Part shown: piece by piece, positions 1 through 51,807 of the stretch
Layout: the number at the start of each line of letters is the position of its first letter
Numbering within the stretch: the stretch's first letter is position 1
Assembly: GCF_004358205.1 (NCBI RefSeq)
Contig: NZ_SMYO01000021.1
Location: 1-51,807, forward strand
Reading direction: 5' to 3'
Length of the DNA stretch: 51,807 nucleotides
Source of the DNA: Bacillus salipaludis
Lineage (GTDB): Bacteria > Bacillota > Bacilli > Bacillales_B > DSM-18226
Translations under genes and position numbers: made by a program
Notes under the pieces: generated by a model
The model's database searches: none
What the model was told of the DNA's origin: nothing
What the model saw: the letters and a program-made list of their open reading frames with translations, nothing else

Positions 1-35
<35 letters not shown>

Positions 36-128
36 AGTCATATGTATTATATGAAGGTGAACTCGTTTTTACTAAAAACTTCTTCTGTATTATCTAGTTT
101 TGAGGGAATGATACCTCAAACTTAATAG

Positions 129-245
<117 letters not shown>

Positions 246-251
246 ATAATG

Positions 252-281
252 AAGGACAACCTGATAAGGTTTGTCCTTTTT
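252..281 (+). terminator. rRNA operon terminator
   Basis: A GC-containing hairpin (arm AAGGACAA, partner TTGTCCTT, GATA-type loop) starts a few bases after 5S and ends in a run of T. This is a typical intrinsic terminator for the rRNA operon. Confidence 0.85.
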
Positions 282-486
282 GCATTGGAATTAAGAGAGT
301 ACTGGGGCAAAGGGTATGGATATGGAATGTAGATGCCCAAAATCAGAAGGTAAACCCGGCTAAAGTAAAAAACTCCAAAAAAGTACGAAGTATTTGAAAA
401 GAAATCGTGTATAGACATACACCCAATTCCGAAAGAGGGCATAAACTAAGAAACAGGAACCCCTGAAAAAGACTATTCAAAAAATT
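282..486. other. Gene-free stretch between the rRNA terminator and csfB
   Basis: I see no gene, tRNA, repeat or clear regulatory motif here. An open frame on the minus strand overlaps 5S and is not credible. In B. subtilis the neighbouring genes xpaC and yaaN lie on the far side of csfB; they are not present here either. Confidence 0.5.
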
Positions 487-515
487 GTATACAATTGCTT
501 ATTTAGGGAAGAATG
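487..515 (+). promoter_or_regulatory. Probable sigma-F promoter of csfB
   Basis: GTATA (487-491) is followed after 14 bases by GGGAAGAATG (506-515). The second element fits the forespore sigma-F -10 pattern GGNRANANTR at every defined position, and the first fits the -35 pattern. Spacing is one base shorter than the common 15. Transcription would begin near 522, just before the ribosome binding site of csfB. csfB is a known sigma-F-dependent gene in B. subtilis. Confidence 0.7.
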
Positions 516-535
516 GGTGTATGGAGGTGGACAAA

Positions 536-739
536 TTGAGTTCAATTTTTGCACAAAAATATCATGAGGAAACATGTGTTATTTGTGATCAGCTAAAACC
601 GAAAGGTATACATCTATACACGTCATTTATCTGCATGGAATGTGAAAAAGACTTAATTAATACAGAAACCAGTGACCCAAAATATAAATACTTTTTAAAA
701 CAACTAAAAAAGATCACTACACCGGAGATATTTTCTTAG
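536..739 (+). CDS. csfB: CsfB/Gin, forespore anti-sigma factor
   Basis: This 67-residue protein matches CsfB (Gin), which binds and inhibits sigma-G and sigma-E so that the late forespore sigma factor is not active too early. Two CxxC pairs are visible, C14/C17 and C33/C36 (the TCVICDQ and FICMEC segments), fitting the zinc-binding fold of the family. The frame is open from 485 with an ATG at 521. I choose the TTG at 536 because GGAGGTGG (523-530) precedes it at proper spacing, the length then matches the usual 64 residues, and the predicted sigma-F start site leaves no leader for an ATG at 521. It is monocistronic, with a terminator directly after it. Confidence 0.85.
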   Translation: MSSIFAQKYHEETCVICDQLKPKGIHLYTSFICMECEKDLINTETSDPKYKYFLKQLKKITTPEIFS

Positions 740-741
740 CC

Positions 742-767
742 AAGTCCTTTTAGGACTTTATTTTTTT
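742..767 (+). terminator. csfB terminator
   Basis: AAGTCCT (742-748) pairs with AGGACTT (752-758) and is followed by a long T run. Confidence 0.75.
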
Positions 768-835
768 GCAAACAAATGGGAAAGAAATCAATCTTTTGAT
801 AAAATAGATAAGACTCTTTTAAGGATGTAACGTAA

Positions 836-2263
836 ATGAAAAACCAACAAAAAATCCCACTTTATCAAGCATTAGTAGAACACATCAACAAAAGTCCAAT
901 TTCCTTTCATGTACCGGGGCACAAATATGGAACAATCGCAAAGGATTATTTCGAGCAAATCCTTAAGCTCGATGCGACAGAACTCTCAGGATTAGATGAT
1001 TTGCATTCACCTGAGGGAGCCATTTTGGAGGCTGAACAGCTTCTGCAAGATTTATATCAAACCAGAAGCAGTTTTTTTCTTATTAATGGATCGACAGTTG
1101 GAAATTTGGCGATGGTCATGGCGGCTTGCAGCGAAAATGATTGTGTGCTTGTTCAAAGGAATTGTCATAAATCGGTAGTAAATGGGTTACAGTTAGCGAA
1201 GGTAAATCCGATTTTTTTAGAACCAGAGATAGATAATGAGTGGAAAGTTGCTTCAGGTGTTCATTTACAAACAGTAAAGGAAGCAATTGATTTATATCCT
1301 AATGCTCGTGCATTGATCTTAACCTATCCTAATTACTACGGGATGGCTTACGATTTAGAAAGTATTATAAACTATGCGCATATACATAATATTCCTGTAT
1401 TAGTAGATGAGGCACATGGACCTCATTTTATTGTAGGCAGTCCTTTTCCGCCTTCAGCTGTACAATTAGGGGCTGATATCGTAGTTCAATCTGCACATAA
1501 AACACTTCCTGCTATGACGATGGGATCTTATTTGCATGTAAATGGAAATCGAATTGAAATGGATAGGGTCAAAGATTACTTGCAAATTCTTCAATCGAGC
1601 AGCCCATCCTATCCGATTATGGCGTCATTAGATATAGCAAGGCATTATCTATCCTCCTACCAACAGGAGGATGTACTATATCTTTTAAAGGAAAGAAATC
1701 GATTTAAGGAATTACTCAAAAAGATTTCGGGTATAAAAGTCTTAACTTATCCGAATCATTTAGGTGACCCGTTGAAAATAACGATCCAGTCTACCAGCCA
1801 TCTTAGTGGATTTGACCTTCAAAGCAAATTGGAGGAGCAGGGGATTTTTACGGAACTTGCAGACCCATATAACGTACTGATGATTCTCCCTTTGCTTAAG
1901 GAAAATCAAATCTATACTTTTGAAGAAACGGCGGGGAGAATTCAAAAAGTTTTAGAGGGTATTACAGATAATGAGATAAATATAGAAACTAAGAAGATTG
2001 AAAAAAAAATCTCGGGACTGGCCATCCCTTATAGAAAAATGGAAGATTTGAAGGAAAGAAAAATCCCACTCTTGGATTCAGTTGACCAAGTGTCTGCGGA
2101 AACCATCATTCCCTATCCCCCAGGTATTCCGCTGCTGCTAAAAGGGGAACGAATTACGGACGGACAAATACAAAATCTTGTGAAATTAATAGAGAGCGGT
2201 GCACGGTTTCAGGGCGGAAGCTTTTTACAAAATGGTCTAATAAGCGTATATAGGACATCTTAA
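836..2263 (+). CDS. yaaO: YaaO, Orn/Lys/Arg decarboxylase-family PLP enzyme
   Basis: This 475-residue member of the fold-type I basic amino acid decarboxylases is related to SpeA and YaaO. Visible marks are HVPGHK near residue 25, the PLP-ring DEAHG segment at D191-H194, and SAHKT with the Schiff-base lysine at about K222. The C-terminal part carries the family's PYPPGIP signature. Substrate specificity (arginine, lysine or ornithine) cannot be read from sequence alone. It lies 23 bases upstream of tmk and is probably co-transcribed. A weak extended -10 (TGATAAAAT, 797-805) precedes it. In B. subtilis xpaC and yaaN lie between csfB and this gene; both are missing here. Confidence 0.85.
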   Translation: MKNQQKIPLYQALVEHINKSPISFHVPGHKYGTIAKDYFEQILKLDATELSGLDDLHSPEGAILEAEQLLQDLYQTRSSFFLINGSTVGNLAMVMAACSENDCVLVQRNCHKSVVNGLQLAKVNPIFLEPEIDNEWKVASGVHLQTVKEAIDLYPNARALILTYPNYYGMAYDLESIINYAHIHNIPVLVDEAHGPHFIVGSPFPPSAVQLGADIVVQSAHKTLPAMTMGSYLHVNGNRIEMDRVKDYLQILQSSSPSYPIMASLDIARHYLSSYQQEDVLYLLKERNRFKELLKKISGIKVLTYPNHLGDPLKITIQSTSHLSGFDLQSKLEEQGIFTELADPYNVLMILPLLKENQIYTFEETAGRIQKVLEGITDNEINIETKKIEKKISGLAIPYRKMEDLKERKIPLLDSVDQVSAETIIPYPPGIPLLLKGERITDGQIQNLVKLIESGARFQGGSFLQNGLISVYRTS

Positions 2264-2286
2264 GATTGGTTTTGGAGGTTTATTAA

Positions 2287-2916
2287 ATGAAGAATGGAAT
2301 GTTTATTACATTTGAAGGCCCAGATGGTGCAGGGAAGACAACCATCATTAGTATGGTTGCGAGGCAATTTGAGGGTGCAATACTGACAAGAGAGCCTGGC
2401 GGTATTGATATAGCAGAACAAATTAGAAGTGTAATCCTGAATAAGGAAAATACGGCTATGGATCCGCGGACAGAAGCTTTGCTGTATGCTGCTGCTAGAA
2501 GACAACATTTAATTGAAAAGGTAAAGCCTGCATTAGAGGAAGGAAAAGTGGTCTTTTGTGATCGGTTTGTTGATAGCTCTTTAGCATATCAAGGATATGC
2601 ACGAGGATTGGGAATAGATGAGGTACTGAACATTAACCAGTTTGCCATCGAGAATATGATGCCTAATTTAACGATTTACTTTGATATTGAGCCTGAGGAA
2701 GGGTTAAAGCGAATTAATAAAAATAAAGGACGGGAAATTAATCGCTTAGATTTAGAAAATCTTGAATTTCACCAAAAGGTAAGGGAAGGGTATTATCATA
2801 TTTTGAAGCGTTTTGCAGATAGGATTGTTAAAATAGATGCTTCGGGAACGCTAGATGAGGTATTCCAAAAAACAATTCAGATTATAAAGGATAAATTAGA
2901 AGAGACAAAGCCTTGA
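2287..2916 (+). CDS. tmk: Thymidylate kinase
   Basis: Phosphorylates dTMP to dTDP with ATP, the committed step to dTTP. The 209-residue length is normal. The P-loop GPDGAGKT is at residues 11-18, and the DRF motif ([14 protein letters not shown]) and a lid region with GREINRLD follow. A good ribosome binding site (GGAGG) precedes the ATG. It follows yaaO closely, and its terminator overlaps the stop codon, so darA has its own promoter. Confidence 0.95.
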
Positions 2917-2932
2917 ACTTAAGGCTTTTTTT
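2908..2932 (+). terminator. tmk terminator overlapping the stop codon
   Basis: AAGCCTT (2908-2914) pairs with AAGGCTT (2921-2927), followed by Ts. The stop codon lies at the base of the hairpin. Confidence 0.75.
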
Positions 2933-2987
2933 CTATCTTTCAAAAAGAAAACAATCCCTTTTCTAGTATGTAAAGACACATAATACC

Positions 2988-2996
2988 TGTTATAAT
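2988..2996 (+). promoter_or_regulatory. Extended -10 promoter of darA
   Basis: TGTTATAAT is a perfect extended -10 (TGnTATAAT) about 45 bases before the darA start. No good -35 hexamer is visible at 17-18 bases, as is usual for extended -10 promoters. Confidence 0.55.
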
Positions 2997-3001
2997 TATA
3001 G

Positions 3002-3370
<369 letters not shown>

Positions 3371-3390
3371 TAGAAGAGGTTTCAAATAAT

Positions 3391-3573
3391 GGCTAAGTTA
3401 AAGGACAATGTTGATTTTTAAACAAAGTTGATTGCAGCGGAAGGCACGAAGACTCCTGTGGGAGTACGGGACAGGGGAGACCCCGCAGAAGCGAAGCGAC
3501 GAGGAGGCTCCCCGAAACGCCCACGAACCGCTTGTGCCTGGAGCGGAAATCAACAACCAGGTTTAACAGAGCC
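3391..3573 (+). repeat. Family A element, copy 1 (MITE-like, 183 bp)
   Basis: Non-coding element, nearly identical to 42659-42841 and related to the inverted copy at 33638-33821. Its ends form an imperfect terminal inverted repeat of about 27 bp: the start and the reversed end share GGCT, GTTAAA and TGTTGATTT in the same register. It is flanked by a direct repeat AAATAAT (3384-3390 and 3575-3581), which looks like a target-site duplication. GC-rich internal palindromes suggest a folded RNA. No open frame of note. Confidence 0.88.
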
Positions 3574-3592
3574 TAAATAATAGAAGTGAGTG

Positions 3593-4606
3593 ATGATTTT
3601 GGTTAAAACATGGGATCAGCTGGAAGTGGTACAGCCAACTGTATTAAAAATGATAAAAAACAGTATACAGAAACACCGAGTTGCCCATGCATACCTACTT
3701 GAAGGCATTAGGGGGACAAGCAAAAAAGATATTGCACTTTTATATACAAAAGCTCTTTTTTGTGAATCCCCGATGAGTGGGTATAAACCATGTGAAGCCT
3801 GTTCAAACTGTAAGCGAATTAATCATGGCAACCACCCTGATGTGCATATAGTTGAACCGGATGGTCAATCCATTAAAGTAGAGCAAATCAGAAACCTCCA
3901 GGCGGAGTTTTCAAAAAAGGGAGTTGAATCCCTAAAAAAGGTCTATATTCTGGCACATGCTGATAAAATGAGCGTCAGTGCCTCCAATAGCTTGCTAAAG
4001 TTCCTTGAGGAGCCAAGTTCGCAAACGACAGCCTTCCTGCTAACGGAGCAGCCACAGAAAATCTTACCTACCATTCTTTCAAGGTGTCAGGTATTAACAT
4101 TCCAGCCGTTATCACCACATGCAATGGTGGAACAATTAATAGAAAATGGTGTTGATCCAATAAAGGCACCACTTCTTGCCCAATTAACGAATAGTCTGGA
4201 AGACGCATTGTCATTAAATGGCGATGATTGGTTTGCACAAGCCCAAAAAGTCGTGGTAAAATTATATGAGGTGTTGAAAAAAAATCCATTGGAGGCGATG
4301 ATTATGCTCCAAGGGGATTGGTTTCCTCACTTCAAAGAGAAAGAACAGATTAATCGTGGTTTAGATCTATTACTTCTTATTTTTAAAGATTTACTATATA
4401 TTCAGCTAGACAAGCAGGAGCAGATTGTTTATCTCGAAGATAGTGAACGGCTAAAACAATTTGCCTTGCAAGCATCTAGGCGGCGCTTAACCGATCAAAT
4501 GTCAGCTATTCTTGAAGCAAAGAAAAAGCTTGCGGCTAATATGAATCCTCAGCTTATGATGGAACAGCTTGTGCTAAAATTGCAGGAGGGATCTTCGTTT
4601 GTATGA
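3593..4606 (+). CDS. holB: DNA polymerase III subunit delta'
   Basis: A clamp-loader subunit of about 336 residues that works with DnaX and HolA to load the sliding clamp. The N-terminal AAA+ fold has a degenerate P-loop (EGIRGTSKKD), the zinc cysteines lie in the CESPMSGYKPCEACSNC stretch, and the SRC finger (ILSRCQ) follows. Start is uncertain: ATG 3593 is used, but TTG 3599 gives a protein (MVKTWDQL) that aligns residue for residue with the B. subtilis start, and neither has a strong ribosome binding site. Its 3' end overlaps ricT. The family A repeat lies just upstream, and without it the gene would start about 37 bp after darA. Confidence 0.92.
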   Translation: MILVKTWDQLEVVQPTVLKMIKNSIQKHRVAHAYLLEGIRGTSKKDIALLYTKALFCESPMSGYKPCEACSNCKRINHGNHPDVHIVEPDGQSIKVEQIRNLQAEFSKKGVESLKKVYILAHADKMSVSASNSLLKFLEEPSSQTTAFLLTEQPQKILPTILSRCQVLTFQPLSPHAMVEQLIENGVDPIKAPLLAQLTNSLEDALSLNGDDWFAQAQKVVVKLYEVLKKNPLEAMIMLQGDWFPHFKEKEQINRGLDLLLLIFKDLLYIQLDKQEQIVYLEDSERLKQFALQASRRRLTDQMSAILEAKKKLAANMNPQLMMEQLVLKLQEGSSFV

Positions 4607-5426
4607 TGTTGTAGGAGTACGATTTAAAAAAGCGGGGAAAATCTATTATTTTGATCCTGGAGAGCTGCAGGTTCAGAAGGATGACTTTGTGATTGTTGAA
4701 ACGGTTCGTGGTGTCGAATATGGCAAAGCGGTTATTGCCAGAAAAACAGTAGAGGAACACGATGTCGTTCTTCCGCTTAAAAAGGTAGTAAGAATTGCTG
4801 ATCAAAAGGATCGAATGATTGTTGAGGAAAACAAACAGGCAGCACAGGAAGCATACGAAACATGTAATGATAAAGTCAATGAACATCAGCTGGATATGAA
4901 ACTAGTGGATGTTGAATATACATTTGACCGTAACAAAATCATTTTTTATTTTACCGCTGACGGAAGAGTTGATTTCCGGGAGCTCGTAAAGGATTTAGCA
5001 GCGATTTTCCGTACGAGAATTGAACTCAGGCAAATTGGTGTTCGCGATGAAGCAAAAATGCTGGGTGGAATTGGGCCTTGCGGAAGAATGCTTTGCTGTT
5101 CAACCTTTCTCGGTGACTTTGATCCCGTTTCGATTAAAATGGCGAAGGATCAAAATCTGTCATTAAATCCAACGAAAATATCTGGACTATGCGGCAGGCT
5201 CATGTGCTGTTTAAAATATGAAAATGATGAATATGAATCAGCCAAGGAGCAGTTGCCGGATATTGGTGAAATCATTGTTACTCCTCTTGGAGAAGGAAAA
5301 GTGGTAGGATTAAATATCTTAGAGCGGGTCCTTCAGGTGGAGCTAAAGGAACACGATCGGGTTCTCGAGTATACTTTGGATGAAATCATTAAAGAAGGTG
5401 CCTTTTCGATACAATCCACAGATTAA
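4599..5426 (+). CDS. ricT: RicT (YaaT), Y-complex Fe-S protein
   Basis: PSP1-family protein of 275 residues. With RicA and RicF it forms the Y-complex, which carries [4Fe-4S] clusters, directs RNase Y in mRNA maturation and favours sporulation and competence. Cysteines are clustered at C161, C166, C167 (CGRMLCC) and C198, C203, C204 (CGRLMCC). The start is TTG at 4599, with GCAGGAGGG eight bases upstream inside holB, giving an 8-base overlap and probable translational coupling. Confidence 0.93.
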
Positions 5427-5439
5427 CGAGGTGGAATAC

Positions 5440-5808
5440 GTGGATAAAAAAGAGATATTTGATTCAGTTAGTAATATGGAAACACAAATTGGCCAGCTTT
5501 ACCAACAGCTGGGGGAATTAAAGCAGCATCTGGCTGAAATAATAGAAGAAAATCATTATTTAAAGCTGGAAAATGAGCATCTAAGGCGCCGTTTAGATGT
5601 GACCACGGAAAAGGAAAAGAAGGATGTCACCACGAAAAAAGGGGCAGCTCAAGTACAACCGAGTGATAAACCCTTTGATATTGGTGAAGGATATGATAAC
5701 CTTGCTCGTCTTTACCATGAAGGGTTTCATATTTGCAATCTTCATTTTGGGAGCTTACGTAAGGAAGGGGATTGCTTGTTCTGCCTTTCTTTTCTAAATA
5801 AAAAATAA
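5440..5808 (+). CDS. yabA: YabA, initiation control protein
   Basis: Negative regulator of replication initiation that binds DnaA and DnaN. It has 122 residues: an N-terminal coiled coil (roughly residues 5-60, with the [17 protein letters not shown] heptads), a short linker, and a C-terminal zinc domain with H, C and CLFC near the end ([19 protein letters not shown]). The frame is open from 5380, but GTG 5440 with GAGGTGG seven bases upstream matches the family start MDKKE. It lies 13 bases after ricT and is followed by a terminator. Confidence 0.93.
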
Positions 5809-5813
5809 GAATC

Positions 5814-5843
5814 GGCCTTCCTTCCAAAAGGAAGGCTATTTTT
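5814..5843 (+). terminator. yabA terminator
   Basis: GCCTTCCTT (5815-5823) pairs perfectly with AAGGAAGGC (5828-5836), with loop CCAA and a T run after it. Confidence 0.85.
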
Positions 5844-5861
5844 ATAAGTCAGGTGATATAT

Positions 5862-6605
5862 TTGGTTTTTTTAAAAGATGATGAACGGCTTGATTATTTA
5901 TTAGCAGAGGACTTACGAATTATTCAGAGTCCCTCTGTCTTTGCCTTTTCGCTCGATGCCGTTTTGCTGGCACGGTTTGTCTATGTCCCCATTCAAAAGG
6001 GGAACTTAGTAGACCTTTGCAGCGGGAATGGCGTAATTCCTTTATTTTTAAGCGTAAGAACAAAAGGCACGATTACCGGAGTGGAAATCCAGGAACGGTT
6101 ATACGATATGGCAGTAAGAAGTATTGAATATAATGGACTGCAGGACCGGCTAAAAATGATTCACGGTGACATTAAGAACATGCCAAAGCTTTTGGGCCAT
6201 GGGAATTTTGATGTGGTTACCTGCAATCCACCTTATTTTGTAACTCCATCAACGGGTGAAATTAATTTAAATGAGCACTTGGCCATTGCCCGCCATGAAA
6301 TCCATTGCACGTTAGAGGATGCAATCAGCGTTTCAAGTCAGTTAGTAAGGCAGGGAGGGAAGGTGGCATTTGTTCACCGGCCAGGTCGATTATTGGATAT
6401 CATTTCTTTAATGCGTAAATATCGTCTTGAGCCAAAAAGGATTCAGTTTGTGTATCCGAAGATAGGAAAAGAGGCCAATACTTTATTAGTAGAAGCCATA
6501 AAGGATGGAAGCCCAGACTTGAAGATATTACCTCCGATCATTGTCTATAATGAAGACAATGAATATACTCCTGAAATAAGAGGGATTTTATATGGAGAAA
6601 AATAA
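5862..6605 (+). CDS. trmN6: tRNA1(Val) adenine(37)-N6-methyltransferase family protein (YabB)
   Basis: SAM-dependent methyltransferase of about 247 residues. Motif I is [12 protein letters not shown] and the catalytic NPPY motif is in [12 protein letters not shown], which marks amino methyltransferases acting on adenine N6. By family it modifies A37 of tRNA1(Val). TTG 5862 is preferred over GTG 5853: CAGGTGAT lies at proper spacing and the protein then begins like B. subtilis YabB. It overlaps yazA by 14 bases. Confidence 0.88.
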
Positions 6606-6879
6606 TCACTTCTTTTATGTATTAACATGCGGGGATGGAAGCTTCTACGGAGGATATACAATTAATCTTGACCGGCGGCTAAAGCTCCATAATGATGGGA
6701 AAGGGGCAAAATATACCCGAGGAAGAGGACCGTTATCATTAACATTTTTCAAAACCTATGACAATAAGACTGATGCCCTAAAAGCAGAGTATCAATTTAA
6801 ACAGTTAACGAGAAAGAAGAAATTGGAGTTTTTAACTAGGGAAACGGGTGGTAATGATGTGGCAGCAGAAGAGTTTTGA
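6592..6879 (+). CDS. yazA: YazA, GIY-YIG domain protein
   Basis: 95-residue single-domain GIY-YIG protein of the UPF0213/YhbQ type: the FFYVLTC then YGGYT motifs form the core, followed by the conserved [18 protein letters not shown] segment. Members have an isolated nuclease fold; the cellular substrate is not established. It overlaps both neighbours, trmN6 and rsmI, so the three form one translationally coupled unit. Confidence 0.88.
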
Positions 6880-7732
6880 AAACGAGGAGCAAAAGGGGAT
6901 TCTTTATCTCGTTCCAACCCCTATCGGAAATCTGGAAGACATGAGCGTTCGGGCAATTAGAATTTTAAAAGAAGCGGACTTAATTGCTGCTGAAGATACC
7001 CGAAATACAAAAAAACTATGTAATTACTTTGAAATTACGACCCCTGTGGTAAGTTATCACGAGCATAATAAGGAGACGAGTGGGGAGAAGTTGATTTTGA
7101 AGGTAAAGGACGGCTTAAAAATTGCTCTTGTTAGCGATGCAGGAATGCCCACTATCTCCGACCCTGGCTATGAGCTCGTTACGGCGGCAATCGCCGAGGA
7201 GTTAACGGTTGTTCCATTACCCGGTGCAAATGCAGCACTCACTTCCTTGATTGCTTCCGGACTTGTAACCCAGCCCTTCTATTTTTATGGTTTTTTAAAT
7301 CGTAATAAGAAGGACAAACGCAAGGAATTAGAAAGCTTGAAACATCAGGAAGCAACAATGATTTTCTATGAATCACCACACCGTTTAAAAGAAACCCTGT
7401 CCATTATGCTGGAAATCCTCGGCGATCGAAAAATTTCCTTATGCAGAGAATTAACAAAAAGGTATGAAGAATTTATCAGAGGCAGTATTCAAGAGGCGGT
7501 GGAATGGTCAAATCAAGAGGAAGTCCGCGGTGAATTTTGTTTAATAGTAGAAGGCGGGAACCGAGTTGATGAAGAAACAAGCAGCTGGTGGGAGGATTTA
7601 ACGATTGAGGAACATGTGAATCACTACATCACGCTAAAAAATATACCATCCAAAGAGGCCATTAAACAAACAGCAAAGGATCGCGGAGTGAATAAACGAG
7701 AAGTGTACCAGGCGTATCATATTGAGCATTAA
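6857..7732 (+). CDS. rsmI: 16S rRNA 2'-O-ribose C1402 methyltransferase
   Basis: Tetrapyrrole-methylase-fold enzyme of about 291 residues that methylates the ribose of C1402 in 16S rRNA. Signature segments are LVPTPIGNLEDM near the start, AEDTRNTKKL and VSDAGMPTISDPG. GTG 6848, ATG 6854 and ATG 6857 are all in frame; I use 6857 because GGGTGG then sits at normal distance and the length fits the family. It is the last gene of the trmN6-yazA-rsmI unit and converges on abrB. Confidence 0.93.
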   Translation: MWQQKSFENEEQKGILYLVPTPIGNLEDMSVRAIRILKEADLIAAEDTRNTKKLCNYFEITTPVVSYHEHNKETSGEKLILKVKDGLKIALVSDAGMPTISDPGYELVTAAIAEELTVVPLPGANAALTSLIASGLVTQPFYFYGFLNRNKKDKRKELESLKHQEATMIFYESPHRLKETLSIMLEILGDRKISLCRELTKRYEEFIRGSIQEAVEWSNQEEVRGEFCLIVEGGNRVDEETSSWWEDLTIEEHVNHYITLKNIPSKEAIKQTAKDRGVNKREVYQAYHIEH

Positions 7733-7737
7733 TTAAA

Positions 7738-7767
7738 AAAGCTCCAGACTATATTGTCTGGAGCTTT
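7738..7767. terminator. Bidirectional terminator between rsmI and abrB
   Basis: AAAGCTCCAGAC (7738-7749) pairs perfectly with GTCTGGAGCTTT (7756-7767). A-rich and T-rich flanks allow it to end transcription of both convergent genes. Confidence 0.85.
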
Positions 7768-7774
7768 CGTCAAT

Positions 7775-8059
7775 TTATTTTACTAATTCAAAAGAGTCTT
7801 GGATTTCTTTTAATAATACTTCTGCACCTTCACGGCTAAGAATTAATTTACCGCCGGCAAGTGCTAAGTTATCATCAGAAACTTCCCCTGTTACTTGGCA
7901 AGTCATGTTTGGCTTGTATTTCTTAAGGATAATGCGATCGTCATCCACATAGATTTCGAGAGCATCCTTTTCTGCAATACCTAATGTACGTCTTAATTCG
8001 ATTGGAATAACTACGCGTCCTAATTCATCAACTTTACGAACAATTCCTGTAGATTTCAT
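7775..8059 (-). CDS. abrB: AbrB, transition-state regulator
   Basis: 94-residue swapped-hairpin DNA-binding protein that represses stationary-phase, biofilm and sporulation genes during growth. The N-terminal domain (residues 1-50, with VRKVDELGRVVIPIELRRTL) is practically identical to B. subtilis AbrB, as is the linker KKYKPNMTCQVTGEVSDDN. It is the only protein gene on the minus strand. It has a sigma-A promoter with two Spo0A boxes just downstream, so Spo0A~P very likely represses it as in B. subtilis. Its N-terminus closely resembles SpoVT at 27545. Confidence 0.97.
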   Translation of the reverse strand: MKSTGIVRKVDELGRVVIPIELRRTLGIAEKDALEIYVDDDRIILKKYKPNMTCQVTGEVSDDNLALAGGKLILSREGAEVLLKEIQDSFELVK

Positions 8060-8100
8060 GTGTTATAATCTCCTCTCAACTTGTTTATCTCTATTTTTTC

Positions 8101-8117
8101 TTCGCCATTATTCGACA
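8101..8117 (-). promoter_or_regulatory. Tandem Spo0A boxes in the abrB leader
   Basis: Read on the minus strand, TGTCGAA (8117-8111) is followed after three bases by TGGCGAA (8107-8101). The first is a perfect 0A box and the second has one change. They lie about 10-26 bases after the expected start site, as in the B. subtilis abrB repression site. Confidence 0.85.
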
Positions 8118-8133
8118 ATATTTTCACAACTCA

Positions 8134-8162
8134 ATAATACCAGCCATTCCCATATTCGTCAA
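8134..8162 (-). promoter_or_regulatory. Sigma-A promoter of abrB
   Basis: On the minus strand TTGACG (8162-8157) is followed after 17 bases by TATTAT (8139-8134). It drives abrB, with the start site expected near 8127. Confidence 0.85.
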
Positions 8163-8434
8163 TTATTTTATTAAATAAATAAAAGGGAATTTTTTCATGT
8201 TGTAAAAAGGTTGATATAACAAGGTTTTGCCTGAATTAATATTCAGTTTTTTGGTTTTCACTTTTATTTTGATGCTGATCACAAATCATAATTTCAGCTC
8301 TTATAATTCGACAAATTTCTACAAATTTCTATATAAACCTACTTTTATTCCTCATAACCTTCGCAGAAAGTTCGACTTTTACGTCCGCCATTTGGGATAA
8401 TGTAATTAGTAAATTTTCTCTAGTTATAGGTTTG
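8163..8434. other. AT-rich divergent region between abrB and metG
   Basis: No gene is visible. It holds a further perfect 0A box (TTCGACA, 8307-8313), a one-mismatch copy (TTCGACT, 8371-8377), and a tandem 10-base repeat ACAAATTTCT (8311-8330) overlapping the first. No T-box or other riboswitch signature is seen ahead of metG. AbrB itself prefers such AT-rich DNA. Confidence 0.5.
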
Positions 8435-8463
8435 TTGCACAATACAAAGTTTTTCGGTATATT
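8435..8463 (+). promoter_or_regulatory. Sigma-A promoter of metG
   Basis: TTGCAC (8435-8440), 17-base spacer, TATATT (8458-8463). The start site is expected near 8470, about 70 bases before the metG start. Confidence 0.65.
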
Positions 8464-8515
8464 TTGATGATATAAGAGGATAAAAATGGGGCAATAATGG
8501 TTAAGTAGAGTTTAA

Positions 8516-10501
<1,986 letters not shown>

Positions 10502-10512
10502 AGTTTCATACA

Positions 10513-10540
10513 AAAAGAGCCTTTAACAGGCTCTTTTGCT
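10513..10540 (+). terminator. metG terminator
   Basis: AAAAGAGCC (10513-10521) pairs with GGCTCTTTT (10529-10537). Confidence 0.8.
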
Positions 10541-10547
10541 TTAAAAA

Positions 10548-10563
10548 AGTTTCACGTGAAACA
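10548..10563. promoter_or_regulatory. parS site (ParB/Spo0J binding)
   Basis: AGTTTCACGTGAAACA differs at one base from the palindrome TGTTTCACGTGAAACA, which fits the Bacillus parS consensus TGTTNCACGTGAAACA. It lies in the gap between metG and dayD, near the origin, the place where B. subtilis has its 4-degree parS site as I recall. ParB loads here and recruits condensin for origin segregation. Confidence 0.9.
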
Positions 10564-10615
10564 ATTTTCGAGATATTTCGGTGTTTTTAAACCTTTAATG
10601 ACAGGGAGTTTTAAA

Positions 10616-11383
10616 ATGTTATTCGACACACATGCACATTTAAATGATGAACAATACAACGAGGATTTGCAGGAGGTTATTATAAGGGCACAAGAAGCAG
10701 GAGTATCCAATCTTGTTGTTGTCGGTTTTGATCGACCAACAATTGAAAAAGCAATGGTTTTGGCTGATACATTTGATTTTATCTATGCCTGTGTCGGCTG
10801 GCACCCGGTTGATGCCATTGATATGACAGAAGAGGACTTACAATGGATCGAGGATTTAACTGCACATCCAAAGGTTGTGGCAATAGGTGAAATGGGGCTG
10901 GACTATCATTGGGATAAGTCTCCTAAGGACATCCAGAAAGAGGTATTCCGCAAACAAATCAGACTAGCGAAAAAGGTAAAGCTTCCAATTGTCATTCACA
11001 ATCGTGAAGCAACGGCAGATATTGTTGAAATCTTAAAAGAGGAGGGAGCAGAGGAAGTCGGGGGCATCATGCATTGTTTTAGCGGCAGCACAGAGGTTGC
11101 GAAGGAATGTGTGAAAATGAACTTTTATATTTCACTTGGAGGTCCGGTCACTTTTAAAAACGCAAAAAGGCCAAAAGAAGTGGCTGCTGAAATTCCTTTA
11201 GATAAACTGTTAATTGAAACCGATTGCCCATATTTAGCACCCCATCCTTATCGCGGAAAAAGAAATGAACCGGGGTATGTGAAGCTGGTCGCTGAGCAAA
11301 TTGCCGAAATAAAAGGCATAACCCTAGAAGAAGTAGCTAATACAACCACCAAAAATGCAAAAAAATTATTCGGCATAAACTGA
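10616..11383 (+). CDS. dayD: TatD-family metal-dependent DNase (YabD/DayD)
   Basis: 255-residue TatD-type hydrolase with a TIM-barrel metal site: DTHAHLN at the N-terminus, GEMGLDYHW, the HNREA histidine, GIMHCFSG and ETDCPYLAPHP. Family members are Mg-dependent 3'-5' exonucleases; the biological role is less settled. The frame is open from 10556, but that start overlaps the parS site; ATG 10616 with AGGGAG upstream gives the standard family start MLFDTHAH. Confidence 0.93.
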   Translation: MLFDTHAHLNDEQYNEDLQEVIIRAQEAGVSNLVVVGFDRPTIEKAMVLADTFDFIYACVGWHPVDAIDMTEEDLQWIEDLTAHPKVVAIGEMGLDYHWDKSPKDIQKEVFRKQIRLAKKVKLPIVIHNREATADIVEILKEEGAEEVGGIMHCFSGSTEVAKECVKMNFYISLGGPVTFKNAKRPKEVAAEIPLDKLLIETDCPYLAPHPYRGKRNEPGYVKLVAEQIAEIKGITLEEVANTTTKNAKKLFGIN

Positions 11384-11548
11384 CAGAAAATGCTGTCGTA
11401 GTACCGAGAAACTTGTCCGAATTTTTTCGAAAAACAAAAAGTTCTACACGTCTCCTTTCAGGAATAGGATTACCATGTCGATAAGTTTTCCTTTGCATTC
11501 CATCCAACATTATGCATAATTAGAAATACGTTCACAGGAATGCAAGGG

Positions 11549-11577
11549 TTGACAGCCGACAGCGTGGTTCTTATTAT
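11549..11577 (+). promoter_or_regulatory. Sigma-A promoter of yabE
   Basis: Consensus TTGACA (11549-11554), 17-base spacer, TATTAT (11572-11577). The start site is expected near 11584, which rules out the upstream ATG at 11540 as the start codon of yabE. Confidence 0.8.
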
Positions 11578-11605
11578 TTACTCCAACAAGAAGGAGGCGT
11601 TTTTC

Positions 11606-12802
11606 ATCGTATTCAAAAACATGAAAAACCTGATTTCCAGGTCTGTGAGCAAGAAGAAATGGCCCATTGTATTCACTAGTTTATTAGTTTTTGCCGGTGC
11701 TCTTAGTTTCCTTGTGTTTGAGGGGTCGAAGAAAACAGTGGCAATGACGCTTAATGGCCAAGAAAGAATCGTAAAAACACATGCAGATACCGTCAAAGAA
11801 GTATTCGACGAGCTAGGGTTAAAGATTCGCTCTCAAGACTACTTGTTTCCGTCTACAAATAGCAATGTAAAAGACGATCAAAAGATTGTCTGGAAACAAG
11901 CAAAACAGGTTACTATTGTGAAAGACAACGAGAAGAAAACGGTATGGACAACAGCCGATACGGTTGCTGAGCTTCTAAGGAATCAGAAATTTTCGATTAA
12001 GGAACATGATCAAGTTTTTCCAAATCCACAGAAACAGATTAGAAACAAGATGAAAATTAATATTAAGGCTGCCTTTCATCTTACATATGTAGATGGTGGA
12101 AAGAAGAAGAAAGTATGGTCCACTTCGACTACGGTCGCTGACTTTTTAACACAACAGGGGATTAAGCTAAAATCATTAGACCGAGTTGAACCGTCATTAA
12201 CTGCGACAGTCAAAAAGAATAATGTGATTCACGTTATTCGAGTAGAAAAAGTCACCGATGTAGTGGAAGAACCAGTTCATTTTGCTGTAATAACAAAAAA
12301 AGATGAGAGCCTCGCTAAAGGTAAAGAAAAGACTGTCAAGGAAGGCCAGAAAGGACTTGTTTCAAGAGAATATGAAGTTTTCTATGAAAATGGCAAAGAA
12401 GTTTCGAGAGAACTAATTAATGAGCAGAAGCTTAAAGAGAAACAGGATAAGATTGTGGCTGTCGGAACGAAAGAGTTGGATTTACAAGTTTCCCGTGGTG
12501 AGCGTGATACCGGTAAAGAGTTCTATGTGAGTACAACTGCATATACAGCAGATTGTAACGGCTGTTCGGGAAGGACGGCTACAGGGATTAATCTTCGGGC
12601 CAATCCAAATGTAAAAGTAATTGCTGTTGATCCGAATATCATTCCGCTTGGAACAAAGGTTTTTGTGGAAGGCTATGGCTATGCTGTAGCAGCTGATACT
12701 GGCTCAGCTATTAATGGTTACAAAATAGATGTTTTCTTTCCATCCAGATCGCAGGCGTTTCGCTGGGGTGTTCGGAAGGTGAAAATTAAAGTCCTAAATT
12801 AA
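11606..12802 (+). CDS. yabE: YabE, cell-wall binding protein with DUF348, G5 and 3D domains
   Basis: About 398 residues: a short basic N-terminus, one membrane segment (about 19-38, PIVFTSLLVFAGALSFLVF), three DUF348 repeats (about 42-210, each with a TADTV-like motif), a G5 domain, and a C-terminal 3D domain (from about 312, YTADCNGCSGRTATG, then DPNIIPLGTKV and AADTG). This is the RpfB/Sps-like layout of enzymes acting on peptidoglycan; the 3D domain resembles the MltA lytic transglycosylase core. The start is odd: AAGGAGG (11591-11597) is followed at normal distance only by ATC 11606. The next ATG (11621) is 23 bases away, and ATG 11540 lies upstream of the promoter. Confidence 0.88.
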   Translation: MVFKNMKNLISRSVSKKKWPIVFTSLLVFAGALSFLVFEGSKKTVAMTLNGQERIVKTHADTVKEVFDELGLKIRSQDYLFPSTNSNVKDDQKIVWKQAKQVTIVKDNEKKTVWTTADTVAELLRNQKFSIKEHDQVFPNPQKQIRNKMKINIKAAFHLTYVDGGKKKKVWSTSTTVADFLTQQGIKLKSLDRVEPSLTATVKKNNVIHVIRVEKVTDVVEEPVHFAVITKKDESLAKGKEKTVKEGQKGLVSREYEVFYENGKEVSRELINEQKLKEKQDKIVAVGTKELDLQVSRGERDTGKEFYVSTTAYTADCNGCSGRTATGINLRANPNVKVIAVDPNIIPLGTKVFVEGYGYAVAADTGSAINGYKIDVFFPSRSQAFRWGVRKVKIKVLN

Positions 12803-12812
12803 GCTTTTTTGT

Positions 12813-12846
12813 GCAGAGGATTCCTTCCTCTGCATTTTGCTTTTTT
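12813..12846 (+). terminator. yabE terminator
   Basis: GCAGAGGA (12813-12820) pairs with TCCTCTGC (12826-12833); a T-rich tail follows, interrupted by GC. Confidence 0.7.
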
Positions 12847-12867
12847 CCTAAATTTCTTTATACTAAG

Positions 12868-12888
12868 GAAAGCGTAAGCGCCTTTTAG
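12868..12888 (-). repeat. Family B repeat fragment (one end)
   Basis: The stretch GAAAGCGTAAGCGCCTT matches, in reverse, the terminal segment AAGGCGCTTACGCTTTTC of the family B copy at 17347-17550. Only about 20 bases are recognisable. Confidence 0.55.
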
Positions 12889-13019
12889 GGCACCATCTGA
12901 ACCATTTATAGATTCTTATTCTAATGTATGATGTTTTTCATTTATATAGACGATGGACATTACAAAAATGTTTCAAGTTTTTTTCAATTTTTTATTTTTT
13001 ATGTTTTTTGGAGGAAATA

Positions 13020-14451
<1,432 letters not shown>

Positions 14452-14477
14452 AAGACCTCTTAGGGGGTCTTTTTTTG
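14452..14477 (+). terminator. ksgA terminator
   Basis: AAGACC (14452-14457) pairs with GGTCTT (14466-14471) and is followed by a T run directly after the stop codon. Confidence 0.75.
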
Positions 14478-14515
14478 GTTTAGAAGGGTGTTTCAAGCCT
14501 TACCCCCATTCCGTC

Positions 14516-14543
14516 ACAAATCTTCCGTATTCTGCATAGCCTA
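14516..14543 (+). promoter_or_regulatory. Sigma-K promoter of yabG
   Basis: AC (14516-14517) and, after 17 bases, CATAGCCTA (14535-14543), a perfect fit to the late mother-cell -10 pattern CATANNNTA. yabG is sigma-K-dependent in B. subtilis. Confidence 0.7.
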
Positions 14544-14598
14544 TGAAAGGAACTTTATTTGAAAGGCCTTATTTGCTGGTCTTATTGGAGTGACAGCA

Positions 14599-15477
14599 AT
14601 GGATTTAAAATTAATGGATGTTGTCGGCAGACAATCACATAATTGCGATATTCTCTTCCGAATTATAGATATTCGGGAAATCAACGGTCAAAAGATCGCC
14701 ATCCTCTACGGTGAAGACTTTCGCTTAATTGCAGATGCACCCTATTACGATTTAATTCCAATTAACCAAACAGACAGAATGAGGATGACACAGGAATTTC
14801 GAACCCTGGAGGAACAATCGTACCGGCTTTTTACACAAGATGTTGATTTATTGAAGCACAGACAGGAATATGAAGCAACAGACGGGTATGTCAAATCATT
14901 TAATTACTTCCAAATTCCCGGTAAGGTCCTTCATTTAGATGGAGACCCAAATTACTTGAAGAAATGTATGGACTTATACGACAAAATCGGAATACCTGTC
15001 ACAGGTATACATTGTAATGAAAAAGAAATGCCCGAAAAAATCGGTCAATTAATTGATTATTACCGTCCCGACATCCTTGTCATCACAGGACATGATGCCT
15101 ATTCAAAAGCAAAAGGAAAAATGACCGATATCAATGCATACCGTCATTCTAAACATTTTGTCCAAACCGTTCGGGAAGCCCGCCGAAAAGTACCGCATTT
15201 GGATCAATTGGTGATTTTCGCCGGTGCCTGCCAATCCCATTTTGAATCGCTCATTCATGCAGGAGCCAATTTTGCAAGTTCACCATCAAGGATCAATATC
15301 CATGCACTCGACCCTGTATATATCGTAGCTAAAATTAGCTTTACTCCCTTTATGGAACGGATAAATGTTTGGGATGTATTAAGAAATACATTGACGGGCG
15401 AAAAAGGATTAGGAGGAATCGAAACAAGGGGAGTTTTACGGACTGGAATGCCGTATAATCCGGTTCCTGAGGAATAA
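14599..15477 (+). CDS. yabG: YabG, sporulation-specific coat protease
   Basis: 292-residue mother-cell cysteine protease (peptidase family U57) that processes spore coat proteins before their cross-linking. The N-terminal segment (VVGRQSHNCDILFRI) and the ITGHDAYSK and FAGACQSHFE blocks are conserved; the last contains a likely catalytic Cys, though I cannot prove it from sequence. ATG 14599 is chosen over GTG 14590 because TTGGAG lies at proper spacing. It is monocistronic between a sigma-K promoter and a terminator. Confidence 0.9.
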   Translation: MDLKLMDVVGRQSHNCDILFRIIDIREINGQKIAILYGEDFRLIADAPYYDLIPINQTDRMRMTQEFRTLEEQSYRLFTQDVDLLKHRQEYEATDGYVKSFNYFQIPGKVLHLDGDPNYLKKCMDLYDKIGIPVTGIHCNEKEMPEKIGQLIDYYRPDILVITGHDAYSKAKGKMTDINAYRHSKHFVQTVREARRKVPHLDQLVIFAGACQSHFESLIHAGANFASSPSRINIHALDPVYIVAKISFTPFMERINVWDVLRNTLTGEKGLGGIETRGVLRTGMPYNPVPEE

Positions 15478-15480
15478 TTG

Positions 15481-15512
15481 AAAGCCTTTTTTACTCAAAG
15501 GGGCTTTTTTTT
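15481..15512 (+). terminator. yabG terminator
   Basis: AAAGCC (15481-15486) pairs with GGCTTT (15502-15507), with inner T/A pairs, followed by a T run. Confidence 0.75.
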
Positions 15513-15592
15513 TATGATTGATACATATTTAAGGGAAGTTAAGGTAACCATAGAAATGTTGAAATTTAGAAGAAAAAGTAGAAGAAAAAATA

Positions 15593-15622
15593 TTGACAAT
15601 CTTTTTATCGGACTGATATAAT
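15593..15622 (+). promoter_or_regulatory. veg promoter P1 (sigma-A)
   Basis: TTGACA (15593-15598), 18-base spacer, TATAAT (15617-15622): both hexamers are perfect. It is preceded by an A-rich tract that could act as an UP element. Confidence 0.8.
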
Positions 15623-15634
15623 TTTATATTTTGT

Positions 15635-15663
15635 TTGACAAAATGTTATACGCGTGGTATACT
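15635..15663 (+). promoter_or_regulatory. veg promoter P2 (sigma-A)
   Basis: TTGACA (15635-15640), 17-base spacer, TATACT (15658-15663). It lies 41 bases downstream of P1, forming a tandem pair as in the very strong B. subtilis veg promoter region. Confidence 0.85.
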
Positions 15664-15685
15664 TTTACATAGTGAGGTGGACCGA

Positions 15686-15946
15686 ATGCCAAAAACCTTA
15701 GCCGATATTAAAAAGGCTCTTGACTCAAATTTAGGGAAAAGATTGTTACTTAAGGCAAACGGAGGACGCAGAAAAACGATTGAGCGCTCCGGTGTTTTAG
15801 CGGAAACATACCCTTCAGTATTTGTCATTGAGTTGGATCAAGATGAGAATGCTTTTGAGCGTGTTTCATACAGCTATGCAGATGTATTGACTGAAACCGT
15901 TCAAATCACCTTTGAAGATGCATCAGGACACTTAGCTTTAAGCTAA
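15686..15946 (+). CDS. veg: Veg protein
   Basis: 86-residue protein nearly identical to B. subtilis Veg ([38 protein letters not shown]). Veg has a small SH3-like beta fold and has been linked to biofilm formation through the SinR pathway; its biochemical role is not settled. ATG 15686 follows GAGGTGG. The tandem consensus promoters imply very high expression. Confidence 0.93.
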
Positions 15947-16049
15947 CATATAAGCAATGTTTGGGCGGTAAACGGTTGTTTACTGCTTTTTGCTTTCTTC
16001 AAAAATCGACATGGATGATTATAGATAACATGAAAAGATTAAATTCATA

Positions 16050-16056
16050 CATACTA
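16050..16056 (+). promoter_or_regulatory. Possible sigma-G -10 element of sspF
   Basis: CATACTA fits the sigma-G -10 pattern CATNNTA, about 34 bases before the sspF start. The -35 (ACATG at 16028-16032) is one base off the GNATR pattern, with 17-base spacing. Sigma-G control is expected for this class of gene. Confidence 0.45.
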
Positions 16057-16089
16057 TAAATACCGTGTGTGAAGAAAGGGGTTGTTTAG

Positions 16090-16266
16090 ATGGGCAGAAG
16101 AAGAGGTGTCATGTCCGGTCAATTTAAAGAGGAGCTCGCTAAAGAGCTTGGCTTTTATGATGTGGTTCAAAAAGAAGGCTGGGGCGGGATTAAAGCCCGT
16201 GACGCAGGGAATATGGTAAAGCGTGCCATAGAGCTTGCTGAGCAACAGTTGTTGAACAAACGTTAA
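16090..16266 (+). CDS. sspF: Small acid-soluble spore protein SspF
   Basis: 58-residue alpha/beta-type SASP. It begins [20 protein letters not shown] and continues with [13 protein letters not shown] and the conserved [19 protein letters not shown]. By family it binds forespore DNA and protects it in the dormant spore. GAAAGGGG (16074-16081) gives the ATG a good ribosome binding site. It lies between veg and ispE exactly as in B. subtilis. Confidence 0.94.
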
Positions 16267-16321
16267 CCAAGAGATCGATATCTTTCTGAAGTCAGTTTAA
16301 ACCGATAGATTCACCACGGTC

Positions 16322-16350
16322 AGGCCAGGGAATAAACCCCCTGGCCTTTC
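16322..16350 (+). terminator. sspF terminator
   Basis: AGGCCAGGG (16322-16330) pairs with CCCTGGCCT (16339-16347). A strong stem with only a short T tail. Confidence 0.7.
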
Positions 16351-16480
16351 ATTTCTGCACTATTCTTTGTTAAAATGTTATATTTGATAGGATTATTTAT
16401 CTATCACGTCTTACATTGGCCGTTTTGTGGTAAAATAGGACAAAATATGGAACTGTCAATTTTTAAAGTAGGTGGACGTT

Positions 16481-17353
16481 GTGAAGCTTTTAGTAAAAGC
16501 ACCGGCCAAGATTAATTTATCATTAGATGTTTTGTACAAACGTCCTGATGGATATCATGAAGTTGAAATGATTATGACAACAATTGATTTGGCCGATCGA
16601 GTTGAGCTAAGTTTATTAAATCAAGATAAAATACATATTCTTTCCCATAACCGTTACGTTCCGGATGACCAGCGAAATTTAGCCTATCAGGCTGCGCAGC
16701 TGTTAAAGGACCGTTTTCAGGTCAAAAAAGGGGTTGTGATCTCCATTGAAAAGACAATCCCAGTTGCTGCAGGCCTTGCCGGCGGCAGCAGTGATGCAGC
16801 CGCAACATTAAGAGGTTTAAATAAGATATGGGGGCTTGGACTAACACTAGATGAGTTGGCTGAACTCGGGTCTGAAATTGGGTCAGATGTTTCCTTCTGT
16901 GTATATGGAGGAACAGCCATAGCGAAGGGTAGAGGAGAATTTATCACCGATCTCCCGGCTCCTCCCACATGCTGGGTGATTTTAGCGAAACCCTTTATTG
17001 GTGTATCGACAGCAGAGGTCTATCGTCGCCTTGACTTAAATGGAATGAAGCACCCAAACACAAATGGAATGGTTGACGCAATAAAAAATAATGATTATCA
17101 GCAGGTTTGTCAAAACGTTGGGAACGTTTTAGAAGATGTTACATTAAACCTGCATCCGGAGGTAGCCCTCATCAAGGATCAAATGAAGCGCTTTGGTGCT
17201 GATGCTGTACTAATGAGTGGCAGTGGGCCGACGGTTTTTGGCTTAGTTCAGCATGATTCGAGAATGCATAGAATCTATAACGGCTTAAGAGGATTTTGTG
17301 ACCAGGTTTTTGCAGTGAGGATGTTAGGAGAACGCCACTTCCTTGATGTCTAG
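16481..17353 (+). CDS. ispE: 4-diphosphocytidyl-2-C-methyl-D-erythritol kinase
   Basis: 290-residue GHMP kinase of the non-mevalonate isoprenoid pathway; phosphorylates CDP-ME on the 2-hydroxyl. The [10 protein letters not shown] start, the ATP loop [14 protein letters not shown] and the C-terminal [11 protein letters not shown] motif are intact. GTG 16481 with GTAGGTGG upstream is chosen over GTG 16472. The stop codon (TAG, 17351-17353) lies inside the first bases of a family B repeat, so the insertion probably reset the last residues. Confidence 0.95.
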
Positions 17354-17550
17354 CGCAAGCGTCCTGCCCCTCGAGGTTGCTATCCTGCTCCTGCGGCAAA
17401 GCTTATTCAAGGTAGTACTGTTCACCTCGTCGCATGCCTGCAAGGAAGAAAATTCAGTGATGCTTGCATGTCGATGAAGTCAAAGAACGACTTCACCGCC
17501 AGGACCTAAAGCCTTGTCGGGGCTGAACAAGGCGCTTACGCTTTTCTTGA
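17347..17550 (+). repeat. Family B repeat, copy 1 (about 204 bp)
   Basis: Non-coding repeat running from TGTCTAG to CGCTTTTCTTGA. It shares CCTCGAGGTTGCT, a GATGAAGTCAA...CTTCACCG core and the CGCTTTTCTT end with the reversed copy at 38388-38562. It starts within the last codons of ispE and ends in the purR promoter. TTGA occurs at both borders (17343-17346 and 17547-17550), a possible but weak target duplication. An internal inverted repeat (GATGAAGTC...GACTTCACC) would fold in RNA. Confidence 0.8.
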
Positions 17551-17576
17551 TTAAATGCGTACGTTAGTGATATATT
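17547..17576 (+). promoter_or_regulatory. purR promoter at the edge of the family B repeat
   Basis: TTGATT (17547-17552), 18 bases, then TATATT (17571-17576) preceded by TGA, an extended -10. The -35 lies on the border of the repeat. GCGTACGTTA (17558-17567) between the boxes is a two-mismatch match to a PurBox core (CCGAACATTA), a weak candidate for autoregulation. Confidence 0.55.
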
Positions 17577-17608
17577 TTAATTAGAATTTTCGTCTTTTGG
17601 AGGTTATT

Positions 17609-18430
17609 ATGAAGTTTCGTCGAAGTGAACGGTTGATTGATATGACGAATTATTTACTGGACCATCCTCGCCAGCTCGTGCCGCTGACATTTTTCGCCGA
17701 TCGTTATGAATCAGCAAAATCATCTATTAGTGAAGATTTAGCGATAGTCAAAGAAACATTTGAGCAAAAAGGATTTGGAACCTTGCAGACGGTACCTGGT
17801 GCAGCTGGAGGCGTTAAATTCTTAGTGCAAATAAGTAAAGAAAATGCGAGGCCTTTTGTTCAAGAACTTTGTGAATTAATCGCTACTCCTGATCGGTTAT
17901 TGCCTGGAGGCTATTTATATTTGACGGATATCTTGGGGGACCCTCAAATTGTACAAAAAGCAGGAAGGATTATTGCTTCTGCTTATTCTGAAGCTAAAAT
18001 AGATGTCATCATGACTGTGGCAACAAAAGGGATTCCGCTTGCCTATGCAGTGGCAAGTCAATTAAATGCTCCTGTTGTAATTGTCAGAAGGGACAGCAAA
18101 GTGACGGAGGGACCGACGGTAAGCATTAATTATGTCTCTGGTTCAACCAAAAGAATTCAAACAATGGTTCTTTCCAAGAGAAGCCTAACAGAAGGCTCCC
18201 GGGTCTTGATTGTCGATGATTTCATGAAAGCTGGCGGAACAGTTATCGGCATGATTAGTTTATTAGAGGAATTTAATGCTACAGTAGCCGGGATTGCTGT
18301 TTTAGTTGAAGCGGAAAAAATTGAAGAGCGCCTGGTTGATAACTATTTATCTCTTGTTCAATTATCGGATGTTGATTTAAAGGAAAAAAAGATTAATGTT
18401 AAAGAAGGTAACTATTTTACACTTGAATAA
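17609..18430 (+). CDS. purR: Purine operon repressor
   Basis: 273-residue PurR of the Gram-positive type: an N-terminal winged helix (about 1-70, with [18 protein letters not shown] recognition region) and a C-terminal phosphoribosyltransferase-fold domain whose PRPP loop is [13 protein letters not shown]. It represses purine genes; PRPP relieves binding. GGAGG at 17599-17603 selects ATG 17609. It heads purR-ridA and lies in the same cluster as prs, the PRPP maker. Confidence 0.96.
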
Positions 18431-18447
18431 ATAGGAGGGTTTTACAT

Positions 18448-18822
18448 ATGGAAATCGTTCAAACAAATCAAGCCCCAGCAGCAATTGGTCCATATTCTCA
18501 AGGTATTGTTGTCAATAATTTGTTCTACAGCTCTGGTCAAATTCCACTAACAGCGGAAGGTACTTTGGCTGAAGGAGATATTAAGGTACAAACCCACCAG
18601 GTATTTAAAAATTTACAAGCAGTACTAGAAGCTGCTGGTGCATCATTAGAGACAGTTGTAAAAGCCACTGTTTTTATTAAAAATATGGAAGAATTTGCAC
18701 AGCTTAATGAAGTGTATGGAGAGTACTTCCACACGCATAAACCTGCACGCTCATGTGTCGAAGTAGCCAGATTACCTAAAGATGTATTAGTTGAGATCGA
18801 AGTAGTAGCGCTCGTGAAATAG
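18448..18822 (+). CDS. ridA: RidA family enamine/imine deaminase (YabJ)
   Basis: 124 residues, RidA/YjgF family trimer. The conserved N-terminal [15 protein letters not shown] and the C-terminal [18 protein letters not shown], with the ligand-binding arginine, are all present. By family it clears reactive enamines from PLP enzymes; in B. subtilis it has been linked to purine repression. An optimal ribosome binding site (AGGAGGG) precedes it 17 bases after purR. Confidence 0.94.
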
Positions 18823-18837
18823 ACGAGTGCTTTTTTA
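18807..18837 (+). terminator. ridA terminator
   Basis: AGCGCTCGT (18807-18815) pairs with ACGAGTGCT (18823-18831), with one G:T pair, followed by Ts. The 5' arm lies in the last codons of ridA. Confidence 0.75.
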
Positions 18838-18948
18838 TTTGTACGGAGGAAAATATTTATTATTTTGTCTTAAAATGTAAGAAAATTACCGTTTTTTACA
18901 GAAGTTCACTTTTTTGCCCTAATTTTTCTAAAAAATTTTAAAATTAAA

Positions 18949-18980
18949 GAAGGAAAACCAAGATTTCTGTTGAATTTATT
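18949..18980 (+). promoter_or_regulatory. Sigma-H promoter of spoVG
   Basis: GAAGGAAAA (18949-18957), 14-base spacer, GAATTTATT (18972-18980). This matches the sigma-H layout of B. subtilis spoVG (AGGA box, 14 bases, GAAT). An A/T-rich block lies directly upstream, where B. subtilis has an AbrB binding region. Confidence 0.8.
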
Positions 18981-19018
18981 AATCTAGCTTTTTATCTAGA
19001 AGAAAAGGGTGTGAGCAC

Positions 19019-19309
19019 ATGGAAGTAACTGACGTAAGATTACGCCGCGTTAATACGGATGGAAGAATGAGAGCGATTGCATCAATCACATTAGACAATG
19101 AGTTTGTTGTTCATGACATCCGTGTTATCGATGGAAACAACGGTTTATTTGTAGCTATGCCAAGTAAACGTACTCCAGACGGAGAATTTCGTGACATTGC
19201 GCATCCAATCAATTCAGGAACACGCGGAAAAATCCAAGAAGCTGTTTTGGCAGAGTACCACCGCTTAGGTGAATTGGAAATTGAATTTGAAGAAGCCGGA
19301 GCTTCCTAA
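19019..19309 (+). CDS. spoVG: SpoVG
   Basis: 96-residue SpoVG, a small nucleic-acid-binding regulator first known from asymmetric septation and cortex defects. Conserved: [25 protein letters not shown] and [20 protein letters not shown] with the basic patch that binds nucleic acid. It has a sigma-H promoter and a terminator, so it is a single-gene unit. By B. subtilis precedent AbrB, encoded at 7775, represses it. Confidence 0.97.
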
Positions 19310-19323
19310 GGATTTTGACAACT

Positions 19324-19360
19324 AGGGCCTTTCTTCCACGTAAGGCTCTTTTTATTTTTT
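19324..19360 (+). terminator. spoVG terminator
   Basis: AGGGCCTT (19324-19331) pairs with AAGGCTCT (19342-19349), with one G:T pair, then a T-rich tail. Confidence 0.7.
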
Positions 19361-19441
19361 AGATTCTTCGCTAATTGCCCCCTCTATCAGTCCTCTAAGC
19401 AGCACTCCAAATAACAAATTAAGACACTTTCGGAACATTCC

Positions 19442-19470
19442 TTGAAAAGGCAAGCAATTTGCGTTAATAT
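19442..19470 (+). promoter_or_regulatory. Sigma-A promoter of glmU
   Basis: TTGAAA (19442-19447), 17 bases, TAATAT (19465-19470). Just upstream, CGGAACATT (19431-19439) is one base off a PurBox core; functional meaning is doubtful. Confidence 0.6.
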
Positions 19471-19506
19471 TTTTAATGGATAAAAAGGTAAATTGGAGGC
19501 ATGTTC

Positions 19507-20880
19507 ATGTCTAATCGTTATGCTGTGATTTTAGCCGCTGGACAAGGAACGCGGATGAAATCAAAGCTCTATAAAGTGTTGCACCAGGTTTGTGGAAAAC
19601 CAATGGTTCAGCATGTGGTGGATCAAATAACAAAGCTGGATATAGAAGAAATGGTCACGATTATCGGGCATGGAGCAGAAATGGTAAAAGCCCAAATAGG
19701 CGATAAAAGCCTTTATGCTCTTCAAGAACAACAGCTTGGAACAGCACATGCGGTCATTCAAGCTCAAGAAATGCTCGCTGGTAAAAAAGGAACAACCATT
19801 GTTGTCTGCGGTGATACTCCATTAATTCGCGCAGAAACGATGGAAGCCTTATTTAACCATCATCAAGAACTAGCTGCAAAGGCAACCATTCTGACTGCGA
19901 GGATTGAAGACCCAACAGGCTATGGCCGGATCATTCGAAACGAAAGCGGATTGGTTGAAAAAATCGTTGAACACAAAGATGCCACAGATGCAGAGCGGGC
20001 CATTAAGGAAATTAATACTGGAACATATTGTTTCGACAATGAAGCTCTTTTTGAGGCATTAACAAAGGTCTCAAATGATAATGTTCAAGGGGAATACTAT
20101 TTACCGGATGTTATCGAGATTCTAAAGGAACAAGGTGAAATTGTTACCGCTTTCCAAACGGATAAGTTTGAAGAAACGATTGGCGTGAATGACAGAATCG
20201 CTCTTAGCACTGCAGAGCGAATTATGCGAAACCGGATTAATGAAGAACATATGAGGAATGGTGTAACACTCATCGATCCCGATAACACCTATATTGAGAC
20301 AGATGTACAAATTGGCCAGGATACTGTGATTTATCCGGGGACCATCCTGAAGGGTAGAACGATCATTGGTTCTGATTGCCAAATTGGCCCGCATTCTGAG
20401 ATTGATACTTGTGAAATCGGGAATGGAACAGTTATCCGTCAATCTACTGCTAATAAAAGTTCAATTGGCGCAAATGTCAATATTGGGCCGTTTGCCCATA
20501 TTCGGCCTGATTCAGCCATTCAAGATGAAGTGAAGATTGGAAACTTCGTTGAAATTAAGAAAGCTGTATTTGGTAAGGGAAGCAAAGCCTCTCATTTAAG
20601 TTATATCGGAGATGCAGAAGTGGGTAATAATGTAAACATCGGCTGTGGTTCCATCACGGTTAACTATGATGGTAAAAATAAATATTTAACCAAAATAGAA
20701 GATGATGTCTTTGTTGGCTGTAATTCAAATCTTGTTGCTCCTGTTACAGTTGGGAAGGGTGCATATGTTGCTGCAGGTTCTACCATCACCATGGATGTAC
20801 CTGGGGAGGCATTGTCCATTGCCCGTGCGAAGCAAGTAAATAAGGAAAACTACGTTCAAAAGCTTAATTTGAAAAAATAA
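19507..20880 (+). CDS. glmU: Bifunctional UDP-N-acetylglucosamine pyrophosphorylase / glucosamine-1-phosphate N-acetyltransferase
   Basis: 457 residues; makes UDP-GlcNAc for peptidoglycan and teichoic acids. The N-terminal uridyltransferase domain has [12 protein letters not shown] (from residue 9) and QLGTAHAV; the C-terminal half is a left-handed beta-helix of hexapeptide repeats with the acetyltransferase segments [15 protein letters not shown] and [13 protein letters not shown] 19507 is used, since ATG 19501 lies only one base after GGAGG. It lies 22 bases before prs. Confidence 0.97.
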
Positions 20881-20902
20881 GCAAAAATAATGGAGGACCA
20901 TC

Positions 20903-21859
20903 ATGTCAAATCAATATTTAGATCCAAATTTAAAGGTATTCAGTTTAAATTCTAATCTTCCCTTGGCAAGAGAAATTGCAAAAGTAATCGGTGTAGAGCT
21001 TGGAAAGTGCTCAGTAACAAGATTTAGTGACGGGGAAATTCAAATTAATATTGAAGAAAGTATCCGCGGATGTGATGTGTACGTAATCCAGTCAACGAGC
21101 AATCCGATTAATGAGAATCTCATGGAATTATTAATTATGATTGACGCATTAAAAAGAGCATCTGCAAAAACGATTAATATTGTTATGCCTTATTATGGTT
21201 ATGCTCGTCAAGATCGTAAAGCACGTGCCCGTGAGCCAATTACTGCAAAATTAGTAGCAAATTTGCTTGAAACAGCAGGAGCTACCCGTGTGATTTGTCT
21301 TGATTTGCACGCACCGCAAATTCAAGGGTTCTTTGATATTCCAATTGACCACCTTATGGGTGTGCCAATTTTATCAGAATACTTTAAGAACAAAGCACTA
21401 GACGGTGATCTTGTCGTTGTATCCCCAGACCATGGCGGGGTAACACGAGCTAGAAAAATGGCGGAGCGCCTAAAAGCTCCAATCGCGATTATTGATAAAC
21501 GCCGTCCGCGTCCAAATGTTGCCGAGGTTATGAATATTGTGGGTAACATTGATGGAAAGGTAGCTATTCTCATTGATGATATTATTGATACAGCTGGAAC
21601 CATTACACTTGCTGCAAATGCATTAGTGGAAAACGGTGCTTTAGAGGTTTATGCCTCCTGTACACACCCTGTATTGAGTGGTCCAGCCATTGAAAGAATT
21701 CAAAATTCAAAAATTAAAGAATTAGTTGTTACGAACTCAATTGAACTTCCGGAAGAGAAAAAGATTGATAAAATTATTAATCTTTCTGTTGCACCACTAA
21801 TCGGTGAAGCTATTATCCGTGTACATGAGGAACAGTCCGTAAGTACATTATTTGATTAA
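20903..21859 (+). CDS. prs: Ribose-phosphate pyrophosphokinase
   Basis: 318 residues; makes PRPP from ribose 5-phosphate and ATP for purine, pyrimidine, His, Trp and NAD synthesis. The catalytic flexible loop and the PRPP motif ([13 protein letters not shown]) are intact, as is the [20 protein letters not shown] segment. The strong site GGAGG precedes the ATG. Its product is the inducer of PurR from the same cluster. Co-transcription with glmU is likely. Confidence 0.97.
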
Positions 21860-21898
21860 ACCGTGCAAGGAACCACCCGAATTTAGCTGAATTAAAAT

Positions 21899-21924
21899 GT
21901 TTAGACCTTCCTGTTTTGGGGTAA
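21899..21924 (+). promoter_or_regulatory. Sigma-B promoter of ctc
   Basis: GTTTAG (21899-21904), 14 bases, GGGTAA (21919-21924). This matches the general-stress sigma-B pattern GTTTAA-N12/14-GGGTAT with one change in each box. ctc is a classic sigma-B gene. Confidence 0.8.
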
Positions 21925-21962
21925 TTTTATAAAGTGAACTTAAATAGGAAGGTGACTTTTCA

Positions 21963-22598
21963 ATGAGTACTGTTTTACAAGCAAAAGAACGCAATCAATT
22001 CCGTCATTCTGCTTTAAAGAAAATTCGGGACACTGGAAACATTCCAGCTGTTATTTATGGTGCAAAGGTTGAAAGTAAGCCTGTTTATATTAGTTCTGCT
22101 GATTTAACGAAAACCATTCGTTCTGTAGGCAGGAATGGTGTCTTTTCTCTTGATATCAGTGGAAATCAGCATGATGTTGTCTTAAAGGATTATCAAGAGG
22201 ATTGTATTAAAAAGGAAATTACACATGTTGATTTTTTAGCAGTTGATAAGTCTTCAAAAATCAATGTATCGGTCAGACTTGTACTTACCGGTGAGGCCGC
22301 AGGTGTGAAAGACGGCGGGGTTCTACAGCAGCCAGTCCATGAATTGTCAATCACATCTACTCCTGACAATATTCCGGCTCAGATTGAAGTAGATGTTACG
22401 AACCTGCAGGTTGGTGAAAATGTAACCATTGCAGATATCCTCTATCAAGGGTCATTTTCGATTAATCATGATGCGGAAGAAGTGGTTGCCTCGATTCTTC
22501 CTCCTAAACAGGAAGAAGAAATTAATGCAGGTGAACAGCAAGATGGCGGTCATCCAGATCAAGAAGAAGGAAGAGAAACAGAACCAATTGGAGACTAA
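21963..22598 (+). CDS. ctc: Ctc, general stress protein / ribosomal protein L25 family
   Basis: 211-residue L25/TL5-type protein: an N-terminal 5S-rRNA-binding domain (about 1-90, with RNQFRHSALKKIR and GNIPAVIYG) followed by the longer C-terminal TL5 domain and a Glu/Gln-rich tail. It associates with 50S subunits under stress. It has its own sigma-B promoter and a terminator after it. The tail (KQEEEINAGEQQDGG) is low-complexity and probably disordered. Confidence 0.94.
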   Translation: MSTVLQAKERNQFRHSALKKIRDTGNIPAVIYGAKVESKPVYISSADLTKTIRSVGRNGVFSLDISGNQHDVVLKDYQEDCIKKEITHVDFLAVDKSSKINVSVRLVLTGEAAGVKDGGVLQQPVHELSITSTPDNIPAQIEVDVTNLQVGENVTIADILYQGSFSINHDAEEVVASILPPKQEEEINAGEQQDGGHPDQEEGRETEPIGD

Positions 22599-22605
22599 TA
22601 GTAAT

Positions 22606-22636
22606 AGACGTAACCTAAACAAAGGTTACGTCTTTT
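22606..22636 (+). terminator. ctc terminator
   Basis: AGACGTAACC (22606-22615) pairs perfectly with GGTTACGTCT (22624-22633), then Ts. Confidence 0.8.
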
Positions 22637-22726
22637 GCAGTTCTTAATTATAGCGAAAATAATGGTGAGGAATTTATGCTTCGAAAAGTTTTTAGAAGGT
22701 GGTCTGGACAGGAAGAGGTGGGAAAT

Positions 22727-23287
22727 ATGAAAATAATGGTTGGTTTAGGAAACCCGGGGAAGCAATATGAACATACGAGGCACAATGTAGGTTTTGATGT
22801 CATTGAAGAGCTCTCACGCCGATTTAATATTCCGTTAGACCAATCCAAATTAAAAGGCTTGTATGGAATTGGATTCTACAAAGGGGAAAAGGTCTTATTG
22901 TTAAAACCTCTGACCTATATGAACCTATCCGGAGAATCCATTCGCGCCGTAATGGATTATTATGATATCGGTTTAGAAGACCTCTTGGTGATTTATGATG
23001 ACCTTGATTTACCTGTTGGGAAAATTCGACTTCGTCAAAAGGGAAGCGCAGGCGGACATAATGGAATTAAGTCCACAGTAGCCCATCTTGGGACTCAAGC
23101 ATTTAACAGAATTCGAATCGGCATTGACCGCCCACAAAATGGGATGAGCGTGCCTGATTATGTTCTAGGGAAATTTCATAAAGAAGAGCAGTTACAGATT
23201 CAAGATGTTGTTCAAAAAAGTGCCGATGCATGTGAAGCCTGTCTGGAGAGGCCTTTTATACAAGTAATGAATGATTTTAATCAGTAA
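22727..23287 (+). CDS. pth: Peptidyl-tRNA hydrolase (SpoVC)
   Basis: 186 residues; releases peptides from dropped-off peptidyl-tRNA. Conserved [19 protein letters not shown] with N9 and H19, [23 protein letters not shown] with the catalytic Asp, and [15 protein letters not shown] 22727 is preferred: GAGGTGGG lies upstream and the protein then starts like the family. An in-frame ATG at 22676 with its own GGTGAGG would add 17 residues and cannot be ruled out. Confidence 0.95.
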
Positions 23288-23373
23288 ATGTACATGAGAT
23301 AGGCCATCCTTTCATATTATAAAGCGTATATCCTAAACTGAATGTCTGCAGTTTGAGAAGTGATTTTAGATGT

Positions 23374-23403
23374 GAATAGTTTCCCCCTGTTTGGGTTAAT
23401 ATA
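23374..23403 (+). promoter_or_regulatory. Possible forespore (sigma-F/G) promoter of fin
   Basis: GAATA (23374-23378), 15 bases, GGTTAATATA (23394-23403). The spacing is right for sigma-F, but the -10 has two mismatches and the -35 one. fin is forespore-expressed in B. subtilis. Confidence 0.4.
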
Positions 23404-23437
23404 CTAATATTAAATCGAAGATTAGGGAGGGACAGGC

Positions 23438-23668
23438 GTGGCCATCCATTATCATTGCAGGCATTGCGGTACAAAATTAGGCTCTATCGAACAATCATCC
23501 ATACACAGCGAAACGCTTGGTCTTAATAAGTTAACTGAACGGGAAAGACAAGAAATGGTTGCGTACGATCCATCTGGGGATATTCACATAACCTCGATTT
23601 GTGAAGACTGCCAGGAAGCTTTGGAGCGAACTCCAGAATACCATCAATATGATTTTCTTATTCATTAA
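23438..23668 (+). CDS. fin: Fin (YabK), anti-sigma-F factor
   Basis: 76-residue zinc protein that shuts off sigma-F late in forespore development so that sigma-G can take over. Two CxxC pairs, C7/C10 (YHCRHCG) and C55/C58 (ICEDCQEAL), form the metal site. GTG 23438 follows GGGAGGGAC. Together with csfB at the other end of the region, the window encodes two of the proteins that order forespore sigma factors. Confidence 0.92.
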   Translation: MAIHYHCRHCGTKLGSIEQSSIHSETLGLNKLTERERQEMVAYDPSGDIHITSICEDCQEALERTPEYHQYDFLIH

Positions 23669-23671
23669 CTA

Positions 23672-23698
23672 GCTTTGGATGTACTCCAAAGCATTTTT
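23672..23698 (+). terminator. fin terminator
   Basis: GCTTTGGA (23672-23679) pairs with TCCAAAGC (23685-23692), followed by T5. Confidence 0.8.
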
Positions 23699-23743
23699 CT
23701 GTTTTGATAATTTAAACTTTTATAATATATGAAATTTGTATAC

Positions 23744-23784
23744 TGTCTAGCTCCAGCCCCTGAAAAGGGCGCTTAGCTTTTCGG
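23744..23784 (+). repeat. Family B repeat, internally deleted
   Basis: About 40 bases carrying both ends of the family: GTCTAGCTCCAGCCCCT on the left and AAGGGCGCTTAGCTTTTC on the right, with the middle missing. It lies between fin and mfd. Confidence 0.7.
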
Positions 23785-23804
23785 TTGAGAGAGGAGGATT
23801 TAGG

Positions 23805-26800
23805 TTGAACAGTTTAACATCATTATTCCTTCGACAGGAAGACATTCATTCTGTTATATCCGGAATGGAAGAAGGTCTAAAGGAACAGTTAATTGCAGGG
23901 TTATCAGGCTCATCTAGGACCATCTTTGCAGCATCCATTTATGAAAAAATGAAAAGGCCGATTATGTTCGTTACCTATAATTTGCTGCAAGCACAAAAGC
24001 TATATGATGACCTTGTCAATCTAGTAAACGAAAAGGATGTTTTTCTTTTCCCTGCAAATGAACTGATCGCTGCAGAAATGAGTATCGCCAGCCCGGAATT
24101 GAAGGCTCAAAGAATTGAAGCTTTGAATCATTGGAGTAAAAATAGTCGCGGAATTTTAATAGCCCCTATTTCTGGCTTAAAAAAAATTACTCCGCCAAAG
24201 GCTATGTGGAAAAACTATCAGCTTTCCTTAAAGCTGGGGGAAGACTTAGATATAGAGAGAACGCTTACAACTTTTGTTAAGATGGGGTATGTAAGAGTAG
24301 AAATGGTGTCTACTCCTGGAGAATTTAGTGTACGGGGCGGAATTATTGATATTTATCCTCTTACAGAATCAGACCCGCTTCGGATTGAACTTTTTGATAC
24401 CGAAATTGATTCTATCCGTTATTTCTCTCTTGAGGACCAGCGTTCCAAGGAAAAGATTTCAGAAATCTTAATTGGCCCTGCAACAGAAATTCTTCTTGAG
24501 GATGTAAATTACAGTCGAATCGTTGAAAGATTAGAAGAAGGCTTAGCGAAAAGCTTAAAAAAATTAAAGGACGAAAAGGCTAAAATCCAACTCGCACAAA
24601 ATATTGGATATGAATTAGAACTGCTAAAAAACCAGCAAAAGCCTGACCAAGTCTATAAATACTTATCACTTGCCTACGAAAATGCTGGTAGTTTACTAGA
24701 TTATCTTCCGCATAACGGTTTAGTATTTATTGATGAAATCAGCAGGGTTCATGAAATGAATGAATCTCTAGTTAAGGAGGAAGCAGACTGGTATACCTCT
24801 TTATTAGGTGAGGGAGAAATTATCCATGACCTGGTTATTTCACATGACCTACACGGGCTTTTACAAAAAAAGAATTTCCCGGTCCTTTATATGTCTCTAT
24901 TTCTCCGTCATGTCTCAAATACCAGTCCGCAAAATATTATTAATGTTTCTTGTAAGCCTATGCAAAACTTCCACGGACAAATGCATTTGCTTAAAGCAGA
25001 AGTAGACCGTTGGAAAAAAAGCAACTATTCTATTCTTGTACTCGGACCCGATGAAGAACGGGTAAAAAAACTGGAGCGGGTTTTAGAGGATTATGAAATT
25101 GAATCCTCACTTTTAGGTGAAGGGCAGGAGCCATTACCTGGTAAAGTTCAAATTATGAGAGGAAATCTCCAAACCGGATTTGAATTATCCATTCAAAAAA
25201 TTGCCGTGATTACCGAGGAAGAATTATTTAATAAACGAGTGAAAAAATCTTCTAGCCGGCAAAAACTATCGAATGCAGAAAGAATTAAAAGCTATTCCGA
25301 ACTCCGGGTTGGTGACTACGTTGTTCATGTAAACCATGGGATTGGGAAATACCTTGGTATCGAAACACTTGTAATTAATGGAATCCATAAGGATTATTTA
25401 CATATTCGTTATCAAGGGACGGATAAACTGTATGTTCCCGTTGAACAAATTGATTTAATCCAGAAATATGTTGGGTCTGAAGGAAAAGAGCCAAAAGTCT
25501 ATAAGCTTGGCGGCAGTGATTGGAAAAAAGTGAAAAAGAAAGTTCAATCCTCTGTCCAAGATATTGCGGATGATTTAATTAAGCTGTATGCCGAACGTGA
25601 AGCAGCTGTTGGTTATGCTTTCTCACCTGATGGAGACATGCAAAGAGAATTCGAAACAAACTTTGCCTACCAAGAAACAGAAGATCAGTTACGGTCTATT
25701 CGTGAGATTAAAAAGGATATGGAAAGATTGCGTCCAATGGACCGGCTCCTCTGCGGGGATGTTGGTTATGGAAAAACGGAGGTTGCTATTCGCGCGGCCT
25801 TTAAAGCCATTACCGATGGCAAGCAGGTTGCTTTCCTTGTGCCAACAACCATTCTAGCTCAACAGCATTTTGAAACATTAAGGGAAAGATTTCAGGACTT
25901 CCCCATTAATATTGGTTTGTTAAGCCGTTTTCGTTCAAAAAAGCAACAGACGGAAACGATAAAAGGGCTGAAGGCGGGGACTGTTGATATTGTCGTTGGA
26001 ACACACCGCCTGCTGTCAAAAGATGTTATTTATCGTGACTTAGGGCTGTTAATTATCGATGAAGAACAAAGGTTCGGGGTTACACATAAGGAAAAGATAA
26101 AGCGGTTAAAAACAAATGTGGATGTTTTAACGTTAACAGCCACACCAATTCCAAGAACTCTGCATATGTCCATGCTGGGAGTTCGAGATTTGTCGGTGAT
26201 CGAAACACCACCTGAAAATCGTTTCCCTGTGCAAACCTATGTTATGGAGTATAATGGATCGCTTGTCAGAGAGGCCATTGAACGGGAACTCGCCCGTGAC
26301 GGACAAGTATACTTTTTATATAACCGGGTAGAGGATATTGAACGGAAGGCAGAAGAAATTTCTATGCTTGTACCGGATGCCCGTGTAACTTTTGCCCATG
26401 GGCAGATGTCGGAAAATGAATTAGAGTCTGTAATGTTGAGCTTTTTATCTGGAGAATTTGACGTTCTCGTCAGTACAACGATTATTGAAACTGGTGTAGA
26501 TATTCCCAATGTCAATACGTTAATCGTCTTTGATGCTGATCGAATGGGACTCTCACAGCTCTATCAGCTGCGCGGCCGGGTTGGAAGATCCAATCGAGTT
26601 GCCTATGCCTATTTTACGTATCGAAAGGATAAAGTTTTAACGGAAGTTGCTGAGAAACGTTTACAGGCGATTAAGGAATTTACGGAGCTCGGTTCCGGAT
26701 TTAAAATTGCGATGCGGGATCTATCCATCAGGGGTGCCGGCAATTTATTAGGGGCACAGCAGCATGGTTTTATTGATTCGGTTGGATTTGATTTGTACTC

Positions 26801-27341
26801 ACAAATGCTGAAGGAAGCCATTGAGGAAAAGAGAGGCGACCTTAAGGAAGCTGAAAGGAAAACGGTTGAAATTGATCTGGAAATTGATGCGTATATTCCG
26901 GATTCCTACATTAAGGATGGGCATCAAAAAATAGAAATGTATAAGCGCTTCAGGGGTATTCAGGCATTAGAAGATGTACAGGAGCTTCAAGAGGAAATGA
27001 TTGACCGTTTTGGCGAATATCCAAATGAAGTAGCATACCTCTTCCAAATTGCAGAAATGAAGGTTTATGCCCTTCTAAATGGTGTTGAACAAATAAAGCA
27101 AGTGAAGCAGGAAGTAACATTGTTAGTGAATGAAAAAGTAAGCAGCACGATTGATGGCCATAAGCTGTTTAAAATCAGCAGTCAGTTTGGAAGAATGGTT
27201 ACCCCAGGAATGGAGGGCAATAAATTAAAAATGACCCTCAATGTCAAAGGGTGCGAAATAGCAAAATGGCTTCATATTGCTTTTGAAATGATAAAGGGGC
27301 TTGAAGAATCGAAAAAGGGCGAAGAAAATCCAGTTACTTAA
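23805..27341 (+). CDS. mfd: Transcription-repair coupling factor Mfd
   Basis: 1178 residues; pushes stalled RNA polymerase off DNA lesions and recruits UvrA. Domains in order: UvrB-like module (about 1-380), the RNA-polymerase-interacting CarD-like domain (from about 500, VVHVNHGIGKYLGIE), the RecG-like translocase with Walker A DVGYGKTE near 650-657 and IIDEEQRFGV near 752, and the C-terminal TRCF domain. TTG 23805 is the start: GGAGG lies seven bases upstream and the family starts here. Length is standard. Confidence 0.97.
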   Translation: MNSLTSLFLRQEDIHSVISGMEEGLKEQLIAGLSGSSRTIFAASIYEKMKRPIMFVTYNLLQAQKLYDDLVNLVNEKDVFLFPANELIAAEMSIASPELKAQRIEALNHWSKNSRGILIAPISGLKKITPPKAMWKNYQLSLKLGEDLDIERTLTTFVKMGYVRVEMVSTPGEFSVRGGIIDIYPLTESDPLRIELFDTEIDSIRYFSLEDQRSKEKISEILIGPATEILLEDVNYSRIVERLEEGLAKSLKKLKDEKAKIQLAQNIGYELELLKNQQKPDQVYKYLSLAYENAGSLLDYLPHNGLVFIDEISRVHEMNESLVKEEADWYTSLLGEGEIIHDLVISHDLHGLLQKKNFPVLYMSLFLRHVSNTSPQNIINVSCKPMQNFHGQMHLLKAEVDRWKKSNYSILVLGPDEERVKKLERVLEDYEIESSLLGEGQEPLPGKVQIMRGNLQTGFELSIQKIAVITEEELFNKRVKKSSSRQKLSNAERIKSYSELRVGDYVVHVNHGIGKYLGIETLVINGIHKDYLHIRYQGTDKLYVPVEQIDLIQKYVGSEGKEPKVYKLGGSDWKKVKKKVQSSVQDIADDLIKLYAEREAAVGYAFSPDGDMQREFETNFAYQETEDQLRSIREIKKDMERLRPMDRLLCGDVGYGKTEVAIRAAFKAITDGKQVAFLVPTTILAQQHFETLRERFQDFPINIGLLSRFRSKKQQTETIKGLKAGTVDIVVGTHRLLSKDVIYRDLGLLIIDEEQRFGVTHKEKIKRLKTNVDVLTLTATPIPRTLHMSMLGVRDLSVIETPPENRFPVQTYVMEYNGSLVREAIERELARDGQVYFLYNRVEDIERKAEEISMLVPDARVTFAHGQMSENELESVMLSFLSGEFDVLVSTTIIETGVDIPNVNTLIVFDADRMGLSQLYQLRGRVGRSNRVAYAYFTYRKDKVLTEVAEKRLQAIKEFTELGSGFKIAMRDLSIRGAGNLLGAQQHGFIDSVGFDLYSQMLKEAIEEKRGDLKEAERKTVEIDLEIDAYIPDSYIKDGHQKIEMYKRFRGIQALEDVQELQEEMIDRFGEYPNEVAYLFQIAEMKVYALLNGVEQIKQVKQEVTLLVNEKVSSTIDGHKLFKISSQFGRMVTPGMEGNKLKMTLNVKGCEIAKWLHIAFEMIKGLEESKKGEENPVT

Positions 27342-27433
27342 TCTTTTTTTCAATCCATTAGGTTTCAATCCAGTGGTTAATCCTGTACCTAAAAGGAAAT
27401 TTTCTCACATATGTGAAAAAATATAACGATTGT

Positions 27434-27462
27434 GTATAGAACTTTCCAGATGAAAGATACTA
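27434..27462 (+). promoter_or_regulatory. Sigma-G promoter of spoVT
   Basis: GTATA (27434-27438), 17 bases, GATACTA (27456-27462), one base off the sigma-G -10 CATNNTA. spoVT is sigma-G-dependent in B. subtilis. Confidence 0.6.
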
Positions 27463-27544
27463 AGTTCAAAGTTGGTGGTGATTATTACATAAGCATCATT
27501 ACCAAGTTAGTTTAAATCATCAGATGAAAGTGAGGCAACATTGG

Positions 27545-28081
27545 ATGAAAGCAACTGGAATAGTTCGTCGAATCGATGATTTGGGTCGTGTTGTCATACC
27601 GAAGGAAATTCGCAGAACATTAAGAATTCGTGAGGGGGACCCGTTAGAGATCTTTGTGGATCGAGACGGAGAAGTGATTTTAAAGAAGTATTCTCCAATT
27701 AGCGAATTAAGCGATTTTGCAAAAGAATATGCGGAAGCCCTTTTTGACAGCCTTGGAAATCCAGTACTAATTTGTGATAGAGATGCCTATATCGCTGTTG
27801 CTGGAGGTTCCAAAAAGGATTATTTAAATAAAAATATCAGTGATTTGGTTGAAAAGACGATGGAGGACCGTAATTCCGTTCTTGTCACTCAACAAGGTGA
27901 TGTAGCCTTGTCAGATGGAAGTCCGGAAGCGATTTCATCATATACAATTGGGCCGATTATTGCAAATGGAGATCCGATTGGAGCAGTTATTATTTTCTCT
28001 AAAGAAGGAACAGTTGGAGAAGTTGAACAAAAAGCTGTTGAAACAGCAGCTGGATTCTTAGCAAGACAAATGGAGTCATAA
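27545..28081 (+). CDS. spoVT: SpoVT, stage V sporulation regulator
   Basis: 178 residues. The N-terminal AbrB-like DNA-binding domain (1-50, GIVRRIDDLGRVVIPKEIRR) is joined to a C-terminal GAF-like domain (about 55-178, LICDRDAYIAVAGG). It tunes sigma-G-dependent genes in the forespore. ATG 27545 gives exactly the family length; the frame extends 7 codons further to 27524 without reason. It is monocistronic, with a sigma-G-type promoter and a terminator. Confidence 0.95.
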   Translation: MKATGIVRRIDDLGRVVIPKEIRRTLRIREGDPLEIFVDRDGEVILKKYSPISELSDFAKEYAEALFDSLGNPVLICDRDAYIAVAGGSKKDYLNKNISDLVEKTMEDRNSVLVTQQGDVALSDGSPEAISSYTIGPIIANGDPIGAVIIFSKEGTVGEVEQKAVETAAGFLARQMES

Positions 28082-28097
28082 TTTTAGTTTTTTTAAC

Positions 28098-28124
28098 GAA
28101 AGGACAGCGCTTGCTGTCTTTTTT
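28098..28124 (+). terminator. spoVT terminator
   Basis: GACAGC (28103-28108) pairs with GCTGTC (28113-28118), with A/T pairs outside a bulged G, then a T run. Confidence 0.7.
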
Positions 28125-28175
28125 CATGCACCAAATGAGGGCGCATCCTATGCTATAATACATGGGAGTTTATTT

Positions 28176-28197
28176 TTGTCTAGCTCCAGCGCTGATT
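28176..28197 (+). repeat. Family B repeat fragment (left end)
   Basis: TTGTCTAGCTCCAGCGCTGA matches the left end of the family B elements. It lies 37 bases upstream of the likely yabM start and explains the spurious upstream extension of that frame. Confidence 0.65.
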
Positions 28198-28233
28198 ATG
28201 GCGTATGTGCATTTCTGTTTGGAGGAAAAAATA

Positions 28234-29874
28234 TTGAAGCCCGTGAATCAATCAAAGGCCCTTTTTCGAGGGGCTTTCATTTTAACGATTGCGGCCCTGG
28301 TTACCAAAATTCTGAGTGCCTTTTACCGCATCCCGTTTCAAAATATTGTCGGTGATGTTGGTTTTTACATATACCAGCAGGTGTACCCGTTTTATGGCAT
28401 TGCCATGGTTCTTGCAACCACAGGATTTCCAGTCGTTATTTCAAAATTATATACGGAGCAAAAAGAAGCAGGTGACAATGGGAAGCCGCGGCTTTTGCTC
28501 CTTGGATCATTTCTATATTTGCAGATTTTTGGTTTCCTTTGTTTTTTAATCCTTTATACAGGGGCCCAGCCGATTGCCCTGTTAATGAATGACCCAAAGC
28601 TATCGATTCTTTTAAGGGTCGTTTCGATTGTATTTTTGACTTTTCCGATTGTAGCAGTATTAAGAGGCTATTATCAAGGGAATGGAGATATGGTTCCAAC
28701 CGCCTTATCACAGGTAGGGGAACAAATTGCACGAGTGGTTACGATCATTTTCCTTGCCTATCTTTTTACACGGAAAGGCTACTCCCTCTACCTCGTCGGC
28801 GGGGGTGCGATGTTTGGATCGATTACAGGGAGTATTGTTTCCGCCCTTATTTTGTTTACATTTCTAAAGTTTCGCAAAGAATGGAAACAAGTAGGGCCAA
28901 AACAGAGAGCTGCTGGAAGTCTAAAAAGGGAAACAAAATGGATTTTCAAGGAGTTACTGTTTCAAGGACTGACCATCTGTATCAGTGGAATGTTGATGAT
29001 CTTTATACAATTAGGTGACTCCTTAAACCTATACTCTCTACTTGTTTCAAACGGTACGGAAGAAAGTTTGGCGAAAAGCTTAAAAGGCATCTTTGACCGA
29101 GGACAGCCGCTAATCCAATTGGGGACTGTTGCGGCCTCATCCTTGTCATTATCACTTGTGCCGCTAATTACTAGCGGGAGATTAAAAGAGCAGCCTGGCC
29201 TTTTACATCAAAAAATTCAGCTGGCAATGAGGATTAGTCTTGTCATTGGAATAGGAGCTTCTGCAGGTCTATGGGCTATTATTAAACCAACGAATACGAT
29301 GCTTTTTGAAAATGGATCCGGCTCATCGGTATTAGGAGTCCTAAGTTTTGTTATTTTATTTACTTCGCTCATTTCGACCATGATTGCGATTATGCAGGGA
29401 ATGGGAGTCTTGCTTTTTCCCGCCTTAATAGTTGTTCTTTCATTTCCGATAAAATATGGACTAAATTTGATTTTTTGTCCCTTGTTTGGCATCATGGGGG
29501 CAGCGATTTCAACAATTATTACACTGTTCATAATTAATTTCCTGCTATATTTAAAGTTTAAAAACTTGATGAATGCTCCTGTTTTTACCATCCGTTTTGT
29601 TCGAACGATTCTGACTGCGGCCATCGTGATGGCAGGCTTTTTAAAAGGATATTTATATTTAACTAATTTTCTATTTCTTTCCCATATGGAGGTACGAGTT
29701 GGGTCCGCCTTTCAAGCTTTAAGCGGAGTTTTATTGGGAGGAATTTTATTTTTGGTGATTGTGATCCGCGGGAAGGTCTTTTTAGTAGAAGATTTAGCGT
29801 TTTTCCCGTTTGGAAGTAAATTAATTCGGTTATTGCCTAGAAAAGGTGAGGGGTTAAGATATGAAAAAAATTGA
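28234..29874 (+). CDS. yabM: YabM, SpoVB/MurJ-like polysaccharide flippase-family protein
   Basis: 546-residue multi-pass membrane protein of the MATE/MOP superfamily (polysaccharide transporter branch), with about 14 predicted membrane spans. The N-terminal ALFRGAFILTIAALVTKILS and the PFQNIVGD motif are typical of SpoVB and YabM. By family it may move lipid-linked wall or polysaccharide precursors; the cargo is unknown. TTG 28234 with GGAGG eight bases upstream matches the family start; GTG 28243 is possible. It overlaps yabN by 14 bases. Confidence 0.88.
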   Translation: MKPVNQSKALFRGAFILTIAALVTKILSAFYRIPFQNIVGDVGFYIYQQVYPFYGIAMVLATTGFPVVISKLYTEQKEAGDNGKPRLLLLGSFLYLQIFGFLCFLILYTGAQPIALLMNDPKLSILLRVVSIVFLTFPIVAVLRGYYQGNGDMVPTALSQVGEQIARVVTIIFLAYLFTRKGYSLYLVGGGAMFGSITGSIVSALILFTFLKFRKEWKQVGPKQRAAGSLKRETKWIFKELLFQGLTICISGMLMIFIQLGDSLNLYSLLVSNGTEESLAKSLKGIFDRGQPLIQLGTVAASSLSLSLVPLITSGRLKEQPGLLHQKIQLAMRISLVIGIGASAGLWAIIKPTNTMLFENGSGSSVLGVLSFVILFTSLISTMIAIMQGMGVLLFPALIVVLSFPIKYGLNLIFCPLFGIMGAAISTIITLFIINFLLYLKFKNLMNAPVFTIRFVRTILTAAIVMAGFLKGYLYLTNFLFLSHMEVRVGSAFQALSGVLLGGILFLVIVIRGKVFLVEDLAFFPFGSKLIRLLPRKGEGLRYEKN

Positions 29875-31324
29875 GATACTGGGTTTGGGTGCCGGGGATT
29901 TGGAGCAGCTCCCGTTAGGTGTGTATAAAAAATTAATTCAATCTGAACATGTTTATTTACGGACAAAAGAGCACCCGGTTGTGGCTGAATTGGAAAAAGA
30001 GGGTTTTCAATATATTTCATTTGATTCTATCTATGAAAAACATGATCAATTTGAGGAAGTATATCAGGAGATTACTGCATCCTTGTTAAGTAAGGCTAAA
30101 ACAGATCCGGTCGTATATGCTGTTCCTGGACATCCGCTTGTCGCGGAGCGTGCTGTTCAACTTTTATTAGAGCAAGGTCCAGAAGAGGGGATTGAAATTG
30201 TAATTGGCGGGGGCCAGAGTTTTATTGATGCCTTATTTCAATCATTAAGAATTGATCCAATCGATGGATTTCAATTGCTCGATGGAACGGCACTCAGCAG
30301 CGGTCAGCTCCAAATGGGACAGCATATGATCATAAGTCAGGTTTATGATCAATTTGTTGCTTCAAATGTAAAATTATCTTTAATGGAATGTTTGCCGGAT
30401 GAATATGAGGTATATCTTGTTACAGCTGCAGGGAGCAGTCAGGAAAAGATTGAGAAACTGCCATTATATGAGCTTGACCGCAATGTTGGCATCAATAACC
30501 TTACATCCGTTTATGTACCGCCTGTACAAGACGAAAAGATCTTATTTAAGACCTTTTCAAAGCTTCGGGATATAATTGCGGAGTTACGCGGGCCGAATGG
30601 CTGTCCATGGGATAAGGAACAAACACATGAATCACTTAAGAAATATTTAATTGAAGAATCCTACGAAGTGATTGAAGCGATTGATGAAGAGGATTTTGAT
30701 CATTTAATTGAAGAATTGGGTGACGTTCTCCTGCAGGTCCTGTTGCATGCCCAAATAGGCGAGGATGAAGGTTACTTTTCCATCGACGATGTGATTGAAG
30801 GGATTTCAGCAAAAATGGTTCGACGACATCCCCATGTTTTTGGAAATGTGAAGGCAGAAAACTCAAAGGAAGTACTACAAAATTGGCAGGAAATTAAAAA
30901 GCAGGAAAAGGGGGAACAGCCGGATTCCATCCTTTCAGGAGTTTCAAAATCCATACCCAATTTGATTCGGGCCTATGAGCTGCAAAAGAAAGCAGCAAAG
31001 GTTGGGTTTGACTGGCAGGATATTGCCCCAGCTTTCGAGAAAGTGAAAGAAGAGCTTCAGGAATTTGAAGATGAGTTGAATGGTAAGGATAAAGAGCTAA
31101 AGTTAGCCAAACGAGAGTTTGGTGACTTATTGTTTGCTTTTGTTAATGTAGCTAGGTTTTTAGACATTCATCCAGAAGAGGCTTTATTTGAAACAAATGA
31201 GAAATTCATCCGCCGTTTTCGGTTTATTGAAGAAAAAGTAAAGGAAAGCGGGAAATCATTTGAGGAATTTACTCTTGAAGAGCTTGACCTATTTTGGGAT
31301 GAAGCGAAAGCCAAGGGATTATAG
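29861..31324 (+). CDS. yabN: YabN, tetrapyrrole-methylase-like domain fused to MazG NTP pyrophosphohydrolase
   Basis: 487 residues with two domains: an N-terminal SAM-dependent methylase-like fold (about 1-220, GLGAGDLEQLPLGVY and AVPGHPLVAE) and a C-terminal MazG (about 225-487) with the metal site GPNGCPWDKEQTHES and EESYEVIEAI...EELGDVLLQVLLHAQ. MazG hydrolyses non-canonical NTPs; the role of the methylase domain is unclear. Start overlaps the end of yabM. Confidence 0.93.
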   Translation: MKKIEILGLGAGDLEQLPLGVYKKLIQSEHVYLRTKEHPVVAELEKEGFQYISFDSIYEKHDQFEEVYQEITASLLSKAKTDPVVYAVPGHPLVAERAVQLLLEQGPEEGIEIVIGGGQSFIDALFQSLRIDPIDGFQLLDGTALSSGQLQMGQHMIISQVYDQFVASNVKLSLMECLPDEYEVYLVTAAGSSQEKIEKLPLYELDRNVGINNLTSVYVPPVQDEKILFKTFSKLRDIIAELRGPNGCPWDKEQTHESLKKYLIEESYEVIEAIDEEDFDHLIEELGDVLLQVLLHAQIGEDEGYFSIDDVIEGISAKMVRRHPHVFGNVKAENSKEVLQNWQEIKKQEKGEQPDSILSGVSKSIPNLIRAYELQKKAAKVGFDWQDIAPAFEKVKEELQEFEDELNGKDKELKLAKREFGDLLFAFVNVARFLDIHPEEALFETNEKFIRRFRFIEEKVKESGKSFEEFTLEELDLFWDEAKAKGL

Positions 31325-31339
31325 AATGGGGGAGTAATA

Positions 31340-31606
31340 ATGCGTTTAGATAAATTTTTGAAAGTTTCAAGATTGATTAAAAGACGGACATTAGCAAAAG
31401 AAGTATCAGATCAGGGGAGAATTGAGATTAATGGAAAAGAGGCAAAAGCCAGCTCAACCGTTAAGGCGGGGGATGAGTTAACCATTCGCTTGGGTCAAAG
31501 AATAGTAACGGCAAGAATTGATCGAATCCAGGAAACATCCCGTAAAGAAGAAGCAGCTGAGATGTATACAATCCTAAAAGAAGAAAAAATAGGCTCGCAA
31601 GAATAG
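31340..31606 (+). CDS. rqcP: RqcP (YabO), S4-domain ribosome quality-control protein
   Basis: 88-residue S4-like RNA-binding protein (MRLDKFLKVSRLIKRRTLAK, then INGKEAKAS). RqcP helps RqcH add alanine tails to nascent chains on obstructed 50S subunits. It follows yabN by 15 bases in the same operon. Related to Hsp15 (HslR). Confidence 0.92.
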   Translation: MRLDKFLKVSRLIKRRTLAKEVSDQGRIEINGKEAKASSTVKAGDELTIRLGQRIVTARIDRIQETSRKEEAAEMYTILKEEKIGSQE

Positions 31607-31646
31607 AGTAGGTGCTTGTTCTATTTCTTTTATCTCTCACATAACA

Positions 31647-31666
31647 TGTACAAAAAGGTTTGTACA
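31647..31666. promoter_or_regulatory. Perfect 8-bp inverted repeat upstream of yabP
   Basis: TGTACAAA (31647-31654), AAGG, TTTGTACA (31659-31666). No T run follows, so it is not a standard intrinsic terminator. It is 21 bases before the yabP start and could be an operator or an mRNA hairpin. A partial sigma-E-like -10 (CATAACAT, 31640-31647) touches it. Confidence 0.45.
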
Positions 31667-31686
31667 ACTGACTGTGAGGGATGAAG

Positions 31687-31989
31687 ATGAGCCAATATTA
31701 TGATGTCAATACAACAAAGAGCAGCGTTCCAGAACATGATGTGATTATGCGGGGAAGAAAGCTTTTAGACATTACAGGCGTAAAACAGGTGGAAAGTTTT
31801 GATAACGAAGAATTTTTATTAGAAACTGTCATGGGGTTTTTGGCCATCAAAGGACAAAATCTGCAAATGAAAAATCTCGATGTGGAAAAGGGGATTGTTT
31901 CAATTAAGGGCAAAATCTTTGATTTAGTCTATTTAGATGAACAGCATGGGGAGAAAGCTAAAGGATTCTTTAGCAAGTTATTCCGATGA
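31687..31989 (+). CDS. yabP: YabP, sporulation protein
   Basis: 100 residues, YabP/YqfC family, needed for normal sporulation with YabQ in the mother cell. Conserved GRKLLDITGVKQVESFDNEEF, then FLLETVMGFLAI and GEKAKGFFSKLF. ATG 31687 is preferred, since ATG 31681 touches GAGGG directly. It overlaps yabQ by 4 bases, so they are coupled. Confidence 0.9.
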   Translation: MSQYYDVNTTKSSVPEHDVIMRGRKLLDITGVKQVESFDNEEFLLETVMGFLAIKGQNLQMKNLDVEKGIVSIKGKIFDLVYLDEQHGEKAKGFFSKLFR

Positions 31990-32618
31990 CACTTTCCACT
32001 CAATTTCTAACGATGCTCTCCATGATTGGAATGGGTGCATTATTTGGAGTAATGTTTGATACCTATCAGCGGTTTTTAGATCGGCCAAGGAGGAATCGCT
32101 TCATCGTATTTGTAAATGACGTCCTATTTTGGATTATTCAAGCATTACTCATATTTTACACTTTATTCCAGGTGAATAATGGAGAAATTCGCTTTTATAT
32201 CTTTATTGCCCTTCTTTGTGGCTTTGCTGGATATCAAGGGCTTTTTAAAGGGCCATATCTCCGCCTACTGGAATTACTGATCAAAGCCGTTATTTCCATT
32301 TACCGCTTCCTTAAACATTCATTTTTGATGGTAATCTATAAGCCTATTGTGGGTCTTATAAAACTAGTCATTTTTATGGTTATTTTCCTTGGCAGGGGCC
32401 TTTATACCCTTGTCAAATTTATTTTAAAGGTTGTATGGTTGGTTATAAAAGTCATTGTCATACCCGTTCAAAAAATATTGCTATTAATTTGGAGACTTTT
32501 GCCGAAAGGTCTTAAAAAATCCGTCGATAAGTTATATAATAGAACAGCAGGAAAATTCAAGAAATTAAAGAATTATATTGTTAAGTGGATAGATAAGTGG
32601 AAAAAGCGTAAACAGTAA
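31986..32618 (+). CDS. yabQ: YabQ, spore cortex/coat membrane protein
   Basis: 210-residue membrane protein. The N-terminal half has about four or five hydrophobic segments (for example FLTMLSMIGMGALFGVMFD and DVLFWIIQALLIFYTLF); the C-terminal tail is very Lys-rich. In B. subtilis YabQ localises to the mother-cell side of the forespore membrane and is needed for the cortex. The ATG overlaps the stop of yabP. Confidence 0.9.
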   Translation: MTLSTQFLTMLSMIGMGALFGVMFDTYQRFLDRPRRNRFIVFVNDVLFWIIQALLIFYTLFQVNNGEIRFYIFIALLCGFAGYQGLFKGPYLRLLELLIKAVISIYRFLKHSFLMVIYKPIVGLIKLVIFMVIFLGRGLYTLVKFILKVVWLVIKVIVIPVQKILLLIWRLLPKGLKKSVDKLYNRTAGKFKKLKNYIVKWIDKWKKRKQ

Positions 32619-32630
32619 GGAGGTTATGAA

Positions 32631-33026
32631 ATGAGCGCGGTACGCAAAAAAAATGTAGCAAAGATTCAATCAACGTATGTAGAGCAGCAAGAGTTTGCTG
32701 AAATTGCAACAGCTAGAAAAAGAAAGTTAGTCGTACGCCGCCTTTCGTTGTTTTTAGTTTTTGCGATTTTCGTTTCTTATTTCATGATTTCCAGCATTCT
32801 AACGCAGGCTTCCATGATAGATGCAAAAAAGGCACAAAAAAAACAGCTTGGTCATAAGCTTGCTGAATTAAAAAAACAGCAGGATATCCTTAAGGAGGAT
32901 ATTGTGAAATTAAATGATGATGATTACATTGCTAAATTAGCGAGAAAAGAATATTTTTTCTCAAAGAAAAATGAAATTATCTTTAATATTCCGGAAAACA
33001 AAAAGGAAAAATCAACCGGTAACTAG
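32631..33026 (+). CDS. divIC: Cell division protein DivIC
   Basis: 131-residue bitopic septum protein of the FtsB/DivIC family, which works with FtsL and DivIB. A basic cytoplasmic N-terminus is followed by one membrane span (about 38-57, LFLVFAIFVSYFMISSIL) and an extracellular coiled coil (about 65-105), ending in a YIAKLARKEYFFSKKNE motif typical of the family. AAGGAGG precedes the ATG. Confidence 0.94.
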   Translation: MSAVRKKNVAKIQSTYVEQQEFAEIATARKRKLVVRRLSLFLVFAIFVSYFMISSILTQASMIDAKKAQKKQLGHKLAELKKQQDILKEDIVKLNDDDYIAKLARKEYFFSKKNEIIFNIPENKKEKSTGN

Positions 33027-33031
33027 TCTTA

Positions 33032-33061
33032 TTGACACTGTTTTTTTACTTTCTGTATAAT
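33032..33061 (+). promoter_or_regulatory. Sigma-A promoter of yabR
   Basis: TTGACA (33032-33037), 18 bases, TATAAT (33056-33061). Both hexamers are perfect. Confidence 0.8.
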
Positions 33062-33109
33062 ATAAGGTAAGATTGATTTTTTATTTTTTTAAGGAGGAAC
33101 ATTTTTTTT

Positions 33110-33547
33110 ATGTCAATTGAAGTAGGCAGCAAGTTACAAGGAAAGGTAACAGGGATTACAAATTTCGGAGCGTTTGTGGAGCTGCCGGATGGATCAACAG
33201 GGCTCGTACACATTAGTGAGGTTGCAGACAACTATGTAAAAGATATCAATGATCATCTTAAGGTTGGAGACCAAGTTGAGGTCAAAGTCATTAATGTTGA
33301 AAAGGATGGAAAAATTGGACTATCCATCAAAAAAGCAAAAGATAGACCAGAGGCACCTCAAAGATCTCATTCAAATTCGCATTCACAACGTCCTCGTCAG
33401 GGTAGAACGAACGATCGCAATAACTCTAGACCAGAAAACTTTGAAACAAAAATGGCTAAATTTTTAAAAGATAGCGAGGATCGTTTATCTTCCCTAAAAC
33501 GACACACAGAGTCAAAACGTGGAGGAAGAGGAGCTAGACGAGGATAA
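33110..33547 (+). CDS. yabR: YabR, S1 RNA-binding domain protein
   Basis: 145 residues. An S1 domain fills residues 1-72 (GSKLQGKVTGITNFGAFVEL, GLVHISEVADNYVKD, VKVINVEKDGKIGLSIK). The remainder is Arg/Ser/Asn-rich and probably disordered. Similar to ribosome-associated GSP13/CvfD; a role in translation or RNA control is inferred only. It has its own consensus promoter. Confidence 0.9.
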   Translation: MSIEVGSKLQGKVTGITNFGAFVELPDGSTGLVHISEVADNYVKDINDHLKVGDQVEVKVINVEKDGKIGLSIKKAKDRPEAPQRSHSNSHSQRPRQGRTNDRNNSRPENFETKMAKFLKDSEDRLSSLKRHTESKRGGRGARRG

Positions 33548-33606
33548 CTTGCTGCTTGTTTATTGAAGAATAAAGAGCAGGTTCATTTAAAATATAGATC
33601 AACAAT

Positions 33607-33632
33607 GACAAGTCATTATGACTTGTCTTTTT
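33607..33632 (+). terminator. yabR terminator
   Basis: GACAAGTC (33607-33614) pairs with GACTTGTC (33620-33627), loop ATTAT, then T5. Confidence 0.75.
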
Positions 33633-33637
33633 GTTTA

Positions 33638-33821
33638 GGTTTTGTTACGCTTGCCCGTTGATTTCCGCTCCATGTGCTTCGCTTTCCGCGGGCGGTTTCG
33701 GGGAGCCTCCTCATCGCTTCGCTCCTGTGGGGTCTCCCCTGACCCGTACTCCCGCAGGAGCGAAGCGCCTTCCACTCCAATCAACTTAGTTAGTAAATTA
33801 ACACTGACCATTAATACAGTC
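33638..33821 (-). repeat. Family A element, copy 3 (inverted, decayed)
   Basis: Reverse-orientation relative of the 183-bp elements at 3391 and 42659. The central part (33657-33785) matches well, including GTTGATTTCCGCTCC and ACTCCAATCAAC; the outer 20-30 bases on both sides are recognisable but mutated. No flanking direct repeat is left. Copy 3 carries GCTTCGCTTTCCGCGGGCGG, a variant of the copy 1/2 arm. In B. subtilis a Met/Glu tRNA pair lies in this gap, as I recall; none is seen here. Confidence 0.8.
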
Positions 33822-33894
33822 GAATTCCCTGTTTATGCAAAATTCCGACAATTATTATAATATTTCAGATTATTTGGATAAATTTAGTGGATAC

Positions 33895-33901
33895 CGTCGA
33901 A
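33895..33901 (+). promoter_or_regulatory. Probable Spo0A box upstream of spoIIE
   Basis: CGTCGAA has six of seven bases of the 0A box TGTCGAA, 27 bases before the -35. A second imperfect site (TTTGACA, reverse complement TGTCAAA) overlaps the -35. Confidence 0.55.
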
Positions 33902-33927
33902 CGAAACTTATATATTCGTTCAATCTT

Positions 33928-33960
33928 TTGACAAACTTTTAACCCTATCAACTTTATAAT
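33928..33960 (+). promoter_or_regulatory. spoIIE promoter with 21-bp spacer
   Basis: Perfect TTGACA (33928-33933) and TATAAT (33955-33960) are separated by 21 bases, not 17. This is the known odd geometry of spoIIE-type promoters, where Spo0A~P activates sigma-A polymerase despite the long spacer. Confidence 0.85.
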
Positions 33961-33996
33961 AGTTGGCAACGATGAATTAATAGGGGAGTGTGAGAT

Positions 33997-36471
33997 ATGG
34001 AAAAGCCAAACGCTAGTTTAATAGAGCCGATCGGAGAAGTCAACCTACATTCATCCAAATGGGAGTGGGAGAAGGGAGTGAGAAAACTCCAAAACTATTT
34101 GGAGTCCTTTTTTATTAAAAAGGGATACCTCCTGTTATTAGTAGGATTTTTGCTTGGACGAGCTTTAATCTTGTCCAAACTTACTCCATTCAGTCTCCCT
34201 TTTTTCGCAGCCGTATATTTAATCAAAAGGGATCGCGCACCGCTTGCGTTAGTTGGATTAATTGCAGGAGCTGCGACATTATCGATTGAAAATGCCGGTT
34301 TTACTTTTGTAGCGGTCCTGCTATTTCTAGTCGTTTTCCGGATAGGAGAAAAATGGGTAAAGAGCGGAATAAAATCCTTGCCGTTTTTTGTCGGAATTAT
34401 CTTAGGCCTAGGAAAATTAATTGAATCCTTCCTGATGACAGGGCAATTGACATTTTATGATGGAATGATGGCCGCTGTGCAGGCCAGCCTATCATTTATT
34501 TTAACGTTGATCTTTTTGCAAAGCATTCCGTTATTAACTGTAACCAAACGCAGGCAGTTATTAAAAACGGAGGAAATTATCGGTTTAATTATTATGCTGG
34601 CTTCGATTATGACCGGAACCATTGGCTGGCAGGTATATGATCTTTCTGTTGAACATATTATGTCGAGATATCTTGTTTTAGTCTTTTCTTTTATTGCCGG
34701 TGCAACGGTGGGTTCAACCGTTGGGGTGGTAACTGGGTTAATTTTTAGCCTGGCAAGTGTGTCTAGCTTTACCCATATGAGTTTACTAGCATTCTCGGGT
34801 GTATTAGGCGGTTTATTAAAAGAGGGGAAAAAAATCGGTGTATCGATAGGATTATTAATTGCTACTCTCTTAATCGGTATGTACGGAGAAGGAGGCGGGT
34901 CTTTATCGCAAACTTTATTGGAGTCAGCAGCAGCCATTCTTTTATTCCTCTTAACACCACAGGTTTTCACCTCAAGACTAGCTAAGTATATTCCGGGAAC
35001 TTCGGAATACACAGCTGAACAACAAAAATACATGAGAAAGATGCGGGATGTTACGGCACAGCGCGTCTCCCAATTTTCTAATGTTTTTTCCGCCTTATCC
35101 AATAGTTTTTCACAAATGGATGTAGAGTCAAGCGAAGAAGAGAATATGAGAGAGATGGATTACTTTATGAGTAATGTAACGGAAAAAACGTGCCAAACCT
35201 GCTTTAAAAAAGAACAATGCTGGGCAAAGAATTTTAATACAACCTATTCATATATGGAAGAAATTATTCATGAAATGGATCAAAACGAGGGGTCTATTCC
35301 AACAAAACTTACGAGAGAGTGGGACAAGTATTGTACCAGGTCGAAAAGAGTTTATGATGTCATACAGACCGAGCTTACTTTCTTCCAGGCTAATCAAAAA
35401 TTAAAGAAACAAGTAAGAGAAAGCAGAAGATTAGTGGCTGACCAGCTTCAAGGTGTTTCCGAGGTAATGGAGAATTTTTCGAAGGAAATTCAGCGTGAGC
35501 GGGAAAACCATTATAGGCAGGAAGAGCAAATCATGGAGGCACTTCAGGATTTTGGCATACAAATTGAACAGGTTGAAATTTACAGCCTTGAACAAGGAAA
35601 TGTTGATATTGAAATGACCATTCCTTTTTACAATAGCCATGGGGAGTGCGAAAAATTGATTGCCCCGATGCTGTCGGATATTCTTGGTGAAACCATTGTT
35701 GTCCAAAAGGAAGATTCCACAGAGTACTTAAATGGGCTTTGTCATGCGAATTTCCGTTCTTCAAAAAAGTTTATTGTACAAACGGGGGTAGCCCATGCGG
35801 CTAAGGATGGCGGCTTTATTTCAGGCGATAGTTACTCAGAAATTGAACTTGGCTTAGGTAAGTACGCTATTGCCATTAGTGATGGAATGGGAAATGGCGA
35901 AAGGGCACATTATGAAAGTAATGAGACGATTCAACTTTTGCAAAAAATCCTGCAAACAGGTATTGAGGAACAAGTAGCAATTAAATCAATTAACTCAATT
36001 CTATCCCTAAGGACAACAGATGAAATTTTTTCAACATTAGACCTTGCCATGATAGATCTGCAGAATGCATCAGCAAAATTTTTGAAGATTGGTTCAACAC
36101 CAAGTTTTATTAAACGGGGGAATAAAATTATCAAAATTCAAGCCAGCAATTTGCCAATTGGGATGCTTGAGGAATTCGAAGTCGATGTTGTCAGTGAACA
36201 GCTAAAGGCAGGCGATTTGTTAATTATGATGAGCGATGGAGTTTTTGAAGGACCAAGGCATGTCGAAAATTATGAGCTTTGGATGAAACGGAAAATTCAG
36301 GAATTACAAACGGACGATCCACAGGAAGTAGCGGATTTAATCATGGAAGAAGTTATTCGCACAAGCTCTGGATTTATTGATGATGATATGACCGTAACAG
36401 TGGCCAAAATAAAACATAATACTCCTAAATGGGCCAGCATCCCTGTGCAAAAAATGAAAAAACGAGCCTAA
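33997..36471 (+). CDS. spoIIE: SpoIIE, stage II sporulation phosphatase
   Basis: 824 residues. An N-terminal membrane region with about ten spans (about 40-320) is followed by a central FtsZ-interacting and oligomerising part (about 320-590, with the FKKEQCW cysteine region) and a C-terminal PP2C phosphatase (about 590-824, AISDGMGNGERA with D629, MMSDGVFE, DDDMTV). It dephosphorylates SpoIIAA to release sigma-F and helps move FtsZ to the pole. Its promoter has the 21-bp spacer and 0A boxes. Confidence 0.97.
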   Translation: MEKPNASLIEPIGEVNLHSSKWEWEKGVRKLQNYLESFFIKKGYLLLLVGFLLGRALILSKLTPFSLPFFAAVYLIKRDRAPLALVGLIAGAATLSIENAGFTFVAVLLFLVVFRIGEKWVKSGIKSLPFFVGIILGLGKLIESFLMTGQLTFYDGMMAAVQASLSFILTLIFLQSIPLLTVTKRRQLLKTEEIIGLIIMLASIMTGTIGWQVYDLSVEHIMSRYLVLVFSFIAGATVGSTVGVVTGLIFSLASVSSFTHMSLLAFSGVLGGLLKEGKKIGVSIGLLIATLLIGMYGEGGGSLSQTLLESAAAILLFLLTPQVFTSRLAKYIPGTSEYTAEQQKYMRKMRDVTAQRVSQFSNVFSALSNSFSQMDVESSEEENMREMDYFMSNVTEKTCQTCFKKEQCWAKNFNTTYSYMEEIIHEMDQNEGSIPTKLTREWDKYCTRSKRVYDVIQTELTFFQANQKLKKQVRESRRLVADQLQGVSEVMENFSKEIQRERENHYRQEEQIMEALQDFGIQIEQVEIYSLEQGNVDIEMTIPFYNSHGECEKLIAPMLSDILGETIVVQKEDSTEYLNGLCHANFRSSKKFIVQTGVAHAAKDGGFISGDSYSEIELGLGKYAIAISDGMGNGERAHYESNETIQLLQKILQTGIEEQVAIKSINSILSLRTTDEIFSTLDLAMIDLQNASAKFLKIGSTPSFIKRGNKIIKIQASNLPIGMLEEFEVDVVSEQLKAGDLLIMMSDGVFEGPRHVENYELWMKRKIQELQTDDPQEVADLIMEEVIRTSSGFIDDDMTVTVAKIKHNTPKWASIPVQKMKKRA

Positions 36472-36567
36472 ACGGCTTAATTTGCACAACTAAGTCCCTA
36501 AATATGTATAATTCATCTCCTTCCCGTCGAAAATGGTAACAATTCATGATGTGGAGGGAGAATGGTT

Positions 36568-37305
36568 ATGTATTCAGGGAAAATCCGCCAAATATTATTG
36601 ATAACTGATGGGTGCTCCAATCATGGTGAAGATCCAATTGCCATGGCAGCACTTGCAAAAGAAGAAGGAATTACGGTGAATGTAATCGGTGTTATGGACC
36701 ATGACGTGATTGATGAAAAGGGTATGACAGAAATTGAAGGTATTGCCTTATCTGGCGGTGGAGTCAGCCAAATCGTCTATGCAGAACGGCTGGCCCATAC
36801 CGTGCAAATGGTAACGAGGAAAGCGATGACCCAAACTCTCCAAGGAGTTATCAACAAAGAGCTAAAACAGATTTTGGGTAACTCACATACGATTGAAGAT
36901 CTGCCTCCAGAAAAGCGCGGCGAGGTAATGGAGGTTGTCGATGAATTAGGTGAGACTGTCGAATTAGAGGTGTTGATTCTTGTCGATACAAGCGCAAGCA
37001 TGAAACACAAGCTTCCGACCGTTAAAGAAGCGATTCTAGACCTATCCATCAGCTTAAATGCAAGAACGGGAGATAATTATTATTCCGTTTACGTATTTCC
37101 TGGGAAAAAGAATAATGTCGAAATGTTGCTGGATTGGACGCCAAAACTACAATCTTTGACAAGCATCTTTTCACAGCTGTCTACTGGTGGCATTACGCCA
37201 ACAGGGCCGGCACTCAGGACAGCTTTATCTGCCTTTAATCAAAAACAATCATTAAGGAGCCTGCTTTCTCGTGATGATGAATCATACTTTGAAGAGTCAA
37301 TGTAA
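36568..37305 (+). CDS. yabS: YabS, von Willebrand factor A domain protein
   Basis: 245 residues. The frame holds LLITDGCSNHGEDP near the N-terminus and a vWA-type MIDAS in the middle (EVLILVDTSASMKHK, DTSAS) with later TGGITPTGPAL. Function is not established; in B. subtilis it is a mother-cell sporulation gene together with yabT. ATG 36568 matches the length before IRQILL in the family; ATG 36562 is also possible. It overlaps yabT by 35 bases. Confidence 0.87.
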   Translation: MYSGKIRQILLITDGCSNHGEDPIAMAALAKEEGITVNVIGVMDHDVIDEKGMTEIEGIALSGGGVSQIVYAERLAHTVQMVTRKAMTQTLQGVINKELKQILGNSHTIEDLPPEKRGEVMEVVDELGETVELEVLILVDTSASMKHKLPTVKEAILDLSISLNARTGDNYYSVYVFPGKKNNVEMLLDWTPKLQSLTSIFSQLSTGGITPTGPALRTALSAFNQKQSLRSLLSRDDESYFEESM

Positions 37306-38275
37306 GGTTAGCCCTGGCACAGTCATTTCAGGTAAATGGCATTCAAATCAATATACCATTTTGAAGGAACTGGGATATGGAGCAAACGGAGTGGTTTATC
37401 TCGCGAATCATAAAAACACTCAGGTAGCTTTGAAAATGAGTGATAATGGATTGTCGATTACCTCTGAGGTAAATGTTTTAAAATCCTTTGCAAAGGTCCA
37501 AGGGTCTGCCCTCGGGCCTTCTTTGCTTGATGTTGATGATTGGAAGTCAAATCGCGGACAGGTGTCCTTTTATGTAATGGAGTTTATAAAGGGACCTGAT
37601 TTACTAACGTTTATTGAACAGAAAGGGAAATCATGGATTGTAGTATTAATGTTACAGCTCTTAAGCGATCTTGAGAAGCTGCACCAAAATGGATGGGTGT
37701 TCGGGGATTTAAAGCCTGAAAACTTAATTGTTACCGGCCCCCCTCCAAAAATTAGATGTATTGATGTGGGTGGTACAACCATTGCTGGAAGGGCTATTAA
37801 AGAGTTTACGGAATTTTATGATCGTGGATACTGGGGCCTTGGTTCAAGAGTAGCCGAGCCTTCTTACGACCTTTTTTCATTGGCAATGATTATGATTAAT
37901 ACCGCCTATCCGAAGCGCTTTACAAAAACGACAGGGGGACTATCACAATTAACAGAGGCAATCCGGCAGAAGCCTGAGCTTCATTCCTTGGAAAAAGTAA
38001 TGGTAAATGCACTAAAAGGACAATATACAAATGCGAGACAAATGAGACAGGATCTGTTGGCTTTATTAACGGATGAGCCGCTCCCTAAGAACCGAAAAGT
38101 GTCAAAAGCAGCTGCCAACAATAGTTCGAGCCCAGTACCTGATCTTAATAAAAACAATCCAAAAACAAGGCAGCAATATCGAAAGAAAAAGAAAAAAACA
38201 GGCTGGATTGAAACAGGAGTTATAGCAGCAGTATTTATTATTTTCTATGTGGTCATTATTTTTAAATTTTTTTGA
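37271..38275 (+). CDS. yabT: YabT, serine/threonine protein kinase
   Basis: 334-residue Hanks-type kinase without extracellular PASTA domains. The Gly-rich loop is LGYGANGVVYLA, the VAIK-like lysine is in VALKMS, the catalytic loop is GDLKPEN with D146, and the metal-binding DFG is replaced by DVGG (D165). A Lys-rich stretch (KKKKKT) precedes one C-terminal span (about 312-332). In B. subtilis YabT is a DNA-activated kinase that phosphorylates RecA during sporulation. GTG 37271 or ATG 37274 is the start; AAGGAG lies inside yabS. Confidence 0.88.
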   Translation: MMMNHTLKSQCKVSPGTVISGKWHSNQYTILKELGYGANGVVYLANHKNTQVALKMSDNGLSITSEVNVLKSFAKVQGSALGPSLLDVDDWKSNRGQVSFYVMEFIKGPDLLTFIEQKGKSWIVVLMLQLLSDLEKLHQNGWVFGDLKPENLIVTGPPPKIRCIDVGGTTIAGRAIKEFTEFYDRGYWGLGSRVAEPSYDLFSLAMIMINTAYPKRFTKTTGGLSQLTEAIRQKPELHSLEKVMVNALKGQYTNARQMRQDLLALLTDEPLPKNRKVSKAAANNSSSPVPDLNKNNPKTRQQYRKKKKKTGWIETGVIAAVFIIFYVVIIFKFF

Positions 38276-38387
38276 AACTATTGAGAGTTTCATTCGTAAT
38301 TAAAATGTAACAAATTAAGAAAATACAGCAGTTAATGAAGACATTGTTTTTGATAGTTCAAATACAAAAGTGGTAAGCTAATAAGAA

Positions 38388-38562
38388 AAGCGAAAGCGCC
38401 TTCGGAACAAGCAGAGTTTGTTCCTGCGATGGTTATTCGAAGAAGCTTTCTTTAGTGTTCAGGGGCGACAAGTGCTGGAGGGCCTGACGGTGAAGTTTGT
38501 TCTTGACTTCATCGGTAGAACCGAAGCAACCTCGAGTCCCTAGGCGCTGTAGCTAGACGGTT
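38388..38562 (-). repeat. Family B repeat, copy 2 (inverted, about 175 bp)
   Basis: Reverse-strand partner of 17347-17550. Read on the minus strand it runs from GTCTAGCTACAGCGCC through GACTCGAGGTTGCTTC, GATGAAGTCAAGAACAAAC and TTCACCGTCAGG to GGCGCTTTCGCTTTTCTT. It fills most of the 317-base gap between yabT and tilS. Nothing else is seen in the first 110 bases of the gap except AT-rich sequence. Confidence 0.8.
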
Positions 38563-38592
38563 ATCAAAGTTAAAAAAAGAGGAAGAAGCAAT

Positions 38593-39978
38593 ATGTTGGA
38601 ACCGAAGGTAATGGAGTTTCTTAGCCGCCACTTCTTTTCATTAAAAAGTAAAAAAATCATTGTTGGTGTTTCAGGGGGACCTGATTCTCTTGCGCTACTA
38701 CATTTCCTTTGGGGGCAAAAGGATAAAAGAAACCTTTCGATTGTTGCGGCCCATGTCGACCATATGTTTCGCGGGCAAGAATCCCTCGATGATGCTTTAT
38801 TTGTCAAGGATTATTGTAAGCAGCACGATATTCCCTTTGAAATGTCCCGAATCAATATTCCACTGATAATGGAAAGAACAGGGAATAGCTCACAGGTCGC
38901 GGCTAGAGAGGAACGATATAAATTTTTTGAAACCATCATGGAAAAATACGACTATCCTTATTTGGCACTTGCGCACCATGGTGATGATCAAATTGAAACG
39001 ATGCTCATGCGAATGACAAGGGGGAGTACTGGAAAAGCGCGGGCTGGTATCCCCTTTACCCGTCCTTTTCATAGAGGTATGATTTTTCGCCCCTTTCTAA
39101 CCTTGACAAAGGAGGAGATTGAACAGTACTGCAGGGAAAATCAACTCACACCGCGTATAGACCCAAGTAATAAAAAAAGTATTTATAGCAGAAATAGATT
39201 TCGAAAAGAAGTTCTACCGTTTTTAAAGATGGAAAATCCAAATGTTCATGAACATTTTCAACGTTTTAGTGAAGATTTACAAAGTGACGAGGCATTTCTT
39301 CAGGAATTAACTGTCCAAAACATGAATAAAGTAATGACAATAAGGGAAAAGTCCAAAATTAGCATGGACATAAAACCGTTTCTTGATATGCCTTTACCTT
39401 TACAAAGGAGAGGTATTCAACTAATATTAAACTATCTTTACAAAGAAAAACCTGCATCTCTTTCTGCTGTACATATTGAACAGATTTTCTCAATCATTTA
39501 CCATTCAGGACCATCAGGAAAACTGAATTTCCCAAACGGACTGATGGTTATTAGGTCCTATCAGACCATGTCCTTCCAATTTGAGGATTCAAGTGTACAG
39601 AATTATTACTATGTAGTACACGATGATTCAAAGATTGATTTACCAGATGGGGGGAGTATCAGGGTTAAGCTTGTTCATAAAGAACCTTCAGAATATGACT
39701 CTAACTCGGCAATCTTTAATGCAGCAAGGATTAAGTGGCCGATTGTGATTCGGACAAGGAAAAATGGAGACCGAATGTCTTTAAAAGGAATGTCAGGAAC
39801 GAGGAAATTAAAGGATATATTCATTGATTATAAAGTTCCCCTTCAAGAACGGGACACTTGGCCGGTTATTACAGATGGAGACCATTCCATTATCTGGCTT
39901 CCTGGTTTAAAAAAATCAGCAATGGAAGGCACCGATTCCTCTGCAAAACAATATTTACTACTCACATATAAAACGTAA
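38593..39978 (+). CDS. tilS: tRNA(Ile)-lysidine synthase
   Basis: 461 residues; converts C34 of tRNA(Ile2) to lysidine so that it reads AUA. The N-type ATP pyrophosphatase loop SGGPDS is at 27-32, [10 protein letters not shown] and [15 protein letters not shown] follow, and the C-terminal domain (about 370-461) has the [20 protein letters not shown] motif. Essential in most bacteria. It is followed directly by hprT, as in many Bacilli. Confidence 0.96.
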
Positions 39979-40004
39979 TGATTTTTCTAGGGGGCACAAG
40001 AAGA

Positions 40005-40550
40005 ATGAAACAAGATATTGAAAAGGTGTTAATTTCAGAAGAAGAAATTCAGGAAAAAGTCAGGGGATTAGGGGCAGAGCTTACCGAAGAATACAAAGAT
40101 CGTTTCCCGCTTGCCATCGGTGTTTTGAAAGGTGCTATGCCTTTTATGGCGGACTTATTAAAACATATGGATTGCTACCTTGAAATGGATTTCCTGGATG
40201 TATCCAGCTACGGTAACTCAATGACTTCCTCAGGAGAAGTGAAAATCCTTAAGGACTTAGATACTTCAGTTGAAGGAAGAGATATCTTAATTATTGAAGA
40301 TATTATCGATAGTGGACTTACATTAAGCTATTTAGTCGATCTTTTCCGTTATCGGAAGGCGAAGTCCATTAAAATTGTCACTTTGCTTGATAAACCAACA
40401 GGAAGGAAAAGTGATATTCAGGCAGATTATGTCGGATTTATTGTCCCGGATGCCTTTGTTGTGGGCTACGGATTGGACTATGCCGAGAAATACCGGAACC
40501 TTCCATATATTGGGGTTTTGAAACCTGAAGTATACAGTAACAACCTTTAA
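40005..40550 (+). CDS. hprT: Hypoxanthine-guanine phosphoribosyltransferase
   Basis: 181 residues; salvages hypoxanthine and guanine with PRPP to IMP and GMP. The PRPP motif is [14 protein letters not shown], and LLDKPTGRK and VVGYGLDY are conserved. The in-frame start at 39978 overlaps tilS, but ATG 40005 preceded by GGGGG matches the family. In B. subtilis HprT also partners FtsH and TilS in this operon. Confidence 0.96.
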
Positions 40551-40600
40551 GCAAAACTTAAGGAAGACATTCTTCAATGTCCTGAAGAAAGTGTAATTCC

Positions 40601-40630
40601 TTGAATTGGAATGATTTTCTATGATACTAT
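40601..40630 (+). promoter_or_regulatory. Sigma-A promoter of ftsH
   Basis: TTGAAT (40601-40606), 18 bases, TACTAT (40625-40630) with an upstream TGA (extended -10). Confidence 0.65.
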
Positions 40631-40667
40631 TTAATATAGTTTGTTTACCCGTGGGAGGAGGTAAGGG

Positions 40668-42617
40668 ATGAATCGGATTTTCCGTAATACCATCTTTTAT
40701 TTATTAATATTTTTAGTCATCATTGGTGTTGTCAGCTTCTTTAATGGAAGCAACGAGCCGACTGATCATATTTCATATGATAAGTTCGTTTCCCAATTAG
40801 AGAAGGGTGAAGTTAAGTCATTCTCCATGCAGCCTGAACGAGGTGTTTTTGAAGTTCGGGGACAGTTTAACGATGGAAAAGATAAAAACTTCTTAACCTA
40901 TATACCAAACAGTGAAAAAATTCTTGATCGAATTGACCGTGCAAAAACAACAAATGTGGATGTGTTGCCAGCTAAAGAAACTAGCGGATGGGTTACCTTC
41001 TTCACTTCCATTATTCCGTTTGTGATTATTTTTATCTTATTTTTCTTTTTATTGAACCAGGCACAGGGCGGCGGCAGCCGAGTTATGAATTTTGGTAAGA
41101 GCAAAGCCAAGCTCTATAACGATGATAAGAAAAAGGTTCGTTTTAGAGATGTAGCCGGTGCAGATGAAGAAAAACAAGAATTAGTCGAAGTAGTTGAGTT
41201 TTTAAAAGACCCTCGTAGATTTGCCGAACTTGGTGCCCGTATTCCAAAAGGGGTATTGCTTGTCGGACCTCCAGGGACAGGTAAAACGCTTCTTGCAAGG
41301 GCAACAGCTGGTGAAGCCGGCGTACCATTCTTTTCAATAAGTGGTTCTGACTTTGTTGAAATGTTTGTTGGGGTCGGTGCATCTCGTGTTCGTGATTTGT
41401 TTGAAAATGCGAAGAAAAATGCTCCGTGTATCATTTTCATTGACGAGATTGATGCGGTAGGCCGTCAGCGTGGTGCTGGATTAGGCGGTGGCCATGACGA
41501 GCGTGAGCAAACCTTGAACCAATTGCTTGTTGAAATGGACGGCTTTGGTGCAAATGAAGGAATTATAATTATTGCTGCAACAAACCGTGCAGATATTTTG
41601 GACCCTGCGTTACTTCGTCCAGGCCGTTTTGACCGTCAAATTACTGTTGATCGTCCGGATGTTATTGGACGTGAGGCAGTACTTAAAGTCCATGCACGCA
41701 ATAAACCATTAGATGATTCTGTAAACTTGAAAAACATTGCTATGCGTACACCGGGCTTTTCAGGTGCAGATTTAGAGAATTTATTAAATGAGGCCGCCTT
41801 AGTTGCAGCCCGTGCAAATAAGAAAAAAATCGATATGGAAGATATCGATGAAGCAACGGATCGGGTAATTGCTGGTCCTGCTAAAAAGAGCCGTGTTATT
41901 TCTGAAAAAGAACGCAATATTGTAGCATTCCATGAGAGTGGTCATACAGTGATTGGTTTAGTTTTAGATGAAGCAGACATGGTCCATAAGGTTACAATTG
42001 TTCCACGTGGGCAAGCTGGCGGCTATGCTGTAATGCTTCCACGAGAAGACCGCTACTTTATGACAAAGCCTGAGTTGCTTGATAAAATTACCGGTTTGTT
42101 GGGTGGCCGAGTTGCTGAAGAGATTGTATTTGGTGAGGTAAGTACAGGCGCGCACAATGACTTCCAACGTGCTACAGGGATTGCGCGAAGAATGGTTACT
42201 GAGTTTGGAATGAGTGATAAGCTCGGTCCATTGCAATTTGGTCAAGCGCAAGGACAGGTATTCTTGGGGCGTGACCTGCACAATGAGCAAAATTATTCTG
42301 ACGCAATTGCTTACGAAATCGACCTTGAAATTCAACGAATTATTAAAGAGTGTTATGAGAGAGCGAGAACGATTCTAACGGAAAATCGTGATAAGTTAAA
42401 TCTTATTGCCAATACTCTTCTTGAGGTCGAAACCCTTGTTGCTGAACAAATCAAATATTTGGTTGAAAACGGAAAGATGCCTGATAGTTCCGTGGCTCTT
42501 GAAAGTGTTCATATTGGTCCGAAAAAAGTGGAGGATGTAAAAGTAAACATCAACACCAAAAAGGACGAACAAGTTGACCTAACAAAAACAGATGATCCTG
42601 ATAACGAGCAAAAGTAA
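40668..42617 (+). CDS. ftsH: ATP-dependent zinc metalloprotease FtsH
   Basis: 649-residue membrane-anchored AAA+ protease that removes damaged membrane proteins and, in B. subtilis, the Spo0A inhibitors and SpoVM. Two spans (about 5-24 and 110-131) flank a short extracellular domain; Walker A GPPGTGKT (near 200) and [14 protein letters not shown] follow, and the zinc site HESGH is at 422-426. The C-terminal tail is charged. A strong AGGAGG site precedes the ATG, and a terminator follows. Confidence 0.97.
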
Positions 42618-42624
42618 ATAAGAA

Positions 42625-42656
42625 AAAGAGTGCTTCCTATGAAGCACTCTTTTTTG
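42625..42656 (+). terminator. ftsH terminator
   Basis: AAAGAGTGCTTC (42625-42636) pairs perfectly with GAAGCACTCTTT (42641-42652). Its T tail forms part of the 8-base direct repeat at the edge of the family A element. Confidence 0.85.
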
Positions 42657-42658
42657 TT

Positions 42659-42841
42659 GGCTATGTAAAAGAACAATGTTGATTTTTAAACAAAGTTGAT
42701 TGGAGCGGAAGGCACGAAGACCCCTGTGGGAGTACGGGGTAGAGGAGACCCCACAGGAGCAAAGCGACGAGGAGGCTCCCTAGACCGTCCACGAACCGCT
42801 TGTGCCTGGAGTGGAAATCAACAACCAAGTTTAACAGAGCC
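42659..42841 (+). repeat. Family A element, copy 2 (MITE-like, 183 bp)
   Basis: Same length and almost the same sequence as 3391-3573. The terminal repeats are GGCTATGTAAAA at the start and TTTAACAGAGCC at the end. An 8-base direct repeat TTTTTGTT flanks it (42651-42658 and 42842-42849). It has inserted in the T tail of the ftsH terminator, between ftsH and coaX. Confidence 0.9.
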
Positions 42842-42991
42842 TTTTTGTTATAACTTTAGGTAAGTCAACCAAGCCTCTTGAAACGTCCATAAGGACTCGC
42901 AAACGACGAGTTTTCTTTACATGACCTAACATAATTATGTTATTATGTTTTCAGTGTGAGAAATGATAAATCTGTAAAGTGAGTGATAGAT
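42842..42991. other. Upstream region of coaX
   Basis: Holds the right target duplication of the family A element, a weak ACTCG/CGAGT hairpin (around 42896-42912) before a T-rich stretch, and an AT-rich segment with TATTAT-like hexamers near 42939-42946. I cannot assign a convincing -35, so the coaX promoter is not resolved. Confidence 0.4.
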
Positions 42992-43777
42992 TTGATTTTT
43001 GTCTTTGATGTGGGGAATACAAATATTGTATTGGGTGTTTATGAGGAGGATGAACTAAAATATCACTGGCGGATTGAAACGAATCGCAATCGTACAGAAG
43101 ATGAATTCGGAATGATCATCAAATCCTTGTTTGACCACTCAAAATTAAGTTTTTCAAAAATTGACGGAATCATTATCTCTTCTGTTGTTCCACCAATTAT
43201 GTTTGCATTAGAGCGGATGTGTCAAAAATATTTCCATATAAAGCCGCTTGTAGTGGGGCCGGGAATCAAAACTGGGCTTAATATTAAATATGAAAACCCA
43301 AGGGAAGTAGGAGCTGACAGGATTGTAAATGCAGTTGCGGCGATTCACGAATATGGAAGTCCACTTATTATTGTTGATTTTGGAACGGCAACTACTTATT
43401 GCTATGTAAATGAAGAGCGTCAATATATGGGAGGGGCGATTGCTCCTGGAGTAGGTATTTCAACAGAGGCCCTTTACTCAAGAGCTGCGAAGCTTCCGAG
43501 AATTGAAATAGCACGTCCGGAAGGGGTTATTGGGAAAAATACAGTTGCAGCCATGCAGGCTGGTATTGTTTATGGGTATGTTGGTCAAGTTGAGGGTATT
43601 GTAAGAAGGATGATCGAGCAAAGTGAAAAAAAGCCAACGGTTATTGCTACTGGGGGGTTATCTAATTTAATTGCTCAGGAATCAAAGATTATTGACATTG
43701 TTGACCCATTTTTAACTTTAAAGGGACTGCAGTTAATCTATAAACGAAATATAGATTCGTTTCACCATAACAACTAG
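42992..43777 (+). CDS. coaX: Type III pantothenate kinase
   Basis: 261 residues; phosphorylates pantothenate, the first step to coenzyme A. ASKHA-fold marks: [15 protein letters not shown] at the N-terminus, [22 protein letters not shown] and [11 protein letters not shown] 42992 is chosen over GTG 42983 because the DVGNTN motif then lies at the usual distance, but the ribosome binding site (AGTGAGTGA) is weak. It lies 14 bases upstream of hslO. Confidence 0.95.
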
Positions 43778-43791
43778 AGGGGAGTCTGAAA

Positions 43792-44670
43792 ATGAACGAT
43801 TATCTTGTAAAAGCACTTGCCTTTGACGGGCACGTACGTGCATATGCTGTTCGTACAACGGACATTGTGAGTGAAGCACAGCGCCGGCACGATACATGGA
43901 GAACTGCCTCTGCAGCATTAGGGAGATCCCTTACAGCTGGAGTCATGATGGGGGCGATGCTAAAGGGCGAAGAAAAATTAACCATTAAAATTGAAGGGGA
44001 CGGCCCGTTAGGACCAATTCTTGTTGACAGTAATGCCAAAGGAGAGGTCCGCGGATATGTAACGCATCCCCATGTTGACTTTGAAGCGAATGCCCATGGA
44101 AAGCTTGATGTCCGCCGTGCGGTCGGCACTGCAGGGTCATTAACGGTTATTAAGGATATTGGTCTCCGCGACTTTTTCTCTGGACAGGTTCCGCTTGTTT
44201 CAGGAGAATTAGGGGAGGATTTCACCTACTACTTTGCTACTTCCGAGCAAATTCCATCTTCAGTCGGTGTAGGCGTTTTGGTGAATCCGGACGACTCGAT
44301 TTTAGCTGCTGGAGGGTTTATTCTTCAATTAATGCCAGGAATTGAAGATGCAGCGATAACAAAAATGGAAGAACGATTAAAAACGATACCGCCTGTTTCT
44401 AAATTAATTGAAAAGGGGCTTACCCCTGAAGAAATCTTAGGAGAACTCTTTGGTGATGAGCCCGTTAATATCCTGGAAAATATGCCAGTAAAATTCCAAT
44501 GTACATGCTCAAAAGAGCGATTCTCTAATGCCATACTCGGATTAGGTACTGCTGAAATTACTGCAATGATTGAAGAAGATGGACAAGCTGAAGCACATTG
44601 TCATTTCTGCAATGAAAAGTATCTTTTTACAAAAGAAGAATTGGAAGAACTAAACAGGCGGGCAAAATAA
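43792..44670 (+). CDS. hslO: Redox-regulated chaperone Hsp33
   Basis: 292 residues; a holdase switched on by oxidation. The four zinc cysteines C237, C239, C270 and C273 (CTC and CHFC) are present in the C-terminal switch domain. The core has [21 protein letters not shown] substrate-binding segments and [10 protein letters not shown]. The start has GAGGGGAG upstream. Third gene of a coaX-hslO-yacD run. Confidence 0.95.
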
Positions 44671-44693
44671 GCAGGGGCATTGGGGGAAAAAAG

Positions 44694-45593
44694 TTGAGGA
44701 GAAAGCAACTCTGGTTTTTAATCGCTGCCCTAATTATGGTTAATTGCTTAACAATAGCCTTTTTTCTCGCAAAAGGGAATACGGCAAATGGAGCCGGCTT
44801 AAAAAAAGATGTCGTGGCAACGGTAGGGAAAAAGGGGATTTTAAGGCAGGATTGGCTGAATGAATTAGAAGCACGGTATGGTAAAGATGTGCTAAAAGAT
44901 ATGATTGATCAAAAGGTCATTAAAGAAATGGCAAAAAAGTATAAAATAACGGTTTCTAATCAGGATGTCGAAAGGGAATTTAGAATGATTCAAACCACTT
45001 ATCGTTCATCCAACGAAAAAAAGCAGGAAGACGAGAAAAGGTGGAAAGAACAAATTCGGAATAGTTTATTGCTCGAAGAAATCTTGACAAAGGACGTTGC
45101 CGTTTCTGATCAGGAAAGGAAAAACTATTTTAACCAGAATAAAGACCTGTTTGATATCCCGTCTGCCTTTCATTTGTCTCAGATTATCGTAAAAACAGAA
45201 GCGGAAGCAGAAAAATCATTAAAGGAGCTTTCGCAGGGGTCAAGCTTTTCAACGATGGCAATGGAGCGCTCTATCGATGAATTCTCTGCTAATGATGGTG
45301 GAGATATTGGGTACATAACAGAGGATGATGACCGTTATCCTTTGGAATATGTTCTAACCGCGAAAACATTAAAAGCCGGGGAATGGAGTAAGCCTGTTAA
45401 GGTGGAACAAGGTTATGCAATCATTAAGTTAGAAGGTAAAATAAAAGGGGAATCGTATTCTTATCAAGAAGTAAAAGAGGAAATCCGCCGGCAAATTGCC
45501 CTCGAACAAATGAAGGTGCCAGCATCAGCTAGAACTTTTTGGGATGAGGCGAAGGTAAGCTGGTTCTACGGAAAAGAAAAATCAAACGACTAA
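44694..45593 (+). CDS. yacD: YacD, PrsA-like peptidyl-prolyl isomerase
   Basis: 299 residues. An N-terminal span (about 5-27, LWFLIAALIMVNCLTIAFFL) has no lipobox cysteine, unlike PrsA. A SurA-N-like part follows, then a parvulin domain (about 150-245, FHLSQIIVKTEAEAEKSL and GGDIGYITED). By family it is a foldase or isomerase on the outer side of the membrane; its clients are unknown. The start is TTG 44694 with a G-rich site. A terminator follows. Confidence 0.87.
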   Translation: MRRKQLWFLIAALIMVNCLTIAFFLAKGNTANGAGLKKDVVATVGKKGILRQDWLNELEARYGKDVLKDMIDQKVIKEMAKKYKITVSNQDVEREFRMIQTTYRSSNEKKQEDEKRWKEQIRNSLLLEEILTKDVAVSDQERKNYFNQNKDLFDIPSAFHLSQIIVKTEAEAEKSLKELSQGSSFSTMAMERSIDEFSANDGGDIGYITEDDDRYPLEYVLTAKTLKAGEWSKPVKVEQGYAIIKLEGKIKGESYSYQEVKEEIRRQIALEQMKVPASARTFWDEAKVSWFYGKEKSND

Positions 45594-45622
45594 CCACAGA
45601 AAATAATTTTCTGTGGTTTTTG
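45592..45622 (+). terminator. yacD terminator
   Basis: AACCACAGAAAA (45592-45603) pairs with TTTTCTGTGGTT (45607-45618), followed by Ts. Very strong stem. Confidence 0.85.
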
Positions 45623-45660
45623 CATTCATAAAATTTTAACAATTTCGTGAATGAAATCAA

Positions 45661-45689
45661 TTGACAAAAGGAGCCTGAAACTGTTAAAT
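45661..45689 (+). promoter_or_regulatory. cysK promoter
   Basis: Perfect TTGACA (45661-45666), 17 bases, TTAAAT (45684-45689). The downstream stretch with AATAAAAATACTCGGAATAG (45704-45723) carries a GGAAT block like those in CymR sites; CymR control is only an inference. Confidence 0.6.
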
Positions 45690-45741
45690 TGTTTATAAAT
45701 CCAATAAAAATACTCGGAATAGAGAGCTGGGGGTAAGTATA

Positions 45742-46665
45742 ATGGTTCGTGTTGCAAATTCAGTTGCCGGATTAATCGGTCAAACACCAATTGTAAAATT
45801 AAACAGATTAGTAGATGAGAACAGTGCAGAAGTTTATCTGAAATTAGAGTATTTTAACCCTGGAAGCAGCGTTAAAGATCGTATTGGTTTAGCGATGATT
45901 GAGGCTGCAGAAGAACAAGGTCTTATTGCACCAGGAAGAGATACTATTATCGAACCAACAAGTGGAAACACTGGTATTGGTCTTGCGATGGTTGCTGCTG
46001 CAAAAGGATATAAAGCTATTTTTGTAATGCCTGAGACAATGAGTTTAGAAAGAAGAAATCTTCTTCGTGCATACGGTGCAGAGCTTGTATTAACACCTGG
46101 GCCGGAAGGAATGAAAGGTGCTATCGCAAGAGCTGAAGCGCTCGCTGCAGAACACGGATATTTTGTGCCGCAGCAATTCCAAAATCAAGCAAATCCAGAG
46201 GTTCACAAACGTACTACAGGACCTGAAATCGTAGCGCAAATGGAGCAGTTAGATGGCTTCGTTTCTGGAATTGGTACTGGCGGAACCATCACTGGTGCTG
46301 GAAGCGTTCTTCGTGAACATTATCCAAATATTAAAATTTATGCGGTTGAACCAAAAGATTCAGCTATTTTATCAGGTGGAAAACCAGGGCCTCACAAGCT
46401 TCAAGGTCTTGGTGCCGGATTTGTACCTGACACATTAAACACAGATATTTATGATGAAGTGATTCAAATTACAACAGAAGAGGCATTCGAATATGCTCGC
46501 CGTGCGGCCAGAGAAGAAGGCATCCTTGGTGGTATTTCTTCAGGTGCGGCAATCGCTGCGGCGGTCAAAGCTGCAAAAGAGCTTGGAAAAGGGAAAAAGG
46601 TTTTAGCAATTATTCCTGATAATGGGGAGCGCTACCTAAGTACACCACTTTACCAGCTTGACTAA
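45742..46665 (+). CDS. cysK: Cysteine synthase (O-acetylserine sulfhydrylase)
   Basis: 307-residue PLP enzyme that makes cysteine from O-acetylserine and sulfide. The PLP lysine is K45 in [24 protein letters not shown] is the substrate loop and [10 protein letters not shown] the phosphate loop. In B. subtilis CysK also affects CymR activity. It is a single-gene unit, with a promoter and a terminator. In B. subtilis pabB-pabA-pabC come next; here folP follows directly. Confidence 0.97.
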
Positions 46666-46676
46666 CTGTTAAATCC

Positions 46677-46716
46677 AATAAGGTGATGGCTACATTAGCC
46701 ACACCTTATTTTTTTG
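46677..46716 (+). terminator. cysK terminator
   Basis: AATAAGGTG (46677-46685) pairs with CACCTTATT (46702-46710), with an inner TGGCT/AGCCA stem, then T6. Confidence 0.85.
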
Positions 46717-46795
46717 CACTGATATTAAAAATTCGTGTATGATAATGACAGCATATTAAACCAAAGAAATGAGAATCATCATGGAGGATAACAGA

Positions 46796-47641
46796 ATGAA
46801 TAAAGCTGGGATACAAAAAATTGAATGTGGAAAGCATACACTAGACTTTGGTCAAAAAACCATGATCATGGGTGTTTTAAATATTACACCCGATTCATTC
46901 TCTGATGGCGGAAAATTTAATGATCTGAATAAGGCATTAGAGCATGCTTATGAAATGGTCCAAAATGGAGCAGATATCATTGATATTGGCGGTGAATCAA
47001 CACGCCCTGGTTATGAAGTCATTTCTGAAGATGAAGAAATTGAAAGAGTCGTTCCTATTATTGATGCGATATCCAAGCAGATTCCTGTTCCGATCTCCAT
47101 CGATACGTATAAAGCAAGAGTAGCTGAGCAGGCCCTTAAAGCAGGAGCTCATATCATTAATGATATTTGGGGAGCAAAGGCTGATGAAAAAATGGCTGGG
47201 GTAGCTGCACAGTTTGATGTACCTATCATTCTGCAACATAATCGCAATGAACGGAATTATAATAATTTTATTCGGGATGTTATGAACGATCTATTTGAAA
47301 GCATTTCAATTGTAAAAAAAGCAGGGGTTCGTGATGAGATGATTATTTTGGATCCCGGTATAGGTTTTGCGAAGAATTACCAAGAAAATCTAGAGATGAT
47401 GAGGGAACTAGAAACATTAACATCCATCGGATATCCAGTCTTATTGGGAACCTCACGAAAAAGAATGATTGGAGAAGCCTTGGATTTGCCAGTTAATGAA
47501 AGACTGGAAGGCACTGGAGCAACCGTTTGTTTTGGAATTCAGAAAGGGTGTCATATTGTCAGGGTTCATGATGTAAAAGAAATGAGCAGGATGGCAAAAA
47601 TGATGGATGTGCTCATGGGAAAGGGGAATGTCCTTGGATAA
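46796..47641 (+). CDS. folP: Dihydropteroate synthase
   Basis: 281 residues; condenses pterin pyrophosphate with p-aminobenzoate, and is the sulfonamide target (sul in B. subtilis). TIM-barrel motifs: GVLNITPDSFSDGG, DIGGESTRPG, IILDPGIGFAK and LLGTSRKRMIG. ATG 46796 has GGAGG at 46783-46787. It is first in the folP-folB-folK-yazB-dusB run and overlaps folB. The p-aminobenzoate genes usually upstream are absent. Confidence 0.96.
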   Translation: MNKAGIQKIECGKHTLDFGQKTMIMGVLNITPDSFSDGGKFNDLNKALEHAYEMVQNGADIIDIGGESTRPGYEVISEDEEIERVVPIIDAISKQIPVPISIDTYKARVAEQALKAGAHIINDIWGAKADEKMAGVAAQFDVPIILQHNRNERNYNNFIRDVMNDLFESISIVKKAGVRDEMIILDPGIGFAKNYQENLEMMRELETLTSIGYPVLLGTSRKRMIGEALDLPVNERLEGTGATVCFGIQKGCHIVRVHDVKEMSRMAKMMDVLMGKGNVLG

Positions 47642-47993
47642 AATATATTTAAATCAAATGGAGTTTTATGGTTATCATGGCGTTTTTCCCGAAGAAAATC
47701 GGCTCGGTCAGCGTTTCATCGTTGATTTAATCATTTCCTTGGATTTAAAAAAGGCTGGGGAAACGGATGAACTAGAGTATTCGGTCCATTATGGTGAGCT
47801 TTTTCAATTATGCCAAAAAATCGTTGAGGGAGAGCCCTATAAGCTTTTGGAAACTGTTGCGGAAAACATTGCAGCGAGTGTGTTAAAGGAGTTCGTCCTT
47901 GTTAATGATGTAACGGTAAAAATGATAAAACCTGACCCACCAATTCCAGGCCATTACAAGTCTGTTGCAGTAGAAATTACAAGGAGAAGATAA
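47634..47993 (+). CDS. folB: Dihydroneopterin aldolase
   Basis: 119 residues; cleaves dihydroneopterin to hydroxymethyl-dihydropterin and glycolaldehyde. Conserved MEFYGYHGVFPEEN, the FYGYHG start and the IKPDPPIPGHYKSVAVEI end. TTG 47634 is chosen: GGGG lies seven bases before it, the family begins MDK, and the length fits; ATG 47628 is only one base after the G block. It overlaps folP and touches folK. Confidence 0.94.
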   Translation: MDKIYLNQMEFYGYHGVFPEENRLGQRFIVDLIISLDLKKAGETDELEYSVHYGELFQLCQKIVEGEPYKLLETVAENIAASVLKEFVLVNDVTVKMIKPDPPIPGHYKSVAVEITRRR

Positions 47994-48523
47994 TGGTGGA
48001 AAATACAGCATTTATTGCCCTTGGCTCAAACATGGGAAACCGATATGATTATTTAGGACAAGCTATTAAGCTTTTGTCAGATGTTCCAAAAATAGAGTTA
48101 GTAAATTGTTCCTCTGTTTATGAAACAGATCCGGTTGGCTATGAGGATCAGGATTTATTTTTGAATATGGTAATCGAGATAAAGACTGAGTTCAACGCCT
48201 ATGAACTATTAGATATCTGTTTAAAAACAGAGCAGCAACTTGGAAGAAAGCGGGAGATAAAATGGGGGCCAAGAACAATAGACCTTGACATTCTCATGTA
48301 TAATCAAGAAAATATTGAAACAGAGAACCTCATCGTCCCTCATCCCCGAATGCATGAAAGGGCATTTGTTATCGTACCGTTATTGGAGATTCAGCCAGAC
48401 ATGATCATTCCAGGGATGGAAAAACCACTTCAAACATCATTAGATGAATTACCTGATAAAGAAGGAGTCCGGATATGGAAGCGGAAAAATGGGGAAGACG
48501 CATTCGAGCCTATCGGAAGCTAA
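47993..48523 (+). CDS. folK: 2-amino-4-hydroxy-6-hydroxymethyldihydropteridine pyrophosphokinase
   Basis: 176 residues; puts a pyrophosphate on the pterin alcohol for FolP. Conserved ALGSNMGNR, YETDPVGYEDQDLFLN, the RKREIKWGPRTIDLDILM motif and PHPRMHERAFV. AAGGAG precedes the ATG, and its last 49 bases overlap yazB in another frame. Confidence 0.96.
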   Translation: MVENTAFIALGSNMGNRYDYLGQAIKLLSDVPKIELVNCSSVYETDPVGYEDQDLFLNMVIEIKTEFNAYELLDICLKTEQQLGRKREIKWGPRTIDLDILMYNQENIETENLIVPHPRMHERAFVIVPLLEIQPDMIIPGMEKPLQTSLDELPDKEGVRIWKRKNGEDAFEPIGS

Positions 48524-48687
48524 AGGGATTTACACAGGAGAGCTTTTCGAAGGAATTAGGTGTTTCAGTATCAATTTTGGGAGAGATTGAGAGAGGCAAT
48601 CGGCTTCCGCCAAGCGATTTGCTGACCAGAATTGCTCAATCCTTAAATATAACGATTGATGAATTAGCGCCGCCAAAAGAGACATAG
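48475..48687 (+). CDS. yazB: YazB, XRE-family helix-turn-helix protein
   Basis: 70 residues forming one Cro/CI-type helix-turn-helix (RIRAYRKLKGFTQESFSKEL, then VSVSILGEIERGNRLPP). It is present in the folate cluster of many Bacilli; its target is unknown. AAGGAG lies inside folK and gives ATG 48475 a good site. The 49-base overlap with folK is conserved, which argues that it is real. Confidence 0.88.
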   Translation: MEAEKWGRRIRAYRKLKGFTQESFSKELGVSVSILGEIERGNRLPPSDLLTRIAQSLNITIDELAPPKET

Positions 48688-48706
48688 GAAATGGAGGTAC
48701 TTTTAC

Positions 48707-49699
48707 ATGTTGAAAATTGGCGATATTGAAATGAAAAACCAGGTAGTTTTAGCACCAATGGCCGGTGTTTGTAACTCTGCATTCCGTCTGACCGTTAAAG
48801 AGTTTGGCGCAGGATTAGTATGTGCTGAAATGGTTAGTGATAAAGGAATTAATTTTAGAAACGAAAAAACGATGAATATGCTTTACATCGACGAGCGGGA
48901 GAAACCGTTAAGCCTGCAAATTTTTGGAGGGGAAAAGGAATCGCTCGTAGAAGCAGCTCAATTTGTTGATAAAAATACCAATGCAGACATTATTGATATT
49001 AATATGGGATGTCCAGTTCCGAAAATTACAAAGTGTGATGCAGGGGCAAAATGGCTTTTAGATCCTAATAAAATTTATGAAATGGTTGCTGCTGTGGTTG
49101 ATGCAGTTGAAAAGCCGGTAACGGTTAAAATGCGGATGGGCTGGGATGAAGAGCATATTTATGCTGTTCAAAACGCCCAGGCAGTTGAACGTGCCGGTGG
49201 AAAGGCTGTTTCGCTTCATGGCCGTACGCGTGTCCAAATGTATGAAGGAAAAGCAAACTGGGATATTATTCGTGAGGTAAAACAATCGATAACTATTCCG
49301 CTTATAGGAAATGGTGATGTCCAGACGCCACAGGATGCGAAAAAAATGCTTGAGGAAACCGGCTGTGACGGAGTGATGATTGGACGAGCAGCACTAGGTA
49401 ACCCTTGGATGATTTACCGTACGGTCCAATTTCTTGAAACAGGCAAGCTTTTGGGTGAACCATCTGTTCGGGAAAAAATTGATGTTTGTATTCTTCACTT
49501 AGATCGCTTAATTGCCCTCAAGAATGAGAATATCGCTGTCCGTGAAATGCGCAAGCATGCAGCTTGGTATTTAAAAGGAATCCGAGGAAACGGTAAGGCG
49601 CGAAATGGCGTCAATGAGTGTAATACCCGTGAAGAATTGGTCACTCTTTTAAATGGTTTAGTAGCAGAAGCGGAAGAAAAAGAAGTGACAGTCGGATAA
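48707..49699 (+). CDS. dusB: tRNA-dihydrouridine synthase
   Basis: 330-residue FMN enzyme that reduces uridines in tRNA D-loops. TIM-barrel marks: LAPMAGVCNSAFR, QIFGGEKESLVEAA, INMGCPVPKITKCDAG with the catalytic Cys, VKMRMGWD, and GVMIGRAALGNPW. GGAGG precedes the ATG. It is the last gene of the folate run, with a terminator following. Confidence 0.95.
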   Translation: MLKIGDIEMKNQVVLAPMAGVCNSAFRLTVKEFGAGLVCAEMVSDKGINFRNEKTMNMLYIDEREKPLSLQIFGGEKESLVEAAQFVDKNTNADIIDINMGCPVPKITKCDAGAKWLLDPNKIYEMVAAVVDAVEKPVTVKMRMGWDEEHIYAVQNAQAVERAGGKAVSLHGRTRVQMYEGKANWDIIREVKQSITIPLIGNGDVQTPQDAKKMLEETGCDGVMIGRAALGNPWMIYRTVQFLETGKLLGEPSVREKIDVCILHLDRLIALKNENIAVREMRKHAAWYLKGIRGNGKARNGVNECNTREELVTLLNGLVAEAEEKEVTVG

Positions 49700-49742
49700 A
49701 AGCTTGAGTTTCCAATTTGGCTTATCTATAATTGCTTTGTAG

Positions 49743-49768
49743 CTGCCAGTAATATGCTGGCAGTTTTT
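49743..49768 (+). terminator. dusB terminator
   Basis: CTGCCAG (49743-49749) pairs with CTGGCAG (49757-49763), followed by T5. Confidence 0.8.
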
Positions 49769-49807
49769 ATCTATGTTTTAAACATTTTTAATGTCTGAAT
49801 TCCTAAG

Positions 49808-49836
49808 TTTGTGTAAAATAATATAGTATGTATAAA
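49808..49836 (+). promoter_or_regulatory. Possible lysS promoter
   Basis: TTTGTG (49808-49813), 17 bases, TATAAA (49831-49836). The -10 is fair and the -35 weak. No T-box or lysine riboswitch is seen. Confidence 0.4.
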
Positions 49837-49875
49837 AATGCGGATTTAGAATGCTATTTACATAAAAAGAGATAA

Positions 49876-51375
<1,500 letters not shown>

Positions 51376-51389
51376 TATTTCTTAAAACT

Positions 51390-51417
51390 AGTGCCGGGTC
51401 CTGCCTGGCACTTTTTA
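51390..51417 (+). terminator. lysS terminator
   Basis: AGTGCCGGG (51390-51398) pairs with CCTGGCACT (51404-51412), with one G:T pair, then T5. Confidence 0.8.
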
Positions 51418-51489
51418 TTTAGAAGTTTAAAATCGAAGAATGTGAATATTTTTATTTTAAATTTGATGAATAAAAATTTAAAAAGACTA

Positions 51490-51518
51490 TTGCGTGCTGA
51501 GTCCAATGGTGGTATATT
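51490..51518 (+). promoter_or_regulatory. rRNA operon promoter P1
   Basis: TTGCGT (51490-51495), 17 bases, TATATT (51513-51518). An A/T-rich tract just upstream may serve as an UP element. Confidence 0.7.
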
Positions 51519-51572
51519 TATATTCGTTGTTGCGAGACAACAACATGCAAGAAAAAATAATTAAAAAAGTTG

Positions 51573-51601
51573 TTGACTTTAAGTTGGTAACTTGGTAAGA
51601 T
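51573..51601 (+). promoter_or_regulatory. rRNA operon promoter P2
   Basis: TTGACT (51573-51578), 17 bases, TAAGAT (51596-51601), 83 bases after P1. Tandem promoters are usual for Bacillus rrn operons. Confidence 0.8.
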
Positions 51602-51632
51602 GATTAAGTCGCCTTTGAGCGACAAAGAAATT

Positions 51633-51647
51633 TGTTCTTTGAAAACT
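51633..51647 (+). promoter_or_regulatory. rRNA leader boxA (antitermination)
   Basis: TGTTCTTTGAAAACT matches the Bacillus rrn boxA to which NusB/NusE bind. A GTCGC/GCGAC hairpin (51608-51623) precedes it. Confidence 0.85.
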
Positions 51648-51726
51648 AAACAAACAAAAACGTCAACAAACAATAATATTCATTTCTTTTGAAATGAAGC
51701 CAACGTAACATTCGAGCTAAATCAAC

Positions 51727-51807
51727 TTTCTTGGAGAGTTTGATCCTGGCTCAGGACGAACGCTGGCGGCGTGCCTAATACATGCAAGTCGAGCGAATCA
51801 ACAGGAG
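51727..51807 (+). rRNA. rrs: 16S ribosomal RNA, 5' end (partial)
   Basis: Contains the universal primer region GAGTTTGATCCTGGCTCAG, then GACGAACGCTGGCGGCGTGC and ATACATGCAAGTCGAGCG. The mature 5' end is placed by comparison with B. subtilis. The gene runs out of the window. Confidence 0.95.

Follow-up and report, generated by a model that had tools for sequence, protein, structure and literature searches.

We analyzed a stretch of 51,807 nucleotides from Bacillus salipaludis (contig NZ_SMYO01000021.1), referred to here as the window. Near its start, a short element lies between darA and holB and points the same way as both genes. The features of this locus, together with two further copies of the element in the window, are as follows.

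3032 to 3370, plus strand: darA (yaaQ), cyclic di-AMP receptor, the upstream neighbor (NF058593 and PF06153; protein start taken at 3041 in the family search)
3383 to 3390, no strand: left copy of the 8-bp target duplication, CAAATAAT, with its first base changed relative to the empty site TAAATAAT at loci L091 and L032
3391 to 3573, plus strand: 183-bp non-autonomous element (MITE), oriented like darA and holB (33-copy alignment)
3391 to 3417, plus strand: left terminal inverted repeat, IS1595 type A, GGCTAAGTTAAAGGACAATGTTGATTT, sharing 22 of 27 positions with the left end of L148, an IS1595 element
3427 to 3554, plus strand: GC-rich structured core, a module common to transposon types (model R1, 147.4 bits; covariation)
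3547 to 3573, minus strand: right terminal inverted repeat, GGCTCTGTTAAACCTGGTTGTTGATTT on this strand, 22 of 27 positions identical to the right end of L148
3574 to 3581, no strand: right copy of the target duplication, TAAATAAT, as in the empty site
3590 to 4606, plus strand: holB, DNA polymerase III delta prime subunit, the downstream neighbor (NF005972 and TIGR00678)
33638 to 33820, minus strand: third, degenerate copy, antisense to both neighbors (core 33657 to 33785; outer limits approximate)
42651 to 42849, plus strand: second copy, 183 bp (42659 to 42841), with the exact duplication TTTTTGTT on each side, just after a perfect hairpin at 42623 to 42654

A sequence-only reading had placed the element at 3391 to 3573 with ends mirrored over about 27 bases, and both points proved correct. 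The ends are 27-bp imperfect terminal inverted repeats with GGCT, GTTAAA, and TGTTGATTT in register, and 19 of the 27 positions (70%) are complementary between them. No open reading frame of at least 90 amino acids in the window's list overlaps the element, and frame 1, the one frame read, holds two stops. At gathering scores, Rfam matched only 5S and 16S rRNA in the whole window, and at the element only a chance-level match of 12.7 bits was seen, so no known RNA family was matched.

The sequence-only reading had also described a flanking duplication of 7 bases. A duplication is present, but it is 8 bp long, and its left copy (CAAATAAT) differs from the right (TAAATAAT) at one position. A precise empty site, of the kind that reading had proposed looking for, was found in the closest named relative, Bacillus sp. 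UNC438CL73TsuS30, whose holB is 98% identical (the nearest records are Neobacillus and Bacillus). There the junction (L091, also L032) reads ...GGTTT-TAAATAAT-AGAAG..., with TAAATAAT once and without the element; the ancestral 8-mer was therefore TAAATAAT, and the left copy has mutated. The window aligns to this relative without gaps on either side of the element (97.0% identity across 2990 bp and 98.8% across 3427 bp), and exactly 8 bp are common to both alignments. Thus the insertion took away no DNA, as had been supposed. Without the element, the gap between darA and holB would be short, again as expected, at 28 nt from the darA stop to the GTG taken as the holB start (a figure that varies with the start codon chosen) rather than about 37.

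The gap itself has a history. Our survey took 87 loci, two of them without darA, which left 85 rows with some genomes present in both collections. In three rows the gap contains yaaR (DUF327): in Neobacillus terrae (L130) by a match to PF03885 (E = 5.7e-38), and, as judged by the look of the sequence, in Mesobacillus zeae and Niallia nealsonii (L134 and L138). The remaining 82 gaps, at no more than 284 nt, are too short for it. Because yaaR is already gone from the relative with the empty site, its loss predates the 183-bp insertion. Related insertions occupy the same gap in nine of the 85 rows, which represent seven lineages besides the window, since two pairs are each one genome seen twice. 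These include short forms without the core (L106 and L133). Junctions are visibly different at L092, L106, and L133, and L099 and L102 look by eye like one shared old insertion. Other repeat-like inserts, unlike the element by eye, were seen in the gap of other species (L048/L146, L042/L116, and L113), and the gap therefore seems to be a permissive landing site after the loss of yaaR.

The element is repeated well beyond this gap. Three copies lie in the window, and the nearest genome (G001) gave 45 matches when 40 of its 82 candidates were scored, a single copy in some cases accounting for more than one match. The end pattern GGCTNTGTTAAANNNNNNTGTTGATT, allowing up to 3 mismatches, occurred 68 times in G001, 140 times in G003, and 373 times in G012, against 1, 0, and 0 for the pattern reversed; G012 also held 195 core pattern matches. 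Among the collected loci were 207 distinct core copies, 160 of them full enough to classify by their ends: 91 had type A ends on both sides, 30 had one type A end only, 35 had neither end recognizable, and 4 involved a different end, type B (GGCTGTTTTC...). Both ends were recognized in 94 copies, of which 93 had enough flank for a duplication test at lengths of 4 to 12. Flank identity peaked only at 8 (0.83, versus 0.53 at 7 and 0.51 at 9). At that length 36 of the 93 duplications were perfect and 61 had at most one mismatch, compared with a mean of 0.46 perfect duplications (maximum 4) in 200 shuffles of partners, which rules out chance. The target consensus over 92 copies was TTT (68, 80, and 88% T), eight free positions, and AAA (86, 70, and 63% A).

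Core-less short forms of about 77 bp recur in G001, G003, G012, G019, G020, G022, and G028 and at L106. End pairs 77 bp apart were found in G001 and G003, and the center of the short form gave 49 matches in five of seven genomes. In the short forms, one copy remains of the GGAGCGGAA direct repeat found on either side of the core; apparently, these forms arose by deletion between the two repeats. A distant-mode search of phages gave no match to the 183-bp element; among plasmids, 13 of 72,556 records matched, none covering 80% of it.

The darA-holB element is thus real, and its mobility is well supported. It is short, has no transposase gene, carries terminal inverted repeats and a target duplication with an empty site, and is multicopy and dispersed; it is an IS1595-type MITE and, as a MITE, an ordinary one. 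A non-mobile regulatory hairpin or attenuator of the operon, flanked by a repeat through chance, would suit the way in which the element folds (z = −3.6) and its place between two co-directional genes. We give that reading practically no credence, given the exact empty site in a relative 97 to 99% identical, the many dispersed copies with their perfect 8-bp duplications, and a search of 3300 to 3700 in which no terminator-like site was found. A transposase of the ISL3 family was the first guess for the mobilizer. ISL3 transposases make 8-bp AT-rich duplications and have GGCT-type ends, so the duplication length and the first bases fit. However, PF01610 was matched in only one of 24 same-genus genomes, partially (50 to 106 of 240) and not in G001, compared with nine of 40 among all genomes, and ends that match over 27 bp were found on IS1595 elements instead. 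An ISL3 mobilizer is therefore unsupported in the host lineage and very unlikely.

Looking for full-length transposons with the same ends, as the sequence-only reading had suggested, yielded IS1595-family elements with 8-bp duplications in G001 and in two other genomes of its genus (G009 and G020). In G001, the 1542-bp element L148 (2001 to 3542) has matching ends, is flanked on each side by TTCTAATT, and encodes an IS1595-family transposase of 278 aa (NF033547, E = 1.2e-47; PF12762, E = 8.9e-11); the PF12762 match is limited to 3 to 110 of 153 positions, so this copy has probably decayed. The element in G020 (L164) is flanked by TTTGAAAT on both sides and encodes a 316-aa transposase (NF033547, 3 to 212 of 215, E = 7.6e-64), and the one in G009 (L161) has a duplication matching at 7 of 8 positions. 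Identity to the ends of the 183-bp element is 22 of 27 at both ends for L148 and, for L161 and L164, 21 of 27 at the left and 20 of 27 at the right; with 5 to 7 of 27 positions differing between same-side ends, an exact partner was not found among the related genomes searched. PF12762 was detected in 9 of 36 genomes and in 7 of the 22 within the genus; the other 15 had no match, among them G003 with its 140 end matches.

Type B is a second IS1595 end type. It stands at both ends of L162, which encodes a 354-aa transposase (NF033547, E = 1.1e-63) and has low-complexity flanks (AAAAAAAA / AAAAAAAA), and at one recognized end each of L159, L160, L163, and L167. Small extra open reading frames lie 3' of the transposase genes in L148 (3220 to 3445, 75 aa) and L162 (2112 to 2648, 178 aa); they look like passenger genes, and neither matched a family above its cutoff. 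The core was absent from the four IS1595 elements searched, so a simple internal deletion within these elements does not account for the MITE.

The proposal of a MITE moved by a DDE transposase is thus upheld by the empty site and by full-length IS1595-family elements with 8-bp duplications. We are highly confident that the family responsible is IS1595 and that the MITE carries a structured module common to several transposon types. For the darA-holB copy itself, resemblance of the ends suggests that an IS1595-family transposase would have moved it. Such an enzyme, made elsewhere in the genome, would recognize GGCT(N)TGTTAAA...TGTTGATT ends and join the element into an AT-rich TTT-N8-AAA target, leaving the 8-bp duplication. 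Entry into the already yaaR-less gap followed the split from UNC438CL73TsuS30.

Of 120 genomes sampled across the order, 66, covering 41 of 74 genera, gave a match to the core of about 128 to 129 bp. Genome G108 has four copies of it (L344 to L347) between type B ends; read by eye, two have exact duplications (TTTTAAAA and AAAAAGAA) and two match at 7 of 8 positions. Older B-ended copies of the core occur in G001 (L024, L027, and L028). Two plasmids of Peribacillus sp. R9-11 carry the core about 85 bp away from where an annotated IS1182-family transposase gene begins. Identity between these two copies is 98.7% across 1720 bp spanning gene and core, and inverted arms flank gene plus core in the one copy searched over its full length. 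A related remnant occurs in G140 (L318). Across 33 loci outside the genus or on plasmids, type A ends with an 8-bp duplication (at most one mismatch) were found in four (L320, L324, L334, and L340) and type B in one (L342, the same copy as L344); most others had unclassifiable ends. Present between both IS1595 end types and within an IS1182-family element, the core behaves as a transferable module, captured by or common to these transposons. The R9-11 IS1182-family element (L364, 1428 to 3240) appears to be inserted in a palindrome, with ACAGACATATACCTATGTCTGT on both sides, and its core, upstream of the transposase gene, points away from that gene.

Copies between co-directional genes, as called by a simple open reading frame rule, were mostly in sense: 56 versus 11 antisense in a sample made up of the 30 best matches in G001, 800 kb plus 20 windows of G012 (many of these positioned on listed copies, without regard to strand), and our window. 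Another 24 copies in this sample lay between convergent or divergent genes. In the window, the darA-holB copy and the one at 42.7 kb are in sense, and the degenerate copy at about 33.7 kb is antisense. When split by duplication, the ratio of sense to antisense was 15:2 for perfect duplications, 8:2 for one mismatch, 7:1 for two or more, and 26:6 for copies not delimited. The bias is therefore present in the youngest copies, and would stem from oriented insertion or from very early selection.

Replication was rejected as the direct cause of orientation. By a hand count with approximate origins and termini, which took the first 100 of 195 copies in one listing, 225 of 291 copies (77%) were co-oriented with the fork, and so was 77.3% of the long-ORF length sampled in G012. 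Elements flanked by two genes that both opposed replication pointed the same way as those genes in nine of nine cases; where both genes ran along replication, 69 elements followed them and 22 did not (Fisher P = 1e-5). That sample was stratified, with contrary copies over-represented: 40 contrary stretches versus 40 of 150 co-oriented ones, taking every listed contrary stretch in G019, G022, and G033 except one near-terminus G033 copy. In convergent and divergent gaps of G012, copies favored replication by 12 to 6, and a weaker effect of this kind may still contribute. Targeting of terminators was likewise rejected, as terminator-like sites in the flanks of 92 copies were too few and too even (11 left-sense, 3 left-antisense, 5 right-sense, and 8 right-antisense). 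In one region of G012 (C1, 517 to 1101 kb; L193 to L207), all 12 listed copies ran against replication, with normal GC skew and open reading frames; one guess is that this region was once inverted and later inverted back.

We then considered the structure of the core. RNAalifold on 24 diverse cores predicted 32 pairs, 10 of which had at least one double-sided change. In a larger alignment of 115 matches (A2), of which 12 are antisense hits to copies already included, 15 pairs had double-sided changes compared with 5.4 in shuffles (0 of 500 reached this), and the covariation score was 0.120 versus 0.079 in shuffles and 0.011 to 0.052 in slid controls. Without antisense rows, the counts were 15 versus 5.4 pairs for A2 (101 distinct rows) and 13 versus 4.8 for alignment A3 (86 rows), each with 0 of 200 shuffles. 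Because the alignments had been fitted to the model and the copies share ancestry, these numbers are biased in favor of the structure. Clear swaps were seen at single pairs (U-A 76 / C-G 31; A-U 48 / G-C 38). In 187 rows, the inner helices had 94 G.U versus 33 A.C cells, a count in which related copies recur many times and from which the outer helix and a single conserved U.G pair (178 of 187 cells) were excluded. Unpaired changes in the same rows were near equal (C>U, 63 of 1874; G>A, 152 of 3985). This combination favors a fold of the sense-strand RNA. Fold energy was uninformative about strand, as greater stability of the plus strand, seen for 132 of 160 copies, was likewise seen for 109 of 142 shuffles.

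We infer a putative role of the core at the RNA level. Our best guess is that the module would act in the transcript that it joins, as a folded RNA settling, or tolerated, mainly in sense. Structure and orientation could instead reflect DNA-level processes only, such as oriented insertion and palindrome repair, an account that leaves mobility aside and concerns the RNA role alone. The sense bias already seen in copies with perfect duplications suggests an origin at insertion, shared ancestry inflates the covariation counts, and fold energy has no strand signal beyond composition. Furthermore, 32 of 39 core-less short forms run with replication (hand count), much like full copies, and the outer helix shows the opposite of the inner ones (A.C 37 versus G.U 11 cells). 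Set against this are the G.U excess of the inner helices and the near-equal unpaired rates, and we put the DNA-only account at a little under an even chance. More tentatively still, the core may be a selfish or host-useful module of the Bacillales, passed between unrelated transposon chassis, active as RNA in sense, and directing its carriers along transcription.

The element resembles MITEs of IS1595-family insertion sequences in its ends, its 8-bp AT-rich duplication, its lack of a transposase gene, its many copies, and its full-length relatives in the genus. It differs from them in its interior, a conserved structured core present in many genera rather than a deleted IS1595. REP/BIME sequences are also intergenic palindromic repeats found in transcripts, but they are linked to Y1 (IS200/605-like) transposases and are not known to leave duplications. 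The repeats bcr1 to bcr3 of the Bacillus cereus group are, in the available text of two reports, small, high-copy, intergenic, MITE-like, and often in transcripts (PMC3446304, PMC6542083). Their mobility has been tied to a TTTAT motif and a recombination-like mechanism (PMC6542083), and by these descriptions, as opposed to sequences, they are set apart from our element by its DDE-type ends and 8-bp duplications. Bhal-1 of Bacillus halodurans, a stem-loop family of 74 bp with 36 copies (PMC2267715), is another structured intergenic repeat in a Bacillales genome and, going by its description, could be a fragment of the core. Mutator-like elements, with oriented insertion upstream of promoters (PMC3942029, in the portion available), offer a precedent for DDE elements whose unequal ends fix orientation, although no terminator preference was seen beside the 183-bp element. 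Over-representation of IS1595 elements between co-directional genes, as stated in accessible passages of PMC9208149, agrees with the contexts seen here. We found no description of the element in the open-access literature, although one may exist elsewhere, and none in the available portions of PMC3852290, PMC11578231, PMC2267715, PMC3446304, PMC9208149, PMC3942029, and PMC6542083; the core's sequence words gave no hit in open-access papers.

The unusual point is the presence of a single conserved, co-varying core within different transposon types across much of the order, in copies that are mostly in sense with their neighbors from the start. If the core is functional, an abundant element for which we found no name would lie between genes in many Bacillales. 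Recent pairs of empty and filled sites, such as that between darA and holB, make its function testable at loci that otherwise match.
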